Below, piece by piece: positions 1 through 64,000 of a stretch of 64,000 bases of DNA. How positions within the stretch are numbered: position 1 is the stretch's first letter; each line of letters begins with the position of its first letter. The position numbers and the translations under genes are program-made. Source of the stretch: Gemmatimonadaceae bacterium. GTDB taxonomy: Bacteria > Gemmatimonadota > Gemmatimonadetes > Gemmatimonadales > Gemmatimonadaceae. Location: positions 1 to 64,000 of the forward strand of contig JADZAN010000010.1 of NCBI GenBank assembly GCA_020852815.1. Reading direction: 5' to 3'. The notes below the pieces were generated by a model that saw nothing but the letters and a program-made list of their open reading frames with translations, was not told the DNA's origin and made no database searches.

Positions 1-11
1 GAGACGGGAGT

Positions 12-38
12 GCGAACGGCGCCTTTGGCGCCGTTCGC
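12..38 (+). terminator. Perfect 12-bp hairpin, probable terminator of an upstream gene
   Basis: A perfect inverted repeat (12-23 pairs with 27-38, three-base loop TTT) is followed by GTTT. It is preceded by GACGGGAG. The same arms, preceded by the same octamer, recur inverted at 25970-25997, so this is a member of a repeated terminator-like family. It probably ends a plus-strand gene to the left of the window. Confidence 0.6.
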
Positions 39-149
39 GTTTGATGGGGTGCGGGCTTAAGTGTGGGTACTCCCCCGCAAACTCCCCGCCACGCACCTCG
101 CACGCGACCGCCCGAATGCCCCGCCGCCCCGCGCGGGGCAATGCCGCGC

Positions 150-198
150 GCACTCCCGTCGCCCGTCTCCCGTCCCCCCTCTCCCGTCCGCCGTTCCC
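150..198. repeat. GACGGGA-type heptamer repeats (reverse orientation)
   Basis: Imperfect copies of CCCGTCT lie just upstream of the helicase start. They are the reverse complement of the GACGGGA heptamer that forms eight tandem copies at 25748-25803. To the left they abut an imperfect GC hairpin around 125-150, the same heptamer-plus-hairpin layout seen at 25.8 kb. Confidence 0.6.
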
Positions 199-220
199 AC
201 ACACGGACTATCTTCCCCCC

Positions 221-2731
221 ATGCCGCCAGAGAATCGAGACGGGAGATTGACGCCAACCGCCGCAGCGGCGGTGCGCGCGGCGATCCGTCTCGCTTCTGG
301 CCGCGAGGTCTGTTTCGTCTGCAAGGTCGATGACGACCAGAACATCGTTGCGGCCCGTGTCGTCGCGCGGGGGGACGTCAAGTCGGTGCTCGCGCTCCCG
401 GGCTTCGCGCAACGCGGCGAACTCCTCCTGCACAACCATCCGTCGGGGAATCTCGAGCCGTCGGGCCCCGACCTCGAGATCGCGGCGCGCATGCACGACG
501 CCGGCGTCGGTTTCGCCATCACCGACAACGACGCCAGCGAGGTCTACGTCGTCGTCGAGGTCCCGCGCGAGCGCAAGCAGCACCCGGTCGATCCGCGCGC
601 GGTCGACCAGGTGCTCGGCGTCGCCGGCCCCATCGCGCGGCTGCACCAGCGATTCGAGGACCGGACGGCGCAGCGCGGCTACGCGCGCACCATCGCCCGG
701 CTCTACAACGGTGGCGGCATCGGGGTGCTCGAGGCGGGGACGGGGGTCGGCAAGTCGTTAGGCTACCTGGTCCCCGCGCTGCGCTGGGCGGCGTTGAATG
801 GTGAGCGCACGGTGGTCTCCACCAACACGATCAACCTGCAGGAGCAACTGGTCGGGAAGGACCTCCCCTTCCTGGCCCGCGCCCTCGACGACCAGCCGGT
901 GCGCTTCGCCCTCCTCAAGGGGTGGCACAACTACGTCTGCCTGTTGCGGCTGGAGCAGGCGCGCGCCGCCGGCGCGACGCTGTTCGACACCGGCTCGGTC
1001 TCCGACGTGGAATCGCTGGCCAAGTGGGCCGAGCGAACGGGCGACGGTTCGCTGAGCGACCTCGTGGCGCCGCCGCGCCCCGAGGTGTGGGACGAGGTGG
1101 CCGCGGAGCCCGACCTCTGCCTGCGGCTGCAATGCCCGCACTTCGACCGCTGCTTCCTGTTTGCCGCGCGGCGACAGGCGGCGCAGGCCGACGTCATCGT
1201 CGTCAACCATCACTTGCTCCTGGCGGATCTGGCGGTGCGCCGCGCGTCGCAGAAGTGGGACGATAGTGCCGTCCTCCCCCCGTACTCGCGCCTCGTGATC
1301 GACGAAGGGCACCACATCGAGGATGCCGCCGCGTCGCACCTGGGGGCCACCGCCACGCGACGCGCCCTGCAGCGCCTCTTTGGTCGCCTGGAGCGCCGGG
1401 GCAAGGGGCTCCTCCCGACGCTGTCGGCGCGGCTCGGCGCCCGCAGCGACCTGCTCTCGGTTGCCTCGCTCGACCTCGTGCACGCGCGGCTCTTCCCCTC
1501 GGCCGTGGCGGCGCGGGAGAAGGGCGGCGTGGTCTTCGACCTGCTCGACGGGCTGATGTTCGAGGCCAGCACGCCGGTGTTGCGGCTGACGGATGCCTTC
1601 GCCGACCACCCGATCTGGAAGGCGGGGCTGGCCGCGGCACTCGAGGACCTGCTGCGCGAGCTGGCCCTGCTGGGCGACAACCTGCGACTGGTGCGCGAGC
1701 GACTGGAGACCGACGAGAAGGCGCTGGAGGCGCACGCCGCGCTCCTCGGCGAACTGCGCGGCGTGGCGCGGCGGCTGGACAACGCGGGGAATGCGCTGCG
1801 CGAGGGGCTCGCACCCTCGGGGAAGGCCAAGACCGTCCGCTGGCTGGAAGTCCGCGGCAAGGAGCGCAACCTCGCCGTCACCTCCGTCCCGCTCGACCTC
1901 GCTCCCATCCTGCGCGAGGATCTCTTCAAGCGGCTGGAGACGGCGATCGTCACCAGCGCCACGCTCACCGCTGACGGGAAGTTCGACTTCGTGCGCGCGC
2001 GACTTGGCCTCACCGAGAGCGACGTGGAGCCGGAGACGCAGGCCTTTCCATCGCCCTTCGACTATCCGTCGCAGGCGATGCTCGCCATCCCGACCGACAT
2101 TCCGGCGCCTAACGTGGATCCGCGCGCGCACTTCGACGCCGTCGTCGACGCCATCGCGGCGGTGGCGTATGCCGCCGGCGGCGGCGTCTTTGCCCTGTTC
2201 ACCTCGCACCGCGACGTGCGCGAGGCGGCGCAGGTGCTGCGCGAGCGAGGCGTGGACCAGCGATTCCCGCTCATGGTGCACGGCGAGGACCAGCGAGCCG
2301 CACTCCTTCGCCGCTTCACCGACGCCGGCCACGCCATCCTCCTCGGCACCGCATCGTTCTGGGAAGGCGTGGACGTTCCCGGCGACCCGCTGCGCGCCCT
2401 GGTGCTGAGCAAGCTCCCCTTCAAGGTCCCGAGCGAGCCGCTGACCGCCGCGCACTGCGAAGCCATCGAGGCGCGCGGCGGCGACGCCTTCCGCGAGTAC
2501 ATGATCCCCCACGCCGCGCTGCGGCTCAAGCAGGGCTTCGGCCGGCTGATCCGCTCCGCCACCGATCAGGGGGTCGTGCTCCTCATGGACTCCCGCGCCG
2601 AATCCAAGCCTTTTGGCCGCGACATGGTCGAAGGCCTCCCGCCTGCCCGCCGCCTCATCGCCCCATGGGACGAGGTGGCCCGCGAGATCACCCGATTCTA
2701 CGCTCGCCCCGGCAAGCCAAAGACAGGATGA
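221..2731 (+). CDS. DinG/XPD-type ATP-dependent DNA helicase with an N-terminal JAB (RadC-like) domain
   Basis: An 836-residue superfamily 2 helicase predicted to unwind DNA 5'-3'. Residues about 10-125 form a RadC-like JAB domain with the metalloprotease signature H71-x-H73-P-S...S81-x-x-D84. The helicase follows: Walker A GTGVGKS at 173-179, DEGH box at 361-364, and four cysteines (YVC, then C-x4-C-x5-C) matching the DinG/XPD 4Fe-4S cluster. The C-terminal helicase half carries the ASFWEGVD and GRLIRS motifs. ATG 221 was chosen because the upstream in-frame extension is repeat DNA and low-complexity. The family role is repair or R-loop resolution; the JAB function is unknown. Fe-S, ATP and JAB residues are all present, so both halves may be active. 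Confidence 0.9.
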   Translation: MPPENRDGRLTPTAAAAVRAAIRLASGREVCFVCKVDDDQNIVAARVVARGDVKSVLALPGFAQRGELLLHNHPSGNLEPSGPDLEIAARMHDAGVGFAITDNDASEVYVVVEVPRERKQHPVDPRAVDQVLGVAGPIARLHQRFEDRTAQRGYARTIARLYNGGGIGVLEAGTGVGKSLGYLVPALRWAALNGERTVVSTNTINLQEQLVGKDLPFLARALDDQPVRFALLKGWHNYVCLLRLEQARAAGATLFDTGSVSDVESLAKWAERTGDGSLSDLVAPPRPEVWDEVAAEPDLCLRLQCPHFDRCFLFAARRQAAQADVIVVNHHLLLADLAVRRASQKWDDSAVLPPYSRLVIDEGHHIEDAAASHLGATATRRALQRLFGRLERRGKGLLPTLSARLGARSDLLSVASLDLVHARLFPSAVAAREKGGVVFDLLDGLMFEASTPVLRLTDAFADHPIWKAGLAAALEDLLRELALLGDNLRLVRERLETDEKALEAHAALLGELRGVARRLDNAGNALREGLAPSGKAKTVRWLEVRGKERNLAVTSVPLDLAPILREDLFKRLETAIVTSATLTADGKFDFVRARLGLTESDVEPETQAFPSPFDYPSQAMLAIPTDIPAPNVDPRAHFDAVVDAIAAVAYAAGGGVFALFTSHRDVREAAQVLRERGVDQRFPLMVHGEDQRAALLRRFTDAGHAILLGTASFWEGVDVPGDPLRALVLSKLPFKVPSEPLTAAHCEAIEARGGDAFREYMIPHAALRLKQGFGRLIRSATDQGVVLLMDSRAESKPFGRDMVEGLPPARRLIAPWDEVAREITRFYARPGKPKTG

Positions 2732-2753
2732 GACGGTAGCTTTCAGCGCACGT

Positions 2754-2920
2754 CCGCAGCCTTCGCTGGGGAAAGGGCTGGACCCCAGCTTTCGCTGGGG
2801 AAGGGCGCAGACCCCAGCTTTCGCTGGGGAAGGGCGCAGACCCCAGCTTTTGCTGGGGAAAGGGCTGGACCCCAGCTTTCGCTGGGGAAGGGCGTGGACC
2901 CCAGCTTTCGCTGGGGAAAG
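2754..2920. repeat. 29-bp tandem array of CCCCAGC...GCTGGGG palindromes
   Basis: Units start at 2754, 2783, 2812, 2841, 2870 and 2899, an exact 29-bp period. Each contains the palindrome CCCCAGCTTTCGCTGGGG (first copy degenerate) plus a linker that varies at a few bases. There are no unique spacers, so it is not CRISPR. It fills the space between the helicase stop and the next gene. Related single palindromes occur near 28400, 51470 and 52625. Confidence 0.85.
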
Positions 2921-2921
2921 C

Positions 2922-2957
2922 CTCTCGTCTTCTCGTCTTCTCGTCTTCTCGTCTTCT
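2922..2957 (+). repeat. CTCGTCTTCT pyrimidine array abutting a start codon
   Basis: Four tandem copies of the octamer TCGTCTTC run directly into the ATG at 2958, leaving no purine-rich Shine-Dalgarno sequence. Similar arrays precede the start codons at 28339 (minus), 50260, 51515 and 52793. Confidence 0.75.
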
Positions 2958-3566
2958 ATGAACACCCCCAGCAAAATCGTCTGCATCGGCCGTAACTACG
3001 TCGACCACGCCAAGGAACTCGGCAACGATGTCCCCGTCGAGCCGCTCTTCTTCCTCAAGCCGCCGTCGGCAATCATCGGTGATGGCGACGCCATCATCCT
3101 CCCGCCGCAATCCGACCGCGTCGAGTTCGAGGGGGAGATCGCGATCGTCATCGGCCAAACGCTCACCAAGGCGACCGAGGCCCAGGCGATCGCCGGTATC
3201 GCCGGCGTCGTGGCGCTCAACGATGTGACGGCGCGTGACCTTCAGTTCAAGGACTCGCAGTGGACCCGCGCCAAGGGGTTCGACACCTTCTGCGCCGTCG
3301 GGACTCCGAAATCCGGGAGCTTCGACTTCGCCTCGCTCGAGGTGGTGACGCGCGTGAATGGGGTCGAGCGCCAGCGGGCCAAGGGGTCGGACATGGTCTT
3401 CTCCGTCCCGTTCCTTCTGTCGTACGTCTCGCACGTGATGACGCTGGTGCCGGGCGACCTCGTCGCCACGGGGACGCCGGCCGGGGTGGGGAAGCTGGCC
3501 GCGGGAGACGTGGTGGAGGTGGAGATCGTGGGTGTCAGTACGGTCAAGAACCCCGTTCGGGGGTAG
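2958..3566 (+). CDS. Fumarylacetoacetate hydrolase family protein
   Basis: A 202-residue protein matching the compact single-domain FAH fold. Seen motifs: IGRNYxDHAKELGN at the N-terminus, LKPPSAIIG, the metal-binding EFEGEIAIVIG, the NDVTARDLQ stretch, and a C-terminal GDLVATGTPAGVG. Family members hydrolyse or hydrate acylpyruvates or 2-oxo acids (acylpyruvase, oxaloacetate decarboxylase, 2-hydroxyhepta-dienedioate isomerase); the substrate cannot be read here. The start at 2958 is the first ATG giving the family N-terminus, and it follows a pyrimidine array instead of a visible ribosome binding site. It is separate from the helicase by a 226-bp repeat-filled gap, so probably not co-transcribed. 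Confidence 0.92.
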   Translation: MNTPSKIVCIGRNYVDHAKELGNDVPVEPLFFLKPPSAIIGDGDAIILPPQSDRVEFEGEIAIVIGQTLTKATEAQAIAGIAGVVALNDVTARDLQFKDSQWTRAKGFDTFCAVGTPKSGSFDFASLEVVTRVNGVERQRAKGSDMVFSVPFLLSYVSHVMTLVPGDLVATGTPAGVGKLAAGDVVEVEIVGVSTVKNPVRG

Positions 3567-3625
3567 GAAACGAGGGAAACCGGTTCTCCGTTCGAGGTTA
3601 CCAACGACCAGCCCCGATCGCAGAA

Positions 3626-3690
3626 ACTCACCCGAACTGACCACGCGCTGACCGCGCTGACCACCCTGAGCCTCCGGACCGCCCTGACCG
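3626..3690. repeat. Degenerate CTGACCRC repeats
   Basis: About six imperfect copies of CTGACCRCS-like nonamers lie immediately upstream of the ATG at 3698. They may be simple slippage-derived sequence; no function is visible. Confidence 0.4.
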
Positions 3691-3697
3691 CCACGCG

Positions 3698-4645
3698 ATG
3701 CTGACGCTTCACCCCCGACACAACCGCGACCTGCCGACCACGGCGGCGCGCTCGGCGCGCGTGACGCTGGTGTCGGTGCTGGTGCACGTGGTGGCGGTGC
3801 TGGCGATCTTCAAGGCGGTGCAGTCGACGGGCGCGATCCAGCGAATCTTCACGCCGAGCACGTCCTTTCGCTTCGAGCAACCCCGGGAGCGATTGACGTA
3901 TCTCTCCGTGCAGCCGACGTCGGTGCCGCCAACGGTCGTCGCGCCGACCGCCACCTCGTCACGCGCCTCAGTGGAGGGAGAGGAGCGCGCCGGGCGCACC
4001 ACGGGCGGCGCGGGGACCCCGGGGCCGGCCATTCCATCGGTCCCGCTGGTGGCGCCGAGCGCGGTTCCCAGCGGGATTCCGGCGCCGGGCGCCGGCTTCG
4101 ACGTGAACGCGGGGACGCCGGCCTCGGGGCCGCTGGCCAGCGGTCGCGGCGCCGTGAAGGGATTGCAGCCGGGCTACGTGGACCCGCGCCTCTGGCCTAA
4201 CGCGCCTGCCATCGAGTACGCCCCCAAGACCGACGAGGAGCGCCTGGACTCGGCGGTGGTCACGAGCATCATGCGCTATCGCGACTCCGTGCTCGCCAAC
4301 ACCTACACGCCGAACAAGTTCGAGCGCGGCGACTGGACGTATCGCACAAAAGACGGAAAGCGGTACGGTGTCGACCAGCAGTTCATCCGACTGGGCAAGT
4401 TCTCGATTCCCACCGCCTTGCTCGGGCTCCTCCCGCTCAACCAGATGCAAGGGAACCCGATCGAGAACGATCGGCAGGCGCGACTGGCGGCGATGCGCGC
4501 CGACATCATGCGTGGCGCAGAGGCGGCGATGAACGAGGAGGAGTTCCGCGCCGCCGTGAAGAAGATCCGCGCCCGCAAGGACAAGGAGCGCAAGGAAGCC
4601 GAGGAGCGGAAGAAGACCGAGGCCAAGCCGATCTCGGAACGGTAG
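3698..4645 (+). CDS. Hypothetical single-pass membrane-anchored protein
   Basis: A 315-residue protein I do not recognise. Residues about 20-45 form one hydrophobic segment after a short basic N-terminus, so the bulk is probably periplasmic. A Pro/Val/Thr/Gly-rich linker (about 65-165) follows, then a more ordered region (about 170-270), and a highly charged Lys/Glu/Arg-rich helical tail. The architecture of anchor, Pro-rich spacer and C-terminal module resembles TonB-like transducers, but no TonB C-terminal signature is evident. It faces the LexA-like gene tail to tail with a short 48-bp gap. Confidence 0.7.
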   Translation: MLTLHPRHNRDLPTTAARSARVTLVSVLVHVVAVLAIFKAVQSTGAIQRIFTPSTSFRFEQPRERLTYLSVQPTSVPPTVVAPTATSSRASVEGEERAGRTTGGAGTPGPAIPSVPLVAPSAVPSGIPAPGAGFDVNAGTPASGPLASGRGAVKGLQPGYVDPRLWPNAPAIEYAPKTDEERLDSAVVTSIMRYRDSVLANTYTPNKFERGDWTYRTKDGKRYGVDQQFIRLGKFSIPTALLGLLPLNQMQGNPIENDRQARLAAMRADIMRGAEAAMNEEEFRAAVKKIRARKDKERKEAEERKKTEAKPISER

Positions 4646-4693
4646 CGCCTCGCGTTGCGGCGACGCGTGACGTCCGTCGCCCGTCCATTCGGC

Positions 4694-5338
4694 TTACGCC
4701 CCAGGTTCCATGGGCGCGGGTTCGTCATGCCACGTCCTGAAGATGGCCGTGACGACGCCCAGCACGGAGAAATCGTCGCTCGGCCCGAGGAAGAGTTCGC
4801 GCGCGTCGCCGTTGGTGGCCGAGAGGGAGAGGACTGCGCCCTGTCGCTGCACCACGCGCACCAGGACGTGCGGGCCGATGCGGGCGGCGACGAGGTCGCC
4901 ATCGCGGGCGCGCGTGGACGGGGCCACGAGGATCCAGTCGCCGTCGTGCACGCCGCGCGCCATCATCGCGTCGCCGCTCTGTCGCAGGAGGAAGGCGTCG
5001 GACGACGGGACAAAGCTGCGATCCATCGCCACCCACCGCTCCCTGTTGTCGTCCGTTAGGTAAGGCTCAACCGGGTTGACGCGCGCGTAGAGTGGGACGG
5101 GTTGCACTTGTCCCATGGACGACCAGCCGACGATGCGCACGCCGCGCGAGCGCGCCCCTTCGCGTTCGATGAATCCCTTCCCGGCGAGCGACTGCAGCAC
5201 CTCGGCCACCGTCTTGGTGGACTTGATGCGGAATCGCTTGCCGATCTCACGGACGCTGGGCTGGAAGGTGTTCTCCGCCAGGAAGTCCAGGAGGTAGTGA
5301 TACACGCGCCGTTCGAGCGGCGTGAGCGGGTCGTTCAT
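4694..5338 (-). CDS. LexA-like repressor lacking the self-cleavage site and catalytic dyad
   Basis: A 214-residue protein with LexA architecture: an N-terminal winged helix-turn-helix (1-70) and an S24-like C-terminal domain (75-214). In the alignable motifs, the Ser of the usual G-x-S-M is Ala124 (SGDAMM), the general-base Lys is Arg161 (VLVRVV), and the scissile Ala-Gly is replaced by Pro89-Val90 (RVNPVEP). It should bind DNA but should not self-cleave through RecA. The family function is SOS repression; non-cleavable LexA proteins, such as that of Synechocystis, regulate other genes. Another, cleavable LexA may exist outside the window. The start ATG at 5338 gives the normal LexA N-terminus. 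It lies downstream of gltX on the same strand. Confidence 0.85.
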   Translation of the reverse strand: MNDPLTPLERRVYHYLLDFLAENTFQPSVREIGKRFRIKSTKTVAEVLQSLAGKGFIEREGARSRGVRIVGWSSMGQVQPVPLYARVNPVEPYLTDDNRERWVAMDRSFVPSSDAFLLRQSGDAMMARGVHDGDWILVAPSTRARDGDLVAARIGPHVLVRVVQRQGAVLSLSATNGDARELFLGPSDDFSVLGVVTAIFRTWHDEPAPMEPGA

Positions 5339-5441
5339 GCGGAGCTGGAAGGCGCGGGGCGCGGTGTAGGGTAGACCGCGGGGGACCGACGTTGCACCAG
5401 TGCGGGCGCTGCGTCAACCGCCCTCGCTTGGGGGGCGCGAT

Positions 5442-6890
5442 TTACGCCGCGCGAGCGGTGAGATGCGTCACCGCCCGTTCCAGCCGAGCCAGCGACCGGT
5501 CTCGACCGATCGCCAGGAGGACGTCGAAGATCCCCGGCGTTGCGGCAACGCCCGTCAGGGCGACGCGCATGGGCTGGAAGATCTTCCCGGCCCCCACGCC
5601 GCGCGCCTCGCCCAGCGTGCGCAGCGCCGTTTCCATCGCCTCGGCCGTCCAGTCGCTGCCAGCGAGGCGGTCGTGCACCGCACGCAGGAGCTCGGCCGTT
5701 GCAGCTGCATCTTTCCATTGCTTGGCTTCGGCATCGGTGTCGTAGGCAAAGTCGTCCACGAAGTAGGGGCGACACTGGGCCACGAACTCGTTCACCGTGC
5801 GCGCGCGCACGCGCAACAGCTCCATCAGGTGGTGCCACCACCCCGTGCGCGACGCCAGCTCGTCGGCGGTGGCGAGCCCCGCCTCGACGATGAAGGGGCG
5901 CAGGTACGCGTCGAGCGCGTCGAGGGGCATCTGCGTCATGTGCTGTCCGTTCATCCACTCCAGCTTCTTCATGTCGAAGATCGCCGCCTTCTTGAGGAGG
6001 CCGTCGGCGGAGAAGTAGTCGATCAACTCCTGCCGAGTCATCACCTCGCGGTCGCCGCCCGGCGACCACCCTAACAGCGCAAGGAAGTTGCACATTGCGT
6101 CGGGGAGGATGCCGAGCGCGCGATAGTCACCCACCGCCGTGGCGCCGTGACGCTTGGAGAGCTTCTTCCCGTCCATGCCGTGGATCATCGGCAGGTGGGC
6201 AAAGGTCGGGAGCGGCGCGCCTAACGCCTCGTACAGGAGGATCTGCTTGGGCGTGTTGGAGATGTGGTCGTCGCCGCGCATGACGAGCGTGATCGCCATC
6301 GCGATGTCGTCGGAGACCACGGCGTGGTTGTAGATCGGCGTCCCGTCGGAGCGCAGGATGATGAAGTCGTCGATGTCCTTGTTGGGGAACTCGATGCGGC
6401 CGTGCACGAGGTCGTCCCACCCCGTTACCCCCTCGGGAACGCGAAAGCGGATCGTGTACGGGTCGCCGCGCTCGAGGCGCAGCTGCAACTCGGTCGGGGC
6501 GAGCGCGGCCATCTCCCGCTGGAAGTGGAACTGCTCGCCGCGCGACTCGGCCTCGGCGCGCAGCCGCTCCAGCTCGGCCGCCGAGGTGAAGTCGCGATAG
6601 GCGGCGCCGCTCGCCAGGAGGCGATGCGCGTCGCCCTGGTGGCGCGCGAGGTTCGCCCCCTGGAAGGCCACCTCCTCGTCCCAGTCGAGCCCCAGCCACT
6701 CCATCCCCTCGAAGATTGCCCGCGTGCTCTCATCCGAGCTGCGCGCCCGGTCGGTGTCCTCGATGCGAAGGAGGAACTTCCCGCCCGTCTTGCGGGCGTA
6801 CAGCCAGTTGAAGAGCGCGGTGCGCGCCCCGCCCACGTGGAGGTAGCCCGTGGGTGAGGGGGCAAATCGAAGGCGCGGGGGAGTGGTCAC
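5442..6890 (-). CDS. gltX: Glutamyl-tRNA synthetase
   Basis: A 482-residue class I aminoacyl-tRNA synthetase that charges tRNA-Glu (or is a non-discriminating GluRS, if Gln-tRNA is made by GatCAB). The HIGH-type motif PSPTGYLHVG is near residue 12, and the KMSKS-type motif KLSKR is at 243-247. The C-terminal helical anticodon-binding region continues to residue 480, with normal length for the family. Start ATG 6890 gives the canonical N-terminus, five residues before the LRFAPSPTG stretch. The nearest upstream gene on this strand is tRNA-Ser(GCT), separated by a terminator-like hairpin. The LexA-like gene follows after 103 bp. Confidence 0.97.
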   Translation of the reverse strand: MTTPPRLRFAPSPTGYLHVGGARTALFNWLYARKTGGKFLLRIEDTDRARSSDESTRAIFEGMEWLGLDWDEEVAFQGANLARHQGDAHRLLASGAAYRDFTSAAELERLRAEAESRGEQFHFQREMAALAPTELQLRLERGDPYTIRFRVPEGVTGWDDLVHGRIEFPNKDIDDFIILRSDGTPIYNHAVVSDDIAMAITLVMRGDDHISNTPKQILLYEALGAPLPTFAHLPMIHGMDGKKLSKRHGATAVGDYRALGILPDAMCNFLALLGWSPGGDREVMTRQELIDYFSADGLLKKAAIFDMKKLEWMNGQHMTQMPLDALDAYLRPFIVEAGLATADELASRTGWWHHLMELLRVRARTVNEFVAQCRPYFVDDFAYDTDAEAKQWKDAAATAELLRAVHDRLAGSDWTAEAMETALRTLGEARGVGAGKIFQPMRVALTGVAATPGIFDVLLAIGRDRSLARLERAVTHLTARAA

Positions 6891-6967
6891 GCGAGGAAGA
6901 CGGGTCAGGAAGTTGGGTTCGATCCAGCGGGACGCGGTACGACACGCCCCGCGAGCATCAGAAAAGA

Positions 6968-7002
6968 GAGACGGGAGACGGCAGACTCGCGTCTCCCGTC
7001 TC
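6968..7002 (-). terminator. Intrinsic terminator after tRNA-Ser(GCT)
   Basis: A perfect 12-bp inverted repeat (6968-6979 with 6991-7002, 11-base loop), made of GACGGGA heptamer sequence. On the minus strand it is followed by TCTTTT. It sits 26 bp beyond the 3' end of the tRNA and before gltX. Confidence 0.65.
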
Positions 7003-7028
7003 CCGTCTCAGGTCCCGAGTATTTGCAG

Positions 7029-7118
7029 CGGAGACGGAGGGATTCGAACCCTCGATACAGGTTGACCCCGTATGCCGGTTTAGCAAACCGGTGCCTTCAG
7101 CCTCTCGGCCACATCTCC
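7029..7118 (-). tRNA. tRNA-Ser(GCT)
   Basis: A 90-nt class II tRNA. The acceptor stem pairs GGAGATG with CGTCTCC; the T-arm is GAGGG-TTCGAAT-CCCTC; the anticodon loop TTGCTAA gives anticodon GCT at 7082-7084; and there is a long variable arm, as expected for serine. It reads AGC/AGT codons. CCA is not clearly encoded. Confidence 0.95.
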
Positions 7119-7580
7119 AGGTGGTGCGGATCTCTGGCCGGCGGAACGGTTCTCGCTTCGCGCCGGACCGGGAGGATGTTAGTCCCGGGTGGGGGGGAGG
7201 TCAACGGAGCGAGGGGGCGGGGGAGTGAGGGCGGCGGTGCGCGTTCGGGGCGCGGGCGCGAGTGCGAGTGCGTTGTGCCGGCCCCTCCCGTTCTCGAAGG
7301 AGACGAGCGTACGCAGCGGACGGACCGGCGCGTGGCGTCGTCCCAATGCGCGGATGCCGGGAACCCCCTCTTTCGAGATCCTGGACCTCTTCGTGCGCGC
7401 CGGCATGGGTGACGCCGTTTCTCAGCAGGAGACGCGGGCATATCTTGCTGAGGGGGACACGCTCGCGGTCAACGGGAAGCGCCAGCGGATCGCCGGAGAC
7501 GGAAGCGCCTTCTGACCTCAAACCACGCCTCGCTGCGCGTCACGGCACGCGGGGCGTCCGACGTCGCGTTTGAGGTTCTG
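7119..7580. other. No supported gene
   Basis: Several overlapping open frames exist on both strands, but none has a convincing start, ribosome site or recognisable domain. The frame ending at 7515 has a more protein-like last 50 residues (from the ATG at about 7351), followed by the unrelated frame of the next entry, so a decayed gene is possible. Confidence 0.4.
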
Positions 7581-7847
7581 GTGCTCCACGATCGGGCGCT
7601 CCGGCGCGCGGAGGTGCAGGTCATCCGCAGCGTCACCCCGTTCGACTGCGCCCTCCCCAATGGCGACCTCACGATCGTCGTGCGCGCGGCCGATCGCGCG
7701 CCAGAACTCACGGTCGAGTACGTGCTCGAGTCGGGAGGAGAGCCGCTGCTTCGAGGGCGCACAACGTTCGACACACCCGTCATTCACGTCCGCGGCGGGC
7801 GCATCACCTGCGCCGGCTTCACGCGCGAGGAGTGCGGCGCGGCCTGA
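7581..7847 (+). CDS. Small hypothetical protein or gene remnant
   Basis: An 88-residue frame beginning with GTG. Its composition is protein-like, with alternating hydrophobic residues suggesting beta-strands (VQVIRS, LTIVVRAAD, LTVEYVL, VIHVRGGRITC). The open frame extends upstream to a stop at 7449 without another good start codon, and that upstream part also looks coding (ASLRVTARGASDVAFEVLV), so the true start may be lost. I do not recognise the family. It could be the 3' part of a decayed gene. Confidence 0.35.
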   Translation: MLHDRALRRAEVQVIRSVTPFDCALPNGDLTIVVRAADRAPELTVEYVLESGGEPLLRGRTTFDTPVIHVRGGRITCAGFTREECGAA

Positions 7848-8010
7848 CGGGGGACCGTGTCACCGTGCTCCTGACGACGCCAAGGACGGTCGCAATTCGG
7901 CCGATGCACTACGGCGACCGGCGCGTCACGTCGCGAAGCGATGGAATCGCGCCTTACAGGCGACCGTTGCACTTGGAAACTGGCGATGCACGCGCTCGAG
8001 CTCGCGGGTC

Positions 8011-8094
8011 GCGCGTGACAGCGCTTGTTTCGTGCGTGGCAGTGCTTGACTCGTGCGTGACAGGGCCCGCGTCGCGCGTGGCAGCCGCGCGACG
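8011..8094. repeat. Four phased 21-bp repeats
   Basis: The core GYGCGTGRCAG begins at 8011, 8032, 8053 and 8074, an exact 21-bp period (two helical turns). The rest of each unit is degenerate. The array lies 30-110 bp beyond the stop codon of the subtilase gene, in a 275-bp stretch without a gene. Confidence 0.6.
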
Positions 8095-8122
8095 GATTCT
8101 CAAGACGACGAACCGTCTCGCC

Positions 8123-11100
8123 CTACCGCTGCGGCGGTCGCGACTGCCCAGGGGCGTCGGTGGTGCGATCGCTTCCCACACCCACCTCACGCACGCCGAA
8201 CAGGAACGGTTCGCTCCCCTTGGGCTGCACCCGCAACCCGACAGCCGCCATCGCCGTCCGCCCGGCCGGGATGTTCGCCACCCAGGCGTTCCCCTTCGAC
8301 GCCCACCGCACCCCGACTGCTCGCTCTGATGGCTGATCCGTGACCGCGACGTAGCCGAAGGCGGGATTGAACAGGACGTCCTGATAGTCGAAGGCGATGG
8401 ACGACGCGGGGAACCCGCTGTGGTCCACGACCGCCTTCCAACGACCGGCAGCAGGCGACTCGATGCGTATCATCTCGCCGCCGCCCGACGGGTCTCCGTC
8501 GGCGCGTGCCGCCACGCACTCCTTCTTGGTGCAATCGTAGAGGTACAGGTCGAGATCTCCGCTGCTCCCCGCCGCCGGCCGCACGCGCGTCGAGAGCATG
8601 GTCGTTCCCGGCGGGACCTCGATGTCGAATAGCTGCTGGGCGCGAGGCGCCAGCGTCCCGGTCGAACGACGCGCGGCTCCCATGGGCATCCCGATCGCGT
8701 TCCCGTCGGGGAGCACGCCGAAGGTATTGGTGAGCGTCACGTCGAACGCGCCCCCGGCGGCGAGCGCCCCGGCGGCCGTGGCGCCTAACGCCGTCACGGT
8801 CACGGTCACGGCGGTGGGCGGGACCGCCGAGTCGATCTTGGCCTGCTGCCAGTCGAAGGTGCGCGTGTCGTCCACGTCCTGGAGGCGCACTTCCCAGGTT
8901 CCCGCGACCGGCTCGCTCACCCAGTACGTGGCGTTGTTGCTGGCCGGTGCGCCGAAGCCGAATCCAGCACCCGAGCCCCCCGTCGCTCCCGTGGTGACCA
9001 TCGACGCGGTGCGCGTGTCGGGACGCATGATCGCGACGGCCGGCTTTCGCTTGGTCGACGACACGTCGACGCGAAGCGCCGACACGCCCGAGGGGATGCG
9101 ATAGTATAGATGGGACATGCCGGGGCGCGGGATCTCGACCTTCTGCTGCGATCGGTAGCCGCTGTCGCTCGCCAGGAGCTGTGCCGCCACCACGGTGGCC
9201 TGCGTGCGATACTCGATGCCGGGTGATCCCGCATAGTCGAGCGTGAGCATCGCCGAGTGCACGCCGGGTGCGGTTGGCGCAATGCGGACCGGGACGTCGA
9301 CCGGCGTGCGGAGCGGGAGCGTCACGGATGCTGCCGAGCTGTAGGCTCCGAGCTCGTTCCCCTTCCAGCCGATGGCAAAGGTGAGCGGCCCGCGCGGACC
9401 CGTGGTGCGCGTGAACGTGATCACGCGCGTCCCGGTGTCTCCCGTGGTCCACCCCTCGCGCTCGAAGATCCCAACGCCGACGTTAGGCTCGGCGAGCAGG
9501 TGGCTCGTCGCGTGCTGGACCGGTGCTCGGCTCACGATCGTGAGCGCCGTGCGTGCGGTGTCGAGTGCCTTGAGCGCTTCCCAGGCGCCGGCCACGTTCA
9601 CCACACCGTTCCCCTGCTTGTACGAGGGGAGGTGCGCGATCCAGCGTCCGGAGTTCATGATGGCCTGGCGCAGCCGGTAGGCGTCGAATGACACGCCGCT
9701 CTGTCGTGCCGCGCTGATGAGGAGTGCGACTGCCCCTGCGGTTGTCGGTGTCGCCGTGGAGGTGCCGCCGGCGATGTTGTAGCCTGGTGGGAGTTGCATG
9801 AGCCCGGGGATCGCGGTCCCCTCGAGGAATCCGCGCCCGGTGCTGACGTAGTTCGAGGGGGCGATGATGTCCGGCTTCTGCGCGCCGTTGCCCATTGGGC
9901 CGTATCCACCGGTGATGAGCAGGTTGTCGTCCATCGCCACTCGCACGCCGTGGTTAGCCATGAAGTTCGCCTTGCTCTCGTGCGCGCCGATCGAGATCGC
10001 GCCCGGTGCCAGGGCGTAGTCGTCGATCGCCGCCAGCACGGCATAGTTGTGCGTCGGGATGACGAGCGGCTTCTTGTACCTGGCGATCAGCCGACCATAG
10101 ATCACCGTCGGCACCAGTCGTCCGTCGAAGAGCAGGTAGTTGCGGGCGATGACCGAACTCTGCTCCAGGAAGACCACGTCCACGGCGGGGTGCTTCATTG
10201 CGATGATCACGGCCTCGGTCTGTCCGTACGCCGCGCCGCCCTCGGCCACATTGACCAGGCGCGCGCCCGGCGCAACGCCGTCGAAGCGCCCCGCGGTGCC
10301 TCGGCTCGCCGCCGCGGCGCCGACCACCAACGACGCGTGGCTGGCCACGCCAAAGTTGAGGGAGACGAGCTTGCGCGCGCGATCGGTCTGCACGGCGTAG
10401 CTCACGCTCTCGCGAACTGGCGTGGCCGGGTTGTCAATGCCGAGCACCCCGAAGTCCGGCCGGACTGCATAGTCGGTGTAGGGTTTCTCGTCGCGAAAGT
10501 CGTGGTCCTGGTCGGTGTCGAGCCAGACGTCGTTGCTCGCCTCGTTCCACAGGACGCCGAACAGGCGGCTCGATCCTTTCGGGTTCCCGTCGCGATTGAG
10601 GTCCTTGTCGATCCCGGCGCGGTTGAGCGAGTCGAAGACCGCCTCGTCGAGGATGGCGATGCGATAGGGGCCGGCCGCAGGCGCCGTGTAGGCAACGCCG
10701 TTGTAGCTGAAGCGGCCGTCGGTGCCGGCGCTCACCGAGTCCTTCATGCGCAACCACTGCCCGTCGTTCTCGTCGTCGATGTCCACGGCCGTCATGTACC
10801 CGGCGATCTTGCGCGTCGGCGTGCCGTCGAGGGTCCTCGCCACCTGCAACTCGGGGAGGAGGGCGTCGAGGTTCTGGTCGATGATGGCGATGCCCACCCC
10901 GCGTCCATCGAACGTGGGGTTCGCGCGCCGCCAGTCGATCGCCCCCATGTCGGTGAGCGGATCGTAGCGATCAGTGAGGGGGGTCTCGGGGAGGGGCGGT
11001 GGCCAGCGCCCCTTCGTCGTGTCGCGCACGACGCCAAACGTCCCGTGCGGGACCGTCCATGGAGCGAACGGGAGAACGGAACCGATGCTGGTTGCTGCCG

Positions 11101-11509
11101 ACGGCTCCGCCGGTGACCAGGCGCTGGCGGGGACCTGGTCGTTGGCCCGACCAAAGGCGCGGCTGATTCCGGAGATCGAGACGTCGACGCTGTGGATGTT
11201 CGCGTCGCCGACCAGGCGGTCGACGCTGTCGAGCGGGAGGTGCACGCGCAGGTAGTCCACGTCGTCGTCGCGATAGCGCACCGTACCGCCCAAGCGCTTG
11301 GCGAGGAGCGCCGCCTTTGCATTGGCGCCGGGCATCGCCGCGACCACGAGCGTCACACCGCTGTCACCGCGCGCGCGGGCGGTGGCCAACTCCCCTCGCG
11401 CATCCTTGAAGAGGAACGCTCGTCGCGGCGGATCGACCGATTGCTGGGCGGAGATCGTCGAGATCGCGACGAGGAGCGAGGCGGAGAGGGCGAGCGGCAG
11501 CGCGCGCAT
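8123..11509 (-). CDS. Secreted subtilisin-like serine protease (S8 family)
   Basis: A 1128-residue exported protease with a Sec signal peptide (residues 1-21, ending SAQQ). The catalytic triad is visible as Asp211 (AIIDQN), His391 (ASHASLV) and Ser584 (GGTSTATP). The His and Ser boxes deviate from the usual HGTHVAG and GTSMAxP, yet all three catalytic residues stay. A long insertion separates Asp and His. The C-terminal 500 residues look like beta-sandwich modules, with a stretch resembling pre-peptidase C-terminal domains (LDLYLYDC). It probably acts outside the cytoplasm in protein degradation. Start ATG 11509 gives the signal peptide directly. It is transcribed divergently from the next gene. 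Confidence 0.9.
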   Translation of the reverse strand: MRALPLALSASLLVAISTISAQQSVDPPRRAFLFKDARGELATARARGDSGVTLVVAAMPGANAKAALLAKRLGGTVRYRDDDVDYLRVHLPLDSVDRLVGDANIHSVDVSISGISRAFGRANDQVPASAWSPAEPSAATSIGSVLPFAPWTVPHGTFGVVRDTTKGRWPPPLPETPLTDRYDPLTDMGAIDWRRANPTFDGRGVGIAIIDQNLDALLPELQVARTLDGTPTRKIAGYMTAVDIDDENDGQWLRMKDSVSAGTDGRFSYNGVAYTAPAAGPYRIAILDEAVFDSLNRAGIDKDLNRDGNPKGSSRLFGVLWNEASNDVWLDTDQDHDFRDEKPYTDYAVRPDFGVLGIDNPATPVRESVSYAVQTDRARKLVSLNFGVASHASLVVGAAAASRGTAGRFDGVAPGARLVNVAEGGAAYGQTEAVIIAMKHPAVDVVFLEQSSVIARNYLLFDGRLVPTVIYGRLIARYKKPLVIPTHNYAVLAAIDDYALAPGAISIGAHESKANFMANHGVRVAMDDNLLITGGYGPMGNGAQKPDIIAPSNYVSTGRGFLEGTAIPGLMQLPPGYNIAGGTSTATPTTAGAVALLISAARQSGVSFDAYRLRQAIMNSGRWIAHLPSYKQGNGVVNVAGAWEALKALDTARTALTIVSRAPVQHATSHLLAEPNVGVGIFEREGWTTGDTGTRVITFTRTTGPRGPLTFAIGWKGNELGAYSSAASVTLPLRTPVDVPVRIAPTAPGVHSAMLTLDYAGSPGIEYRTQATVVAAQLLASDSGYRSQQKVEIPRPGMSHLYYRIPSGVSALRVDVSSTKRKPAVAIMRPDTRTASMVTTGATGGSGAGFGFGAPASNNATYWVSEPVAGTWEVRLQDVDDTRTFDWQQAKIDSAVPPTAVTVTVTALGATAAGALAAGGAFDVTLTNTFGVLPDGNAIGMPMGAARRSTGTLAPRAQQLFDIEVPPGTTMLSTRVRPAAGSSGDLDLYLYDCTKKECVAARADGDPSGGGEMIRIESPAAGRWKAVVDHSGFPASSIAFDYQDVLFNPAFGYVAVTDQPSERAVGVRWASKGNAWVANIPAGRTAMAAVGLRVQPKGSEPFLFGVREVGVGSDRTTDAPGQSRPPQR

Positions 11510-11654
11510 GACACACCGGTGTGGTGGGGGGATCGTCCAATCTCAGGACGGGTACCGATGAAGTCGAGGGGGGCGCGTGGAGGAGCGGACCACGTACGCC
11601 GTCCGCCAAGCGGAGTGCGGAACGCTGGTCAATCACAATCGCCGGGAGGGCATC

Positions 11655-12641
11655 ATGGGAGCAACGGTGCAGCACGCTCCAGTGGTCGCGCATCCAGGCA
11701 TCATACGGGCTCGAGAAGAATGTCGCGTCTGGATTGCACGCGGCGGTCTCGCGTTAGTCGCCGTCTTGATGGCCTGTTCAGATCGCCCGGCCGTCATCGA
11801 GCCACGCCCGCGCGTGAATCCGGCCTTCGTGACTGGGGCCGCCGCTGCGGCTCTACAGGCCGATGGACGCTTCGCCCTTTCGCCAGCGGTGGTCTCGCCG
11901 CCCGGCCAGCTCAATGCGGACCAGGCCAAAGCCGTCGCAGTCCGGTATGTGCGCGAGGTGGCACCCTTCCTCCTGAACTCCTGGATAGCCGCACATGGTA
12001 GTCCCATCGCGCCGGCAACCCTTTCCGCGTGCGATCGCGCGCTCTATGCGGCCAGCCCCTACGCGCCCTTGCCGACAACGGTCTCGGAGCTCTCGGTACG
12101 TAAGTTCGGACCGCACTGGATCGTACCGCTCTGCCCACCCGCCGGGCCGCCGCAGGTGGTGGTGAGCTTCTCGGCGCTCGCCACAGAGGTAGCGGCCGAT
12201 CTGAATGCCAGCACGAGCGTCTTGCGCATCGCGCGGGCGGACTTGTTGACATTTGGTCTACCCAGAGGGACGGTGGGCGGCATGTACAGTCCGGAGAGCG
12301 TGGCCTCGTACGCATTCACGAAGACAGGTCAGCGCGTGAGTAGCGTGCCAGAACTCGTAATGACGCCTATGCCGCAGGTGCCTGCCCTTGCACGCTGGTC
12401 GTTGTCCATCGAGGGATCGGTCACGCTCAAGGGCTCCGAGAGTGGCGCATCTCGCCAACGATCATCGCTGATGATCGGCTTCACGGATCGCTTCACGGAA
12501 TCCGGCCTGCTCGACCGGAATCCGAGCGCCGCCGCCAAGCTCCTGTCGTGGACCGATCCGGTTACCAAGGTGACTTTCACACCCGTGCTGCTGTCGTCCG
12601 CGCCAGTCGACGTCGAACTGGTGACGCGGGAGAAGCCATGA
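11655..12641 (+). CDS. Hypothetical lipoprotein
   Basis: A 328-residue protein of unknown function. A hydrophobic segment ending LVAVLMAC gives a lipobox-like site with Cys at about residue 41, which suggests lipidation, although the preceding N-terminus is longer than usual. ATG 11655 is chosen because GGGAGG lies about 5 bp upstream; an earlier ATG at 11577 lacks one. No catalytic motif is seen. The coding sequence has more A/T-ending codons than the housekeeping genes, in keeping with the accessory region. Confidence 0.65.
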   Translation: MGATVQHAPVVAHPGIIRAREECRVWIARGGLALVAVLMACSDRPAVIEPRPRVNPAFVTGAAAAALQADGRFALSPAVVSPPGQLNADQAKAVAVRYVREVAPFLLNSWIAAHGSPIAPATLSACDRALYAASPYAPLPTTVSELSVRKFGPHWIVPLCPPAGPPQVVVSFSALATEVAADLNASTSVLRIARADLLTFGLPRGTVGGMYSPESVASYAFTKTGQRVSSVPELVMTPMPQVPALARWSLSIEGSVTLKGSESGASRQRSSLMIGFTDRFTESGLLDRNPSAAAKLLSWTDPVTKVTFTPVLLSSAPVDVELVTREKP

Positions 12642-12918
12642 CCTTCGGGCGCATTCCGCTCTGACAATGTGTGTGAGACACCGACCTCCCCGCAGTTTGG
12701 TGTTCGAGGGTGATCGAGGATGTCGTTGTGTCGTCTGCTCTTGCCTCTTCCGTTGTGACTGCGCTGTATGCGGGGGTGTCAGCCACCCAGAAACCAGGAG
12801 CGGTTCACCGCGCCATCCTGCCTAACAGTTGCTGATTCGGTACGCTGGCACGTCGTCTTCCTACCTGCTGCAATCGGTGAGAGCGCCGTCGTTCTCCCAT
12901 CACGCTGGATTCGAGGCA

Positions 12919-14058
12919 ATGCGCTATTCGTCTCGCTGTGTCGCGGTGCTGTTGATCCACGCCGTCTCCGTCGCGGGGTGGTCGCAATCGCCCGCGCGGT
13001 GGACCGTCGCACCCAACCCCACGGTGACCATCGGCGGGGCTGCGGCAGACACCACCGACCTCTTGACCGCCGCAGTCGGCGCAACACGGTTGCCGGACGG
13101 AAGAATTCTCGTTGGGGACAATGCCGACTTTTCCCTGAGACTCTTCACCGCCAGCGGCAGGTTCTTGCGCGCGTATGGAAGGAAGGGGAACGGCCCGGGC
13201 GAGATCGGTCAACTCGGCGCGCTTCTGCGCTGTGGTGACTCACTGGTAACGTTTGATCTGGACGGTGACCGCGCCTCCGTTTTCTCACCCGATGGACGAT
13301 ACGTTCGCAGCTTCCGGTTTGATGCGCCCGGCGCTAGCCGCTCTCCGTACCAATCCCGCTGCAATAGTAACGGCTTCTTCGCGCACTTCGGGTGGGAACC
13401 CGAGAGTGACACTAAAACCGGAGTGTACCGCCCGCTGGTTCCATTCTGGCTTTCGGGAACGAACCCTGCAGTCCGACGCGTCTTCGGGCGCTTCGCCGGC
13501 TCAGAACGTTATGGAAGCGTGGCGACAAACGGAGTCTTCGGGTCGCGTCCCCTGCCGCTCGGAAAACAGCCGGTGGTCGCGGTCGGGACGAACCGGGTGT
13601 ACTTGGGCACTGGGGATCGCTACGAGATCCTGGTGTTCGATTTCTCGGGAAAGCAGTTGGCGCCGATTCGAAAGGGCGGCGTCGATCTTGAGACGACGAG
13701 TGACGACATCCGCTACGCCAAAGAGCGGGAGATCGCCAATTCTGGGCCACGTGCGCGCGCGAGTGTTGAGCGGGATTACAGCGCGATGCCGTTGCCAAAG
13801 ACGGTCCCAGCATACGCAGGGCTTGTCGTCGACGCGGACGGACACCTGTGGGTGCAGGATTACCCGCGTGGCAGGGCCACGACCGTATCGTGGTCGGTTT
13901 TCGCACCTGACGGGCGATTGGTCGCGGAGATTCCTCTTCCCGTCCACCTCGAAGTGTACGAGATCGGCAGGGATTATGTGCTCGGGCGTTTCTTGGATCC
14001 GGATGAGTCGGTACCGCAGATCAGGCTGTACCGGTTGAATCGATCTATGCGTCGCTAA
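12919..14058 (+). CDS. Secreted six-bladed beta-propeller protein
   Basis: A 379-residue exported protein with a Sec signal peptide (about residues 1-23). NHL/6-bladed-propeller-like repeats are visible, for example LPDGRILVGDNADFSLRLF, the family-typical GRKGNGPGE, and SPDGRYVRSFRF, with later blades VYLGTGDRYEILVFDF and VVDADGHLWVQDYP. Such proteins bind ligands or other proteins at the cell surface; no enzyme activity is implied. It is a paralogue of the propeller gene at 17188-18414, with shared GRKG[N/G]GPGE. The ATG at 12919 fits the signal peptide; an earlier frame start at 12829 does not. The gene ends exactly where IS21 remnants begin. Confidence 0.8.
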   Translation: MRYSSRCVAVLLIHAVSVAGWSQSPARWTVAPNPTVTIGGAAADTTDLLTAAVGATRLPDGRILVGDNADFSLRLFTASGRFLRAYGRKGNGPGEIGQLGALLRCGDSLVTFDLDGDRASVFSPDGRYVRSFRFDAPGASRSPYQSRCNSNGFFAHFGWEPESDTKTGVYRPLVPFWLSGTNPAVRRVFGRFAGSERYGSVATNGVFGSRPLPLGKQPVVAVGTNRVYLGTGDRYEILVFDFSGKQLAPIRKGGVDLETTSDDIRYAKEREIANSGPRARASVERDYSAMPLPKTVPAYAGLVVDADGHLWVQDYPRGRATTVSWSVFAPDGRLVAEIPLPVHLEVYEIGRDYVLGRFLDPDESVPQIRLYRLNRSMRR

Positions 14059-15132
14059 TCACTTCCCGCGCTTGGCCAGTCGGTGCTCGCAATCCGCCAG
14101 GCTTCGTCGAGGCGCGCCTGAGTTGGTTCAGCGAGAATAGTCGCCGGACGCCACGGTGAGCGGCTGCAAGCGCGCCAGCTCGACGCGCCCCGGACCACGG
14201 GCGGCTCCTTGGTCGCGCGCGAGTGACGGACCTCGTTGACCTCGCACAGCCAGTCGGTGAGCTGCCGCGGCAGGTCCTCCGTCAGATCGACGCAGCGGCG
14301 CGCGCGGAAGAAGGCCCGCTTCACGAAACCCACCAGATTCTCCACCGCCCCCTTCTGATCGGGACGGCGCGGGGTGCAGAGCTCGATGCTGACGCTTCCC
14401 TGAAGCCGTAGTCGAGTACGACCTGCGCGAGCGTGGGATTCCACACGATGCGCGCGCCGTCGCGTCGGACGACGACGGTCTTGGGATTGTCGAAGACAAC
14501 GCGCAGCGGCACGCCGCCGCTCGCGGCAAAGCTCGCGAGGAGGCTGCGCACGAGGGGCTCGACGCGCTCCGTCGCCACGACGACCACGTGCATCCAGCGC
14601 GAGTACTTCAAGCGATAGGCCGCGAAGTGGATCCGGCGGCGCGCGTCGCTCGTCACTCGTCAGGCGGACGTCGACCTGGCCGAAGTCGAACTGGGCGTGC
14701 CTCGCCGGCGACCCCCTCGAAGCGCACCATCACCTCGGCCGGGATCTCGGTGCGTGCCCCGGCAATCACCCAGTTGGTCGTCGAAAGGCCGAGCGGCGTG
14801 CCGGCCTCCCGTAGACGGCGCCAGATCTCACCCGGGGCGAGCCCCGGCTCCGTGGTGAGCCAGTCGCGCACGGTCGTGCGCAGCGCCGCATCGACACGGG
14901 GGCGCCCCAGCCGCCGCGCGGCACGCGCCGCGGCGTCATCCGCCGCCGTGACGGCGGGCTCCTTGGCGATGCGCTCCACGGTCAGCCGCGAGATCGCGTA
15001 CTGCTGCGCCACGGCGCCTGGCGTGACGCCGCTGGCGAGCAGCGCCTGGACGGCATGTCGGTCGAGCATCCTGAGCATCCTCCTCGGCGCCTCCCCGGGT
15101 GGGGGCCCGGCCGGTGCCGGGCACGACGCCAT
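14055..15132 (-). pseudogene. Frameshifted IstA-like transposase (element B)
   Basis: Reading 5'-3' on the minus strand, an HTH domain of about 160 residues starts at 15132 and continues, after a frameshift near 14655, into a DDE core in a second frame. It shifts again near 14400 for the QKGAVENLVGFVKR helix, and probably again near 14230, since the expected C-terminal tail is in yet another frame. Three shifts make the product inactive. Confidence 0.75.
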
Positions 15133-15205
15133 CGTGGGTCAGCGGCCCGCGGATGCGACAGACTTCAGAGAAGAAGTGCGACGGATTCTAGAGAACCCAC
15201 AGCGC
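14059..15205 (-). mobile_element. IS21-family element B, decayed
   Basis: An IstA-like transposase is spread over at least three frames: N-terminal HTH part 15132-14653, middle with the catalytic Asp (VVFDNPKT) 14656-14321, and C-terminal part with the catalytic Glu (KGAVENLVGFVKR) 14444-14055. No istB is seen. Its left end, around 15140-15205, has two related TCYGTCGCA boxes about 25 bp apart. That end interrupts the istA of element A, so B appears nested inside A. Confidence 0.75.
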
Positions 15206-16164
15206 CCGGAGCGCGGCGCGCTCAGTCGCCTCGAACACGCTCCGGCGACTGCCAGAGAGCTTCTGGAAGGGGCGGTCGTTCACGCGCTCGCAGCCCAGGG
15301 CGAGCGCCTGGTTGAGGGCGGCCAGCGAGTGGAAGACCTGGTGGCGGAGCGGCGCCAGGATCTCGCGCTCGACGATCTGCACCGTCGTCTCGACCTTGGC
15401 CTTGTCGCGCGGATGCCGGACCCGCGTCGGCAGCACGGCGGTACCGTAATGCGTCGCCAGATCCTGATAGGTCGGGTGGACCGTCGGCTCGTAATAGCAC
15501 GGCTGCCCCACGGCACTCTTCAGGTTGTCCGGGACCAGCAGCGCCGGCACGCCGCCCAGGGACTCCAGCATCCGCACATGGGCGCCGATCCAGTCGGGCA
15601 GCGCCTGCGTCCAGGTGGCCTCGACGTAGAGCAAGTGGCTCGCGCCTAACGCGCCGACGAAGATGTGCGGCGCGCCTCCTCGCCCGTGTCGAGATCGACG
15701 ACCGGCATGGTCATGCCGGCGTAGTCGACAAAGACGCGCTCCCCGGCGACGTGCACCTGCCGGAGCACCGGCTCAAGCGTGTCGCACCACGCGTCGTAGT
15801 GCCGGCAGAACTGGGTATACGGATACCCGTCGGGCGCTGTCGCCTTGTTCTCGGCCCAGAGCAGTTGGCGCGTGACGCCCTTCTGCTTGAGCTGCTGGTG
15901 CACCGTCGGCCAGTCGGGCATCGGCCGGCTGGCGGTCGGCGGCGCCGCCGCTCGCCGGAAGAGCTGGGCCTCGAGCGCCGCCTCGTCGAGAGCCGGTGGC
16001 AGGGGCCACGGGAGCCCCGACGGCTGGAAGCGGGCGAGGTACTCGTGCACGGTGCTCTGCGAGAGCGCGAGGCTCTGGGCGATCTCGCGCTGGCTCAAGC
16101 GCTGGTCGAACCGGAGGCGCAGGGCCTCCCCTACCATTCGCATCGGGATCCTCTCGGCAGGCAC
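15188..16164 (-). pseudogene. Frameshifted and truncated IstA transposase (element A)
   Basis: Codons 16164-15646 encode the IstA N-terminus: an HTH with LSQREIAQSLALSQSTVHEYL, then the first DDE aspartate in VFVDYAG. A one-base deletion near 15670 shifts the frame, and the remainder (to 15188) carries VPDNLKSAV with the second Asp and KAKVETTVQIVER with the Glu. The reading stops at LRALWVL, where IstA normally continues for about 150 residues, so the 3' end has been lost at the junction with element B. Confidence 0.8.
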
Positions 16165-16400
16165 CGCCTCGCTCCGGATTGAAGTCCGGCAGAAGCTGGC
16201 CCCGCGGTGGGATCCCGCACCCCTCAGGTCACCAGGCGGTTACCCGGTGATCGCCTTCGGCCGAAATGGGTGATCGGCTTCGAGCGAAACGGCTGATCCG
16301 CTTCCTCCGAAATGGGTGATGGGCTTGGAGCGAAATGGGTGATCGCCCTCGACCGAAACGAGGGATCGGCATCGACCGAAATACGCACGCGCACCTCAGG
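16165..16400 (-). mobile_element. Left end of IS21 element A with six 23-bp terminal repeats
   Basis: A core CGAAAYGGGTGATCGGC begins at 16262, 16285, 16308, 16331, 16354 and 16377, an exact 23-bp period with variation. It lies upstream of the istA start (16164), as expected for the multiple transposase-binding repeats found at IS21-family ends. The element probably ended close to 16385-16400, about 100 bp beyond the signal peptidase stop codon. Confidence 0.7.
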
Positions 16401-16495
16401 ACTGAACCGCTGTTGCCGCTTCGATGTGCTCATCGCTCCAATCTCCCACAGAGTGGAGCCTCCAGTAATCCCGGGGCGGTTCACATAACCCTCGC

Positions 16496-17188
16496 CTAGT
16501 GGAGCCGCCGCAGCGTCCGCTCAAGTCGTGCTCCGCGCCATAGACGCCTCGGTGTGCAGCAGTCACCGCTATGGGAAACCAACACCCCCACCACCCGACC
16601 CAATAGATCGCTCGAGGCGAAGAACCCAAACTCGCGTGAGTCTTGACTGTGCTGCCTATTGTCACCCAAGAGAAAGTACTTGTCTGTCGGCACGACAATC
16701 GGGCCCCAATCCTCATTGGTGGGAAAGAAACCGCGCATGCTGGGCCGCTTCACGTAGTCAATCTGCCACTGCATGGCTATCGAGGCGCCGTTGAGCCGCA
16801 ATGAGTCGGTTCGTGCATATGGCTCATCAATGGTATGATCATTGACGTACAGCTGCCCGGCACGCATTTCAACAGTCTCCCCGGGCAAGCCCAGGATGCG
16901 CTTGACCACCCGAAGATCGCCGACGCTCATCCGTTCCGGAAGGCGCGCCAATACCAAGTCGTTGCGCGCCCACGAATCGCCCCGAGCGTACGTAAGACCG
17001 GTCGCACGTCCCAGCCACGTGGGGCGCACCGCGAGCAATACATCGCCGGCCTGTACGGTGTCGAGCATGGACGTGCCGCGGGCGATGGCGGTGATGACCA
17101 AATACTTTCGCAAGACCAGTCCCAGCATCAGCACGGCCACCCACAGGCTGACAGTACCTAAGACGCGGCGACATCCGACACCCGGCAT
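16496..17188 (-). CDS. lepB: Signal peptidase I
   Basis: A 230-residue S26 serine protease that removes signal peptides. A single N-terminal membrane helix (about 12-35) is followed by the catalytic Ser40 (RGTSML), general-base Lys96 (VVKRILGLPGE), and box E LGDNRQHSQDSREFG. It begins with an ATG that shares one base with the stop codon of the upstream beta-propeller gene (TGATG), implying translational coupling. A longer frame starting at 17362 would run through that gene and is rejected. It is probably an extra, cluster-specific copy next to the usual lepB, since the genes before it encode exported products. Element A of IS21 begins about 100 bp downstream. Confidence 0.9.
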   Translation of the reverse strand: MPGVGCRRVLGTVSLWVAVLMLGLVLRKYLVITAIARGTSMLDTVQAGDVLLAVRPTWLGRATGLTYARGDSWARNDLVLARLPERMSVGDLRVVKRILGLPGETVEMRAGQLYVNDHTIDEPYARTDSLRLNGASIAMQWQIDYVKRPSMRGFFPTNEDWGPIVVPTDKYFLLGDNRQHSQDSREFGFFASSDLLGRVVGVLVSHSGDCCTPRRLWRGARLERTLRRLH

Positions 17189-18414
17189 CAGTGACAGCTC
17201 AGGTCCGGGGGCCGACGGTACCGCAGCGCCACCACGTCGCGCTTGCCAAGCCGATCTTCCACCCACCCTAGAATTTCCGAAGACGTGATCGTCCGTGGGA
17301 CGATGTCTCCCACGAGGCGTATCGCTCCAACAATCGTTCCGCGCTGTGTCAATACATGCCAATCATCCCAGGCCGCCTTCCCCACAAAGTCGAATCGCAC
17401 CCACAAGCATCCCTCCTCGTCCATCACGAGACCATCGACTGTTGGAAAGAACTCCGGCCACGTCATCGCCTCGAAGGTGTGGCGAAGCTCCCGGCGATAC
17501 TGAGGCTTCGTTCGATCCAGTTGCTCTGCAACGACGCGAGCAATGCTGGAGTCGGCTAAGGGACGCGCGTTCGCATCGGTCAACGCGATGAGACTGACGA
17601 GAGTGCCGGATGGGGTGAATTGCCCGATACGAAAGCTGTCGCCTGTCGTGAGGAAGAGCGTCGAATCGCCCATGGCGAATTGCGGGCTGCGGGCGAAGTC
17701 GCCGAGTCGCCCCACCTGCTCGGGCCAGCGATACGAATCTGCCCCAAGGACGCGAACGACGCTGCGAGCGAGCGAATCACTGGGGGTTATCAGTACGATG
17801 GGCACCACAGGGCGAAACGGCCCGAAGCGATTCGTCCGCGGTGTCTGGGGCGGCCCTTCGCCAACGAACACGCCGCGCTGGTTGCACGAGAGACGAGAGC
17901 CGAGCGTGCCACCCCCCTGGACGCGCATGTACCTGGTGCCCGTCACGTGTCCGTCGGTATCGAGCGAGGTTCTCACCCCCATGATCGGGTCGTAGACCTC
18001 CAGTCCGCGCGCGCCGCAGCGGCCCAACCACGTCGGAAACTGATACTCTCCGGGGCCGCCGCCTTTCCGCCCCCACCGCGTCGGATTGCCGGACGCTGAT
18101 GCTCCCCGTGAGAAGACCAGCACCTGTGCGCCTGGTGCATCTGCGACTACCACGCGGCCATCAGGTAGGAGGGTGACGTCCTCGGGGTTGCCGAGTTCTG
18201 GCGACGAGTCGTGTGCAGCAAGTACGAGAGCTGTCTGGGCGGTTGCCCAGCGTGGCGCCTCGAGTAAGGCCGCAACGGTAATACGGTGAATCGTCGTCAT
18301 CGAGGAGGGGGACCATGCAGCAAGTTCTGCGTCTGTCGTCGACGTTCCGCGATCTCCGCGACCGCAACAGACGAACGCTCCAAAAGCGCAGAAGAGCGCC
18401 GTACTGCGTAGCAT
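17188..18414 (-). CDS. Six-bladed beta-propeller lipoprotein
   Basis: A 408-residue exported protein. The N-terminus has a short hydrophobic stretch ending in FGAFVCCGRG, so Cys at about 16-17 is a candidate lipidation site. Propeller blades are visible, including LPDGRVVVADAPGAQVLVFSRG and GRKGGGPGEYQFP, which match the six-bladed propeller family and the paralogue at 12919-14058. ATG 18414 is preferred; the frame is open upstream to 18540, but that extension lacks a signal peptide at its start. It is followed by lepB with a one-base overlap and preceded, 202 bp away on the same strand, by the cysteine-rich peptide gene and a hairpin. Confidence 0.8.
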   Translation of the reverse strand: MLRSTALFCAFGAFVCCGRGDRGTSTTDAELAAWSPSSMTTIHRITVAALLEAPRWATAQTALVLAAHDSSPELGNPEDVTLLPDGRVVVADAPGAQVLVFSRGASASGNPTRWGRKGGGPGEYQFPTWLGRCGARGLEVYDPIMGVRTSLDTDGHVTGTRYMRVQGGGTLGSRLSCNQRGVFVGEGPPQTPRTNRFGPFRPVVPIVLITPSDSLARSVVRVLGADSYRWPEQVGRLGDFARSPQFAMGDSTLFLTTGDSFRIGQFTPSGTLVSLIALTDANARPLADSSIARVVAEQLDRTKPQYRRELRHTFEAMTWPEFFPTVDGLVMDEEGCLWVRFDFVGKAAWDDWHVLTQRGTIVGAIRLVGDIVPRTITSSEILGWVEDRLGKRDVVALRYRRPPDLSCH

Positions 18415-18550
18415 GTGAGTCCACGCCTGCCATTCTCGGCATAGCCGCCTTGAGTCCAAGCGGCGCCGCCCGATCAACGGCGGTACTCGATGCGGCGATT
18501 GCCCTATCGTCATATGCGCGCTGATGTTCTTCGTTCTCAACTATGCGCTG

Positions 18551-18583
18551 GAGAGGGGCACCGTACGCGACTGTGCCCCTCTC
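18551..18583 (-). terminator. 11-bp perfect hairpin between peptide and propeller genes
   Basis: GAGAGGGGCAC at 18551-18561 pairs with GTGCCCCTCTC at 18573-18583, with an 11-base loop. It lies 34 bp after the peptide stop codon on the minus strand. No T-run follows in that direction, so it may be a leaky terminator or an RNA-stabilising element instead of a full stop. Confidence 0.55.
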
Positions 18584-18616
18584 TATTCTCAGCTGTGATG
18601 CATCATCGGCGCGAGG

Positions 18617-18823
18617 TCAGTTGCACCAGGGGGTTCCGACCGTGCACTTGTTGCTTTGAGAAGCCGGCGCGCTACAGTCTGCGCAGCAGATGTTTTGGTG
18701 TGTAACGCAGTCTTCGCATCGGACTGTGGACGCCAGTCGTCCGACGCTACTAAGGTTGCTGCCAATCGGTGCGAAGGTCACAAGTGCCAGTCCGGTCGTC
18801 ACGGCGATGAGCTTACTGAGCAT
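18617..18823 (-). CDS. Small cysteine-rich secreted peptide
   Basis: A 68-residue product beginning with a clear signal sequence (MLSKLIAVTTGLALVTFAP, about residues 1-20). The second half has seven cysteines arranged C-x2-C-x6-CC-x2-C-x8-C-x7-C at the very C-terminus. A perfect AGGAGG (18830-18835) six bases before ATG 18823 fixes the start; the longer frame to 19042 has no such site. The size, leader and cysteine spacing suggest an exported disulfide- or thioether-rich peptide, structural protein or peptide signal. I do not recognise a family. It sits after the AraC-type regulator and before a propeller lipoprotein and a signal peptidase, all in the same direction. A weak -35-like TTGACG is at 18878-18883. 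Confidence 0.75.
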   Translation of the reverse strand: MLSKLIAVTTGLALVTFAPIGSNLSSVGRLASTVRCEDCVTHQNICCADCSAPASQSNKCTVGTPWCN

Positions 18824-18927
18824 GTCGCTCCTCCTGAAAGCGAGTGGTTGCCCGAAGCTTGAAGGGTGAGTTCGTGTCGTCAATTCGCAGAACCGCAAAT
18901 GTTGTTCGTTCCGCGCAATACCGAGTT

Positions 18928-19785
18928 CTACTGCACGTTCCGCAGCTGCATAACGACGCGGAGGAGAGCAGCGGAAAGTCCACCATTTTGGAGCGCAGAT
19001 CCCGGCGATTGACCCAGATGGCGGCGAAAGTGGCTCGACCACGAGCTGGTGGATTGATGACCACTTGTGGCCGCGACTGCCTTTTGTGACTTACCGGCGA
19101 CTTCAAGGGCCCACAGGGAATGGAGGGCGTGAATCGTTCCAATCAAGGCGCGAGGGGTCATGCCAGTGTCTCGTTTGATACGCCACTCCAAGGTGCGGGG
19201 CGGGATTCCGGAGAGCTGGCTCAGGCGATCTACTCCGAAGCGTCGATGTCCGGCGACAATGAGAAGCGCGAGGAGATCAACGGTCGGCACCGTTAGGCCT
19301 CGCAAGAGAGCACGGGCGAGCTCGTAGGCTGAGCCGTTCGCAGCGACCGCGCCTCCCGGAACCGCAGCGTCAGAGATGGGTTCCACCTCGCGGAGGGACA
19401 ACCGAGCGGAGGGCAAATGGTCGGCGACCACGAGAAGGAGACGCGCGAGACCGATGGACGCGCGCACGCGAAATGTCACGAAGGTGGCTGAGGCTATTCC
19501 TCGCACGGTCTGCCCAAGCAAGACAAGATCCTGCTCGTCCCGTGGGGTGACGTCGGCGACGAAGTGCGAGGAGCGTTCGAGTGTCAACTGCGTCCGCAGA
19601 TCGGAGAACGTTGCGACAAAGGTTAGCTGGCTCGCCGTGGGCCGAAGCTGCTGCAGGACACTACGTTCCTCGGGGGACTCTAGATAGGCCACAAGGCGAG
19701 CACCCTCACGTCGCGAATGTCCCACAGCCACCTGCTCGAACGTCATGACAACGCGCGCGATGTCGAGCGCTCGTAGAGCGGCCAT
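18928..19785 (-). CDS. AraC-type transcriptional regulator
   Basis: The C-terminal 110 residues form an AraC-type pair of helix-turn-helices: RLSQLSGIPPRTLEWRIKR, then an [A]VAATSGHQSTSSWSSHFRRHLG second HTH. The N-terminal part is an unfamiliar sensor-like region. The start is uncertain: ATG 19785 has GGCGGAAG just upstream and is used here, giving 285 residues; ATG 19746, 19938 or 19977 are alternatives, the longer ones adding a Cys/Arg-rich stretch. The gene is first in a run that continues with the cysteine-rich peptide, the propeller lipoprotein and signal peptidase I, so it is the likely regulator of that cluster (inference from position). Confidence 0.75.
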   Translation of the reverse strand: MAALRALDIARVVMTFEQVAVGHSRREGARLVAYLESPEERSVLQQLRPTASQLTFVATFSDLRTQLTLERSSHFVADVTPRDEQDLVLLGQTVRGIASATFVTFRVRASIGLARLLLVVADHLPSARLSLREVEPISDAAVPGGAVAANGSAYELARALLRGLTVPTVDLLALLIVAGHRRFGVDRLSQLSGIPPRTLEWRIKRDTGMTPRALIGTIHALHSLWALEVAGKSQKAVAATSGHQSTSSWSSHFRRHLGQSPGSALQNGGLSAALLRVVMQLRNVQ

Positions 19786-19977
19786 CTTCCGCCCACGTGC
19801 GCGAGGGCGTCGCGATAGCAACGCCGATCCTCGTGCTCGCCAAGTCTCACGAAGGGCAGGACGAAGGTATCTCCCATCCTTACCGAGCCATTCGTGTCGG
19901 CCACAGCAAGTGCAAGTGCGACCTCTGCCGTACGGCATTTTGATTCGGGGATGCCAGTCGTCCAGACGCCGTCTCAC

Positions 19978-20218
19978 AGACTGCAGGCGACGGGCAAGTC
20001 GGGCGCTCGCTCGACGGAGGAACGCGGCGCACGATGCGCCATCCCTTCGTCACTGGACACTAGGGTTACCCCTAGTCTGCACGCACGGCGGAACCAGAGC
20101 AGCCGCGGCAGTAGTTCTTGCGTGCTCGGTACAGAGAGCCGCACGAGGCTTGCGACGCGGCTGTGCGGTCCGATTGCTATCTCGGCGCGCTAAACGCTCA
20201 GCTCGGCGCTGCCTTCAG
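19978..20218. other. Upstream region of the AraC-type gene
   Basis: No gene is supported. It contains a palindrome at 20059-20076 (ACTAGGG-TTAC-CCCTAGT), a candidate regulator site. Otherwise I see nothing. Confidence 0.4.
20059..20076. promoter_or_regulatory. Palindrome upstream of the AraC-type gene
   Basis: A perfect 7-bp inverted repeat, ACTAGGG and CCCTAGT, with a four-base spacer. It is about 120-270 bp upstream, depending on which start is true. The AT-containing arms stand out in GC-rich DNA. Its role as an operator is inferred. Confidence 0.35.
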
Positions 20219-20359
20219 TTACGCCTGCCTAAGCGCCCGCGCGACGATGTACTTGGGGAGCGCGAACTCGCGCGCCAGCTGAACGAGCTCGCCGTCGGGC
20301 CAACGCCCGTTCGGCTGCAGCTGGTCCGCCGAGCGCGCCGCGAGAGCCGCCACCTGATC
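20219..20359 (-). pseudogene. C-terminal gene fragment truncated by the IS3 element
   Basis: A 46-residue C-terminal fragment in the minus strand (..NGRWPDGELVQLAREFALPKY..ALRQA) with natural amino-acid composition and a TAA stop at 20219. It has no start codon of its own and runs straight into the left inverted repeat of the IS3 element. I do not recognise the family. No matching N-terminal part was found beyond the other IS end. Confidence 0.45.
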
Positions 20360-21640
20360 TGAGCCCCCCCGCTTTCGTGGACACCTCCCATCGACCGACT
20401 ATCGTTCGGGTACGGAGGTGACATATGGGACGGAAGCGACGCGCGTTCAGTACCGAGTTCAAGGTGGAGGCGATCCGGCGCGCGGGTGAGCGCCGGGAGC
20501 GGGGCACGGCCCTCACGGTGATCGCGCGTGAGCTGGGCATCACGGCCGACCTGCGGCGGCGGTGGACCCGCGAGCTCGGCGATGCGTCGCCTCAGGCGGT
20601 GACCAGTCGACAGGAGTTCGAGGCGGAGAATCGCCGGTTGCGGCGGGCGAACGACGTGCTGCGGCAGGAGCGCGACTTCGCAAGAAAGAACGGCGGCGTA
20701 CTTCGCGAAGGAACACCGGTGAGCGCGAAGTACGCCTGCATCGCCGCGCATGCCGACGCGTTCGCGATCACGCGGATGTGTCGGGTGCTGGGCGTGAGGC
20801 CGACGGGGTACCACGCGGCGCAGCGGCGGCCGCCGAGTGCCCGGGCGCAAACGGACGAAGCCGTGCTCGTCGCGAGTCGCACCGTGCATCGGCGGCGTCG
20901 GACGCGCTATCGCGCGCCGCGCGTGCACGCTGAGGTACGGGCCGAGGGCCACCGCGTCAGCCGCAAGCGGGTCGCGCGGTTGATGCAGACCGACGGACTG
21001 GCGGGGCGCCGGCGCCGACGGTTCGTGCGCACCACCGACGCGCGGCATGGCCTCCCGGTCGCCGCCAACATCGTCGCGCGCCAGTTCGCGCCGGCGACGA
21101 TTGGGGCGCCGGATCGGGTATGGGCGAGCGACATCACGTACCTCCCGACGCCTTAGGGGTGGCTGTATCTCGCGGTTATCCCGGATCGAGCCACCCGGGG
21201 GGTGGTGGGCTGGGCGACAGCGTCGACGTTAGGCGAGACGCTGGTGCTGACGGCGTGGCACCAGGCCGTCGTGGCGCGTCAGCCCCCGCCGGGGCTCGTG
21301 GTCCACTCGGATCGCGGCCGTCAGTATGCGGGTCGGGCGTTCCAGGCCGCGCTCACCGCGGCGGGGGCCGTGCCCAGCATGAGCCGAACCGGCGATTGCT
21401 GCGACAACGCCGTGGCGGAACGCTTCTTCGCGACGTTGAAGGGCGAGCGGGTCCCCGACGCCGCGTGGCCCGATGCCCGCGCGGCGTGGCGGGATCTGTG
21501 CGCGTTCATCGAGGTGTGGTACAATCGGCAGCGACGGCATTCGACCCTCGGGTACCGGACGCCCGCCGAGTACGAGACGGTCCTCCGCACCAAGGGCCGA
21601 GCAGCCTAACCGAGGTGTACACGAAAGCGGGGCAAGCCTA
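20360..21640 (+). mobile_element. IS3-family insertion sequence with recognisable ends
   Basis: About 1.28 kb. The ends are imperfect inverted repeats sharing CGCTTTCGTGNACACCTC: left at about 20360-20388, right at about 21612-21640. In between lies one OrfAB-type transposase frame. No convincing target duplication was seen. The element truncates the fragment at 20219-20359. Confidence 0.8.
20425..21609 (+). pseudogene. IS3-family transposase (fused OrfAB) with one in-frame TAG
   Basis: The frame starts MGRKRRAFSTEFKVEAIRR (OrfA HTH and leucine-zipper region), passes without the usual -1 shift into OrfB (SAKYACIAAHADAF...), and contains the DDE residues in WASDITYLP, HSDRGRQY and NAVAERFFATLK. 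One TAG at 21154-21156 interrupts it at TPTP*GWLYLA; IS3 relatives usually have Glu (GAG) there. OrfA and OrfB are in one frame because of about two extra bases near 20693, compared with typical IS3 KKAAAYFAKE coding. Without readthrough it makes only a truncated protein. Confidence 0.85.
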
Positions 21641-21983
21641 ATCCGCGGTGATGCACGTGTACGCTGGCCTCTCGCGCCCCTGCGCGTCCCGTGCGTTGCG
21701 AGTGTTTGGCGTGCGCGTGATAGGCGCTGGGCGTGCGACGCGAAACTTCACCAGCGCGACGTCGCCGAGCTCGCACTGTTGCTCCCTGCATGACCGTCCG
21801 GGAAGAGGGGAAACGCCACGAACTTGGCTGACCTCGCGCCACACCCGTGTACGAACGGCGCTATGGATAGCGCGCGTTAGTACTCGTGTAGTGGTTCACC
21901 GGAAACCGCACTTTCGGGCGATCTGAGCGAATGACACGCTTCCCTCGACCGGCGAGTGGCCGGGACGCGAAGGGAGGCATGCC
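21641..21983. other. No supported gene
   Basis: Short overlapping open frames on both strands with no start signal or domain. I see nothing certain here. Confidence 0.3.
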
Positions 21984-22368
21984 ATGAGTGAGCAGACGGG
22001 CCGGGTGAGGCTGGGGCCGCGCGCGAAGGGGCGGCAGTTCACGGCGGATGAGAAGCTCAACGTGCACTGCGTACAGCCGCTACGTGGTCCACTGGGAGCT
22101 GTTGACGACGATGCGTGCGAGCGACGTGCGGCTGGTGATCCAGTAGGCCCTCGAGGTCACGGGGGCCGCGCGACGATTGGTGAGGGACGTCGGGAGCCAG
22201 TTCACCGCCGCAGAATTCAAGTGCCTGGTGCGGCGCTTCTCGGTGGAGCACATCCGGATCCGGACGTATCATCCGGAATCGAACGGCCTCGTGAAGCGCT
22301 CTCATCGCGCGACGCGGGAGGCCCTGTGTTGGTTCAGCGAGAGTATGACGGGTGGGGCGGGTGTTTAG
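21984..22368 (+). pseudogene. Transposase remnant (integrase-core, IS3-like)
   Basis: Decayed rve-type transposase. A start-like MSEQTGRVRL..FTADEKLNV is followed by two frame changes and an internal TAG near 22145. The frame at 22177-22368 then keeps DVGSQFTAAEFKCLVRRF and RTYHPESNGLVKRSHR, which fit the D...HPESNGxVER motifs of integrase cores. It is an old remnant next to tRNA-Ser(TGA). Confidence 0.65.
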
Positions 22369-22556
22369 TGTAGCACCGCGGTGTGACGATCGCTCCGGAT
22401 GCACGGGTGGACGACGTGTGGCGCCGGGCGGCGCGCGCCGCTTCGAGCTGATGACCACGGCGATGCGCTACGTGCCGCAACGGCCGCTCGTTGCCCCACC
22501 CCTCAACGAAATACTCCACCCGTGCAGGTGGCGTATTCGAGGGAGCACATCGAAGC

Positions 22557-22638
<82 letters not shown>

Positions 22639-22737
22639 CGACTGACGGATAATGGCCATGTGAGAGGCGCCGGGCAACAGGGCGGACAAACGGGGCGGGC
22701 TGTCGGCGAGCGGCCGATCGCCGCATCTTCTCGCCCC

Positions 22738-25700
22738 ATGATGACCCGTACTGCCATCGTGCGCTTTGCTCCATTCGCTCGCCTCGTCGCGTGTGTCGCG
22801 CTAGGCGTGGCCCTTTGGCCCGCACGAACCACCGCGCAGCAACCGGCGCGCGCACGCGCGTGGGAAGGGACGCTCACCCTCCCCACCTACGACGAGGGAG
22901 CGCCCGACCCGAACGCCCCCTTCGATCTCCTGCAGCCGGCGGGGCGCCCCAACTATCCGTACACCATCCGCGACGTCCTCACCGATCGCCGTCGGCCGCG
23001 CGCGTGGCGCGCCCTCTTCCTGGAGAACGAGTTCCTCAAGTGCTCGGTCCTCCCCGATCTGGGGGGGCATCTGTACTCGTGCACCGACAAGGTGAACGGG
23101 GAAGAGATGTTCTACGCCAATGGGGCGATCAAGGTCTCCAATATTGCCTATCGCGGCTCGTGGGCGGCGTTCGGCATCGAGTTCAACTTCCCGGTCTCGC
23201 ACAACTGGATGACGACGTCGCCCGTGGACTTCGCGCTCCGCGAGGAGCCGGACGGGAGCGCCTCGGTGTGGGTGGGAAACGTCGACCGCCCCTACGGGAT
23301 GCAATGGACGGTGCAGCTCACGCTGCGCCCCGGCAGCGCGTTGTTGGAGCAATACACGACGCTCTACAACCGGAGCGACGTGCGCCGGCGCTTCTACTGG
23401 TGGACCAACGCCGGCGTGCGGGCGCATGACGACACGCGGATCCTCTATCCGATGAAGTTCACCGCGTCGCATGGCTTTGCCGACGTCGACACGTGGCCGG
23501 TCGACGCGCGGGGGACGGACAACTCGGTGCTGAAGAACCACATCTACGGCCCGGTGTCGCGCTTCGCGCACGCCAGCCGTGAGGGGTTCATGGGGATCTG
23601 GCACCCGCGCACCAACGCCGGCGTGGCGCACTATGCCCTGAGCGAGGAGCTGCCGGCCAAGAAGATCTGGTCGTGGGGGGTCGATGCCGACGCGCTCGAT
23701 TGGCGGCGGCAGCTCTCCGACGACTCCAGCGCCTACGTGGAGATCCAGGCGGGGCTCTTTCGCGACCAGGAGACGTACGGCTTTTTGCAGCCGCAGGACC
23801 AGGTGTCGTTCCACGAATACTGGATGCCGCTGCGGGGGCTGGGGGGGCTCACGCGGATGAACCCGAACGGCGCGTTGCACCTGGAGCGTGTTCCCCTCGG
23901 CAAGGACTCGGTGGAGCTGCGCGCCACGGTGCAGGTCACGCGCACGGTTGCGGGTGCTCGCGCCACGCTCTCGCTGGGGGCGACAGTCGCGTTGACGACG
24001 AGCGGGCTCACCCCGGGTGAGCTGGTGCGGCTGTCGACGCGCGCCCTGGCCAGCGCACCGCCGGCCACCTTCACGCTGCGCGACGGCACCGGAGCCACGC
24101 TCCTGCGCCAGGTGGAAGGGGTCTACGACTTCCTCCCCGACTCGCTCGTCAGGCGCGGGAAGCAGCCGGTGGCGACCTGGCCCGCCGCGGCTGACCGGCG
24201 CGAGGGGGACTGGCTCACCTTCGCCGAGGACCGCGAGGTCAACGGCGACATGCTGGGCGCGTTAGGCGCCTATCGAGCCGGGCTCGCGGTGAATGCGCGC
24301 GACCTGGCACTCCTCCGCGCCACGGCGCGCCTCGAAGTGACGCTGGGCTTCCATGCCGCGGCCCAAGGGCATGCGAGTGCCGCCCTCGCCTTGCAGCCGG
24401 CGGACCACGAGATGGCGTACTACCGCGGGCTGGCACGCCTGGCCATGGCCGACACGGCGCGCGCGCGCGTGGACTTCGAGCTGGCACGCCAGTATGGCCC
24501 GTTGCGGCCGGCGGCGATGCTCGCCCTGCAGCGCTGCGGCCCCGCGGCGAACGACGATGCGCTCGCCTGGGCCGGGCGCTTCGCCGCCGACTCGGGCGCG
24601 ACGCCATCGGCACGCCTGCGCGACATGCGGCTGGTCGCCGCCTGGCAGGGCGCGCGCCCGGTTGCGCCTGGCGACGCACCCCCGACCTCCGTGCGCGAGG
24701 ACGCACAGGCCAACGCGCGCGAGTTTCCCACCGGCAACCTCGCGCGCTGGCTCAACCGCCAGCTGGCCGGCGGCGACGACGCGCTCCTGGTGCACCTGGC
24801 GGGCGACCCGCAGCGCATTCTCGACATCGCCGACGCGCTCCTGGACGCGCACGCCAACACCGAGGCGGCGGCCCTCCTCGCCACGCGCTGGCCCGACGAT
24901 GCGCGCGTGGTGCGCGAGGCGGGGATCCCGCATCCCAACCGGCACCCGATGGTTTGGCTCTACCGCGCCTTTGCCGCACAGCGCGCGGGGCTCGACCCCA
25001 CCGCCGCCCTCGACACCGCCGCGTCGCTCCCGCTGGGCTACGTCTTCCCCAACCGGGCGCGCGAGCGCGAGGTGCTGGCGTGGGCTGAACGCCTTCGCCC
25101 GCGCGACCCGTCGATTCGCTACCTGCAGGGGATGCTCGCCCTGCAGGGCGGCGAGGTCGAGCGCGCGATCACCCTGTGGCAGTCGGTGGTCGCGGAGCGC
25201 CCCACCGGGATCCCCGGTCTCTATCGCAACCTCGGCGCCGCCGCGCTCATCGCCGGCAACACGGCGCTCGCAGCCGACATCTTCGCCAGGGGGACGTCCG
25301 CCGAGCCCACCAACGCCGCCGTCTGGGTGGGGAACGACTCGCTGTTGCAGCTGACCGGCGCGTCGGCCGCCGCGCGTGCGGCGCAACTCGATCGGTATCC
25401 CGACAAGGCGGGGATGCCGACCGCGCTGGTCTATCGCTACGCGCGACTCCTCGCCGCCGCCGGCCGCTTCGACAACGCCGAAGCGCTCTTCGCCGACCGC
25501 TTCTTCTCGCGCGTGGAAGGGGGGATCAATCCGCGTGGCGAGTGGATCAACGTGCGCCTGGCGCGCGCCGAGGCGCTGGCGAGTGTAGGGAAGTGCGGGG
25601 AAGCAAACGCGATCGTGCGGGGGCTGGGTCGAGCGGTCCCCCGCCTGGCGTTCACGCGCGATGGGATGGGGGAGCAGGTGGGGCGCGCGGAGAACGTGAA

Positions 25701-25743
25701 TCGTGTTGGTGGGGTGCGTGCGCGGTGTGGGGGAAGGGGGTAG
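22738..25743 (+). CDS. Secreted DUF5107 protein with TPR-like C-terminal half
   Basis: A 1001-residue exported protein with a signal peptide (about 1-34, ending RTTAQQ). Residues about 60-420 match DUF5107, a galactose-mutarotase-like beta-sandwich (LPDLGGHLYSC, GIEFNFPVSHNW, LFLENEFLKCSV, NGVRAH-like and GFMGIWHPRTNAG stretches). The second half is a helical array of TPR-type repeats (ALGAYRAGLAVNARDLALL..., HEMAYYRGLARLAMAD..). Family members are predicted to bind carbohydrate; the activity is unknown. The start could be ATG 22738 or 22741. The last about 70 codons approach a heptamer array just downstream. It follows tRNA-Ser(TGA) divergently. Confidence 0.85.
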   Translation: MMTRTAIVRFAPFARLVACVALGVALWPARTTAQQPARARAWEGTLTLPTYDEGAPDPNAPFDLLQPAGRPNYPYTIRDVLTDRRRPRAWRALFLENEFLKCSVLPDLGGHLYSCTDKVNGEEMFYANGAIKVSNIAYRGSWAAFGIEFNFPVSHNWMTTSPVDFALREEPDGSASVWVGNVDRPYGMQWTVQLTLRPGSALLEQYTTLYNRSDVRRRFYWWTNAGVRAHDDTRILYPMKFTASHGFADVDTWPVDARGTDNSVLKNHIYGPVSRFAHASREGFMGIWHPRTNAGVAHYALSEELPAKKIWSWGVDADALDWRRQLSDDSSAYVEIQAGLFRDQETYGFLQPQDQVSFHEYWMPLRGLGGLTRMNPNGALHLERVPLGKDSVELRATVQVTRTVAGARATLSLGATVALTTSGLTPGELVRLSTRALASAPPATFTLRDGTGATLLRQVEGVYDFLPDSLVRRGKQPVATWPAAADRREGDWLTFAEDREVNGDMLGALGAYRAGLAVNARDLALLRATARLEVTLGFHAAAQGHASAALALQPADHEMAYYRGLARLAMADTARARVDFELARQYGPLRPAAMLALQRCGPAANDDALAWAGRFAADSGATPSARLRDMRLVAAWQGARPVAPGDAPPTSVREDAQANAREFPTGNLARWLNRQLAGGDDALLVHLAGDPQRILDIADALLDAHANTEAAALLATRWPDDARVVREAGIPHPNRHPMVWLYRAFAAQRAGLDPTAALDTAASLPLGYVFPNRAREREVLAWAERLRPRDPSIRYLQGMLALQGGEVERAITLWQSVVAERPTGIPGLYRNLGAAALIAGNTALAADIFARGTSAEPTNAAVWVGNDSLLQLTGASAAARAAQLDRYPDKAGMPTALVYRYARLLAAAGRFDNAEALFADRFFSRVEGGINPRGEWINVRLARAEALASVGKCGEANAIVRGLGRAVPRLAFTRDGMGEQVGRAENVNRVGGVRARCGGRG

Positions 25744-25747
25744 GGCG

Positions 25748-25803
25748 GACGGGAGACGGGAGACGGGAGACGGGAGACGGGAGACGGGAGACGGGAGACG
25801 GGA
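25748..25803 (+). repeat. Eight tandem GACGGGA heptamers
   Basis: Eight exact copies of GACGGGA directly after the DUF5107 stop codon, running into GTGCG and a GC hairpin (25806-25826). This is the longest example of the heptamer seen also at 1-10, 150-198 and 6968-7002. Confidence 0.9.
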
Positions 25804-25805
25804 GT

Positions 25806-25826
25806 GCGCGCGGCGGGGCCGCGCGC
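25806..25826 (+). terminator. GC-rich hairpin after the heptamer array
   Basis: GCGCGCGGC at 25806-25814 pairs with GCCGCGCGC at 25818-25826 around a GGG loop. No T-tract follows. It probably ends the DUF5107 transcript and has the same layout (GGGAGTGCG then stem) as the hairpin at 12-38. Confidence 0.45.
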
Positions 25827-25969
25827 TGGGGGGGGCGGGGGCGTGTGAGCGGTTGACTCTCTCCCGTCCCGCCAGAAGCGCGAACCGATCCCGAGCCATC
25901 CACCACCAGCGCCCACTCCCCCCAAGGGTGCCGCGCAGCGGCCACCCCACCCTCAGCGCTGCCGAAAAC

Positions 25970-25997
25970 GCGAACGGCGCCTAACGGCGCCGTTCGC
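25970..25997 (-). terminator. Hairpin terminator after the DUF2723 gene
   Basis: A perfect 12-bp stem identical to that at 12-38 (GCGAACGGCGCC / GGCGCCGTTCGC), here with loop TAAC. On the minus strand it is followed by GTTTTC. It lies 53 bp after the stop codon of the minus-strand gene at 26051. Confidence 0.65.
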
Positions 25998-26050
25998 ACT
26001 CCCGTCCCCCCCCAGCCTTCGCTGGGGCAAGCTTTCCCCCGTCCCCCGTC

Positions 26051-28339
26051 CTAGTTCTTCCGTGTCGTGTCCTTCGGCGCCACATTCAACGGCACCGCCG
26101 GCTTCACATCCCCTTGCATCGGCGTCGGCGCCGACTGCTGCAACGCCTCGAAGTTGAAGAACTCGGCGATGCGCGTCGACTGGGCGACCTGCTTGGCCGC
26201 GTCGAGCGCCTTGTTTGCACCTGCCGGGTCGCCGATTGCCGTGAGGACGTCGTGCATCATGAAACCGGTCGACACATAGAGCGCCGGGATGCCCACCGAG
26301 GCCTTGTCGGGCCACCCGCCCTTGCGCACGAACGACTGCTGCCCCTCGAAAACGTTCTCCCAGAGCGCCTTGCTGCGCTGCACGTCGACCCATCCCTCGC
26401 CCGGGACGAGGAGCGTGTCCTTCGACGCCATGGGGGCGTGGTCGAGGAGGCGACGCGCCAGCCCCTGCGTCACCAGGTACTCGTCCAGTCCCAGTTCGCG
26501 CCCGTAGCTCCCGGAGGTGCGCGAGAAGTAGATGGGACGCCCCGGGTTGTCCTTGATGATCTGGAGCACGAAGTAGTCGGCGCGCGTGAGCAAGCGCGGC
26601 GGGATCTTCGTGCGCAGGCCGTAGCCCTCGAACACCACCGTGTCCGGAAGCTCGAAGTACAACGGGACCGAGTCCGCCTGCTGCAACGTCATCTTTACCG
26701 GCGGCCCCGAGGGCTTCTTCCAGTTCCCGCCCTTGTAGATCGCCGGCCCCTTGGTGGCGTCGTAGTCGCGCACCGGGTTGCGGATCAGTTGGCGCGTGTA
26801 CCAGTCGGTGTTGAGGAGCGACGTGTTGGCGACCACGACGTCGGGCCGGATCCCCTCCACCTCCTGCGCATACCACAGCGGGAAGGTGTCGTTGTCGCCG
26901 ACCGTCACCAGGACGCCGTACGGCTCCACCGAGTTGAGGAGGTCGTGCGCGAACTTCGCCGTGGTGTCGTCACCCTTGCGCGTCGCCGCGCTCCAGTTGC
27001 CTACCAGCGGAAAGAAGGCGATGCCCAGCACCGGCGTCGCCATCAACCAGCTGCGCTTCCTCGGGAGGTCGAGCGTCTCCTTGCCGAGCTTGACCTGCTC
27101 GCTGCCTAACAACGCGGCCACCGATTCCCACACGAAGGCCAGCCCCAGCGCCGCCCATACGGACCACGCCGAGAAGCTCCAGAGGTAGAAGTAGTCGCGG
27201 TCACGCACCTCTCGCTCGACCGCATCCCCCAGTTCCGGCGCCTGGGAATAGCCGTAGCGGAAGTTGAGGTACTTGATGAGCAGGAGCGTCATCGTGAACA
27301 TCAGCGGCCCGAAGAACCAGAACGACTGGCGGTCGCGCTTCCAGTGCACCCACCCGCCAAAGAGGCCGAGGACGAGGTACAGCGCGGCCAGGACGCCTTG
27401 CAGCGTCTGGTGCTCGCCGTACGGGTCGCGCCACCACTGCCACTTGAAGTACATCCAGTACATCGAGACCTGGGCCGGATAGACACGGCTCGGGTCGTTA
27501 GGGTCCGGGGCGCCATACTGCCCGCGGTTGAAGTTGTAGACGAAGCGCTCCCACGTGACCTTGTCGAAGGTGCACTTGGCGGTCAGCTCGGTGGTGCAGG
27601 CGGTCGGCTCGCCCTCGGCGATGGCCGGGAAGTGCGCGGCGCGAATGGGCTGCGTGGCGAACGGCGTCATCCCGAACAGGACGGCACCGACGCAGGCCAG
27701 GATCAGCTTCCAGCGGAGAATCGTCCTGGGGCGGCGGACCATTACCGCAAAGGCGAAGGCCGGGGCGGCGAGGAAGCCCGCCATGTGGTTGGAGAAGCCG
27801 AGTCCCAGCAGGTAGGCGATGAGGACGAGGAGCTTGTCCGCCTTGGGACCGTCCGGGTCATCACACCAGCGCACCGTGAGCCAGGCGACGACGGCGACGC
27901 CGATGAGGGCGACGGTGTAGACCTTCTCGTTGACGACCGACTGCGACCAGACCGTGAACGCCGTGGCCCCGATCAGCGCCGCCAGACCGCCGCCGACGAT
28001 GCGCTGCCACCGTTCGCTGAACCACGAGACGAGGACGCGCTCGGTGATGAGGAACCACATCGCCGCCGACGAGGCGGAGCAGAGCGCGGCGAGGATGTTC
28101 ACCTTCATCGCCACGCTCCCGCCGATGGGGAGGATGGAGAAGACGCGCCCGAGGAGGACGAAGAAGGGATTGCCCGGCGGGTGCGGGAGCCCGAGGATGT
28201 ACGCCGCCGCGATGTACTCGCTCGTGTCCCACATGGCCGTCGAGGGGCCGATCGTGAGCATGTAGAGCGTGAAGACCAGGGCGCCGGCGATCGCCGCGGC
28301 CAGGTATGAGGGGCGGTAGTCGAGCTCTGTCTGGGACAT
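26051..28339 (-). CDS. DUF2723 family polytopic membrane protein
   Basis: A 762-residue inner-membrane protein. The N-terminal half has about 10 hydrophobic segments and the DUF2723 signatures TIGPSTAMWDTSEYIAAAYILGLPHPPGNPFF. A C-terminal soluble region (about 480-762) begins ATRKGDDTTAKFAHDLLNSVEPYGVLVTVGDNDTFPLWYAQEVEGIRPDV. This family is related to TMEM260/protein O-mannosyltransferase-like GT-C glycosyltransferases, with the acidic WDTSEY motif in the first loop. It probably transfers a sugar to secreted proteins (inference). Start ATG 28339 fits; TTG 28342 is the alternative. The leader upstream is a pyrimidine-rich array. Confidence 0.88.
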   Translation of the reverse strand: MSQTELDYRPSYLAAAIAGALVFTLYMLTIGPSTAMWDTSEYIAAAYILGLPHPPGNPFFVLLGRVFSILPIGGSVAMKVNILAALCSASSAAMWFLITERVLVSWFSERWQRIVGGGLAALIGATAFTVWSQSVVNEKVYTVALIGVAVVAWLTVRWCDDPDGPKADKLLVLIAYLLGLGFSNHMAGFLAAPAFAFAVMVRRPRTILRWKLILACVGAVLFGMTPFATQPIRAAHFPAIAEGEPTACTTELTAKCTFDKVTWERFVYNFNRGQYGAPDPNDPSRVYPAQVSMYWMYFKWQWWRDPYGEHQTLQGVLAALYLVLGLFGGWVHWKRDRQSFWFFGPLMFTMTLLLIKYLNFRYGYSQAPELGDAVEREVRDRDYFYLWSFSAWSVWAALGLAFVWESVAALLGSEQVKLGKETLDLPRKRSWLMATPVLGIAFFPLVGNWSAATRKGDDTTAKFAHDLLNSVEPYGVLVTVGDNDTFPLWYAQEVEGIRPDVVVANTSLLNTDWYTRQLIRNPVRDYDATKGPAIYKGGNWKKPSGPPVKMTLQQADSVPLYFELPDTVVFEGYGLRTKIPPRLLTRADYFVLQIIKDNPGRPIYFSRTSGSYGRELGLDEYLVTQGLARRLLDHAPMASKDTLLVPGEGWVDVQRSKALWENVFEGQQSFVRKGGWPDKASVGIPALYVSTGFMMHDVLTAIGDPAGANKALDAAKQVAQSTRIAEFFNFEALQQSAPTPMQGDVKPAVPLNVAPKDTTRKN

Positions 28340-28351
28340 CAATCTCTAACT

Positions 28352-28386
28352 AGAAGACGAGAAGACGAGAGGACGAGAAGACGAGG
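28352..28386 (-). repeat. CTCGTCYTCT array before the DUF2723 start
   Basis: On the coding (minus) strand, four copies of the pyrimidine octamer lie 13-48 bases before ATG 28339. An opposite-facing array lies at 28591-28632, with a partial CCCAGC palindrome at about 28395-28410. Confidence 0.7.
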
Positions 28387-28635
28387 GGCCTGCCTCAGCG
28401 AAGGCTGGGGCCTGCAAGACGAGAATCGGCGGTCTCGTCTCTTGGGCACGGGACGGGGGGGGAGCGTTGCCCGTTCCGGGCGGATTTTGGCTCCTCATGC
28501 AGCCGGGAAGGATACCCTCGGTCCCCCGGCGTTGGAAGGCAGTCCGCCCCAGCACCGCCGTCTGCCCCGCTCTCGTCGTGAAGTCAGGCCCCTCGTCTTC
28601 TCGTCCTCTCGTCCTCTCGTCCTCTCGTCCCCCGG
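28387..28635. other. Intergenic region between purH and DUF2723 genes
   Basis: About 250 bp without a gene. It contains one CAGCGAAGGCTGGGG palindrome (about 28397), and a plus-oriented CTCGTCYTCT array at 28591-28632 that ends four bases before the purH stop codon. The two arrays are inverted relative to each other and flank the segment. Confidence 0.6.
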
Positions 28636-30168
28636 CTAGTGGCGAAAGAGTCGCTGCCCCGTGAACACCATCGCGATCCCTTTCTCATTCGCGGCTGCAA
28701 TCACCTCGGCGTCGCGCACCGAACCGCCGGGCTGCACGATCGCTGTGATCCCGGCCTCGACCACCACGTCGATCGAGTCGCGGAAGGGGAAGTAGGCGTC
28801 CGATCCCACCACCGATCCGGCGGTCTCGAGCCCCAGGCTCCGCGCCTTGTGAACCGCCATGAACGAGGCGTCGACGCGCGACATCTGGCCGGCGCCAATT
28901 CCCACCGTGGCGCCGTCGCGCGCCAGGACGATGGCGTTGGACTTGACGGCGCTCACCGCCCGCCAGGCAAAAAGGAGGTCGATGCGCTCCTGCTCGCTCG
29001 GCGAGCGCTCGGAGACGACCGTCCACTCGCCGATGCCTAACGAAGCCGGGGGACGATCCTGCAGCAGGAAGCCGCCGCGCACGCGCTTGAAGTCGAGCGA
29101 CCCCTCGCGCCACGTGGCCGTCCCTTGCAGGAGGCGCAGGTTCTTCTTCCGCCCCAGGATCTCCACCGCCTCCTCGCTGAACGAGGGCGAGACGATGCAT
29201 TCCACGAACAGCGACGAGATGGCCTCCGCCGTCTCGGCGTCGACCGGGACGGTGAAGGAGATCACGCTCCCGAAAGCCGAGACCGGGTCGCAGGCCAGCG
29301 CCTTCTTGTACGCGTCGAGTGCGCCCAGCCCCGTCGCCAATCCGCACGGCGTGGTGTGCTTGATGATGGCGCACGCCGGCTCTCCCGCGAACGGATCGGT
29401 GGCCAGCAGCGCCCCTTCGAGGTCGAGGAAGTTGTTGAACGAGAGTTCCTTTCCTCCCCTCTGCACGAGCCCCGCCAGCCCCTCGCCTGCACGCTCGATG
29501 TAGAAGGCGGCCTCCTGCCCGGGGTTCTCGCCGTAGCGCAACGTCTGCTTGCGGGTGACGGCGATGGGGACGACGTCGGGGAAGTGGTCGCCGCGCTGCT
29601 GGGCAAACCAGGTGGTGATGGCGCTGTCGTATGCCGCGGTGTGCGCGTAGACCTTCTCCGCCAGGCGCCGCCGCAACGCCGGGTCGCCAGCGCCCGAGGT
29701 GATGGCCTCCAGCACCTTGGCGTAGTCGCTCGGGTCCACCACGACCCAGACCGCGGCGAAGTTCTTTGCCGCCGAGCGCAGCATCGACGGGCCGCCGATG
29801 TCGATGTTCTCGATCACTTCCTCGGGATGCACGCCGGGTTTGGCCGCCGTCTCGCGGAAGGGATAGAGGTTGACGCAGACGAGGTCGATCGGGTGGATGT
29901 CATGCTCGGCGATCGCCGCCATGTGCTCGGGGAGGTCGCGTCTGGCGAGGAGCCCGCCGTGCACCGCCGGGTGCAACGTCTTCACGCGTCCGTCGAGCAT
30001 CTCGGGGAACTGGGTGACGTCGGAGACATCGCGCACCACGAGGCCTGCCTCGCGCAGCGCGCGCGAGGTGCCACCGGTGGAGACCAGGTCCCACCCCGCG
30101 GCCACGAGGGCGCGGGCGAAGTCGACCAGTCCGGACTTGTCGGAGACGGAGAGCAGGGCGGTAGGCAT
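28636..30168 (-). CDS. purH: Bifunctional AICAR transformylase / IMP cyclohydrolase
   Basis: A 510-residue enzyme for the last two steps of IMP synthesis. The N-terminal MGS-like cyclohydrolase domain has [17 protein letters not shown] and STGGTSRAL, with [15 protein letters not shown]; the C-terminal transformylase domain has [20 protein letters not shown] and the [12 protein letters not shown] stretch. The length is normal. ATG 30168 gives the standard N-terminus [11 protein letters not shown]. purN lies just upstream on the same strand (59-bp gap), a common purine operon arrangement. Confidence 0.97.
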
Positions 30169-30227
30169 GGGGGCAACGACGGAAGAGTCGTGGAAGGATT
30201 GGCGAGGAAGTCGCGTTCCCGGTCGCG

Positions 30228-30920
30228 CTAGCCGAGGAGGGCGTTGATCCCTTCGGCCGCGGCGCCCGGGTCGGCGCGCAGGGCAAAGTGCGTGGGGGCG
30301 AGGTGGCCCGGCGCGCCGTGGACGCGCCCATCGTCGCCTAACGTGATGACACCCGCGGCGAGCTGCTGCACCACACGCGGAAAGAGCGCGTGCTCCACGG
30401 CCAGGACGCGGCGGGCGAGCGTCTCGGCATCGTCACCGGGAAAGACCGGGACCGGCCACTGCGCGATGATGGCGCCGTGGTCGTACTCCTCGTCGACGAA
30501 GTGCACCGTGGCCCCGCTCACGCGCGCGCCGTGCGCCACCACGGCTTCGTGCACGTGGTGCCCGTACATCCCCGGACCTCCAAAGGCGGGGAGCAGCGCC
30601 GGGTGGACGTTGACGATGCGCCCGCGATAGGCGCGCGTCACCTCGGCGGGGATCATGCGCAGGTAGCCGGCCAGGACCACCAGGTCGATGCCGTGATGCG
30701 CCAGGAGGGCGAGCATCCCGTTGCTGCGTTGCTCGCGCTCCATGGCCAGGGCGGTGATGCCATGGCCGCGGGCACGCGCCAGCGCCCCTGCCGACGCGCG
30801 GTCGCAGGCGACGAGGACGATCTCGCCCGGGCGCGCGGCGCCAAGGGCGGTGAGGTGCTCCTGGATCGACTGGAAGTTGGACCCGCCCCCCGAGGCGAGC
30901 ACGGCGATCTGCTTGCGCAT
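30228..30920 (-). CDS. purN: Phosphoribosylglycinamide formyltransferase
   Basis: A 230-residue GAR transformylase (N10-formyl-THF dependent), the third step of purine synthesis. Family motifs: VLASGGGSNFQSI at the N-terminus for phosphoribosyl binding, GYLRMIP, the active-site NVHPALLPAFGG, and GATVHFVDEEYDHG with the catalytic Asp. The ATG at 30920 is used because the upstream frame to 31088 has no homologous character. It is followed by purH. Confidence 0.95.
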   Translation of the reverse strand: MRKQIAVLASGGGSNFQSIQEHLTALGAARPGEIVLVACDRASAGALARARGHGITALAMEREQRSNGMLALLAHHGIDLVVLAGYLRMIPAEVTRAYRGRIVNVHPALLPAFGGPGMYGHHVHEAVVAHGARVSGATVHFVDEEYDHGAIIAQWPVPVFPGDDAETLARRVLAVEHALFPRVVQQLAAGVITLGDDGRVHGAPGHLAPTHFALRADPGAAAEGINALLG

Positions 30921-31600
30921 GGCGCCGCATGTTAACGCAGGCGTTGGCCGGGGAGTAGAGTTGACCGGGCCGAGCTGAGGTTCGTGGAGCCTCAGATTCT
31001 CACGATCACGCACCCGCGGGGCGCCGCGATGGGTATGACCCTCAGCCTCGACCCTCGCCGGCCGCCGATTCCCTTCGCGTCCATGCACTCATCGAGTGTC
31101 AATTCATGCTTGCCATGCGAGTATGCGGCAACCCGAGTGGTCCCATCATTTCGAGTGCGTGCGGAACCGGAAGTTTCCCCGACGAGCGCTTGTCGACCTC
31201 CCAAACTGCCGATTCGGCGACGTGCCCGTCGGAAACGCTGGCCACAAAGATCTCATCGCAGGTGTCCTGCGCCGTGCTTCACTCGCGAACCAGCAGTTGC
31301 GGCGGGTGCTGGAGTCCAGGTGTCGATACATCATGCGTTGCTCGATATTCGGGCGCGGAGCGTGTTGAATCCGTGGCCTGTTCCTTCGGCATCAGAGTAC
31401 TAGGGAATCCGTTTGCAGCTGAGGCTGCATCGGGCAGGTGCAAAGGCAGCTTGCGTCTTGGGGTGACGGCCGTACTATTGGCGCTCGCTGGACATCATCC
31501 TGCAGCGTTCCACGCAATTCGACATGCAGTTTCGATGACACCACGGCTGCGACCATCGTGCGATTCAGGAGATCCTGCGCCGCGTTGGACTCTACGCCTC
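30921..31600. other. 680-bp region with no supported gene
   Basis: Open frames exist, including a Cys/Ser-rich one from 31106 that joins in frame to the next gene, but it has no signal peptide at its start and no ribosome site. GC content is lower than around purN. I see no RNA gene here. It probably carries the promoters of purN and the propeller gene. Confidence 0.4.
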
Positions 31601-32746
31601 ATGCGTCTACTCTTCCCGTATCTAGTGTCCGCCGTCGCCGCCTGCGGCGACTCGGCGCCCGACGCGGGGTCGCACTCCTCACGAGTTCTGTGGCGCCTGC
31701 CGTTCGCACCGAATGAGCTCTTCTCATGGGGAGGAGTCCCCGCAGTTCGCGATGGGAGGGCGTACTGGAAGACGATGAATGGACTACTCGCCTTGGATAT
31801 GATCTCAGGCGAGCGGCGATGGACAACGCCTCTCCCGATTCGCAGTCTGCAGGCTCCGAACGTACTGTGGCACGATGGGTTGCTTGCCATCGCCGACTGG
31901 TGGGGTGTGACCGTAGCCGATGCTGAGACCGGAACGGTGGTCTGGACCGCCGCGGACACGACGAGGCGGCACGATACCTTTCTCGATGCACGTGATGGAA
32001 CGCTGTTTCACTTTCTTACGTCGGACTCGAATCGCCCTGGCCCCTACCTCGGTGTTCTGAAGGCTGTCGATTTGCGGACAGGTACGCCGAGGTGGGAGCA
32101 GGTACTGCTGCGCCATGAGACCTTTTCTGTACTGCCCCAGGGTGTCGTGATCGAGGGCGACGCGGTGTATGCGGTGGGGAGTCGCAGTCTGAGCGCCTCA
32201 GGGCACCTGAAGACGATCTTCGTCAGCGCGTTGCGTAGGATTGACGGCGCGTTGCTCTGGCACGCCGAGCTTCCGGGCGAGTTCCACGCGGCATCAACCA
32301 ATGCGACGATCTTCGGATCCCTTCTCCTATTGGGCGACGGTTTCGGTTCGGGATTCCTGGCACTGGACCGCACCGATGGACACGAAGTGTGGAGGCTGTC
32401 GGGCGAGTCGGGATTCTACGGACCCACCTACGCGCCGCTTGTGCGGGACGGCATCGGATACGGCGTGTCCAGCGACCGACACGCGTACGCGTTTGACGCG
32501 GCCACGGGACGTCAGCTTTGGACGACGAAGCTTCCCGCGAGCGCGCACCAGCTCGCGCTTTGTGGCCGGTTCCTTCTGGTCGAAAACCAGGCAGTGATGC
32601 TTCTGGATCGCACGAGTGGCGCCATCGTTGATTCGCTCCTGACGAACCCCGATGGCAGTGAGATCCCGAGCAGCGGTTTCGCTGTCTCGGATCGCATCGC
32701 TGCCATCAGCACAGACCGGGAGATTGTAGGGTTCTCCTGTGAGTAA
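31601..32746 (+). CDS. PQQ-like beta-propeller lipoprotein
   Basis: A 381-residue exported protein. A short hydrophobic N-terminus ends in VAACGDS, a typical lipobox with Cys near residue 15. PQQ-type propeller repeats follow: LLALDMISGERRWTTPL, VTVADAETGTVVWTA, LKAVDLRTGTPRWE, LRRIDGALLWHAEL, LALDRTDGHEVWRLSG, AYAFDAATGRQLWTTKL. Such proteins act as scaffolds or quinoprotein-like modules; no PQQ ligand can be confirmed. ATG 31601 is the start that gives a lipoprotein signal; the open frame reaches 31106. Codon use has more A/T than neighbours, as in the 11.5-20 kb region. Confidence 0.78.
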   Translation: MRLLFPYLVSAVAACGDSAPDAGSHSSRVLWRLPFAPNELFSWGGVPAVRDGRAYWKTMNGLLALDMISGERRWTTPLPIRSLQAPNVLWHDGLLAIADWWGVTVADAETGTVVWTAADTTRRHDTFLDARDGTLFHFLTSDSNRPGPYLGVLKAVDLRTGTPRWEQVLLRHETFSVLPQGVVIEGDAVYAVGSRSLSASGHLKTIFVSALRRIDGALLWHAELPGEFHAASTNATIFGSLLLLGDGFGSGFLALDRTDGHEVWRLSGESGFYGPTYAPLVRDGIGYGVSSDRHAYAFDAATGRQLWTTKLPASAHQLALCGRFLLVENQAVMLLDRTSGAIVDSLLTNPDGSEIPSSGFAVSDRIAAISTDREIVGFSCE

Positions 32747-32887
32747 CATGACCGAGGGGCACGGCTCACATGGGCAGTTCAGCTGATTGCGAACTCGCGT
32801 GTGCGTGGCGGGCGCCCGAATCGGGCAGCCCCCGCGGGGTCATGGCCACCGGGCGTGCCGCGCGAGAGGCAAGCGCCGCAGACGTAT

Positions 32888-33442
32888 TCACCCCTCGCTC
32901 GCCGCAATCCACTCCTCGATCGCCTCACCCAGCGTATGCGCCACGTCCGCATGCGTGCGCGCCCAGTGCACCTCGCTGAACGGCGTCGCCGGCGACGGAA
33001 CGAGGACGCCGATCCCGCCCAGTTCGAGCGCCGGCTCCACATCGCGCCGGCGATCGCCGACATACAGCGAACGCGTGAGGTCGATGCCATGGTCGCGCGC
33101 GGCGCGGAGGTACATGCCGGTGGCGGGCTTGCGGCAGTCGCAGGCCCCGGAGACCGAGGGGTGGTGCGGGCAGTGATAACTGTCGTCGAGGCGTGCCCCT
33201 GCGTCGGCCAGGAGCTGCGTGAGGCGGCGCCGTGTTGCCTCGTACTGCGCTTCCGTCAGGAGCCCCTGTGCGATCCCGCTCTGGTTGGTGACGACGATGG
33301 CCAGCAGCGCGCGCTGGTTGAGCGCGATGATATGCTGCGCCACGTCGGGAAGGACGCGCACGCCGTCGGGATCGGCCAGATAATGCGCGTCCTCGATGAG
33401 CGTGCCGTCGCGGTCCAGAAAGGCGGCGGGGCGGAGCGTCAT
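32888..33442 (-). CDS. gmhB: D-glycero-D-manno-heptose 1,7-bisphosphate 7-phosphatase
   Basis: A 184-residue HAD-family phosphatase that makes heptose 1-phosphate for lipopolysaccharide core. The catalytic FLDRDGTL has Asp10 and Asp12; the HAD motif II is VVTNQSG; a CPHHPSVSGACDCRKP zinc-binding loop is typical of GmhB and histidinol phosphatases; and the last motif VGDRRRDVEPA is present. The start overlaps the selA stop by four bases (ATGA), so both are likely in one operon. Its presence supports a diderm with heptose-containing glycans. A histidinol-phosphatase role is the alternative. Confidence 0.92.
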   Translation of the reverse strand: MTLRPAAFLDRDGTLIEDAHYLADPDGVRVLPDVAQHIIALNQRALLAIVVTNQSGIAQGLLTEAQYEATRRRLTQLLADAGARLDDSYHCPHHPSVSGACDCRKPATGMYLRAARDHGIDLTRSLYVGDRRRDVEPALELGGIGVLVPSPATPFSEVHWARTHADVAHTLGEAIEEWIAASEG

Positions 33443-34818
33443 GCGGCGCTCGCGGTGAGCGTGTCGCGCAGGGCCTGCGCGAGCGCGCCGTCGAGCGACG
33501 GGGGGATGGAGCGCAGGTCGAGGAGGAGGCGGTCGCGCTCGATGCGACCGACGATCGCGGTGGCGCCGTGCCGCAATGCGGCGTCAAGGGCGGTGGCGTC
33601 GCCGTCGAGCGCCAGCGCGGCCGACGGGATGCGCGAGGAGGGAAAGGCGCCGCCTCCGACAGTTGCAACGCTGTCCACCACTGCCGCATTGCAGCCGGCG
33701 ACGCCGGCGGCGCGCACCGCCTCGCCCAGGGTGGCGACGCGCGCGCGCACGACCTCGAGCGGGGCGGTGAGCATGGCGAGCGCGGGGACCTCGCGCACGG
33801 CGCGCGCCGGGTCGCGGTAGAGCGCCAACGTTGCCTCGAGCGCGGCAAGCGTGAGCTTGTCGACGCGCAGCGCGCGGCACAGCGGGTTGCGGCGGCACGC
33901 CGCCACCGCCTCCCCCTTGCCGAGGATGATCCCCGCCTGGGGCCCGCCCAGGAGCTTGTCGCCGCTCATGAGCGTGAGGGTGGCGCCGTCGCGCACCACG
34001 TCGGCCGCCAGCGGCTCGCCCGAAAGCCCAAAGGGGGAAAGATCCACCATCAGCCCGCTCCCGAAGTCGTGAATGAGCGGAATGGCCTGCTCGGTGGCGA
34101 TGGGGGCCAGGTCGCGCAACGACGCCTCGGCCACGAAGCCGGTGATCTCGAAGTTGGAGCGATGGACCTTGAGCAGCGCGCCGGTGCGGTCGCCTAACGC
34201 CGCGCGGTAGTCGTCGGCGTGCGTGCGATTCGTCGTCCCCACCTCGCGCAGCACCGCACCGCTGCGCGCCATGATGTCGGGAACGCGGAACGATCCGCCG
34301 ATCTCCACCAGTTCGCCGCGCGAGATGACGGCCTCGCGGTGGCGGGCAAAGGTGTTGAGGGCGAGGACGAGCGCGGCGGCGCAGTTGTTCACCACGATGG
34401 CGTCCTCGGCACCGGTCAGCTCTCGCAGCAGCGCGACGCTGTGCACATACCGCGAGCCGCGGCGCCCCTCGTCCACGTCGTACTCCAGGTTGCACGCGCC
34501 GCTGGCCGTGCGGGCGATGGCGTCGAGCGCCACCTGTGCCAGCGGGGCGCGCCCCAGGTTGGTGTGCAACACAACCCCGGTTGCGTTGAACACGGCGCGC
34601 AGCGATGGACGCTCGAGGTTCGACAGCGCGCGCGCGACGCGCGCATTCCATTCGTCGTCGGCCGCGGGGGCGCTCGCGCGCCCCTCGCGCACGTCGGCGA
34701 CCACCCGGCGTGCCGCCTCGGTGAGCAGTGCGGCGGGAGCGTGCGCGCCCAGCGCTCGCACGGCGTCGCGGGCGAGGAGCGAGCCGATGGCGGGAAGTGC
34801 GCGTCGTGCGTCGCCCAT
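33439..34818 (-). CDS. selA: L-seryl-tRNA(Sec) selenium transferase
   Basis: A 459-residue PLP enzyme converting Ser-tRNA(Sec) to Sec-tRNA(Sec) with selenophosphate. Motifs: NATGVVLHTNLGRAPL, CNLEYDVDEGRRGSRY, VNNCAAALVLALNT, and SGDKLLGGPQAG with the PLP-lysine K288. Length is normal for bacterial SelA. It is translationally coupled to gmhB downstream (ATGA) and starts six bases after the stop codon of the lipoprotein gene. No selB, selD or tRNA-Sec is in the window, so the partners must be elsewhere if the pathway works. Confidence 0.96.
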   Translation of the reverse strand: MGDARRALPAIGSLLARDAVRALGAHAPAALLTEAARRVVADVREGRASAPAADDEWNARVARALSNLERPSLRAVFNATGVVLHTNLGRAPLAQVALDAIARTASGACNLEYDVDEGRRGSRYVHSVALLRELTGAEDAIVVNNCAAALVLALNTFARHREAVISRGELVEIGGSFRVPDIMARSGAVLREVGTTNRTHADDYRAALGDRTGALLKVHRSNFEITGFVAEASLRDLAPIATEQAIPLIHDFGSGLMVDLSPFGLSGEPLAADVVRDGATLTLMSGDKLLGGPQAGIILGKGEAVAACRRNPLCRALRVDKLTLAALEATLALYRDPARAVREVPALAMLTAPLEVVRARVATLGEAVRAAGVAGCNAAVVDSVATVGGGAFPSSRIPSAALALDGDATALDAALRHGATAIVGRIERDRLLLDLRSIPPSLDGALAQALRDTLTASAA

Positions 34819-34824
34819 GCGTGC

Positions 34825-36236
34825 CTAACGCAGCAGGTGGCGCAGGCGCGCGTCGAGCGCGCCGCGCGCTTCTGGCCCGCCGGGCGCGCCGACGGTATCG
34901 CGCGCGGCGGCGCTGTCGGCCTTGGCCTTGCCCCCCGCTTTCGTCGTGTCCTTCTTCGTCGTGTCCACCTTGGGCTTGGGCGTGCTGAAAACGCGCTCCG
35001 ACGAACGCCGGCGCCGCAGGAGCGACGGAAGCTCTACCGCGCGAATGCGGTACTGGGTCCCGGGGGCGAGCGGCGCCGCGGTGGTGATGATCAACTCGTT
35101 CACCGGCGACGGCTTGCTGGGCTTGGGCGGTGGTTCCTTGGCGACCGTGTCGCGACCGGTGAGTCGGTCGATAGCCGAGTCGATCTGCGCGCGGCGCGGC
35201 GGGAGTGTGCGGCGGTTGGTGGGGGGCGGGGGCGGGGCGGGCGCCTTGGCGCTGTCGCGCTTGGCAGAGTCGGCACGCGACGAATCCTCCTTTGCCGCGC
35301 GGCGTAGCGAGTCCTGGATTGCCTTGGTCTTGCGCCCTCGCTCCTGCGCCAGGTCGTAGGCCTGGCGCGACTGCGTGCGGGCGATGGCCACGACGCTCGA
35401 GTCGCGCTTCTTGAGCGAGAAGTGCGACGCGTCGATGACGAAGGCGGTATCGAGCGCACGATCGAGCTGCAGGCGAATCGTCATGGAGTCCATCAGCGTC
35501 ACCGTCTGGATCCCGACGCCGATGGTGTCGTGCACGTACGCCAGGATCTCGCGCCGCGCCGAGTCGACGAGGGCGACTTTCATCGTGTCGTACAGCTCGC
35601 GCGGGTCGAGGAGGCGGTTCTTGTTCTGGTCGATGATGCCGCGCAACAGGTACTCACCCACCGGGAGGTTGGCGAGGTCGAAGCGCCCCAGCGAGTCGGC
35701 CAGCGTGAGGTAGCGCAGCGAGTCCTTCGACGTGGGGATGGGGAAGGCCTCGATGAGCGCGAGCTGTCCCGGCTTCTCGCTCTGCCAGTCGAAGATGTTG
35801 CCGCGGATGTGCGCCTTGGCAATCACCGGCCCCGTGGAGAAGACAAACTCGCGGGTGACGGAATCGACGTTCCCTTCGAGGTCGGTGAGCCCCGGGAGCA
35901 TGCGCACATGATACGTCGTGTTGGCGCGGAAGCCTCCCTTGGGCGAGACGGCGATGAAGTCGCGGCGCCACGACACGCTCGGCTCACCGTACGAGGGCGA
36001 GATGAGGAAGAGTCCGGCGAGTGAACTCGCGCCCATGGGGCGCTCGTTGATGACCTTGTCGAAGTCGAAGGCAATGCTCCCGCCGCGAACGTTCACCGCA
36101 TTCGTGTCGGGGCGCATGCGCAGGATGCGGGGCGGGTCGTAGGTCTCCGGCCCGCCTGGCGGCGTGCTGGCCGACGCGCAGGCCAGCACACCGGCCAGTA
36201 CGCCGGCCAGCACCGCGAGCGGGAAGGCGCGCGCGG

Positions 36237-36246
<10 letters not shown>
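34825..36246 (-). CDS. Ig-like (Big_5) domain lipoprotein
   Basis: A 473-residue lipoprotein with signal ending LAGVLACAS (lipobox LAC, Cys about 22). Residues about 30-130 resemble a bacterial Ig-like domain (DPPRILRMRPDTNAVNVRGGSIAFDFDKVINE); then a carboxypeptidase-regulatory-like fold region with GRFDLANLPVGEYLLRGIIDQNKN. A low-complexity Lys/Asp/Pro/Arg stretch (about 280-380) precedes a short tail. The start is GTG 36246, since it gives the signal peptide; its first ten bases overlap the valS stop codon. It follows valS and precedes selA. Function unknown; probably a cell-envelope structural protein. Confidence 0.72.
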
Positions 36247-38987
<2,741 letters not shown>

Positions 38988-39003
38988 GGGAGGAAATGTA
39001 AAG

Positions 39004-39026
39004 GGGCCGCCCACCCGGGGCGGCCC
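39004..39026 (-). terminator. Hairpin between BON gene and valS
   Basis: GGGCCGCCC at 39004-39012 pairs perfectly with GGGCGGCCC at 39018-39026, with a five-base loop. On the minus strand it is followed by CTTTACATTT. It lies after the BON gene (stop 39056) and before valS, so it probably separates the two transcripts. Confidence 0.6.
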
Positions 39027-39055
39027 TCCGTGATCGTGCAGGATGGGAGCGGCGC

Positions 39056-39850
39056 TCAGGTGGTTGCGTCGTCGGATGTGGCTACCTCGTCCTCGTCGTC
39101 GCCGTCGCTTGCACGGTCGGCGGCGCTGCTGCCGGCGGCGGCAACACCAGCGCGAGCGCCGGTGCGAGCGCCGGTGCGGGCGCCGTCGCGTACGGCGACG
39201 TCGACAATCACCTGCTCCACGCCGTCCACACGCGCCGCGATCCGTCGCGCGATGCGCAGTTCACGCTCGGCGCGCACCCACCCCGTGAGTTCGAGCACTC
39301 CCTCGTCGTCCACCGAGATCTCGAGGGCGCGGCGGCGCAGCACGGGATGGCGCCTAAAGGCGGCGAGCACCGCCGTCTCGATCGCCTCGGGGTCGAACGC
39401 CTCGACGATCTCGTCCTCGGCGTCGTGGTCCAGGTCATCCTCGTCGGTATCGGCATCGAGCCCCGCCATCGCGCGCTCGATGTCGTCGACCTCGAACTCG
39501 TCCAGGTCGGGGTCGGGGCGGCGCCGCCGCGTCCCGCCGAATGCCTGGCCACGGCCGGCGGCGCGCTCGTCGAGTCGCCGGCGCAGCCCGGTGCGGGCGT
39601 CTCCCAGCAGCGCGGTCACGATGCGCTCGATCCCAACCGCGTCGAGCACCGAGCCGAGCGCCCCCGCGGGGAGCGCGGCGCGGATGATCCTGAGCAGCGG
39701 ACCACGCCGCCCCTTGAGCAGGCGACGCAAGCCGCGCCACCCCCCCAGCCGCTGCGCCACCAGGGCCCCCGCCACCACCCCGGCAATGATCCCCGCGGTG
39801 ACGAGCACGGTGTGCCCGGATTCGGAATCGTCTTCGATGTATCGAGCCAT
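39056..39850 (-). CDS. BON-domain protein with an N-terminal membrane segment
   Basis: A 264-residue protein. Residues about 12-35 form a hydrophobic segment (HTVLVTAGIIAGVVAGALVAQ), followed by a basic region, an acidic stretch (DADTDEDDLDHDAEDE), and a BON domain (about 160-235: IETAVLAAFRRHPVLRRRALEISVDDEGVLELTGWVRAERE, then VDGVEQVIVDVAV). BON domains bind phospholipids or envelope proteins, often linked to osmotic stress. A tail of Gly/Ala/Arg/Thr and acidic residues ends the protein. ATG 39850 is chosen for the membrane segment; the long frame upstream is arginine-rich and unlikely. Confidence 0.82.
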   Translation of the reverse strand: MARYIEDDSESGHTVLVTAGIIAGVVAGALVAQRLGGWRGLRRLLKGRRGPLLRIIRAALPAGALGSVLDAVGIERIVTALLGDARTGLRRRLDERAAGRGQAFGGTRRRRPDPDLDEFEVDDIERAMAGLDADTDEDDLDHDAEDEIVEAFDPEAIETAVLAAFRRHPVLRRRALEISVDDEGVLELTGWVRAERELRIARRIAARVDGVEQVIVDVAVRDGARTGARTGARAGVAAAGSSAADRASDGDDEDEVATSDDATT

Positions 39851-39954
39851 GCGCGAGGTCGGCCTGGTGTCGAAGGAAGTCGCGGTACGTGGCGCCGCAG
39901 AGAGCGCCCCGTAGCCCAAACTTGCTGTCGTACGATAACTTGCGCGTCGTGAAT

Positions 39955-40107
39955 ATGCGATCTGCGCCCCCCGGACCGTCGCGCGATGCGTCGAGCGCCA
40001 CACGTCTCCTGCCGTGGCTCGCGCTCGCCTTGGCGATAGCCGCCGGAGTGGTCCTCGCCTTCCGATATGGGGTGCGAATCACGCCGCTCATCGACAGCGT
40101 CCGTTAA
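39955..40107 (+). CDS. Small hypothetical membrane protein
   Basis: A 50-residue frame with one hydrophobic segment (LLPWLALALAIAAGVVLAFRYGV). It lies 140 bp before thrS and divergent from the BON gene. No ribosome site is obvious. It may be a real single-pass peptide or chance. Confidence 0.45.
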   Translation: MRSAPPGPSRDASSATRLLPWLALALAIAAGVVLAFRYGVRITPLIDSVR

Positions 40108-40247
40108 CCGGTTCGGTTCGCGCCGTCGATCCCCGTACCCCGCCTCGCGCTCGCAAGTTCATCGCTGGCCACGTATCTCGGCGCAGCGCGCATTCACCGC
40201 CCGTGCATCACTCCACCCGTCTTCACCCTCGTCCCGAACGCCGTCCC

Positions 40248-42176
40248 ATGTCCGCACCACTCACCCTCACGCTCCCCAATGGCGATGAACGCCAGGTCGA
40301 AGCCGGCACGCTGCCGCGCGACGTGGTGGCCTCCATCGGGCCGCGCCTGTTGAGCGCGGCCGTCGCGGTCACGGTGAACGGCGAGGTGCAGGACCTCATG
40401 ACGCCGCTGCGCAGTGGCGGGGCGTTCAAGGTGCTGACGGAAAAGGACGCCGAGTCGCTGGCGGTGCTGCGCCACTCCGGCGCGCACATCCTGGCCACGG
40501 CGGTCCGCCGCCTGCGCCCCGACGCCAAGATCGGCTTTGGCCCGGCCATCGACGACGGCTTCTACTACGACTTCGAGGTGGAGAAGCCGTTCACGCCGGA
40601 AGATCTCGAGGCGTTCGAGGCGGAGATGCGGCGAGTGGTCGCCTCGAAGTTCCCCTTCCAGCGCGAGGAGGTGGACCGCGCCGAGGCCAACGTGCGCTTT
40701 GCCGACGACCCGCTCAAGCTGGAGCGTATCGCCGACCTTCCCGAGGGCGAGGTGATCTCGACCTATACGGACGGGCCGTTCATCGACCTGTGCCGCGGCC
40801 CGCATGTGCCCGACACGTCGTACCTCAAGCACTTCAAGCTCCTCACCACGGCCGCCGCCTATTGGCGCGGCGATGAGAAGCGCCAGATGCTGCAGCGTAT
40901 CTACGCCACCGCATTCTGGAAGAAGGAGGAGCTCGAGCAGCACCTCTTCCGCCTGGAGGAGGCCAAGCGTCGCGATCACCGCGTGGTGGGGAAGGCGCTC
41001 GATCTCTTCCTGTTCCACCCGTTTGCACCTGGCGCCGCCTTCTGGACCGAGCGCGGCACGACGATCGTCAACACGATCAACGACTACCTCCGCGAGCTGC
41101 AAAAGGACGACTACAAGGAGATCAAGACCCCGCTCCTGTACAACAAGGCGCTGTGGGAACAGTCCGGCCATTGGGGGAAGTACCGCGAGAACATGTTCCT
41201 CGTGCTCAACTCCGAGACGGAGGAGCACGACATGTCGCTCAAGCCGATGAACTGTCCCTCGCACTACCTGCTGTACAACAGCAAGAAGCACTCGTACCGC
41301 GAGCTGCCGCTGCGTTACAACACGTACGACGTGCTGCACCGCAACGAGATCACGGGGGCGTTGTCCGGGCTCACGCGCGTGCGGCAGTTCCAGCAGGACG
41401 ACTGTCACATCTTCCTGATGGAGTCGCAGATTGCCGAGGAGGTGCATCGGCTGCTGCACTTCATCCTGGGCTACTACCGCACCTTCGGGCTCACGGCGAC
41501 GCTCAAGTTTGCCACGCGCCCGCCGATGCGCGTGGGCTCGGACGAGATGTGGGACCGCGCCGAGGCGGCGCTCAAGGCGGCGCTCGACTCGACGGGGATG
41601 CCGTACGAGTTCAAGGCCGGCGACGGCGCGTTCTACGGCCCCAAGATCGACTTCGACGTCACCGACTCGTTAGGGCGGGCGTGGCAGCTGGGGACCATCC
41701 AGCTCGACTATGCGGCGCCGGAGCGCTTCGACATGTCGTACACGGGCGAGGACAACGCCACGCACCGCCCGGTGGTGATCCACCGCGCCGTGTCCGGCTC
41801 GTTCGAGCGCTTCATGGCGATCCTCATCGAGCACTTCGCGGGGGCGTTCCCGGTGTGGCTGGCGCCGGAGCAGGTGCGCATCCTCCCCATCACCGACGAC
41901 CTCGCCCCGCAGGGAGAGGCGGTGACGGCCAAGCTGCGCGCTGCCGGGATCCGCGCCACGATGGATGCGCATAACGACACGCTCAACTACCGAATCCGCG
42001 AGGCCGAGCTGCAAAAGGTCCCGTACATGGCGGTGCTTGGAAAGCGCGAGGCAGAGCAGGGGACGCTCGCCGTGCGCATGCGCGGGCAGGGGAAGAAGCA
42101 GGACATCGTCCCGGTGGACGACTTCATTGCCCGCGTGCGGGAACAGATCCGGACGCGCGCGCTGGAGCTGGCCTAG
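40248..42176 (+). CDS. thrS: Threonyl-tRNA synthetase
   Basis: A 642-residue class II synthetase. Order: TGS domain (1-63, LPNGDERQVEAGTLPRDVVASIG), the editing/second-additional domain with HSGAHILATAVRRL and the YTDGPFIDLCRGPHVP zinc motif, the class II core (MSLKPMNCPSHYLLYN, RYNTYDVLHRNEITGALSGLTRVRQFQQDDCHIF, GEDNATHRPVVIHRAVSGSFERF), and a C-terminal anticodon domain (LAPEQVRILPITDD). ATG 40248 fits the TGS start. The permease gene follows after three bases. There is no T-box leader visible upstream. Confidence 0.97.
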   Translation: MSAPLTLTLPNGDERQVEAGTLPRDVVASIGPRLLSAAVAVTVNGEVQDLMTPLRSGGAFKVLTEKDAESLAVLRHSGAHILATAVRRLRPDAKIGFGPAIDDGFYYDFEVEKPFTPEDLEAFEAEMRRVVASKFPFQREEVDRAEANVRFADDPLKLERIADLPEGEVISTYTDGPFIDLCRGPHVPDTSYLKHFKLLTTAAAYWRGDEKRQMLQRIYATAFWKKEELEQHLFRLEEAKRRDHRVVGKALDLFLFHPFAPGAAFWTERGTTIVNTINDYLRELQKDDYKEIKTPLLYNKALWEQSGHWGKYRENMFLVLNSETEEHDMSLKPMNCPSHYLLYNSKKHSYRELPLRYNTYDVLHRNEITGALSGLTRVRQFQQDDCHIFLMESQIAEEVHRLLHFILGYYRTFGLTATLKFATRPPMRVGSDEMWDRAEAALKAALDSTGMPYEFKAGDGAFYGPKIDFDVTDSLGRAWQLGTIQLDYAAPERFDMSYTGEDNATHRPVVIHRAVSGSFERFMAILIEHFAGAFPVWLAPEQVRILPITDDLAPQGEAVTAKLRAAGIRATMDAHNDTLNYRIREAELQKVPYMAVLGKREAEQGTLAVRMRGQGKKQDIVPVDDFIARVREQIRTRALELA

Positions 42177-42179
42177 CCG

Positions 42180-43508
42180 ATGTCGGGTGCGCGCGGTTCC
42201 CTGCTGCGTGTACTCGGCGTCGGGTTCGGCATTGCGGTGGCGGTGGGGGGCGGGGTTGGCGTCGGCATCCTGCGCACGCCCGGCGCCATAGCCGAGGCGC
42301 TTCCGCATCCCGGGCTCATCCTCCTTGCCTGGACGTTAGGCGGGGCGTATGCGCTGCTGCAGGCCAACAACCTGGCCGAGCTGGCGGCGGCGCACCCGCG
42401 CTCCGGCGGGCCGTACGTCTTTGCGCGGCGCGCCCTGGGTCCGTACGGTGGCTTCGTGGTGGGGTGGTCTGACTGGCTCTCCCTCGTGGTGGCCACGGCG
42501 TACCTCCCGCTGGCGCTGGGCGAGTTCGCGGCGCGACTCGTGCCGTCGCTGGCGGGGCGCGAGTCGCTCATTGCCTTTCTCGCGCTCGCCACGCTGCTCG
42601 GCGTGCAGCTGCGGGGGGTGGTGGCGGGGAGCCGCGTGCAGGAAGTGGTGGCGTTGCTCAAGGCGCTCGCCCTCGTGGCCTTCGTGGCGCTGTGCTTCGT
42701 TGCCGCACCGGCGGCGGGGGAGGAATCCGCTTCCACCGTGGCATCGGCGAAGCCTGTGACGCTCGTTGCCTTTGCCGGTGCGTTGCAGCTGGTGATAGGC
42801 GCGTACGGCGGTTGGTATGCCGCCGCGTTCTTCGGCGAGGAACAGACCGACCCGGGGCGCGCCATCCCGCGTGCCCTCCTCTCGTCGGTGCTGGTGATGA
42901 TGGCACTCTACCTCTCGGTCAACCTCGCCTACCTGCGGGTCCTCCCCATGGGAGAGTTCATGGCCACCAAGCTCCCCGCCGCCAGCGCCATGCAGCGCGT
43001 CTTTGGCGGGGCGAGCGACCAGGTGGTGACCGCACTCTCCGTCCTGCTGATGATCGGGATCGTCAATGCGCTGGTGATGATCGCACCGCGTGCGCTGTAT
43101 GCCCTGGCGTGCGATGGACTGTTCGTGCACCAGGCACGCGCCGTGACCCGCGGCGGGACGCCGGTTGGGGCGTCGATCGTGACCGTCGCCGTGGCGGTCG
43201 CGCTCGCCGCCACCGGGACCTTCGAGCGCCTCTTTGCCCTCACCGCCTTCCTGATGATCGTGGTGGATGCGTCGAACAACGTGGGGCTGCTGGTGCTGCG
43301 CGCGCGCGAGCCAGCGATGCCGCGCCCCTACCGCGCCATCGGCGCCCCGGCCACGACCGTCATCGCGCTGGCGGTGGCGCTCGCTCTCCTTGCCGGCTTC
43401 ACCGCCAGCGACCCGCGCACCGCCGCCATCGGCGCCACCTTCATCGCCTGCAGCTACCCGATCTATCGCCTCGCCGCGCGCGGCGCCGCGGCGCGGGGCG
43501 CTGCCTAA
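42180..43508 (+). CDS. APC-family amino-acid permease
   Basis: A 442-residue integral membrane transporter with about 12 hydrophobic segments. The first carries the APC-type glycine motif GVGFGIAVAVGGGVGVGILRTPG, followed by LAELAAAHPRSGGPYVFARRALG in the second-third loop. The GxG and SGGxYVF motifs are typical of basic/neutral amino-acid exchangers or permeases. Substrate cannot be assigned. The start is three bases after the thrS stop codon, so expression is likely coupled; the stop TAA lies inside a GCCTAAC heptamer. Confidence 0.9.
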   Translation: MSGARGSLLRVLGVGFGIAVAVGGGVGVGILRTPGAIAEALPHPGLILLAWTLGGAYALLQANNLAELAAAHPRSGGPYVFARRALGPYGGFVVGWSDWLSLVVATAYLPLALGEFAARLVPSLAGRESLIAFLALATLLGVQLRGVVAGSRVQEVVALLKALALVAFVALCFVAAPAAGEESASTVASAKPVTLVAFAGALQLVIGAYGGWYAAAFFGEEQTDPGRAIPRALLSSVLVMMALYLSVNLAYLRVLPMGEFMATKLPAASAMQRVFGGASDQVVTALSVLLMIGIVNALVMIAPRALYALACDGLFVHQARAVTRGGTPVGASIVTVAVAVALAATGTFERLFALTAFLMIVVDASNNVGLLVLRAREPAMPRPYRAIGAPATTVIALAVALALLAGFTASDPRTAAIGATFIACSYPIYRLAARGAAARGAA

Positions 43509-43530
43509 CGCCTTGCCCGGGAGACTCGCC

Positions 43531-43890
43531 ATGCCGGTCGTCAATCTCGCCGAGAAGTTTTCCCGCTTCGCCGACTACTGGCACCCGCGCATCGTGGGCG
43601 AGCTCAACGGACAGCATGTCAAGGTGGCCAAGCTGCTGGGCGAGTTCGACTGGCACTTCCACGCCGACGAGGACGAACTCTTCCTCGTGACCAAGGGGGT
43701 GCTCACCATGCAGCTGCGCGACGGCGACGTGAACATTCGCGAGGGCGAGTTCTACATCGTCCCACGCGGGGTGGAGCATCGGCCGGTGGCCAGCCAGGAG
43801 GTCCACGTCGTCCTCTTCGAGCCGGCGTCGACATTCCATACCGGCAACGTGGTGACCGAGAAGACGCGCGCCACGCTGGACTGGATCTGA
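43531..43890 (+). CDS. Cupin-domain protein
   Basis: A 119-residue single-domain cupin. Metal-ligand motif 1 is seen in FDWHFHADEDELFLVTKG (His, His, Glu) and motif 2 in GEFYIVPRGVEHRPVA (His). Small cupins of this sort include isomerases and dioxygenases as well as sensors; no specific substrate is visible. ATG 43531 has GGGAGA upstream. It follows the permease with a 22-bp gap and probably shares its transcript with thrS and the permease. Confidence 0.88.
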   Translation: MPVVNLAEKFSRFADYWHPRIVGELNGQHVKVAKLLGEFDWHFHADEDELFLVTKGVLTMQLRDGDVNIREGEFYIVPRGVEHRPVASQEVHVVLFEPASTFHTGNVVTEKTRATLDWI

Positions 43891-43991
43891 GCCACCGCGG
43901 GGACGACGCAGCGGGGCGCGGCGCCGGCGGGACACACCTTTTCGCGCATTCGGCTGTCGGAGTACGTTGATCGCACCCCGACCTCCTGCCG

Positions 43992-46004
43992 ATGCCCTGG
44001 AATCGCCGGACGCTCCGGATTTCTCGCGCCGCCACGCGGCGGCTTGCGCCGACCGTCTCGCTCGTCGCCGGCGCTGTCCTCGCTGGCATCACGGCCGGCT
44101 GCCTTGCCGCGCCGCTCAAACTCTCCAAGGACGATTCGAACGTCGTCCTCTCGCGACAGCTCATTCCGGCGCCCGACCCTTCGCAGCGCGGGACGTACGC
44201 CATCAAGTCGCTGTACTATGGAAGCGGGACCGACAAGCGACGCGCGGTCTTTCGCGACTCGGTGACGCTCAAGACCGCCACCGTCGACGGAAGCAAGCTC
44301 GCCGCCGCCCCGAATCCCGAGCAGGGCAAGGCGCGCAAGGACTACTGGGGATTCGACTTCTCCAAGCTTCCCGTCAACGGGCGCGTCTGGTATCCCGACG
44401 GCGCGGGGCCGTTTCCGCTCGTGCTCATCGTGCACGGCAACCATAACATGAAGGAGTTCTCGGACCCCGGCTATCGCTATTTGGGGGAACTCCTCGCCTC
44501 GCGCGGCTTCATCCTCGCCTCGGTGGACGAGAACTTCCTCAACGGGTGGATGTCGAACGAGAATGACGCTCGCGGCTGGATGCTCCTCAAACACCTGCAG
44601 GCGTGGCGTGGCTTCAACGACTCGACGGCGTCACCGCTGCGGGGCAAGGTCGACATGACGCGCATTGCCCTCATGGGACACTCGCGCGGCGGCGAGGCGG
44701 TGGCGGTGGCAGGGGCATTCAATCGCCTGACGCACTATCCGGACGACGCGACGGTCACCTTCGACTTCAACTTCGACATCAAGTCGCTGGTCGCCATCGC
44801 CCCCATCGACGGACAGTATCGCCCGGCCGAGAAGCCGACGCCGGTCTCGAACTACAACTACCTCCTGATTCACGGTTCGCACGACGGCGACGTGTCGGCC
44901 TTCAGCGGGTTGGCGCAGTACGAACGGTTGCACTATCCCGATGGTGGTGCGTGGTTCAAGTCGGCCATCTATGTCTACCGCGCCAACCATGGGCAGTGGA
45001 ACACGGAGTGGGGGTCGCTGGATGGCGGGGAGCGTAGTGCGCGCTACCTGGACATTCGCGGGCTCATCTCCGAGGGCGACCAGCGACGCTTTGCCGAAGT
45101 CACCATCACCGCCTTCCTCGAGGCGACGTTGCGGGACCGGCGCGAGTACCTCCCCATGTTCCGCGACCATCGTGTAGCTGGCGGGTGGCTCCCGAAGACG
45201 ATGTACATCACGCGCTTCGAGGATGCGTCGTTCCGCGCCGCCGCCACCTACGATGAGGACGTGGACGTGTCGCATGGCACGGTGCGCGGCGTGTCGCTGG
45301 CGGGCGACTCGCTCGCCACCTGGAAGGAGGCCTCGATCCCGTTCCGCTGGCGCGGGAGCAACCAGGGGCACAACGCCGTCCTCCTGGGCTGGAACAACCG
45401 CATTGCCGGCGACGACACCACCAGGCGCGGGCGACCGGCGTCGTACACGATGAGCATTGGCGATTCGCTGCGGAGCGCCTGGCGCGTGGACGAGGGCAGT
45501 ACGCTCGTTTTCTCGCTCGCCCCCACCGATGCGCGCCCTGGCCCGCGCCAGCCGGCGAGGGATTCCTCCGCGAAGGACTCGGTCGCCGCGAAGAAGGGCG
45601 GCGCCAAGTCGCCTCGGAAGCCGGCGGCGAAGCCGCACCCCAAGCCGGCCACCGACTCGACTCCGCTCGACCTCAGCTTCGAGGCGGTCGACGCCGATGG
45701 GCACCTGGCGCGCGTGGCGCTCTCTTCATACGGCGTCCCGCGGCGACCGCTCGCCGTCGGCGTCTATCGCCGCTCCGGTCGCGACAAGCAACGCTTTGCC
45801 AACACGTACGAAATCGTCCTGCAGACCTACACCATTCCGCTCGCCGACTTCGTGCGCGCTGCGCCCGGCTTCGACGCGCGCCGCCTGACGAGTGTGCGCT
45901 GGCGCTTTGACCGGAGCGAGGCCGGCACGGTCTGGCTCGACAATGTCGGCTTTGCGCGGTTTGGGGGCGAGTGGAGCGCGGCAGCTCCGGGAGGCGACCG
46001 ATGA
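43992..46004 (+). CDS. Exported alpha/beta-hydrolase lipoprotein
   Basis: A 670-residue exported protein; the N-terminus ends AGITAGCLAAP, with a lipobox-like Cys near residue 37. An alpha/beta-hydrolase fold (about 120-400) has FPLVLIVHGNHNMKE (oxyanion HG), GYRYLGELLASRGFI, and nucleophile elbow ALMGHSRGGEA; DGQYRP and HGSHDGD are candidates for the acid and later motifs. The rest contains beta-rich segments and a low-complexity Ala/Lys/Pro stretch (about 520-550). It resembles chlorophyllase/dienelactone-type hydrolases of unknown substrate. Its stop overlaps the barrel-protein start by four bases. Confidence 0.83.
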   Translation: MPWNRRTLRISRAATRRLAPTVSLVAGAVLAGITAGCLAAPLKLSKDDSNVVLSRQLIPAPDPSQRGTYAIKSLYYGSGTDKRRAVFRDSVTLKTATVDGSKLAAAPNPEQGKARKDYWGFDFSKLPVNGRVWYPDGAGPFPLVLIVHGNHNMKEFSDPGYRYLGELLASRGFILASVDENFLNGWMSNENDARGWMLLKHLQAWRGFNDSTASPLRGKVDMTRIALMGHSRGGEAVAVAGAFNRLTHYPDDATVTFDFNFDIKSLVAIAPIDGQYRPAEKPTPVSNYNYLLIHGSHDGDVSAFSGLAQYERLHYPDGGAWFKSAIYVYRANHGQWNTEWGSLDGGERSARYLDIRGLISEGDQRRFAEVTITAFLEATLRDRREYLPMFRDHRVAGGWLPKTMYITRFEDASFRAAATYDEDVDVSHGTVRGVSLAGDSLATWKEASIPFRWRGSNQGHNAVLLGWNNRIAGDDTTRRGRPASYTMSIGDSLRSAWRVDEGSTLVFSLAPTDARPGPRQPARDSSAKDSVAAKKGGAKSPRKPAAKPHPKPATDSTPLDLSFEAVDADGHLARVALSSYGVPRRPLAVGVYRRSGRDKQRFANTYEIVLQTYTIPLADFVRAAPGFDARRLTSVRWRFDRSEAGTVWLDNVGFARFGGEWSAAAPGGDR

Positions 46005-46930
46005 CCGCTCACCGCACGGCACAGGCGCTCGCCGCGGCGGCGACGCTCACGTTGGCCCTGGCCGCACCGCTGCAGGCGCAACGCGAGCGCCATGCACCGC
46101 TCCTGTTGCAGCTCCCGGTCACCGCGCGCACCATGGCGATGGGCGGGCTCACCGCCGCCACGCGCGACGTGGAGTCGGTCTTCGGCAATCCGGCACTTGT
46201 CGGCGGGAACAACGCCGTGTCGCTCTCGCTGGGCCGCTACGCCAGCGGCGCCACCACCGGGCACCTCGCCACGGCGATGAACGTCGGGATGCTTGGCGTC
46301 GGGGTCGGCGTCGCGCTCCTCGATGCGCCGCAGCACGCGCTGGGACCGGCGCTGGACAGCGACGTCCTCACCGACGAAGGCACCCTTGCCGCGTCGAACC
46401 TGGCGGCGACGGTCGCCGCCTCCCTGGCGTGGAAGGGGTTTCGCTGGGGAGCGGCGGCGCGCTACGTCGAGTCGCGCCGCGGCGCACAGCGCGGCAGCAG
46501 CCCGTCGTTTGACCTCGGTATCTCGAAGAACCTCCTCTCGGGACAGCTCTCGACCGGGCTGGTGCTGCAATACCTGGGGCGCGACCTCAACGACAGGATC
46601 AACACTCGAGCGCTTCCCACGCGCATCGCGTTCGGGCTCGCCGGCGGCGGGAAGAATATCGGGAAGTGGATCGACGTGGGTGCGTCGGCCAACATCGCGG
46701 TGCGCGAGGATGGCGAGGTGTACCCAACCGGTGGCGGCGAGCTGTCATGGCTCCCGCTCGAGGGGGTAAGCCTCACCGTGTGGGGCGGGGCACGGCGCCC
46801 CGAGCTGCGCGCACAGCGTCCCCTCACCGGCGGTGTGGGGGTAACGCTCGATCGCCTGTCGCTCGACTACGGGTGGGAGGACATGCGCGGCGCGGGCGGA
46901 GCACATCGGGTGACGCTCCGTCTGCGCTGA
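46001..46930 (+). CDS. PorV/PorQ-like outer-membrane beta-barrel protein
   Basis: A 309-residue exported protein with signal peptide (about 1-26, ending PLQAQ). The sequence after it, TARTMAMGGLTAATRDVESVFGNPALV, matches the PorV/PorQ type N-terminus; alternating beta-strand segments follow to a terminal HRVTLRLR with a hydrophobic-aromatic-like end. It should be an outer-membrane barrel. Its start overlaps the hydrolase stop (ATGA). Related proteins in Bacteroidota serve the type IX secretion system; whether it does so here is not shown. Confidence 0.72.
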   Translation: MTAHRTAQALAAAATLTLALAAPLQAQRERHAPLLLQLPVTARTMAMGGLTAATRDVESVFGNPALVGGNNAVSLSLGRYASGATTGHLATAMNVGMLGVGVGVALLDAPQHALGPALDSDVLTDEGTLAASNLAATVAASLAWKGFRWGAAARYVESRRGAQRGSSPSFDLGISKNLLSGQLSTGLVLQYLGRDLNDRINTRALPTRIAFGLAGGGKNIGKWIDVGASANIAVREDGEVYPTGGGELSWLPLEGVSLTVWGGARRPELRAQRPLTGGVGVTLDRLSLDYGWEDMRGAGGAHRVTLRLR

Positions 46931-46998
46931 GTTTCGGCGGCCGCCGTGCGCCGCCGGTGGGGGCTGAAGCGCGTGAATCGCCGAGTCACCACACGCCT

Positions 46999-47010
46999 GT
47001 AATCGATTAC
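46999..47010. promoter_or_regulatory. LacI-type operator candidate
   Basis: The perfect 12-bp palindrome GTAATCGATTAC lies 150 bp before the thiolase start. With its flanks it reads TGTAATCGATTACC, agreeing at all but the last base with the LacI-family consensus TGNAANCGNTTNCA. No LacI regulator gene is in the window. Confidence 0.5.
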
Positions 47011-47159
47011 CGGACGCGCGCCCAACCCGGAGCGCCGAATCAGGAACTTCCGCGGCGCGCGTTGGCGGGAACCTCCGTTGTTCGCGTCGCGCACGGCGGG
47101 TTAGCTTTGCTGCGCTCCCCCCCCATTCGGGGAGGGACTCACTCCCGTCGTCTCTCGCC

Positions 47160-48365
47160 ATGTCCGATACATCGCGCACTCCCGTCATCGTCGCGGCCAC
47201 GCGCACGCCGATCGGGAAGTACCTCGGCGCCCTCGCCTCATTCAGTGCCCCGGAACTCGGCGCCATCGCCATCCGCGAAGCGGTCAAGCGCGCCGGTGTC
47301 CCCGGCGATCAGGTGAACGAAGTCGTGATGGGGCACGTGCTGCAGGGGGGCACCGGCCAGGCGCCGGCGCGTCAGGCACTCATCAAGTCGGGCCTCCCGA
47401 CTTCGGTCTCTGCCCTCACGATCAACAAGGTCTGCGGTTCCGGGCTCAAGGCGGTCATGCTCGCCGCGCAGTCCATCAAGGCGGGCGACCACCAGGTGGT
47501 CGTGGCCGGTGGGCAGGAGTCGATGTCCAACGCGCCGCACTATCTCTACAACTATCGCGGCGGCGTGAAGATCGGCGACCAGACGCTGGTGGACGGGATG
47601 ATCAAGGACGGGCTCTGGTGCGCCTCCTGCGGCGTGCACATGGGGAGCCACGCCGAGTACACGGCGCGCAAGGCGACGATCTCGCGGCAGCGGCAGGACG
47701 AGTTCGCGGTGCAGTCGCACCTGCGGGCGTCGGCGGCGCAGGAGGCGGGGAAGTTCGCCGCCGAGATCGTGCCGGTGGAGATCGCGGGAAAGAAGGGCTC
47801 GACGATCGTCAGTGCCGACGAGGGGCCGCGCAAGGATTCGACGGTCGACGCGTTAGGCAAGCTGCGCCCTGCATTTCCCGACAAGGACGCCACCGACCTC
47901 ACGGTGACCGCGGCCAACGCGTCGTCGATCAACGACGGCGGCGCGGCGCTGGTGGTGACGTCGGAGGAGTTTGCGCGCGCGCACGGCCTCCCGATGCTGG
48001 CGCGCATCGACGCCTACGCCACCGGCGCCGTCGACCCGCGCGACCTCTTCTTTGCTCCCGTGAATGCCGTCGGCAACCTGATGAAGAAGGAAGGGACGTC
48101 GATTGGCGACTATGACCTCATCGAGGCCAACGAGGCGTTCGCGTCGCAGTCGCTCGCCGACGGTGACGCGTTAGGCTGGGACTGGGATCGCGTCAACGTG
48201 CACGGCGGTGCGATCGCCCTGGGACACCCCATCGGCGCCAGCGGCGCCCGCGTTCTGGTCACGCTGCTGCACGCGCTCGCCGACCGCGGCAAGGCGCGCG
48301 GATTGGCGACGCTGTGCCTGGGTGGAGGCGACGCGGTAGCGCTCTCGGTCACCCGCCTCGGCTAG
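47160..48365 (+). CDS. Acetyl-CoA C-acetyltransferase (thiolase)
   Basis: A 401-residue thiolase catalysing acetoacetyl-CoA formation or cleavage. The active residues are Cys92 (NKVCGSGLKAV), the His in GGAIALGHPIGASGAR, and the second Cys in LCLGGGDAVAL. The overall length and motifs place it in the biosynthetic/degradative thiolase family (AtoB/PhaA type). ATG 47160 gives the standard N-terminus. It begins a co-oriented run with the CPBP protease, 3-hydroxybutyryl-CoA dehydrogenase and acyl-CoA dehydrogenase. Confidence 0.95.
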   Translation: MSDTSRTPVIVAATRTPIGKYLGALASFSAPELGAIAIREAVKRAGVPGDQVNEVVMGHVLQGGTGQAPARQALIKSGLPTSVSALTINKVCGSGLKAVMLAAQSIKAGDHQVVVAGGQESMSNAPHYLYNYRGGVKIGDQTLVDGMIKDGLWCASCGVHMGSHAEYTARKATISRQRQDEFAVQSHLRASAAQEAGKFAAEIVPVEIAGKKGSTIVSADEGPRKDSTVDALGKLRPAFPDKDATDLTVTAANASSINDGGAALVVTSEEFARAHGLPMLARIDAYATGAVDPRDLFFAPVNAVGNLMKKEGTSIGDYDLIEANEAFASQSLADGDALGWDWDRVNVHGGAIALGHPIGASGARVLVTLLHALADRGKARGLATLCLGGGDAVALSVTRLG

Positions 48366-48389
48366 TCCAGCACGACGCCGCGCGAGCTC

Positions 48390-49316
48390 ATGTCTCCGGC
48401 CGATTCGGGAGAGCTTCGCGCGGCGCCGGCGCCGGCGTCCGCGAACGTGGCGGAGCGCCCGCGCCTCTCTGTGGGGTGGCGCTTTGCCGTCTTCGTCCTT
48501 GCGTCGTCGGTGGGGGTGCTGGGGTGCCGGGCGGTCATCCCCGCCGCGGCGGCGCTGCTCGAGGTGGCGACCGGCGTGCGCCTGCCGGCGTTCGTGATCA
48601 CGCTGTCGGTCGGGCTTCTCATCGGGCACTGGTGGACCTTTCGCCAGGTGGAGCCCGACGGGTGGCACAAGGTGCTGCTCGACCGCTCGGCGTTCAGCTG
48701 GCGGGCGTTGGGCGGCGGCGCGTTGTTAGGCGCGTCGGCGGTCGGTGTCCCCAGCGTGTTGCTCCTGGCGATCGGCTGGCTCAAGCTCGAGCCGATGCCC
48801 GCGGGGAGCGTGCTCGCCTCGGCATTCTTCACGCTGGGGCTCCTGGCGCCGGCGGCGCTATGGGAAGAGCTCGTCGCGCGCGGCTACGCGCTGGCGCTCC
48901 TGCGCGAACGCTTCGGGGCGCGCGTTGCCATCGCGGTGACGAGCGTGGCATTCGGGCTCATGCACCTCGAGAACCGCGGCGCAACGTTCCAGTCCATCGC
49001 GCTGGTAACGCTCGCCGGAATCTTCCTGGGGAGCATCGTGGTGGCGATGCGCTCGCTCTACGCTGCGTGGTCGGCGCACGTGGCGTGGAATTTCGTGATG
49101 GCTGGCGTAATGCACACCTCGGTGAGCGGACTGGGGATGGGGACGCCGAACTACCGCACCGTGGATGCGGGACCCGACTGGGCAACCGGTGGGATGTGGG
49201 GCCCCGAAGCCGGAGTGTTTGCCGGCGCGGGGATGCTGGTAGCGATGTTCTTCCTGCTGCGGCGTCGCGATCATCCCGTCCAACGGGATGCGAGTGACGG
49301 CCGTACCGATGCATAA
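48390..49316 (+). CDS. CPBP-family intramembrane metalloprotease
   Basis: A 308-residue multi-pass membrane protein with about seven hydrophobic segments. The CPBP (Abi/Rce1-like) signature is complete: ALWEELVARGYAL (EExxxR), FGLMHLEN (FxxxH), and AHVAWNFVM (HxxxN). Relatives process prenylated or secreted peptides or confer immunity; the substrate is unknown here. It is placed between thiolase and 3-hydroxybutyryl-CoA dehydrogenase with gaps of 24 and 21 bp, so is likely co-transcribed with them. Confidence 0.88.
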   Translation: MSPADSGELRAAPAPASANVAERPRLSVGWRFAVFVLASSVGVLGCRAVIPAAAALLEVATGVRLPAFVITLSVGLLIGHWWTFRQVEPDGWHKVLLDRSAFSWRALGGGALLGASAVGVPSVLLLAIGWLKLEPMPAGSVLASAFFTLGLLAPAALWEELVARGYALALLRERFGARVAIAVTSVAFGLMHLENRGATFQSIALVTLAGIFLGSIVVAMRSLYAAWSAHVAWNFVMAGVMHTSVSGLGMGTPNYRTVDAGPDWATGGMWGPEAGVFAGAGMLVAMFFLLRRRDHPVQRDASDGRTDA

Positions 49317-49337
49317 CGAGAACGGAGTGGAACGACC

Positions 49338-50186
49338 ATGCCTGAATCGATTGCGGTGATAGGCGCGGGGCAGATGGGGAACGGGATCGCCCACGTCTTC
49401 GCGCAGAGCGGCTACCCGGTGGTGATGATCGACGTCTCGGCCGATGCACTGGCGCGCGGGCGCTCGACCATCGAGAAGAATCTCGACCGGCAGGTGAAGA
49501 AGGGGACGCTCGACGCCGCCGCCAGGGAGACAACGCTCGAACGCCTCACGACCAGCTCCGACATCGCCGCCATTGCCGGCGCGGCGCTGGTCATCGAGGC
49601 GGCCACGGAAAACGTCGACCTCAAGTACCGCATCTTCGCCGATATGGACCGGCTGGCGGCGAGCGGTGCCATCCTCGCCACCAACACCAGCTCGATCTCC
49701 ATCACCGACATCGCGGCCCGCACCAAGCGCCCGGAGCAGGTGATCGGGATGCACTTCATGAATCCGGTCCCGGTGATGCAGCTGGTGGAGGTCATTCGCG
49801 GCCTCGCGACGAGTGACGCCACCACGCAGCGCGTCCTCGAACTGTCGAAAGCGGTGGGCAAGACGCCGGTCGAGGTGAACGATTTCCCCGGCTTCGTCGC
49901 CAACCGCATCCTCCTCCCGATGATCAACGAGGCCGTCTTCGCGCTGATGGAAGGGGTGGGGACGGTCGAGGCGATCGACACGGTGATGAAGCTCGGGATG
50001 AATCACCCCATGGGCCCGTTGGCCCTGGCGGATCTCATCGGCCTCGACACCTGTCTCGCCATTCTCGAAGTGCTGCACAGCGGACTTGGAGACTCGAAGT
50101 ACCGCCCCTGTCCATTGCTGCGGAAGTACGTCGCGGCGGGGTGGCTCGGCCGCAAGACCGGCCGCGGATTCTACCAATACAGCTAA
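49338..50186 (+). CDS. hbd: 3-hydroxybutyryl-CoA dehydrogenase
   Basis: A 282-residue NAD-dependent dehydrogenase with the N-terminal Rossmann motif [15 protein letters not shown], the NTSSISIT and [17 protein letters not shown] stretch with catalytic His, and the C-terminal helical domain ([40 protein letters not shown]). Length and motifs match short HBD/PaaH enzymes that interconvert acetoacetyl-CoA and 3-hydroxybutyryl-CoA. ATG 49338 has a GGAG-like purine stretch upstream. It fits the thiolase and acyl-CoA dehydrogenase on both sides. Confidence 0.95.
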
Positions 50187-50218
50187 GGCTGGACGAGAAA
50201 GCCGCTCACTCACATCCC

Positions 50219-50255
50219 CTCTCGTCCTCTCGTCTTCTCGTCCTCTCGTCTTCTC
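50219..50255 (+). repeat. CTCGTCYTCT array before the acyl-CoA dehydrogenase start
   Basis: Four-and-a-half pyrimidine octamers end four bases before ATG 50260. No Shine-Dalgarno sequence is present between. Confidence 0.75.
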
Positions 50256-50259
50256 CCCC

Positions 50260-51423
50260 ATGAGTTGGGCTCTCATCCCCCTTTCCGAAGAACAGCGCGC
50301 CATCCAGCAGACGGCGCGCGACTTCGCACTCGCCGAGCTCGCGCCCCACAGCGAACGATGGGACCGCGAGGCGATCTTCGAGCGTGACATCGTCGGAAAG
50401 CTCGGCGCGTTAGGCTTTCTCGGCATGCTCATTCCCGAGGCCTACGACGGCCTCGAGCTCGACACCTGCACCTATCTCGTTGCGCTGGAGGAGATCGCCG
50501 CGGTCGATGCGTCGGTCGCGGTCCTCATGAGCGTGCACAACTCGCTCCCCACGCAGATGCTCCTGCGCTATGGAAACGAGGCGCAGAAGCAGCGCTACCT
50601 GCGCCCCATGGCGCGCGGCGAGTGGCTTGGCGCGTTTGCGCTCTCCGAGCCCGATGCCGGTTCCGACGCGGCGTCGCTGCGCACCCAGGCGGTGCGCGAC
50701 GGCGACCACTACGTCCTCACCGGCGTCAAGGCGTGGGTCAGCGCCGGAAGCCATGCCGACGTCATCCTCGCCATGGCGCGCACCGACTCGCCGAGCGACC
50801 GGAAGGGAGCGCGCGGCATCTCGACCTTCATCGTCACCCCCGACCTCCCCGGCTTCGCGGTGGGGAAGAAGGAAGACAAGATGGGGCTCCGCGGCTCGGC
50901 GACCACGCAACTCGTCTTTGATGAAATGCGCGTCCCTGCCGAGAATCTCCTCGGCGAGGAAGGGATGGGCTTCGTCTACGCCATGCAGTCGCTCGACAAC
51001 GGGCGCCTGGGGATCGCGGCGCAGTCCATCGGCATCGCCCGCGCCGCGCTCGAGCACTCGGTGCGCTACGCGGCCGAGCGCAAGCAGTTCGGGAAAGCGA
51101 TCAAGGAGTTCCAGGCCATCCAGTTCAAGCTGGCCGACATGTCCACGCGCGTCGCGGCGTCGCGCGCCCTGTTGTACGCCGCAGCGGCCGCCAAGGATCG
51201 CGGCCAGCCCATCACGCAGTTCGGCTCCATGTCCAAGCTCATGGCGTCCGAGACTGCCATGTGGGTCACCACCCAGGCCATCCAGATCTTCGGCGGCTAC
51301 GGCTACGTGAAAGACTACCCCGTGGAACGTCTCTTCCGCGACGCCAAGGTCACTGAGATCTACGAAGGCACGTCCGAGATCCAACGCATCGTCATCGCCC
51401 GCGAGCTGTACGCGAAGTCGTAG
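50260..51423 (+). CDS. Short-chain acyl-CoA dehydrogenase
   Basis: A 387-residue flavoprotein dehydrogenating acyl-CoA to enoyl-CoA and passing electrons to ETF. N-terminal helical domain ([22 protein letters not shown]), the FAD-binding [29 protein letters not shown], and the C-terminal domain with [21 protein letters not shown] and the catalytic Glu in [17 protein letters not shown]. The sequence fits butyryl-CoA or isovaleryl-type enzymes; the specificity cannot be read. ATG 50260 lies directly after a pyrimidine array. Follows hbd by 73 bp. Confidence 0.95.
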
Positions 51424-51443
51424 CCGTTTCCCTCATCCCCAGC

Positions 51444-51502
51444 CTTCTCGTCCTCTCGTCTTCTCGTCCCCAGCCTTTGCTGGGGCAGGCTTCTCGTCCT
51501 CT
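51444..51502 (+). repeat. CTCGTCYTCT arrays flanking a CCCCAGC palindrome
   Basis: Pyrimidine octamers at 51444-51467 and 51490-51502 flank CCCCAGCCTTTGCTGGGG (51468-51485). The stretch ends 12 bases before ATG 51515. Confidence 0.7.
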
Positions 51503-51514
51503 ACCCGATTGGTC

Positions 51515-52591
51515 ATGAATCTCTTCGAAACCATAGCAGGCATGGGCCACGAGCAACTCGTCGTTTGTCACGACAAGTCCTCGGGCTACCGCGGCATCAT
51601 CGCCATCCACGACACCACGCTCGGCCCCGCCCTGGGCGGGACGCGCTTCTGGCAGTACCGGAGCGACGAGGAGGCCATCATTGACGCGTTGCGCCTGGCG
51701 CGCGGGATGACCTACAAGAACGCAGTGGCCGGCCTCAACCTCGGCGGCGGCAAGGCCGTCATCATCGGCGACAACCGCACGTCCAAGCGCGAGATGATCT
51801 TCCGCGCCCACGGGCGCTTCGTCGAGTCGTTAGGCGGGCGGTACGTCACGGCGGAGGATGTTGGCACCAGCACCGCCGACATGGACTTCGTCCACATGGA
51901 GACTGACTACGTCGCCGGCCTCGCCACCAAGTCGGGCGATCCGTCGCCGGTGACCGCCCGTGGTGTCTTCCGCGCCATCCAGGCGTCGGCCAAGCACCGC
52001 TGGGGATCGGAGTCGGTGGCCGGGCGCACGATCGCGGTGCAGGGACTCGGCAACGTTGGCCACTACCTGTGCAAGGAGCTGCAAGCCCATGAGGCCAAGC
52101 TCGTCGTCACCGACATCGACGCGGCGCGCGTAAAGCGCGTGGTCGAGGAGTGCGGCGCGCGCGCCGTGGAGTCGGATGCGATCTACAGCGTGCAGGCCGA
52201 CATCTTTGCCCCCTGCGCCCTGGGCGGGATCATCAACGACGACACGATTCCCAAGCTGCGTGCCGAGATCATCGCCGGCGCCGCCAACAACCAACTGCTC
52301 CTGGCCGAGAAGCACGGGGCCGAACTCGAGAAGAAGGGGATCCTCTACGCCCCCGACTTCGTCGCCAACGCCGGTGGCGTGATCAACGTCTACAGCGAAC
52401 TGGCGGGATGGACCTCGCAGCGCGCCCTTCGCAAGGCCGACGAGATCTACGATACCACGCTCGGCGTCTTCGAGATCGCCCGCGAGCAAGGGATCCCGAC
52501 GTACGAAGCGGCCGATCGCCTGGCCGAACGCCGACTCAACGCGGTGGGTGGCCTGGTGCGCACCTGGCCGCAGTGGCCACGCAAGTCGTAG
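51515..52591 (+). CDS. Leu/Phe/Val dehydrogenase (amino-acid dehydrogenase)
   Basis: A 358-residue NAD-dependent oxidoreductase that deaminates branched-chain amino acids to 2-oxo acids. Motifs: GGTRFWQY, the catalytic-Lys stretch [35 protein letters not shown], and Rossmann [11 protein letters not shown]; the end AGAANNQLL and [15 protein letters not shown] are typical of leucine dehydrogenases. ATG 51515 is preferred to TTG 51509. It comes 91 bp after the acyl-CoA dehydrogenase and together they suggest branched-chain amino-acid catabolism. Confidence 0.93.
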
Positions 52592-52785
52592 AAGACGAGA
52601 GGACGAGGAGACGAGAAGCCTGCCCCAGCGAAGGCTGGGGACGAGAAGCCTGTCCCAGCGATGGCTGAGAACGAGGGCGGGCGCGGGGGGGGGCGCGCTC
52701 GCCCCCTCTGGCATCCCCCCCGCGAGTGCTAGCTTCCAAGGGTCGCACACTCGTCCTCTCGTCTTCTCGTCTTCTCGTCTTCTCC
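52591..52785 (+). repeat. Inverted pyrimidine arrays flanking an intergenic segment
   Basis: Purine-rich GAAGACGAGAGGACGAG at 52591-52616 and its pyrimidine-rich counterpart at 52752-52785 form an inverted pair. Between them are a CCCCAGCGAAGGCTGGGG palindrome (about 52623) and a diverged second one. The right array ends eight bases before ATG 52793. Confidence 0.7.
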
Positions 52786-52792
52786 CAAAGAA

Positions 52793-53242
52793 ATGTGTGA
52801 AGTGATCCCCATCGCCTCCGACCACGCCGGCTTCGAGATGAAGCAGAAGCTGGTCGAGCGCCTTCGCGCCCTGGGGTACGAGCCGCAGGACCTCGGCACC
52901 AACTCGCCCGCGTCCACCGACTACGCCGACTTTGCGCACCCGGTCGCGTCCAAGGTGGAACACGGCGACGTGAAGCGGGGCGTGTTGCTGTGCGGCACTG
53001 GGCTCGGGATGTCGTACGCGGCCAATCGCCATGCGCACGTGCGTGCCGCGGTCGCCTGGAGCCCGGAGATCGCCGAGCTGTCGCGGCAGCATAACGATTC
53101 CAACATCCTTGTCCTCCCGGCGCGCTTCGTCTCCGAGGAGGATGCCAACGCGATTCTCGAGACCTGGCTCAAGACCCCGTTCGATGGCGGGCGTCACGAG
53201 CGCCGGATCGAGAAGATCGAACCTTCGCCGGAGTCGACATGA
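52793..53242 (+). CDS. rpiB: Ribose-5-phosphate isomerase B
   Basis: A 149-residue sugar-phosphate isomerase. Family motifs: [14 protein letters not shown] at the N-terminus, [18 protein letters not shown] with the catalytic Cys, and [14 protein letters not shown]-like [14 protein letters not shown]. It converts ribose-5-P and ribulose-5-P. Start ATG 52793 gives [16 protein letters not shown] 52799 is out of frame, and the pyrimidine array precedes it. The glyA start overlaps the stop by four bases, as in many bacteria. Confidence 0.95.
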
Positions 53243-54534
53243 GCGAGTGGAAGTCGTGGGACCGCTGCCCACCCGGGACCGCCCTGCGGGGCGCCGACCC
53301 TGACATTGCCCGCCTCATCGAGCGCGAGATCGAGCGTCAGTCGGAAGGGCTCGAGCTCATCGCGTCGGAGAACTTCGTCTCGCCCGCCGTCCTCGAGGCC
53401 ATGGGGTCGCCGCTCACCAACAAGTACGCCGAGGGGCTTCCCGGCAAGCGCTACTACGGCGGCTGTGAAGTTGTAGACGAGGTCGAGCAACTGGCCATCG
53501 ATCGCGTGAAGCGGCTCTTCGGCGCGGAGCACGCCAACGTGCAGCCGCATTCCGGGGCGTCGGCCAACAGCGCGGTTTGTCTCGCGTTGCTCAAACCGGG
53601 CGATACCCTGCTGGGGCAGGACCTGTCACAGGGCGGACACCTCACGCACGGCTCGCCGGTCAACTTCTCGGGACTGCTCTATCGCGCGGTGCACTATGGC
53701 GTGACCGACGCCGGCTACATCGATTACGACATGCTGCGCGACGTGGCGCGGCGCGAGCGCCCCAAACTGATTATTGCCGGGGCCAGCGCCTATCCTCGCG
53801 TCATCGACTTTGCCGCCTTTGCCGAGATCGCGAAGGAGGTAGGGGCATACCTCATGGTGGACATGGCGCACATTGCCGGGTTGGTCGCCACGGGGCATCA
53901 TCCCTCGCCCATTCCGTTCGCCGACGTCGTGACCTCGACGACGCACAAGACGCTGCGCGGCCCGCGCGGAGGGCTCATCCTCTGCAAGGGCGAACACGCG
54001 AAGACGATCGACAAGGCCGTCTTTCCCGGCTCGCAGGGCGGTCCGCTGGAGCACGTCATCGCCGCCAAGGCGGTGGCCTTCCGCGAGGCGCTGCATCCGT
54101 CGTTCACCGACTATTGCGGGCAGATCGTGAAGAACGCGCAGGCGCTGGCCCACGCGCTCCTCGCGCGCGGGTACGAGCTGGTGTCGGGGGGCACCGACAA
54201 CCACCTCATGCTCGTGGACCTGCGCAGCAAGGGGCTCACCGGCAAGGTCGCCGAGCAGGTGCTGGACAAGGCGGGGATCACCGTCAACAAGAACACCGTC
54301 CCGCGCGAGACGCAGTCACCGTTCGTGACGAGCGGGATCCGGGTCGGGACGCCGGCGGTCACCACGCGCGGGATGAAGGAAGGCGAGATGGAGGCCATCG
54401 CATCGCTCATGGATACCGTGCTCGCCGCTCCCGCGGATGCTGCCACGGTGCACGCCGAGGTGAAGGCGCAGGTCAAGGCGCTCACCGATGACTTCCCGCT
54501 CTACCCGACGTCGTCACCCGCTGCGGTGGCGTGA
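53239..54534 (+). CDS. glyA: Serine hydroxymethyltransferase
   Basis: A 431-residue PLP enzyme interconverting serine and glycine with tetrahydrofolate. Motifs: [39 protein letters not shown], the PLP-lysine K237 in [14 protein letters not shown], and [27 protein letters not shown]. The start overlaps rpiB (ATGA). A strong hairpin at 54616-54651 follows. Length is normal. Confidence 0.97.
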
Positions 54535-54615
54535 CGCGGTGGGCGACGCGGTGGCGTGACGCGCATGCCTAACGCCGGCGCCTGACGGCGTTGTCGGACG
54601 GTAGAGCTTATGAGA

Positions 54616-54651
54616 CGAGGGGGACGCCCGCCAGTGCGAGCGTCCCCCTCG
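54616..54651. terminator. Bidirectional terminator between glyA and proline dehydrogenase
   Basis: GAGGGGGACGC at 54617-54627 pairs perfectly with GCGTCCCCCTC at 54640-54650, extended by one C-G pair; loop 12 bases. On the plus strand it is followed by GTCGTTT. It lies between convergent genes (glyA plus, PRODH minus), so can serve both. Confidence 0.75.
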
Positions 54652-54682
54652 GTCGTTTCCCGCGCTTCGCCGTGGCGGGTGC

Positions 54683-55609
54683 CTACATGAACGCGCTGCG
54701 CACCACGAACCAGACGTTGGCCGGGCGCTCGGCCAGGCGACGCATGTACCACGGGAACCAGTTGTTGCCGTAGCTGATGAGGCAACGGACCGCATGTCCT
54801 TTCGATGCCAGGTCGCGCTGCTCGGCGGCGCGGATGCCGTACAGCATGTGGATCTCGAACTTTCCCGGGGCAACGCCTAACGCGGCGGCCTTGGCCACGA
54901 GCTGCTGGACGATCGCCATGTCATGCGTCCCGAAGACGGGGATCGCCTTCCCCCTGGCGGCCGCCTCGAGGAGCGTGGTCCCCAGCGCGACGTAGGCGGC
55001 GTCGGTGTCGGCCTTGGCGGGGAAGGCGACCGACGCGGGCTCCGCGTACGCCCCCTTCACCAGGCGAACGGCCGGGTTGATTGCCAGCAGCCGCTCGAGG
55101 TCCTTTGGCGTGCGGAAGAGGTACGACTGGAGGCAGAGGCCGACGTTGTCATGCGTGGCCTTGAGCTTCTCGTAGAGTTCGAGCGTCCGGTCAACGTAGC
55201 TCGAGTCCTCCATGTCGATCCAGAGGAGCTGTCCCTGGGCCGCGGCGGCATCGGCGATCGGCGCGATCTGCTGCACGCAGTAGTCGACCGAGGTGTCGAG
55301 CCCCAGCTGCGTGGGCTTGACCGACACCTGCGTGGGAAGCTTGCGCCTGACGATCTCGCCTAACGCCGAGATGTAGTGGTCGCGCACCTCGTCCGTATTG
55401 CGCTCGCCGGTGAGCGTCTCGCCCAGCCGCGTGATGATGGTCCCGATCTGCGCGGGGACGAGCTGCTGCGCGGCGTCGAGCGCATCGGAGAGCTTCTCGC
55501 CGGGCATGAACCGCTTGACGGCGCGGCGGGCAAAGGCGCGCTGCGTCATCTGCGACGCGAGCCACTGGGATTTCGAGGCGCGGAGAAGAACGGAACGCGC
55601 GATGGACAT
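54683..55609 (-). CDS. Proline dehydrogenase
   Basis: A 308-residue monofunctional FAD-dependent PRODH, oxidising proline to pyrroline-5-carboxylate. The TIM-barrel shows SVKPTQLGLD, LLWIDMEDSSYVDRTLELY, QSYLFRTPKDLERLL, VRLVKGAYAEP, FGTHDMAIV, and the C-terminal EIHMLYGIR and YGNNWFPWYMRRLAERPAN with the Arg pair that binds proline. Size matches Thermus/Deinococcus-type enzymes. ATG 55609 starts the typical MSIARSVLLRAS N-terminus; an upstream extension to 55714 is low-complexity. P5C dehydrogenase is not in the window. Confidence 0.93.
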   Translation of the reverse strand: MSIARSVLLRASKSQWLASQMTQRAFARRAVKRFMPGEKLSDALDAAQQLVPAQIGTIITRLGETLTGERNTDEVRDHYISALGEIVRRKLPTQVSVKPTQLGLDTSVDYCVQQIAPIADAAAAQGQLLWIDMEDSSYVDRTLELYEKLKATHDNVGLCLQSYLFRTPKDLERLLAINPAVRLVKGAYAEPASVAFPAKADTDAAYVALGTTLLEAAARGKAIPVFGTHDMAIVQQLVAKAAALGVAPGKFEIHMLYGIRAAEQRDLASKGHAVRCLISYGNNWFPWYMRRLAERPANVWFVVRSAFM

Positions 55610-55759
55610 GGTGCGATGGTTGGCGGGGCGGATGGAGGAGCTGCGCGCCCGGACGGGATGGAGCGGGCGCGGAGCGCCGGGCCACGCGCAGCCGGCGCGG
55701 TCCAAAGATGCCATGTGCGCGCGCGCTTCGCAGCGGGCGTTCGCCGTTCCCGAGGCTCT

Positions 55760-56347
55760 CTACCTCGGAATGGGCGCCGGCGGGCGATCGTCGAACGACG
55801 CCACCATGAGAACCGTGCTCAGCGCCGAGAGGACGATGGCGGCAACGGCCCCGAGGTACCCCTGCAGCGAGAGGTGGAGCGGCGCATCGGCCAGGGCGGC
55901 GAGCCCGTGGGAGGCGCCGCGGGAGAGCGCCTGGATGGCACTCCATGCGAGGGCGCCCGAAGCGGCGGGGACGATTGCCTGCGCGAAGCGGTTGCGCGGG
56001 ACGCGCAGCGCCTGGAGGAAGAGGGCCAGGACCGACAGCCACAACGCGACCTGCAGCATGGGGTACGCGCGGCGAATGCCGGCGAATGCTGCGGAGCTGC
56101 CGGGGGCAGGTGCGCAGAGGGCGGGATCGCCGTAGCGCGGCCACCAGCGACAGTCGGTGCGCGTGTCCGTCGCGGATCGGCCCAGGCGGGAGAGGCCGAC
56201 CGCGGAGAGTTCGTACGTGGTTCCGTCAGGTGCTGCGGCGCGCCCCCACGGTTGCGTGGAGGCGCGCTGCAGGGCAACGGCGGCAAGGAAGACAGCCACG
56301 GCGCTCACCAATTGGCGGCCGCGGCGCCCGGTTACCGCCAGCGCCAC
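55760..56347 (-). CDS. Hypothetical membrane protein
   Basis: A 195-residue protein with an N-terminal hydrophobic segment (about 13-28) and three more (about 95-115, 120-140, 150-180). A Cys-containing loop lies between the first and second. I do not recognise a family. GTG 56347 is the start and directly follows the stop codon of the small HTH gene, indicating coupling. Confidence 0.65.
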   Translation of the reverse strand: MALAVTGRRGRQLVSAVAVFLAAVALQRASTQPWGRAAAPDGTTYELSAVGLSRLGRSATDTRTDCRWWPRYGDPALCAPAPGSSAAFAGIRRAYPMLQVALWLSVLALFLQALRVPRNRFAQAIVPAASGALAWSAIQALSRGASHGLAALADAPLHLSLQGYLGAVAAIVLSALSTVLMVASFDDRPPAPIPR

Positions 56348-56590
56348 CTACTTGACGTGCTTGAACGTGAGCTTGCGCAGCGCTCTCGACATCGTGGAGG
56401 CGTGCACGCCGAACTTCTCGGCGAGTTCGTGCAGCGCCAAGCCGCGCTTGTGCATCTGACGGGCCTTGCTGACATCCTTCTCCGTCAACTTCGACGCGAA
56501 GTTGTCACTGCCCTTTCGATTGGCGGCGCCTGCATAACGAGCAGGTTGCCGCCGTGACGAGAACCGCGTGTCGCGCTTGCGTCCAGGCAT
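56348..56590 (-). CDS. Small helix-turn-helix protein
   Basis: An 80-residue basic protein. The C-terminal half fits a resolvase/sigma-like HTH (KARQMHKRGLALHELAEKFGVHASTMSRALRKL). The N-terminal 30 residues are Arg/Lys-rich. It may be a nucleoid or regulatory factor. ATG 56590 is chosen; a longer frame to 56653 has no protein-like character. The membrane protein gene follows with no gap. Confidence 0.7.
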   Translation of the reverse strand: MPGRKRDTRFSSRRQPARYAGAANRKGSDNFASKLTEKDVSKARQMHKRGLALHELAEKFGVHASTMSRALRKLTFKHVK

Positions 56591-56750
56591 ACGGCACTCC
56601 GAGGCTGGGAGTGAGGGGGAGACGCATCCGAGGGGTTGGTGCGTCGGGGACAATGTAATGCGAGGGACATACCGCGAGGAACAAGAACTTTGCGGGGATC
56701 CGGCGACCGCACCCCGATCCCCCCGGGGTCATGCAACCGTCATCGCCGCC

Positions 56751-57374
56751 CTACAGGCGGCACACCGCCACGTCACCAGCCTGCATTCGCCGCGAGCGCT
56801 GCCTTGCCTGCTTCGTCATGCCCAGCACGTTGGTCGTGCCGCAGGCCAGGGCCGTCACCAGGCTTGGCTCCGCACCGTCGGGATGCAGCGTGCCGCGAAA
56901 CTGAACCGCCAGCCACAAATCGCGCAGCGACCCGCCCGGCGGGAGCGGGACGGCCAGCGTGGTGCGCGGGAGCGAGCGCCGCTCGCCCGTGCGCAGCACA
57001 TCGGCCACCGTCACCGCCCCGCTGACGCCCAGCGGAACAGGGAGCCCCGCCGAGTCGCTCGCCACGACCGCGCGCATCGTGACGTCGTCGAGCGGGACAC
57101 TGTCGGCAGTGCCGCCGCCCCGATACTGCACCCATCCACTGTCCACCACCAACGAAAGTACGTCACCCTCGATGGCCACCGAGGCGTCGACCTCGCCGTG
57201 CACCGCCTCGCGCGCGGGGACCGTGACGGCGTGCAACCGGACGGGAGGGGGAGGGGCACAGGCGGTCCCGCTCGCTGCCGTCAGGTACAATACAGCGCGG
57301 CGCGCCCCGCGCCATCCGTAGAAGTACCTAACGACCCCGTTCGGCAGCCGTCGGCTGCCGGCGCGGCACAACAT
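56751..57374 (-). CDS. Hypothetical lipoprotein
   Basis: A 207-residue protein that I do not recognise. Hydrophobic stretch RRAVLYLTAASGTACAPPP gives a lipobox candidate (Cys about 40). The rest is beta-rich, with no motif known to me. ATG 57374 fits best, although the signal is preceded by a basic N-terminal stretch; a start at 57446 adds 24 residues. Confidence 0.55.
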   Translation of the reverse strand: MLCRAGSRRLPNGVVRYFYGWRGARRAVLYLTAASGTACAPPPPVRLHAVTVPAREAVHGEVDASVAIEGDVLSLVVDSGWVQYRGGGTADSVPLDDVTMRAVVASDSAGLPVPLGVSGAVTVADVLRTGERRSLPRTTLAVPLPPGGSLRDLWLAVQFRGTLHPDGAEPSLVTALACGTTNVLGMTKQARQRSRRMQAGDVAVCRL

Positions 57375-57924
57375 GCCGGTACCGGACCACTCGGCCGGCA
57401 CGCCTTCCGCGATGATTTGTTGGGTGGTTCTAATCCGACCGGCCATGGGCGAGGTGCTGGCGTCGGGAAGACGAGGGAAACACTCGATGAGGAAGGCGAA
57501 GGCGGGAGGGGAGAGAATCGTGCCGCACGTGCCGGAGGGAAGGACGATTGGATATGCTACCTACCTACATCGCGCCTGCGAAAACGCAAGAGGCACATCG
57601 CACGATAGGTGACGTACACGGCGAGGCGCAACCGCCGCGCGTCGAGAAGCCCGGCTGGAGCGTGGCGCCAAGCCGCGCGCTGCCGCGCCGAACCGCGCGC
57701 CTGGCGAGACCGTCGAATGCCAGGGGCCGGGGTGGCGAGCCGCAACATTCGACGTCGTCCGCAATCGCTCCCGTCGCGCAAAGCGCCTGACCCGTCAGGC
57801 ACAGCGCGCCCCTTGCCTCTAGGCGCATCATGGCGCCGCCGATAACTTCGGGCTGGTGGCCAACGCCTCCCCCCATGGCTCCCCGCCGCCCATGCTCTGC
57901 AGCTGACGGACCGCGACGCCTCCG
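57375..57924. other. 550-bp region with no supported gene
   Basis: Overlapping frames on both strands, all Arg/Ala/Gly-rich, with no start signals or domains. I see no tRNA or RNase P/tmRNA-like signature. The right part presumably holds the OsmC-gene promoter. Confidence 0.4.
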
Positions 57925-58425
57925 ATGACTCCTGACCACGCCGTACCGCCCGCCGACACCACCGCGTCCAGCGCTGCCAACGGAAGCGCCGACGAGGGGA
58001 CGTTCGCCGTCACCCTCACGCTCGAGCGCGGCTATCGCTTCGCCGTCGATCCCGAGCTTCCGGGGGCCGAGCACTTCCACATCGACGAGTCACCCCCGTT
58101 GGGCGAGGGCAGCGCCCCCAATCCGTCGCGCGTGCTTGCCTCGGCCATGGCCTCATGCCTCGCGTCGTCGTTGGCGTTCTGCCTGCGCAAGGCGCGCATC
58201 GAGCTCAAGGGGCTCCGTGTCGTGGCGCGCGGCACGCTGGTGCGCAACGAGCGCAAGCGACTGCGGGTGGGGAGCCTGCACGTCGAGCTCTTCCCGGAAG
58301 TCGCCGAGAGTGACGTGGAGCGCATGCAGCGCTGTCTCGAGATCTTCGAGGACTTCTGCGTCGTCACGGAGAGCGTGCGAGGCGGAATCCCGGTTGTCGT
58401 CGGTGTGGAGACGCACACGAGCTGA
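57925..58425 (+). CDS. OsmC-family protein
   Basis: A 166-residue OsmC/Ohr fold protein with the family's two cysteines: one in LASAMASCLASSLAFCLRKARIELKG and one in the FEDFCVVTESVRGGIPV segment. Such proteins reduce organic hydroperoxides or related thiol substrates. The first 25 residues are low-complexity and may not be translated in full if a later start is used; ATG 57925 is kept. No visible operon partner. Confidence 0.88.
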   Translation: MTPDHAVPPADTTASSAANGSADEGTFAVTLTLERGYRFAVDPELPGAEHFHIDESPPLGEGSAPNPSRVLASAMASCLASSLAFCLRKARIELKGLRVVARGTLVRNERKRLRVGSLHVELFPEVAESDVERMQRCLEIFEDFCVVTESVRGGIPVVVGVETHTS

Positions 58426-58512
58426 GCGACCAGCCCTCGAGTCCGGTCTCGCGCTTGCTGCGAGCGACGGCCGCCCCACGGAATGCTGAGCCGCGAGCTC
58501 GGTGTCGATGCA

Positions 58513-58899
58513 TCACGGGCGTACTTCGCTCATCAGTCCGACCGTGTTGCCTTCGGAATCGCGGAGGAACGCCATCCACAGCTCGTGGTCCGGCATGCGC
58601 GCCACGAGTTGCGGACCGTGAAGGAACTGCACCCCGCGCTCGACGAGTGTCTCGTGGGCCCCCTCGAGGTCGTCGACGACGTAATACAGGATCGCCCCTG
58701 GATGGAACGCCTCACCGCCCTCCGGTTCGGAGATCATGAGGCGCACGCCCCCGCAGTCGAAGAATGCCAGCTTGGGCGGCGCCTCGAAGAGGAGTCGAAG
58801 GCCGAGCACGTCGCGATAGAAGGCAACGGCGCGCGCGAGCTCGGTGGCGGGAATGGCAACCTGGCCGAGCCGGGTGATGGCGGTCGAGGGGGTGCTCAT
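58513..58899 (-). CDS. VOC-family (glyoxalase/dioxygenase-like) protein
   Basis: A 128-residue protein of the vicinal-oxygen-chelate fold: two beta-alpha-beta-beta-beta units with ITRLGQVAIPATELARAVAFYRDVLGL and GAILYYVVDDLEGAHETLVERGVQF, ending MAFLRDSEGNTVGLMSEV. Members include glyoxalases, thiol transferases and antibiotic-binding proteins. ATG 58899 fits; the frame extends to 58965 without support. It is divergent from the marR-type gene, with the operator between. Confidence 0.9.
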   Translation of the reverse strand: MSTPSTAITRLGQVAIPATELARAVAFYRDVLGLRLLFEAPPKLAFFDCGGVRLMISEPEGGEAFHPGAILYYVVDDLEGAHETLVERGVQFLHGPQLVARMPDHELWMAFLRDSEGNTVGLMSEVRP

Positions 58900-59010
58900 G
58901 CACGCTCCAGTCGGAGTAGAGACGGTGAGGGGCCGGTCGATGCCGAGTCGTGGCACCGCGGGCATCGCGTGGCACGGCGTGGCACCGCGATTCCGCCGTC
59001 CGGCGATGAT

Positions 59011-59027
59011 TGTTAGCTTTGCTAACG
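59011..59027. promoter_or_regulatory. MarR-type operator
   Basis: The palindrome GTTAGCTTTGCTAAC (59012-59026) lies 24 bp before the marR-type start and between the two divergent genes. Its form, TTAGC-N3-GCTAA, is typical of MarR-family operators, so it probably serves autoregulation of both genes. Confidence 0.7.
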
Positions 59028-59049
59028 AATATGTCAGGCGGAGGGATTC

Positions 59050-59511
59050 ATGGCAAGCAACCGCCGGCGCGAGCGGGCGCAGGGGCGAAGCTCAGCGGCG
59101 CGGGTCGCGGACCGGCTCCATTCGTCGGCGATTCATCTGCTTCGGCGCCTGCGGACTGAGGACCGGCGCACGGGGCTGAGCGGACCACGCGCGTCGGCGC
59201 TGTCGGTCGTGGTCTTTGGCGGTCCGCTGACGCTGGGCGAGTTGGCGGCCGCCGAACAAGTCAAGCCGCCCACGATGACGCGCCTGATCACGGCGCTGGA
59301 AGAGCGCGGCCTGGTCACGCGCGAGAGCGACGCGAGCGATGCGCGTCTCGTGCTCGTGCGTGCGACTGGCGAGGGGATTCGACTGCTGCAGGAGGGGCGC
59401 GCGCGTCGGATCGCCCGCCTGCAGGTGGCACTCGAGGGGCTGGACGACGCGCGCCTCGCCACGCTGGACGAGGCGACCGCCATCCTGGGCGAGTTGCTCC
59501 CGCAGGTGTGA
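59050..59511 (+). CDS. MarR-family transcriptional regulator
   Basis: A 153-residue winged-helix regulator. The centre has LTLGELAAAEQVKPPTMTRLITALEERGLVTRESDASDARLVLVRATGEG, the classical MarR DNA-recognition helix and wing. It is divergent from the VOC gene across a 150-bp space with a palindromic operator, so likely represses the VOC gene and itself until a phenolic or electrophilic ligand binds (inference). ATG 59050 is the best start. Confidence 0.92.
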   Translation: MASNRRRERAQGRSSAARVADRLHSSAIHLLRRLRTEDRRTGLSGPRASALSVVVFGGPLTLGELAAAEQVKPPTMTRLITALEERGLVTRESDASDARLVLVRATGEGIRLLQEGRARRIARLQVALEGLDDARLATLDEATAILGELLPQV

Positions 59512-59568
59512 TCCGCTGTGGGGGCGCGCCCCCGCGGGAGGGCGGTCCCGTGAGGGTGAAGGTCGCGC

Positions 59569-60417
59569 CTAACGACGAATGCGAGCCCGCTGCTCGGCCG
59601 CCTTCTCCACCAGGCGACGCAACTCCTTGATCGGTTCCGGTGCATCGTCCACCTGCAACCGCAGCACGACGTCGTTGTTGAGCCACACGCCGCCCCCCTT
59701 CTTCACGATCACCATCGCCGCCGACTGCATTCCGCGCGTGTCGCCGCCCGCCCCTTGTCCCGCCTCGAGCGCCGCCAGCAGGCGGAGCGACAGGTGCCCT
59801 TTCGTCTCCTCGAAGGCCTTCACCATCGAGGTCACCACCGCTTCGCCGGCGAGGATGTTCCCCTGGGCTGAGCAGTAACGCCCCTGCCGGTCGCCGGCCC
59901 AGGTGCTGGCCTTGGGGCCGGTGTAGGCGGCGACATCGCCCTTGGCGTTCATCACGGCGAACTGGCGTCCGAACTTGGTCCAGTCGGTGGGACGCGGATC
60001 GGGGTCGTCGCCCCAGACCATCTGCACCACGTCCTTGGGGGACAAGCCGTTGCGCAGGAGGGTGAGTGCCTGCGGTCCGTAACTCACGTCGACGATGGCC
60101 TGCGTGGCCACGACCCCCACCCCCGCCTCTGCCCAGAGCACGCCGTTCCCCACCGAGAAGACGCGCGACTGCACGGCGCCGCCAACCTCTCCAGTCTCGG
60201 GGTCGTAGCCGAGTATGGAGAAGGTCGCCACGGGTGGCCACGGGAGTGCACCTGCCGCGTGCGGGTCCGCGGCCGGCGGCCGCTGCTGTCCGTGCGCCGC
60301 GCCCGCCGAGCTTGCGAGGGCGAGGAGTAGGAGTCCCGCGCCGGCGCTGGCGCGTCGCAGCGCGTGGGCGGAGCGTTTGAACGGAGGGTAACCTGCGTGG
60401 CGGACAGGGTGGGACAC
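59569..60417 (-). CDS. DUF1028-family exported protein
   Basis: A 282-residue protein with a signal peptide ending in AGAAHGQQ (about residue 45 from the GTG). The DUF1028 domain begins PPVATFSILGYDPETGEVGGAVQSRVFSVGNGV and has NGLSPKDVV, QFAVMNAKGDVAAYTG, and QGNILAGEAVV, with Ntn-hydrolase-like beta features. The molecular function is unknown; members are often considered amidohydrolase-like. The start is GTG 60417 for a proper signal; a longer frame runs to 60807 but is low-complexity. The TAG stop lies in a GTTAGGC heptamer. Confidence 0.8.
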   Translation of the reverse strand: MSHPVRHAGYPPFKRSAHALRRASAGAGLLLLALASSAGAAHGQQRPPAADPHAAGALPWPPVATFSILGYDPETGEVGGAVQSRVFSVGNGVLWAEAGVGVVATQAIVDVSYGPQALTLLRNGLSPKDVVQMVWGDDPDPRPTDWTKFGRQFAVMNAKGDVAAYTGPKASTWAGDRQGRYCSAQGNILAGEAVVTSMVKAFEETKGHLSLRLLAALEAGQGAGGDTRGMQSAAMVIVKKGGGVWLNNDVVLRLQVDDAPEPIKELRRLVEKAAEQRARIRR

Positions 60418-60710
60418 GGCGACCTCGAAACGTGGAATGTCAGCGCGGCGCGGAGCGTTGCATCTTGGCGTGAATGACGGGTCGTGGGGAAGGGGCGGCG
60501 CTTCCCCAGTGCCCGTCGCGGGCGGCGGCGACCCTTCATTAGGATAGACGCATCGAAGCGACATTCCATCAAGAGAGATCGCGGCGGCGCCGACACTCGA
60601 GAGGGAGCGGAACAAGTGTGGGTTGTGTCCCTGTTTACGCGTCCGCATTTTTATCCAACTGCTCGGACTTTCTGTTTGGCGGGTGCAAGACCCGCGGGAG
60701 AACTGCGAGG

Positions 60711-61097
60711 GTGGCGGAGTTGGCTTTTCGAGACGGGATCTGGGATCAGATCCGCCTTCAAGAGACCAGGTTCCATGAGCACGCGTATCTCTTCGTGCTT
60801 GCGGCACTCGAGTTTCAACAAGGGCGAATCGCGGAACGTCGGCACATCGACGGGCGAGAGCTCGCGGCGGCGGTTCGTGATCTCGCGCTCGAGAAGTTTG
60901 GTGTGATGGCGCGGTTGGTACTCGAGCACTGGGGCGTGCGGGCGACGGCGGATGTCGGTGACATCGTATTCACGATGGTGGACTTGGGGCTCCTCATGAG
61001 CCAGCCTACCGATTCGCGCCTCGACTTTGTCGACGTGTACGAGTTCGATCACGCCTTTGAGCAAGCGTATCCCTGGAGCGCAGCTCATCTGGCGTGA
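60711..61097 (+). CDS. Minf_1886-family protein
   Basis: A 128-residue protein with the family pattern FRDGIWDQIRLQETRFHEHAYLFVLAALEF, RRHIDGRELAAAVRDLALEKFGVMARLVLEHWGVRATADVGDIVFTMVDLGLL and a final DFVDVYEFDHAFEQAY. This family of unknown function is found in Planctomycetes, Verrucomicrobia and some other phyla. GTG 60711 after GCGAGG is the best start; an ATG-led frame from 60618 includes a Cys-rich segment and is less likely. A GCGGGT-GCAAG-ACCCGC hairpin lies at about 60679-60695 upstream. The zinc-ribbon gene follows. Confidence 0.8.
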   Translation: MAELAFRDGIWDQIRLQETRFHEHAYLFVLAALEFQQGRIAERRHIDGRELAAAVRDLALEKFGVMARLVLEHWGVRATADVGDIVFTMVDLGLLMSQPTDSRLDFVDVYEFDHAFEQAYPWSAAHLA

Positions 61098-61146
61098 TCT
61101 CGTGTCGCGAGGTGCAACACGATTCTTTCACGCGCTTGGAGGCGTA

Positions 61147-61344
61147 GTGACCCAACCCATGGATTTCCCGAATTGCCAGAAGTGCGAAAAGGGCGTTCTT
61201 CTCCCGCTCAGCGACTACGGACGCGACGGTGCGCCAATCACCTACAAGGCGTGGGTGTGCAGCAATCCGGAGTGCGGCTTCAACATCCGCATCGATAACG
61301 GCGAGATCAGCTTCGGTCGCACGGTCGGCCAGTCACACAAGTAA
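61147..61344 (+). CDS. Small zinc-ribbon protein
   Basis: A 65-residue protein with CxxC (NCQKCEKG) and CxxxxC (VCSNPECGF), a zinc-ribbon pair 27 residues apart. Such small ribbons in Minf_1886 and tRNA/metabolism contexts are of unknown function. GTG 61147 (MTQPMDFPN) is used; ATG 61159 is an alternative. It lies between the Minf_1886 gene and nnrDE in one direction. Confidence 0.8.
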   Translation: MTQPMDFPNCQKCEKGVLLPLSDYGRDGAPITYKAWVCSNPECGFNIRIDNGEISFGRTVGQSHK

Positions 61345-61378
61345 CCTTTCCACGCTCTCCCCGGTCGCGACACGCTCC

Positions 61379-62908
61379 ATGACCCCCCGCGTCGTGACCT
61401 CCGATCAAGCCGTCGCTCGCGACTCGGCCGCGATCGCAGCGGGGATCCCATCCATCCAATTGATGCGACGTGCCGGCCACGGTGCGGCGCACCTCATCCT
61501 CGGGCGGCTCGATACCGCCCGCGGGAGGCGCGCGCTTGTCTGCTGTGGTCCGGGGAACAACGGGGGCGACGGATGGATCGTCGCCGCCGCGCTGGCGCGC
61601 GCCGGCGTGAGCGTACACGTCGACCAGGCGCTGGAGCCGCGCACCGCCGATGCCGTGACGGCGCGCGATGAAGCCGTCGGCACGGTGTCGTTAGGGGTGC
61701 CGACGGAAGCGGTCGATGTCGTCGTCGATGCGCTCCTGGGAACGGGCGCGCAAGGTCCGTTGCGCGGCGCCATTGCCGACTCCGTCGCGCGCATCGCCGA
61801 GGCGCGCGCGCACGGTGCGTTCGTCGTCGCCCTCGACCTCCCCACGGGGCTCGACGCCACCACCGGCGAGCTGGCGCGTGGCTGTGTGCCGGCAGACCTC
61901 ACCATCACCTTTGGTACGGTCAAACGCGCGCAGGTGCTGTCGCGCAGCGCCTGCGGCGAGATCGTTGCGCTCGACATCGGGCTCGGCGCGCACGCCGACC
62001 TCCCCGATGGCGCCCCCGCGTTGGTGGACGCGGCATGGGTGGCGCGGCACACGCCGGCCATCGCCGCCGAGGCGCACAAGGGGACACGCCGTCGCCTCCT
62101 AATCGTGGGAGGAGACCGGGGGATGGCGGGGGCGGTGGCGCTGGCGGCGCGCGGGGCGCTGCGTTCCGGCATCGGAATGGTGCGACTCTGCGTCCATCCC
62201 GACAGCCTGGCCCCGCTCCAGTCGGCGGTCCCCGAGGCCACGGCGACCGATTGGCCGCTGGCAGCTCCAGATGCCGGGCTCGTCGCGTGGCCCAACGTCC
62301 TCCTCATCGGCCCGGGGCTTGGAAGTGGCGACGAGACCCGCGCCCGCGTGGAGGCGTGGCTCGACGCGTGGACCGGGCCGGTCGTGGTCGATGCCGACGC
62401 GCTGAATGCCTTTGCCGGCAACGAGTCCGCGCTGGGCGACCTGCTCGACGCGCGGCCGGCAATCGTGACCCCACATCCGCTGGAGTTCGCCCGCCTGATC
62501 GGTGTGGACGTCGACAGCGTCCTTTCGGAACGTTTCGAGGTGGGGGCTCGCCTGGCGCGGGCGCTCCACGCCACGGTGCTGCTCAAGGGGGTGCCGAGCG
62601 TGATCACCGCACCTAACGGCGAATCGCTGGTGAGCGCGGCGGGGACGCCGGTCCTTGGTACGGCGGGGAGCGGCGACATTCTGGCGGGCATCGCGGCCAC
62701 GCTCCTCGCGCAGGGGGGCGACCCCTTTGCCGCGGCGGCGTGCGCGGCGTGGATTCATGGGCGCGCCGCCGAGATCGCGAACACCGGGCGTCCGGTGCGG
62801 GGCGTGGTGCTCGACGACGTCGTCCGCGCCTTGGGTATCGCCTGGCGTCCCATTCCCGCCGAGAGCGCCGACATCCTTGCCCGCCTCCCGCGGGTCGGCG
62901 ACGCCTGA
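61379..62908 (+). CDS. nnrDE: Bifunctional NAD(P)HX epimerase / dehydratase
   Basis: A 509-residue enzyme repairing hydrated NAD(P)H. The N-terminal YjeF_N (epimerase) domain has GPGNNGGDGWIVAAAL and VDALLGTGAQG plus DLPTGLDATTG; the C-terminal ribokinase-like dehydratase domain has IVGGDRGMAGAVALAARGALRSG, IGPGLGSG and the ADP/metal-binding LGTAGSGDILAGIAATLLAQG. Both halves are present in usual order. ATG 61379 gives the family N-terminus. It precedes thiL by 15 bp. Confidence 0.95.
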   Translation: MTPRVVTSDQAVARDSAAIAAGIPSIQLMRRAGHGAAHLILGRLDTARGRRALVCCGPGNNGGDGWIVAAALARAGVSVHVDQALEPRTADAVTARDEAVGTVSLGVPTEAVDVVVDALLGTGAQGPLRGAIADSVARIAEARAHGAFVVALDLPTGLDATTGELARGCVPADLTITFGTVKRAQVLSRSACGEIVALDIGLGAHADLPDGAPALVDAAWVARHTPAIAAEAHKGTRRRLLIVGGDRGMAGAVALAARGALRSGIGMVRLCVHPDSLAPLQSAVPEATATDWPLAAPDAGLVAWPNVLLIGPGLGSGDETRARVEAWLDAWTGPVVVDADALNAFAGNESALGDLLDARPAIVTPHPLEFARLIGVDVDSVLSERFEVGARLARALHATVLLKGVPSVITAPNGESLVSAAGTPVLGTAGSGDILAGIAATLLAQGGDPFAAAACAAWIHGRAAEIANTGRPVRGVVLDDVVRALGIAWRPIPAESADILARLPRVGDA

Positions 62909-62923
62909 CGGAGCGGAGGGACC

Positions 62924-63868
62924 GTGCCGCACATCTCCCTCGCCTCGGGGCGCGAGTTCGACCTTGTCCGTGCCATGCTGGCTCGCTGGGGGGAGTTAGC
63001 CAGCGGCGTGGGCGACGATGCCGCGGTGCTCGACATTCCGCCGGGCGAACGTCTCGTGGTCAGCACCGACAGCTCGGTGGATGGCGTGCACTTCCGGCGC
63101 GAGTGGCTCACGCCGGCCGAGATCGGCTATCGCGCAACCGCCGCGGCGCTCAGCGACCTCGCGGCGATGGCGGCCACCCCGCGGGGGCTCGTGGTCGCGC
63201 TCACCCTTCCGGAGTCGTGGCTCACGACGGTGGAGGCGCTCGCCGACGGGATTGGCGAGGCGGCGCGCCTGAGCGGAACGCCGATCGTTGGGGGCGACAT
63301 TGCGCGCGCGTCGGAGCTGTCGATCACGGTGACCGTCATGGGGTCCACGGCGCTCCCGACGCACCGCAACGCGGTGCGCCCCGGCGACTGCTTGTACGTG
63401 ACGGGCGTGCTGGGAGGGCCGGCCACCGCGCTGCGCGCGCTCGAGCGTGGGGAAGTGCCCGAGCCGCAGGCGCGCGAGCGATTCGCCCGCCCGCGAGCGC
63501 GCGTGCAGGAGGGGATCTGGCTGGCGCAGCATGGTGTGCGGGCTATGATCGACATTTCCGACGGCCTTGCATCGGAGCTGCGTCACCTCGCGGTGGCGAG
63601 TGCGGTGGAACTCCGCGTCGACGTGGACCGTGTCCCCGTGATGCGCGGTTGCACGTTGCCCGATGCGCTGCGCGGGGGCGAGGAGTACGAGCTCCTGCTG
63701 GCGTCGCCGCATCCTATCGATGCGAACGAGTTCGCGCGCACCTTTGCCCTTCCGCTGAGCGAGATCGCGCGTGCGCGCGCGAGCGAGACTCCGGCGGTGG
63801 TGGGAGTGCGGGGCGCGACGGGGGAGCGCGTTGACCTCAGTGCGGGGTACGATCACTTTTCGACGTGA
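62924..63868 (+). CDS. thiL: Thiamine-monophosphate kinase
   Basis: A 314-residue AIR-synthase-like kinase for the last step of thiamine diphosphate synthesis. Motifs: GVGDDAAVLDIPPG, VVSTDSSVDGVHFRREW, YRATAAALSDLAAMAATP, GGDIARAS, and the C-terminal MIDISDGLASELRHLA with metal-ligand Asp residues. GTG 62924 is the start, with GGAGGG upstream. Its TGA stop overlaps the next ATG by one base. Confidence 0.95.
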   Translation: MPHISLASGREFDLVRAMLARWGELASGVGDDAAVLDIPPGERLVVSTDSSVDGVHFRREWLTPAEIGYRATAAALSDLAAMAATPRGLVVALTLPESWLTTVEALADGIGEAARLSGTPIVGGDIARASELSITVTVMGSTALPTHRNAVRPGDCLYVTGVLGGPATALRALERGEVPEPQARERFARPRARVQEGIWLAQHGVRAMIDISDGLASELRHLAVASAVELRVDVDRVPVMRGCTLPDALRGGEEYELLLASPHPIDANEFARTFALPLSEIARARASETPAVVGVRGATGERVDLSAGYDHFST

Positions 63869-64000
63869 TGCGTGCGCTTCTCGTCGGACTGACGTTCCTT
63901 GTGACCACACCCATATTCGGGGGGCTCGCCGTTCTCGGAGCATTGCTGGGCCGCCCCGATGTGCACGGATCGGTGTTCGACTGGGCCCCGCGCCTGTGGG
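63868..64000 (+). CDS. Probable 1-acyl-sn-glycerol-3-phosphate acyltransferase (partial)
   Basis: The first 44 residues of a protein that leaves the window: MRALLVGLTFLVTTPIFGGL, a hydrophobic N-terminus, then VFDWAPRLW. This start resembles the membrane-anchored beginning of PlsC-type acyltransferases, but the HX4D motif is not reached, so the call is tentative. It overlaps thiL by one base (TGATG). Confidence 0.4.
   Translation, partial: MRALLVGLTFLVTTPIFGGLAVLGALLGRPDVHGSVFDWAPRLW

Follow-up and report, generated by a model that had tools for sequence, protein, structure and literature searches.

A RadC-like JAB domain with a conserved active site joined to a DinG-type helicase

Introduction

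The window (the whole stretch of 64,000 nucleotides of Gemmatimonadaceae DNA that was analysed) encodes near its start a protein in which a RadC-like JAB domain is joined to an Fe-S helicase of the DinG type. Of 112 JAB-bearing DinGs, 109 (98 from the phylum of the window and 11 from elsewhere) have kept every one of the five JAB active-site residues, E29, H71, H73, S81 and D84. The site is thus under selection, and yet the helicase can dispense with the domain, which is decayed or missing in other lineages.

We know of no RadC-type JAB domain with a proven substrate, and a literature search on RadC with JAB, JAMM or MPN found no experimental one. The tie to a DNA motor, together with natural variants in which the JAB is dead or absent, turns its function into a bounded question. 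The expected substrate is something that the DinG motor exposes, and the phenotype of a loss of catalysis should separate from that of a loss of the helicase. If cleavage is coupled to the motor, lineages with a dead JAB ('pRadC-DinG') or with none would be natural separation-of-function mutants, standing to the intact enzyme as pExoDinG stands to ExoDinG.

The idea that RadC is a nuclease reportedly goes back to a paper of 2011. It is restated in a passage of PMC3482391. Passages of PMC5512222 (2017) describe fusions of RadC to DinG/RAD3-like helicases, propose a role in nucleic-acid processing with reference to an earlier paper, and argue that the RadC domain is equivalent in its slot to nucleases. 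The architecture is thus already published, and the main passages of Cheng 2025 (PMC11981726) give it the name 'RadC-like DinG', with a reference protein from Desulfuromonas soudanensis, model it and call it unstudied. The protein of the window is a further member, since it has every feature by which those passages define the subgroup: an N-terminal RadC-like JAB domain with Glu, two His and Asp, and a YoaA-like Fe-S helicase core. What is added here are degenerate and JAB-less forms, which may already be present in supplements or in other papers; the main passages of Cheng 2025, supplements apart, make no mention of degenerate or JAB-less orthologues, or of serine in place of the first cysteine inside the subgroup.

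Gene and domain architecture

The gene starts 220 bases into a chromosomal contig, in a genome of 5.38 Mb. The ATG at 221 is the preferred start, and the orthologue alignments open at residues 1-10 in most rows; an alternative TTG start at 41 would add 60 residues that lie beyond the part alignable to relatives. The features are as follows.

221-2731, plus strand: coding sequence of JAB-DinG (RadC-like DinG), 836 amino acids, ATG start (open reading frame, orthologue alignments)
245-565, plus strand: RadC-like JAB/MPN+ domain, residues 9-115 (family models, predicted structure, structure matches)
305-307, plus strand: E29, JAMM glutamate, a general acid-base by analogy with E22 of AfJAMM (alignment)
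431-439, plus strand: H71-N72-H73, zinc-ligand histidines by analogy (H71 at 431-433, H73 at 437-439)
461-463, plus strand: S81, JAMM serine, by analogy a stabiliser of the tetrahedral intermediate (alignment)
470-472, plus strand: D84, by analogy the third zinc ligand (alignment)
737-757, plus strand: Walker A GTGVGKS, helicase motif I (sequence)
938-1153, plus strand: Fe-S domain with C240, C300, C305 and C311 (sequence)
1301-1312, plus strand: DEGH box, helicase motif II (sequence)
2171-2644, plus strand: Helicase_C_2 domain, including the motif VI QGFGRLIR (Pfam)
2946-3566, plus strand: neighbouring FAA hydrolase, context only
4694-5338, minus strand: neighbouring LexA-type repressor, context only

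The position of the gene, so close to the contig start, could suggest that misassembly or a chance event had joined two genes into one frame, but the identical fusion occurs in dozens of other assemblies and in other phyla, and the locus is shared wherever neighbours were compared. Conservation and synteny therefore rule such an artefact out for all practical purposes. The fusion that the preliminary description had claimed is real: both parts are matched by family models, and the combination recurs across phyla.

The JAB domain

With Pfam RadC (PF04002) the JAB domain reaches 30.3 bits (E 4.3e-7), above the cut-off of 22.1, which some distant members miss (L130, 18.2 bits). The NCBIfam RadC equivalog NF000642 gives 25 bits against a cut-off of 180, and TIGR00608 gives 21.6 bits against 133.85. 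Furthermore, the same genome has a genuine RadC at another locus. The low equivalog score and this separate RadC indicate a module that resembles RadC but is not RadC itself. With RadC (NF000642, TIGR00608, structure 2qlc) it shares the JAB fold and the signature HNHPSG...PS..D; unlike RadC, the protein has no room for the N-terminal RadC domain, and in the alignment with the RadC of its own genome it lacks the feature that we take to be the 'PRE motif'.

The JAMM/MPN+ motif is E-Xn-H-S/T-H-X7-S-X2-D, with Asn between the histidines in distant relatives. The window protein has it as H71-N-H73-X7-S81-X2-D84 together with E29, so that the complete HxH...S..D motif noted earlier is indeed present, and the glutamate is to be added to it.

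Structure prediction with AlphaFold2 yielded confident models, both for the JAB domain alone (pLDDT 91.3, pTM 0.83) and for the whole protein with 32 aligned sequences (mean pLDDT 91.0, pTM 0.86). In Foldseek, the top five matches of the JAB model are chains of RadC 2qlc, followed by JAMM/MPN domains, and a JAB-only profile likewise finds 2qlc (E 1.3e-7). In VIA-align, chains of BubCD, Rpn11, the signalosome and archaeal JAMM proteins fill the 13 best rows, aligned over 99-116 residues with Z from 10.2 to 8.5 and rmsd 2.5-6.0; 2qlc is absent among the best 50 rows of this method. The best 50 rows of Foldseek and the best 50 of VIA-align contain no nuclease: with the exception of RadC and a single functionally uncharacterised protein, all are JAMM (iso)peptidases or MPN domains related to them. 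Among the matched MPN domains, those of EMC and spliceosome Prp8 are presumably inactive. The JAB model thus resembles AfJAMM, PfJAMM1, Rpn11 and BubCD in its predicted fold and in its E-H-H-S-D active site, but the identity to the JAMM/MPN+ isopeptidases in the structure alignments is 8-19%. To our knowledge, none of these four has an attached helicase.

The helicase part

Pfam Helicase_C_2 matches the protein with 138.4 bits (E 3.2e-40), and Pfam DEAD and DEAD_2 stay slightly below their cut-offs. Among the NCBIfam models the helicase part is closest to those of YoaA/DinG, every one of which falls below its cut-off (YoaA, 540 bits against 680). The alignment to TIGR01407 begins only at profile position 244, with the RadC-like domain taking the place of the N-terminal DnaQ-type exonuclease. 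The protein is thus no ExoDinG, which is defined by that exonuclease; the helicase motifs and the four Fe-S cysteines are those of the DinG/XPD type.

The model of the whole protein best matches structures of DinG with single-stranded DNA (6fwr, 6fws), which we take to be from E. coli, and the next group of matches is S. aureus DinG. E. coli DinG and YoaA share the helicase core and the Fe-S cysteines with the window protein and lack a JAB domain. ExoDinG and S. aureus DinG (8zef, 9ii8) resemble it in carrying an N-terminal enzymatic module on a DinG helicase, the module of ExoDinG being a DnaQ-type exonuclease instead of a JAB. The DinG family translocates 5' to 3', and R-loops and stalled forks are substrates of E. 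coli DinG. The tie to such substrates that the preliminary description drew for the fusion is an analogy with E. coli DinG, so that for the window protein they are at most putative.

The preliminary description had also claimed all cluster cysteines. This holds for the window protein, which has C240, C300, C305 and C311, and fails for those members of families f4 to f6 whose sequences were examined, in which serine replaces the first cysteine. Among 91 proteins with an intact JAB site, the Fe-S pattern is CCCC in 63 and SCCC in 28; the latter are all 27 proteins of families f4 to f6 in the set and one named member of the Gemmatimonadota (L161). The SCCC pattern was also seen in some JAB-less DinGs from other phyla. 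Variants with one cysteine replaced occur among DinGs generally, according to the main passages of Cheng 2025 (PMC11981726).

Conservation of the active site

Of 185 loci with a helicase, 169 distinct ones were kept, 93 with a JAB domain and 76 without a profile-visible one; loci whose frame failed the motif filter (L080, L119 and L172 among them) stand outside these counts. The full set E29, H71, H73, S81 and D84 is present in 91 of the 93. Since the seed set had been chosen by its HNHP motif, the telling results are that E29, S81 and D84, which played no part in the choice, are conserved too, and that a profile search for degenerate JAB copies brought up just two among the 93. Another 25 genomes, mostly with weaker or split matches, gave 19 readable JAB N-termini once fragments and loci truncated by a contig end had been removed, and 18 of these are intact by eye. 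A lack of conservation of the JAB motif in orthologues had been named beforehand as refuting the reading, and the motif has come through this test with the count given at the outset.

The positions invariant in 15 sequences, taken from several phyla, are G27, E29, G51, V56, H71, N72, H73, P74, G76, P80, S81, D84, A88 and I100. Position 67 is Glu in only 53 of the 93, against 91 of the 93 for position 29. This bears on the position of the catalytic glutamate, which the main passages of Cheng 2025 (PMC11981726) place at the start of beta1, read here as just before the histidine strand; that residue and E29, which lies on an earlier strand, may be different ones.

The JAB part is under purifying selection: its dN/dS is 0.13-0.15, and that of the helicase part 0.09-0.23, in four pairwise comparisons that overlap through shared sequences and of which one, L004-L005, has domain bounds that are off by about 26 residues.

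Decay and loss of the JAB domain

Three JAB-bearing proteins from two lineages have a degenerate site. One is from Fusobacterium vincentii (L083), and the others (L107 of genome G130 and L297 of genome G142) are from two species of genus g80, which has genomes of 2 Mb. In all three, E29 and H71 are replaced, D84 has become Glu and S81 is kept, and H73 is replaced in two of the three; the residues of L297 were read by eye. Since E29, H71 and D84 change together in every exception, they behave as one unit. A profile of the JAB alone, made from the intact copies, still gives 20.5 bits for L083, 34.7 for L107 and 58.4 for L297, against at most 3.7 bits in 500 shuffles each of L083 and L107 and at most 2.1 in ten JAB-less proteins.

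The domain is absent altogether in at least 11 genomes of family f1 (genera g18, g30 and g5), in two of family f5 (G094 and G071) and in one member of the Spirochaetaceae (L188), all of which retain the helicase. In the helicase trees, which represent the window protein by a truncated copy (L002), the JAB-less proteins are nested in JAB-bearing groups: the f1 forks stand at 82 and 92, L105 joins an intact relative at 100 and L188 another at 99. Parsimony favours a JAB that is ancestral in these groups, in which case the domain was lost at least four times: once or twice in f1, twice in f5 and once in the Spirochaetota. The branch of the Fusobacterium protein is long and lies outside the JAB groups, with an unsure placement.

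At a g18 locus (L071), and likewise in G071, the JAB-less gene directly follows the gene that usually lies upstream. In G094 this gene is present too, some 570 bases ahead of the helicase match, with a different, helical-looking stretch encoded by the frame in between; at the g30 and g5 loci (L063, L066) it was not found. It could be imagined that the JAB has moved to another place in these genomes. The 11 JAB-less f1 genomes have one PF04002 match each, except for G200 with two, both with full-length RadC scores, as compared with two or three in each of 24 genomes with the fusion in the same search. In addition, when three JABs served as tblastn queries on 14 JAB-less loci, no match was stronger than E 0.14. 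Relocation is therefore unsupported: the normal RadC is kept, and no DinG-type JAB was found elsewhere in f1. Because the JAB is decayed or missing where the helicase persists, it appears to be an accessory rather than a core part of the enzyme, dispensable for the basic task of the helicase.

Possible function

The C-terminal superfamily 2 helicase would load on single-stranded DNA and translocate along it, 5' to 3' by analogy with its family. The N-terminal module would be a zinc-dependent JAMM hydrolase using E29, H71, H73, S81 and D84, and it sits where other DinGs carry an exonuclease or an endonuclease; the motor could then deliver the substrate to the putative zinc site, where it would be cleaved in cis. 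Such a motor-coupled zinc hydrolase, whichever its substrate, is on balance probable. As to what is cleaved, nucleic acid is put tentatively first, at somewhat less than even chances and slightly ahead of protein on DNA. That the protein has an activity new among known JAMM proteins, zinc-dependent nucleic-acid cleavage coupled to a DinG motor, is rather doubtful.

The leaning towards a nuclease comes from three sides: the N-terminal slot holds exo- or endonucleases in other subgroups, ExoDinG and EndoDinG (main passages of Cheng 2025, PMC11981726); JABs of the RadC clade are said, in a passage of PMC5512222, to be unlikely to hold the groove for the ubiquitin tail; and in the genome of the window the ThiF family is matched twice and Prok-JAB not at all. 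Against it count the E-H-H-S-D set, which is exactly the peptidase one, and the best structural rows, which are without a nuclease. These same points speak for a peptidase or isopeptidase, which might trim a protein that blocks DNA (for example, a DNA-protein crosslink) or remove a ubiquitin-like tag from a repair protein. The predicted fold and the active-site set fit JAMM (iso)peptidases, the JAB model aligns in VIA-align with Z 8-10 to Rpn11, a COP9 signalosome subunit, PfJAMM1 and BubCD, and roles in peptidases have been predicted or tested for the JAMM glutamate and serine. The improbable groove stands against this, as does the fact that the counts of Prok-JAB and ThiF give no obvious ubiquitin-like conjugation system; the latter argument is weak, as E2 and ubiquitin-like families lay outside the search and other substrates are possible. 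A peptidase is therefore conceivable, if a little less so than a nuclease.

It is unlikely, and the least favoured of these possibilities, that the JAB is mainly structural or regulatory, acting in DNA binding, autoinhibition or partner docking, with catalysis incidental. Decayed JAB folds are retained in F. vincentii and in the two g80 species, and the domain is absent from some orthologues, as such a role would allow; but the five catalytic residues are kept in nearly all JAB-bearing proteins, 11 of them outside the window's phylum, and structure by itself would hardly preserve E29, both histidines and D84. For the motor-coupled hydrolase, the argument from conservation is weakened by the origin of 98 of the 109 intact copies in one phylum, and the argument from decay by the change of D84 to Glu, which is mild, and by the one decayed copy that keeps H73.

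Distribution and gene context

The window protein was matched in 54 of 60 relatives searched, a count that includes JAB-less G019 and G031 and some matches split by contig ends or frame breaks. The relatives that carry a name belong to the Gemmatimonadota, on which the assignment of the window to this phylum was based; one, a Gemmatimonadaceae genome (L187), has a protein 66% identical to it. Of 295 genomes sampled from the phylum, 260 match a profile of the protein, partial, JAB-less and RadC-only matches included; many of the 35 without a match belong to family f7 and some to f9, and three genomes of genus g7 have no profile match whatever.

The FAA hydrolase lies downstream of JAB-DinG in 21 of 26 phylum loci, one upstream protein without a Pfam match and secreted-looking by eye recurs in 22 of 26 (the query's own being one), and LexA is found in 9 of 26, downstream in near relatives; some of these stretches end before the neighbouring genes. 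In several relatives the GTG start of JAB-DinG overlaps the stop of the upstream gene. The recurring neighbours therefore mark JAB-DinG as an inherited, vertically kept chromosomal locus. In eight loci from other phyla, none of the phylum neighbours was found. With an upstream neighbour that has no Pfam match and a downstream FAA hydrolase, the gene context gives no functional lead. Two more proteins, identified by eye, recur near JAB-DinG: another upstream one, of the TPR type, and one resembling GltX.

The combination of JAB and DinG recurs in Geobacter-type bacteria, Spirochaetota, Dadabacteria and Sumerlaeota; among the carriers of an intact one is Geobacter argillaceus (L116). In the best 80 of at least 593 stretches from a GTDB genome scan, a sample rather than a survey, 78 of the 80 gave usable proteins and 15 have an intact HNHP-type JAB: 4 from Gemmatimonadota, 5 of the Geobacter/Desulfuromonadales/Desulfobacteraceae type, 1 from Dadabacteria, 3 from Spirochaetota, 1 from Sumerlaeota and 1 other.

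Plasmids, phages and viral contigs

In tblastn with the whole protein, none of 325 matching plasmid records and none of 42 matching phage records reached 80% query coverage. Among the matches listed (40 plasmid, 15 phage), all begin at residue 120 or later, with the exception of a chromosome-sized Fusobacterium replicon of 2.1 Mb in the plasmid collection. A mobile or phage origin of JAB-DinG was accordingly rejected, since the listed matches, with that one exception, cover the helicase alone. With the N-terminus of the Fusobacterium protein, the plasmid search returned only the match to itself, and a viral-contig scan with the protein gave no relative; the decay in Fusobacterium therefore rests on one record.

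A viral-contig scan with the JAB alignment gave 124 confirmed loci. In the 80 of these that were kept, the frames around the motif have 100-399 residues in 72 cases and more than 1500 in 8, and the helicase part had no tblastn match to these 80 at E 0.001. The longest viral JAB frame resembles the polyvalent proteins described in passages of PMC5512222.

Variation in the Fe-S helicase and JAB domains

In families f4 to f6 of the phylum, for example at loci L084, L086 and L093, a serine takes the place of the first Fe-S cysteine of JAB-DinG (in the motif NYVSIRR). This holds for each of the 27 intact proteins read from the three families, and all 27 keep the other three cysteines.

The JAB domain has itself decayed in some members, among them the following:

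L083:3983-6448, JAB-DinG with a dead JAB domain, Fusobacterium vincentii

Here, the HNHP motif around the active-site histidines reads R-T-T-K. The source record of 2.1 Mb is filed as a plasmid, but is a chromosome judging from its size. Decayed JAB domains are also found in two species of genus g80 (loci L107 and L297, from genomes of 2.0 Mb), and the L107 helicase has a long branch (1.2) in the trees of the helicase part.

The JAB-less DinG of L105 (genome G094) has, in the open frame ahead of the helicase, a stretch that is unlike the JAB domain and looks helical.

Genomic surroundings of JAB-DinG

Three features adjoin or lie near the JAB-DinG gene, the first at a related locus:

L082:1178-2431, upstream neighbour, 417 aa
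window 4694-5338 (-), LexA-type repressor gene, downstream
window 2754-2913, tandem repeat array with a 29-base unit, between the JAB-DinG and FAA hydrolase genes

The upstream neighbour is conserved in the phylum; its product, judged by eye, looks secreted, and gave no match in a Pfam search at E 0.1. Of 26 loci compared, nine, from near relatives, likewise have the LexA-type repressor downstream of JAB-DinG.

Inside the repeat unit lies a short palindrome, CCCCAGC...GCTGGGG. With up to two mismatches allowed, the pattern of this palindromic unit is seen 10 times in the window, against 0.16 matches expected. A related repeat pattern has 10 exact matches genome-wide, five of which lie in the array, while three are clustered on another contig, C24.

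What the first reader, a model, noticed from the sequence alone, without database searches (positions are those of the whole stretch)
4694..5338. LexA-like repressor with cleavage site, Ser and Lys all replaced
Winged-helix domain is intact, but the scissile Ala-Gly is Pro-Val, the nucleophile is Ala124 and the base is Arg161. All three changes together argue for selection or release from SOS control, not a sequencing error. It would be a constitutive or differently induced repressor, as in Synechocystis LexA.
Basis: partly seen in the sequence, partly recalled or inferred. Interest (0 to 1): 0.66.

Follow-up and report, generated by a model that had tools for sequence, protein, structure and literature searches.

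The report
Second LexA that cannot self-cleave
This bacterium keeps an ordinary LexA switch for its DNA-damage response and, next to gltX, a second LexA-like DNA-binding protein whose self-cutting machinery has been lost, a loss that happened repeatedly among its relatives while the DNA-binding half stayed nearly unchanged.

Summary
Window 4694-5338 (-) encodes a full-length LexA-type protein in which the scissile Ala-Gly is Pro89-Val90, the nucleophile Ala124 and the base Arg161; no Lys remains after residue 69. It is not this cell's SOS repressor: the genome (Gemmatimonadota) also has a canonical LexA1, with candidate boxes (TTCGG-N6-TTCGG) at lexA1, uvrA, imuA-like, gyrB, ruvB and, with one mismatch, recA. 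The finding is an old paralogue, "LexA2", beside gltX in several families of the class. Of 106 LexA2 proteins read, 27 keep the Ser-Lys dyad. On a gltX tree the dyad changed about 11 times in the home family plus one other (at least 5 forced by well-supported branches), while the recognition helix stayed near-invariant and dN/dS is well under 1. Cleavable LexA2 genes often carry a candidate operator GTACG-N4-CGTAC at their promoter; uncleavable ones mostly lack it, and 25 of 41 abut or overlap gltX. Most likely LexA2 here is a RecA-blind, constitutive DNA-binding regulator with a specificity different from LexA1. Targets are unknown and nothing was tested experimentally. Real; a new variant of a known kind.

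The parts
4694..5338 (-). lexA2: second, uncleavable LexA-type regulator (214 aa)
   Evidence: Foldseek best match T. maritima LexA 3k2z, E 3.3e-17
5141..5332 (-). winged-helix DNA-binding domain, residues 3-66; recognition helix residues 41-53
   Evidence: Pfam LexA_DNA_bind; AlphaFold2 helices 7-22, 29-35, 41-53; near-invariant recognition helix in 106 orthologues
5069..5074 (-). codons of Pro89-Val90, the position of the scissile Ala-Gly
   Evidence: alignment to E. coli LexA A84-G85
4967..4969 (-). codon of Ala124, the position of the nucleophile Ser
   Evidence: alignment to E. coli LexA S119
4856..4858 (-). codon of Arg161, the position of the general base Lys
   Evidence: alignment to E. 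coli LexA K156
5339..5441 (-). 103-bp gltX-lexA2 gap: a TTGAC, no LexA1 box, no GTACG-N4-CGTAC palindrome
   Evidence: best palindrome score 2.6 bits
5442..6890 (-). gltX, glutamate--tRNA ligase; upstream neighbour of lexA2 in nearly all loci read
   Evidence: TIGR00464 502.8 bits; synteny
7028..7118 (-). tRNA-Ser (GCT) upstream of gltX
   Evidence: ARAGORN
3698..4645 (+). uncharacterised ORF converging on lexA2; conserved neighbour in the home family
   Evidence: cluster 5; no Pfam match over cut-off

Best explanation
The gene is LexA2, a paralogue found in several families of the class, lying directly after gltX. Its cleavable form was a presumably self-regulated, RecA-inducible repressor. 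In this lineage, as in several others independently, the scissile bond and both catalytic residues were lost, while the fold and the DNA-binding domain were kept. Working model: (1) it still folds as a LexA dimer (fold predicted, dimer inferred); (2) it still binds operators different from those of LexA1 (inferred from the recognition helix); (3) it cannot be switched off by RecA-stimulated self-cleavage (inferred from the missing residues); (4) it therefore acts as a constitutive DNA-binding regulator, or one controlled by some other means. SOS genes remain under LexA1.
For: Shown: the three substitutions and the absence of any Lys after residue 69. A canonical LexA1 in the same genome, with Ala-Gly, Ser and Lys in 20 of 20 LexA1 proteins read. 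Tandem TTCGG-N6-TTCGG boxes at 19 of 20 lexA1 promoters and within 200 bp upstream of none of the 106 lexA2 genes. LexA1-type boxes near uvrA, imuA-like, gyrB and ruvB, and near recA with one mismatch, in this genome. Recognition helix under strong constraint: Ser39, Thr40 and Val43 in 106 of 106 LexA2, and Lys or Arg at 41, where LexA1 has Ala in 20 of 20. dN/dS of the 13 within-genus f1 pairs labelled lost or partly lost is 0.09-0.38 over the whole protein. AlphaFold2 gives the LexA fold for this protein (pLDDT 85.6) and for a far more decayed orthologue (87.2). Among f1+f6 rows, 25 of 41 dyad-lost genes start within 50 bp of, or overlap, the gltX stop, against 0 of 27 dyad-intact genes. The candidate auto-operator (at most 1 mismatch) is found in 12 of 55 intact upstreams and 1 of 48 lost ones.
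Against: No operator, target or expression is known for LexA2 of this genome. Exact GTACG-N4-CGTAC occurs once here, inside a long reading frame, and below its control (1 against 7 per strand); the 1-mismatch 16-mer is also below its control (5 against 11 per strand). So constitutive repression is inference. The link between dyad loss and gltX coupling could not be tested after allowing for kinship (5 independent pairs), and kinship was not removed from the operator counts. The AlphaFold2 alignments include cleavable relatives, so fold retention is partly built in. lexA2 is missing altogether in some relatives (g23, g25), so it can be dispensable.
Confidence: 0.7

Rival explanations
1. LexA2 is a paralogue in slow decay: once its inducible function became redundant with LexA1, cleavage decayed first, then the gene is lost. 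Any DNA binding is a vestige without a role.
For: No LexA2 was found in 7 of 59 family genomes (5 with only the LexA1-type match, 2 incomplete genomes with no match); in g23 and g25 gltX and its other neighbours are still in order. The C-terminal domain is more variable in lost than in intact rows (mean entropy 1.82-2.09 against 1.10). Losses are many and scattered.
Against: Recognition helix near-invariant in 106 proteins. N-terminal dN/dS 0.04-0.09 within this genus, over synonymous distances of 0.29-0.64. All 30 f5 proteins lack the dyad yet keep the helix: long survival after loss.
Confidence: 0.2
2. The protein is still inducible, but by another signal (ligand or modification on the old S24 domain, or regulated proteolysis), as proposed for Synechocystis LexA (phosphorylation).
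For: C-terminal domain still under purifying selection (dN/dS 0.13-0.23 in this genus). In lost f1 rows the Lys position is Arg in 38 of 41, a bias that could mean the site keeps a role. Precedent: PMC7567884 (passages read).
Against: No new pocket or added domain was looked for; Arg is also the easy conservative replacement in DNA of 62-70% GC. In other families the position is mostly His or Tyr.
Confidence: 0.25
3. It self-cleaves with other residues, or is cut in trans by LexA1.
For: None found; 11 Ser residues lie after residue 69.
Against: No Lys after residue 69 and no Ala-Gly or Cys-Gly there; Pro-Val at the scissile position, which also varies between the genus members (PV, PV, PT).
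Confidence: 0.03

Closest known systems
LexA of Synechocystis sp. PCC 6803 (Sll1626)
   Same: LexA-type protein with the cleavage site (Ala-Gly to Gly-Gly) and Ser (to Asp) replaced; thought not to run the SOS response (PMC3091678, PMC7567884, passages read)
   Different: Here all three positions including Lys are changed, it coexists with a canonical LexA, and the loss recurs across a class
Canonical LexA (TIGR00498; E. coli, T. maritima)
   Same: Same two domains and fold, over the equivalog cut-off
   Different: Scissile bond, nucleophile and base absent; recognition helix S-T-K-T-V differs from that of the genome's own LexA1 (S-L-A-T-V)
Two-LexA genomes, e.g. Leptospira interrogans LexA1/LexA2
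   Same: Two LexA paralogues, with a separate motif described for LexA2 (PMC3789691, passages read)
   Different: Leptospira LexA2 keeps Ser and Lys with Cys-Gly and lies in a prophage-like region; this one lies beside gltX and is found in several families of a class
GIL01 gp6, truncated LexA homologue of a phage
   Same: LexA DNA-binding fold without self-cleavage, beside a normal LexA (PMC6182141, passages read)
   Different: gp6 consists mainly of the DNA-binding domain and activates transcription; here the S24 domain is kept

Membership tests
LexA (sequence family) | Over the curated cut-off of TIGR00498 and both Pfam domains | tested here: met
   135.2 bits against 110.95; LexA_DNA_bind and Peptidase_S24 over cut-off
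LexA (sequence family) | Winged helix plus S24 fold | tested here: met
   AlphaFold2 model pLDDT 85.6; Foldseek 3k2z E 3.3e-17, C-terminal domain rmsd 1.9 to 8b0v; prediction only
Self-cleaving S24 repressor | Ala-Gly (or Cys-Gly) scissile bond | tested here: not met
   Pro89-Val90; none elsewhere after residue 52
Self-cleaving S24 repressor | Catalytic Ser | tested here: not met
   Ala124
Self-cleaving S24 repressor | General-base Lys | tested here: not met
   Arg161; no Lys in residues 70-214
Self-cleaving S24 repressor | RecA-stimulated cleavage | not testable with these tools
   needs purified protein
SOS master repressor | SOS box at its own promoter | tested here: not met
   no TTCGG box within 200 bp upstream; that box is at lexA1 (19 of 20 loci read)
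SOS master repressor | Only or main LexA of the genome | tested here: not met
   canonical LexA1 at G000:C1:172665-173273
Synechocystis-type uncleavable LexA | Loss of Ala-Gly and Ser together with control of non-SOS genes | tested here: inconclusive
   residue loss met; targets unknown

The most novel reading that the evidence does not exclude
In Gemmatimonadota a self-regulated, cleavable LexA2 has been converted many times over into a permanent DNA-binding regulator: the same protein repeatedly loses Lys (to Arg), Ser and Ala-Gly, its own operator and often its own promoter, and is absorbed into the gltX transcript, while its recognition helix stays fixed. If so, LexA2 has an important function that does not need induction, and the phylum holds replicate transitions from damage-inducible repressor to housekeeping DNA-binding protein.
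Probability: 0.35. Interest if true: 0.7.

Novelty: new variant of a known kind. Interest (0 to 1): 0.5.

Why it matters
LexA is the textbook self-destructing repressor. A natural series in which self-destruction is lost again and again beside an intact SOS LexA lets one ask what a LexA does when it cannot be induced, and in what order site, base and nucleophile decay. It also gives a testable pair of operators for a phylum whose SOS response I could not find described in the papers searched. An annotation pipeline would name this protein an SOS repressor (it passes the equivalog cut-off), which would mislead.

Tried and rejected
Sequencing error or a one-genome oddity: rejected, because three genomes of the genus share the loss. 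Pseudogene: rejected as a simple reading, because the frame is open and dN/dS is well under 1. Mobile-element origin: no support. No LexA2 in viral contigs (55 pattern matches, none a relative); plasmid and phage matches to an intact LexA2 are all under 60% identity (519 plasmid and 56 phage records).

LexA2 operator search: exact dyads and EM motif search found the LexA1 box at once (a positive control), but at lexA2 mostly the promoter -35 GTTGACC. A CAACA...TGTTG idea at the -35 was weak and dropped. GTACG-N4-CGTAC survived: at most 1 mismatch in 13 of 103 upstreams, shuffled mean 0.33, maximum 2. It was picked by eye from the outputs, so the shuffle overstates its rarity; and the matrix was built from intact sites, so its intact/lost contrast is partly circular.

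Regulon search with that palindrome: in 16 genomes exact counts were near or below control in most, but above it in G015 (13 against 2), G043 (5 against 0) and G016 (24 against 0, of which 7 are one tandem array); these were not followed up. In two g5 genomes the 2-mismatch counts equal the control (93 against 97, 82 against 84); the further sites opened lay inside long reading frames, which are cheap in GC-rich DNA. In this genus, 3 of 9 near-exact sites opened (L303, L305, L306) lie 50-140 bp upstream of a long frame, but none was shown to be shared by the two genomes. No regulon can be named.

Kinship-corrected test of dyad loss against gltX coupling: too few independent pairs to decide. 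A count of losses with weak branches collapsed gave 10 at all three thresholds, probably because the collapsing did not work; it is not used.

Rows dropped or missing: the 106 LexA2 are those whose DNA was fetched, not all hits; 13 of the 106 have no usable gltX and are absent from the gltX tree. The 20 LexA1 were hand-picked over families. The 80 GTDB loci are the best 80 of 225 for an alignment headed by an intact protein, hence biased to intact forms (51 of 80 with Ser and Lys), and they overlap the other set. Of 143 upstreams 103 were kept after removing near-copies.

Full report
WHAT IS THERE. The 214-aa reading frame at window 4694-5338 on the minus strand is a complete LexA-type protein: LexA DNA-binding domain, S24 domain, and 135.2 bits against the lexA equivalog cut-off of 110.95. 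Its best sequence relatives among solved structures are T. maritima and E. coli LexA. Beyond that, residues 70-214 hold no lysine at all and no Ala-Gly or Cys-Gly pair, so there is no obvious substitute for the Ser-Lys mechanism.

IT IS THE SECOND LexA. The same genome (G000, 5.38 Mb, 47 contigs) has exactly two S24-domain matches at E up to 1. The other, at C1:172665-173273, has the motifs VAAGAP, RGNSM and CKKF, that is, site, Ser and Lys all present. I call it LexA1. Record titles of the relatives of LexA2 in the GTDB-based collection name Gemmatimonadota and lower taxa of it in all 80 loci kept (best 80 of 225; that Roseisolibacter belongs there is my knowledge), which places the window in that phylum.

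LexA1 IS THE SOS REPRESSOR BY ALL SIGNS. In 20 LexA1 proteins read from six families, site, Ser and Lys are present in 20 of 20. Two tandem direct repeats TTCGG-N6-TTCGG stand in front of lexA1 in 19 of 20; the twentieth, from outside the class (L149), has a TTTCGC variant. In this genome the pattern occurs 14 times against 3 for its control. The sites include lexA1 (two) and positions by uvrA, an imuA-like RecA-domain gene, gyrB, ruvB (144 bp upstream) and a radical-SAM gene that I read, from memory of the motif, as SplB-like. Seven of the 14 have no obvious SOS gene. recA has a one-mismatch box just upstream. None of the 106 LexA2 genes has such a box within 200 bp upstream.

LexA2 IS OLD AND SITS BESIDE gltX. 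In the family, 52 of 59 genomes have a LexA2 orthologue (41-100% identity); 5 have only the LexA1-type match and 2 incomplete genomes have no match. In the phylum sample of 200 genomes LexA2-type matches appear in families f1, f4, f5, f6 and f9; I saw none clear in f2, f3, f7, f8 or f10 (its list is truncated, so this rests on the best E-value per genome). gltX lies directly upstream on the same strand in nearly every fetched locus. In f1 the downstream genes converge; in the other families tadA and then pyrimidine genes commonly follow (gene names other than gltX, the DinG-like helicase and the FAA hydrolase are my reading of the sequences). In a protein tree the 29 LexA2 rows used and the 20 LexA1 rows form separate, fully supported groups among five outside LexA proteins. 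Where LexA2 is missing in f1 (g23, g25) the flanking genes remain in order, and in one f7 genome gltX is followed directly by tadA, as expected of clean gene loss, though gain elsewhere is not excluded.

THE LOSS IS RECURRENT. Of 106 LexA2 proteins, 27 keep Ser and Lys (25 of 66 in f1, 2 of 2 in f6, 0 of 5 in f4, 0 of 30 in f5, 0 of 3 in f9); 25 of the 27 also keep the scissile bond. Mapped on a tree of the neighbouring gltX, which does not use LexA2, the dyad needs 11 changes within f1 plus f6 (68 rows; bootstrap 9-11; at least 5 forced by starred branches). Genera g14, g18 and g22 each hold both states. Because LexA1 and outside LexA proteins have the dyad, I read the changes as losses; the tree itself cannot give direction. 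Partial states exist: Ser kept without Lys in 6 rows, Lys kept without Ser in 2, dyad kept without the scissile bond in 2. In lost f1 rows the Lys position is Arg in 38 of 41; elsewhere it is mostly His or Tyr.

THE REST IS KEPT. Recognition-helix positions 39, 40 and 43 (E. coli numbering) are Ser, Thr and Val in 106 of 106; position 41 is Lys (101) or Arg (5), whereas LexA1 has Ala in 20 of 20; position 44 is Ser, Thr, Ala or Val, whereas LexA1 has His in 20 of 20. So LexA2 should read a different operator from LexA1, and the same kind of operator whether cleavable or not. Within this genus N-terminal dN/dS is 0.04-0.09 and C-terminal 0.13-0.23. Six pairs labelled intact have whole-protein values of 0.04-0.14; the 13 f1 pairs labelled lost or partly lost have 0.09-0.38, the three f5 pairs 0.12-0.31. 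C-terminal domain and hinge are more variable in lost rows (mean column entropy 1.82-2.09 against 1.10, and 2.25-2.27 against 1.13). AlphaFold2 still gives the LexA fold for this protein and for a strongly decayed f5 orthologue; the alignments contained cleavable relatives, so this is supportive, not independent.

EXPRESSION SEEMS TO CHANGE WITH IT. In f1 plus f6, 25 of 41 dyad-lost genes start within 50 bp of, or overlap, the gltX stop codon; 0 of 27 dyad-intact genes do. In this genus two genomes overlap by 4 bases and this window has a 103-bp gap. Among 103 non-redundant upstream regions of f1-type genes, the palindrome GTACG-N4-CGTAC (at most one mismatch) occurs in 13, against a shuffled mean of 0.33 and maximum 2; 12 of the 13 are in front of intact genes (12 of 55 against 1 of 48). 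In genus g5 it lies between a TTGACC -35 and the -10, the classic place for auto-repression. This window has none (best score 2.6 bits). I take it as a candidate LexA2 operator, not as proven. Apart from lexA2 itself no target can be named: see Tried and rejected for the genome scans, including three genomes with more exact palindromes than their control that I did not follow up. Kinship was not removed from these counts; the one test that does so, on gltX coupling, had too few independent pairs.

MECHANISM, WITH STEPS MARKED. Shown: loss of site, Ser and Lys; presence of a canonical LexA1; conserved DNA-binding residues; purifying selection. Predicted: fold. Inferred: dimerisation, DNA binding, inability to self-cleave, constitutive action. 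I give 0.7 to an uncleavable, RecA-blind DNA-binding regulator separate from SOS, 0.25 to a different inducing signal (which overlaps with the first) and 0.2 to a decaying remnant.

COMPARISON. Uncleavable LexA is known from Synechocystis (PMC3091678 and PMC7567884, passages read), and paralogous LexA from Leptospira (PMC3789691, passages read). Novel LexA-like families are known in Bacteroidetes, where the cleavage residues are conserved (PMC8565304, passages read). A LexA-derived DNA-binding protein without the protease domain is known in phage GIL01 (PMC6182141, passages read). IrvR of Streptococcus mutans is presented as an exception to the RecA rule (PMC7101444, start of abstract in the listing). 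Two searches by phylum name gave 5 and 2 papers, none with LexA in its title (listings only), and three further searches gave none whose title or abstract start was about recurrent loss of LexA self-cleavage (listings only). That is a statement about this library only. The protein is a LexA by sequence; it fails every feature of a self-cleaving SOS repressor that could be tested here.

Noticed in passing
G000:C1:172539-172580 (L001 1141-1182) and other loci: The canonical LexA1 of Gemmatimonadota has a candidate SOS box TTCGG-N6-TTCGG, a direct repeat of period 11 that resembles (from memory) the alpha-proteobacterial GTTC-N7-GTTC box; sites near lexA1, uvrA, imuA-like, gyrB, ruvB and, with one mismatch, recA.
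   Followed up: partly
window 41-2731 (+): DinG-like helicase with an N-terminal RadC-like JAB domain (Pfam RadC 30.3 bits, Helicase_C_2 138.4 bits); conserved near lexA2 in the home family (cluster 2).
   Followed up: partly
window 2757-2918: Tandem array of a 29-base unit, 5.6 copies, inside the 5' part of the long frame that contains the FAA hydrolase gene; a 17-base core of the unit occurs once more in the genome, on C33.
   Followed up: partly
L248-L251, L254: Genera g23 and g25 lack lexA2 but keep gltX and the genes beyond it; in one f7 genome gltX is followed directly by tadA.
   Followed up: partly
L257, L258, L263, L264 (f2 genomes G069, G074): gltX of two family f2 genomes matches this gltX in two pieces, with about residues 100-144 of the query unmatched.
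   Followed up: no
genomes G015, G043, G016: Exact GTACG-N4-CGTAC palindromes exceed their reversed control (13 against 2, 5 against 0, 24 against 0 per strand); in G016 seven form one 10-base tandem array.
   Followed up: no

Follow-up and report, generated by a model that had tools for sequence, protein, structure and literature searches.

Small exported peptides encoded beside propeller proteins have a precedent in the Bacteroidota, in which NVEALA peptides (PF14055) sit next to six-bladed propellers (PF17170/DUF5128); we know of no role for these NVEALA–propeller pairs in gut Bacteroidota. The locus analyzed here belongs to a previously unnamed module, of which one copy lies in the window (the whole 64,000-nucleotide stretch of DNA examined, from a Gemmatimonadota genome of 5.38 Mb) and which is spread across the phylum Gemmatimonadota. 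Like the Bacteroidota arrangement, the module combines a short exported-type precursor, C-terminal cysteines, and an adjoining six-bladed propeller; it differs in its leader, a hydrophobic run ending in proline, in its odd cysteine rule, and in being coupled at times to a signal peptidase. PF14055 reached its cut-off in none of 101 Gemmatimonadota genomes (Bacteroides ihuae was matched) and in none of 12 peptide family members. The first-pass annotation of the window had suggested an NVEALA-like arrangement in another phylum; this stands as an analogy, a peptide family beside propellers, but not as an occurrence of NVEALA itself.

Two other described systems offer partial parallels. SipW of Bacillus is described as a signal peptidase reserved for TasA, a protein with a cleavage site ill suited to LepB (PMC10269814). 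As in that pair, the module can encode a signal peptidase together with a particular exported protein; however, SipW is of the archaeal type, whereas the module enzyme has the bacterial Ser/Lys form, and its putative substrate is a small cysteine-rich peptide. Ranthipeptides and other RiPPs have been reported from Gemmatimonadota (PMC11651109), and the module peptide is likewise a cysteine-rich ribosomal peptide, but one with a Sec-type leader. No RiPP-modifying enzyme was recognized beside the window copy or in the clusters read, for which neighboring genes were partly annotated. Our literature search found no description of the module, nor of NVEALA or such propellers with peptides.

In the window, four genes follow one another on the minus strand in the order AraC-type regulator, peptide, propeller, signal peptidase (Table 1). 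This order had been proposed beforehand and is confirmed, as are the 68-residue exported-type peptide with seven cysteines and a perfect AGGAGG, and the overlap of the signal peptidase ATG (17188) with the propeller stop (17188–17190) as TGATG. Gene starts come from simple ORF calling. The regulator is 349 aa as called, with an uncertain start, and ends ~105 bases before the peptide gene; no other module locus read has an AraC gene in the equivalent place, and its membership in the module is therefore presumptive. A sigma-70 promoter was looked for and none was found. Insertion-sequence-like genes bound this copy of the module, and the second propeller of the window, the closest relative of the module propeller in the same genome, has no family peptide adjoining.

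Table 1. Features of the module copy and of the second propeller in the window.
Feature	Position	Strand	Basis or remark
AraC-type transcriptional regulator	18928..19977	-	HTH_18 E 1e-11; FtrA/RhaS-like HTH
AGGAGG ribosome-binding site of peptide gene	18830..18835	-	6 bases before ATG; read from sequence
Putatively exported cysteine-rich peptide precursor, 68 aa, 7 Cys, MLSKLIAVTTGLALVTFAPIGSNLSSVGRLASTVRCEDCVTHQNICCADCSAPASQSNKCTVGTPWCN	18617..18823	-	profile family member
Perfect 11-bp hairpin GAGAGGGGCAC...GTGCCCCTCTC, peptide/propeller gap, no T-run	18551..18583	-	
Six-bladed NHL-type beta-propeller (predicted), probable lipoprotein, 408 aa	17188..18414	-	predicted model, fold match
Signal peptidase I, 230 aa	16496..17188	-	TIGR02227 E 3e-33, PF10502 E 2e-32
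Second propeller	12829..14058	+	closest same-genome homologue of module propeller (31%)

The propeller gene most likely begins with the ATG at 18414; the 450-aa ORF from 18540 starts too early. The fold that best matches an AlphaFold2 model of the product (mean pLDDT 78.9, pTM 0.80) is Brat's six-bladed NHL domain (Z 22 over 265 aligned residues, rmsd 3.5), and NHL is the one Pfam family whose cut-off the sequence attains (20.6 vs 20 bits). The six-bladed propeller named in the first-pass annotation is thus borne out by model and match, as a predicted NHL fold, which the protein shares with the NHL-repeat propellers Brat, TRIM71, PAM lyase, and Bacteroides fragilis BF0058 (PDB 4raa) at a sequence identity of ~10–16%, in a comparison by fold and sequence only. 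At its N-terminus (MLRSTALFCAFGAFVCC / MLRSTALFCAFGAFVCCGRG) a cysteine follows a hydrophobic run, without the canonical lipobox L-[ASTVI]-[GAS]-C; judged by this N-terminus, the protein is probably a lipoprotein. It does not match PF17170 (cut-off 22.9 bits), for which its homologue elsewhere in the window scores 22.9 and 23.2 bits, and several propellers of the same genome pass that cut-off. Homologues of the module propeller occur in 101 of 200 genomes of the phylum, mostly at ~24–31% identity, and a collection scan with a propeller alignment (A7) recovered 17 loci, nearly all named Gemmatimonadota. Most propellers of the phylum are without such a peptide, and a single genome can hold dozens of them; the propellers may therefore have a general role. 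To our knowledge, no role has been described for these heavily duplicated Gemmatimonadota proteins.

BLAST with the window peptide returned zero homologues in 60 relatives, and the search for peptides therefore began from the propeller. This absence proved misleading, for a profile search later revealed a family. About 100 propeller loci were taken, a propeller profile was built, and small ORFs were held to a strict filter: an ATG start, a ribosome-binding site, an N-terminus resembling a signal sequence, and three or more cysteines after it. Of 147 propellers, 12 have a cysteine-rich exported-type ORF just upstream and in the same orientation, vs 0 of 557 control genes (Fisher p 5e-9), and 13 of the 14 ORFs that passed the filter in 1.39 Mb adjoin a propeller. 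The filtered ORFs do not form one family; unrelated peptide types at C42, L087, L085, L076, L228, and L303 were kept separate.

A profile of 12 peptides (A5) was run on 395 Gemmatimonadota genomes and gave matches below E 1e-3 in ~25 of them; matches above 1e-3 are mostly chance. Because only peptides went into this profile, the neighborhood of its matches amounts to a semi-blind test, and 8 of the 9 fetched non-seed matches below 1e-3 (L266–L274) directly adjoin a propeller. A second profile, run on 179 genomes of the window bacterium's own family, added one match (G342) and, at a weaker E, another (G424), both beside propellers. The window peptide, itself a seed, matches the two profiles at E 4e-14 and 5e-14. 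Orthologous peptides within one genus have dN/dS values of 0.10–0.38, which point to purifying selection and are in line with real protein-coding genes. No Pfam or NCBIfam family fits the peptides, and the window peptide is without a Pfam match; a resemblance to Kazal inhibitors was not significant (E 0.63). On the evidence of these profiles, the peptides are a new family found next to propellers across Gemmatimonadota.

The family signature comprises a hydrophobic leader run ending in proline, the core C-x(2-6)-C-x(6-9)-C, and an odd number of cysteines, all of which the window peptide has. After the proline that closes the hydrophobic run comes, as a rule, V, I, L, F, or M; a further 10–20 residues lead to the first cysteine, and in 31 of 36 matches the residue before that cysteine is A, S, or T. 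The cleavage site is unsure, because the first cysteine lies far from the hydrophobic stretch by the standards of normal signal peptides. After the leader, the peptides are ~25–50 residues long and diverse. Columns P26, C44, C49, and C57 of the A5 alignment (first-row numbering) are invariant, as are residues P19, C36, C39, and C47 of the window peptide in the family alignment. Most often the core is spaced C-x(4-6)-C-x7-C-x(9-11)-C-x3-C, a pattern from which the window peptide diverges (C-x2-C-x6-CC-x2-C-x9-C-x6-C). The number of cysteines after the leader is odd (3, 5, 7, or 9) in all 34 clear family members, which are related to one another and so are not 34 independent tests. Two matches with even counts are weak (4e-5 and 3e-4) and resemble, respectively, an ORF arisen by chance and a peptide of another type; among the tandem copies at L282, two lack the last two cysteines together, a paired loss. 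The odd count, a sharp structural clue, can be read as one cysteine held in reserve while the others pair in disulfides.

The signal peptidase carries Ser40 (GTSM) and Lys96 (VVKR) where the catalytic residues are expected, and this Ser-Lys dyad, with the TIGR02227 and PF10502 matches, places it among S26 signal peptidases I; it is one of three S26 genes in the genome and very divergent. The first-pass annotation had predicted a conserved peptide ORF beside propeller–lepB pairs in relatives, and two such loci were found, with the same order and overlapping frames. At L173 (genome G091, from family f5, not that of the window bacterium), peptide, propeller, peptidase (TAATG overlap), and a second peptide follow one another on the strand, and the locus also has a divergent ECF sigma factor and a PAS histidine kinase. 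At L226 (G015, from the window bacterium's own family) the order is LuxR-type regulator, peptide, a 398-aa lipoprotein-like protein, and peptidase (11-base overlap); the peptide leader is the closest to that of the window (GLAAFAPVTS vs GLALVTFAPIGS). The 398-aa protein has no clear match to the propeller profile, but this profile does identify its homologues (E down to 4e-12) as propellers, most with a family peptide adjoining.

The signal peptidase is thus coupled in three genera, at 3 of ~29 peptide loci. With ~2–3 signal peptidase genes per genome, chance would be expected to couple far less than one locus. The earlier suggestion of a dedicated signal peptidase therefore holds for these three loci, but not for a core part of the module; the enzyme cannot be generally needed, because it is absent beside ~26 of the 29, and is an accessory. 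A single clade of the three enzymes was not supported, and their branches are long (4.9, 3.3, and 1.15); recruitment of the peptidase to the module may therefore have happened more than once. A WQ motif common to the three is not a mark of the module, being common to the phylum's signal peptidases.

The type of regulator varies by locus, and includes AraC, ECF sigma sets, and LuxR. One locus (L229) has an ECF sigma factor with a PAS kinase plus response regulator, and two (L228 and L298) an ECF sigma factor with a zf-HC2 anti-sigma factor; anti-sigma proteins at L295 and L298 carry an AhpC/TSA or redoxin domain. A DsbA-like thioredoxin directly precedes the peptide at L335 and L336 and also occurs in the L087 cluster, which fits disulfide-bonded products, at these few loci only. 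Stems of at least 9 bp follow 5 of 17 family peptide genes vs 9 of 164 control gaps (p 0.005). At only 5 of 17, the hairpin is not a general feature of the module, and its enrichment after peptide genes is suggestive only; its frequency there makes it possible that it may set the ratio of peptide to propeller, a role to which this enrichment lends weak support.

The reading that we favor, and put at an even chance, is that the peptide is exported and disulfide-bonded and has a propeller dedicated to it as partner, with its leader cleaved by the coupled peptidase where one is present. The receptor-like propeller and the export or signaling function put forward in the first-pass annotation are likewise proposals. 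It builds on the conserved peptide family, its coding side by side with propellers, the coupled peptidase of three genera, and the odd cysteine number, all directly observed. The small precursor would be exported through Sec and its leader removed, at three loci by the coupled signal peptidase I, which would have the module peptide as its substrate, much as SipW has TasA. The cysteine-rich remainder would then fold with disulfide bonds outside the cytoplasm, where the adjacent propeller lipoprotein may be its dedicated membrane-bound binding partner. A toxin–immunity or bacteriocin-like pair, in which the peptide acts on competitors and is bound by the propeller lipoprotein so that the producer is protected, is rather less probable. 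Such a pair would be in keeping with peptides that are small, exported, and rich in cysteine and that diverge fast behind a conserved leader, as well as with tandem peptide copies (L282, L173, and L228) and a probably membrane-anchored partner encoded alongside; however, nothing beside the gene was recognized as a dedicated exporter (ABC transporter, C39 peptidase), orthologues within a genus are under purifying selection, and the adjoining regulators are of the sensing type. As to role, a cell-surface signal or sensing function is slightly more likely than such a toxin–immunity pair, because envelope-response regulators (ECF sigma/anti-sigma, PAS kinase/response regulator) or AraC and LuxR regulators adjoin many copies.

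The odd cysteine number in 34 of 34 clear members, together with the DsbA-like and redoxin-domain neighbors, could instead point to a redox or metal device, in which the peptide, with a single cysteine left free, would serve in the periplasm as a thiol sensor or carrier and be read both by the propeller and by redox-linked regulators. We consider this unlikely, since no redox neighbors were seen beside the window copy or most others, and DsbA may merely form the disulfides. A free cysteine could also link subunits of a surface structure, with the peptide as an assembly or matrix subunit that has its own signal peptidase, like TasA with SipW; three loci do co-encode signal peptidase I, but peptides of this length after the leader, diverse and mostly without a peptidase, make such a role quite improbable. 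That the genes are unrelated neighbors in a propeller-rich genome has in its favor that propellers are very common in the phylum and that insertion-sequence-like genes flank the window copy; given the upstream enrichment (p 5e-9), the outcome of the profile test, and the recurrence of the three-gene order, coincidence is barely credible.

If the peptide and propeller are partners in the favored sense, the cognate exported peptide would be a candidate ligand for propellers duplicated across the widespread, little-cultured Gemmatimonadota, and the same logic would bear on the Bacteroidota pairs. The coupled signal peptidases, in turn, make it possible to investigate how a bacterial enzyme of this class comes to have a substrate of its own. 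It is conceivable, if somewhat doubtful, that Gemmatimonadota have a separate secreted-peptide language, composed of disulfide miniproteins with one reserved cysteine, their own propeller readers, envelope-response regulators, and, in some lineages, specialized signal peptidases. Cysteine-rich peptides beside propellers also occur outside the family described above: in the same genome as the window, one contig (C42) carries an array of ~10 propellers with four cysteine-rich peptides of unrelated type, and at a locus named as Chloroflexi (L303) the propeller adjoins a cysteine-rich peptide of another kind. Two more peptides lie near propellers on further contigs of the window's genome (C12 and C24).

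The window module lies between transposase-like remnants on one side and an IS3-type element on the other, an arrangement suggesting that its region is mobile. Elsewhere in the source genome (G000), about 10 propellers are arrayed on a single 30-kb contig, C42 (loci L043 and L044), together with four Cys-rich peptides that are predicted to be exported and belong to types other than the family; two of the four share the motif CPxV...C..xDLxEVCGPGCYVxxIG. In a first-look search, single genomes of genus g65 (G068, G170, and G171) yielded more than 100 propeller candidates.

Two further peptide types adjoin propellers: a second whose C-terminal part bears a C-x3-C-x(4-5)-CC-like motif, and a third with SNGCG close to the C-terminus, which occurs in Gemmatimonadota and in one MAG named Chloroflexi. 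Among family peptides, the nine-cysteine core of two members (L335, L336) is apparently duplicated. At two other loci (L295, L298), ECF sigma, peptide, and propeller genes adjoin zf-HC2 anti-sigma-like proteins with redox domains, one of these proteins also containing TPR; these sigma and anti-sigma-like sets are possibly redox-controlled sigma systems.

Coordinates of features in the window and at fetched loci (L numbers)
Feature	Location	Remarks
Transposase-like remnants (HTH ORFs) / IS3-type element (HTH_Tnp_1, rve)	window 14128-16164 and 20425-21609	HTH ORFs on minus strand
Short repeated units, GAAATGGGTGATCG-like	window 16230-16390	just downstream of signal peptidase stop
Second peptide type	L228 1628-2119; L312 5481-5711	beside propellers; C-terminal motif sequences FICFWSCGDNLLCC, WICLGTCDGGQCC, FMCKGECRIFLCC
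Third peptide type	L303 (Chloroflexi-named) 1222-1524; L084 3204-3446; L085 510-755; L090 2520-2762	beside propellers
Family peptide, nine-cysteine core	L335 1492-1809; L336 1498-1827	directly 3' of DsbA-like gene
Anti-sigma-like protein (zf-HC2) with AhpC/TSA or redoxin domain	L295 7610-9748; L298 6900-9191
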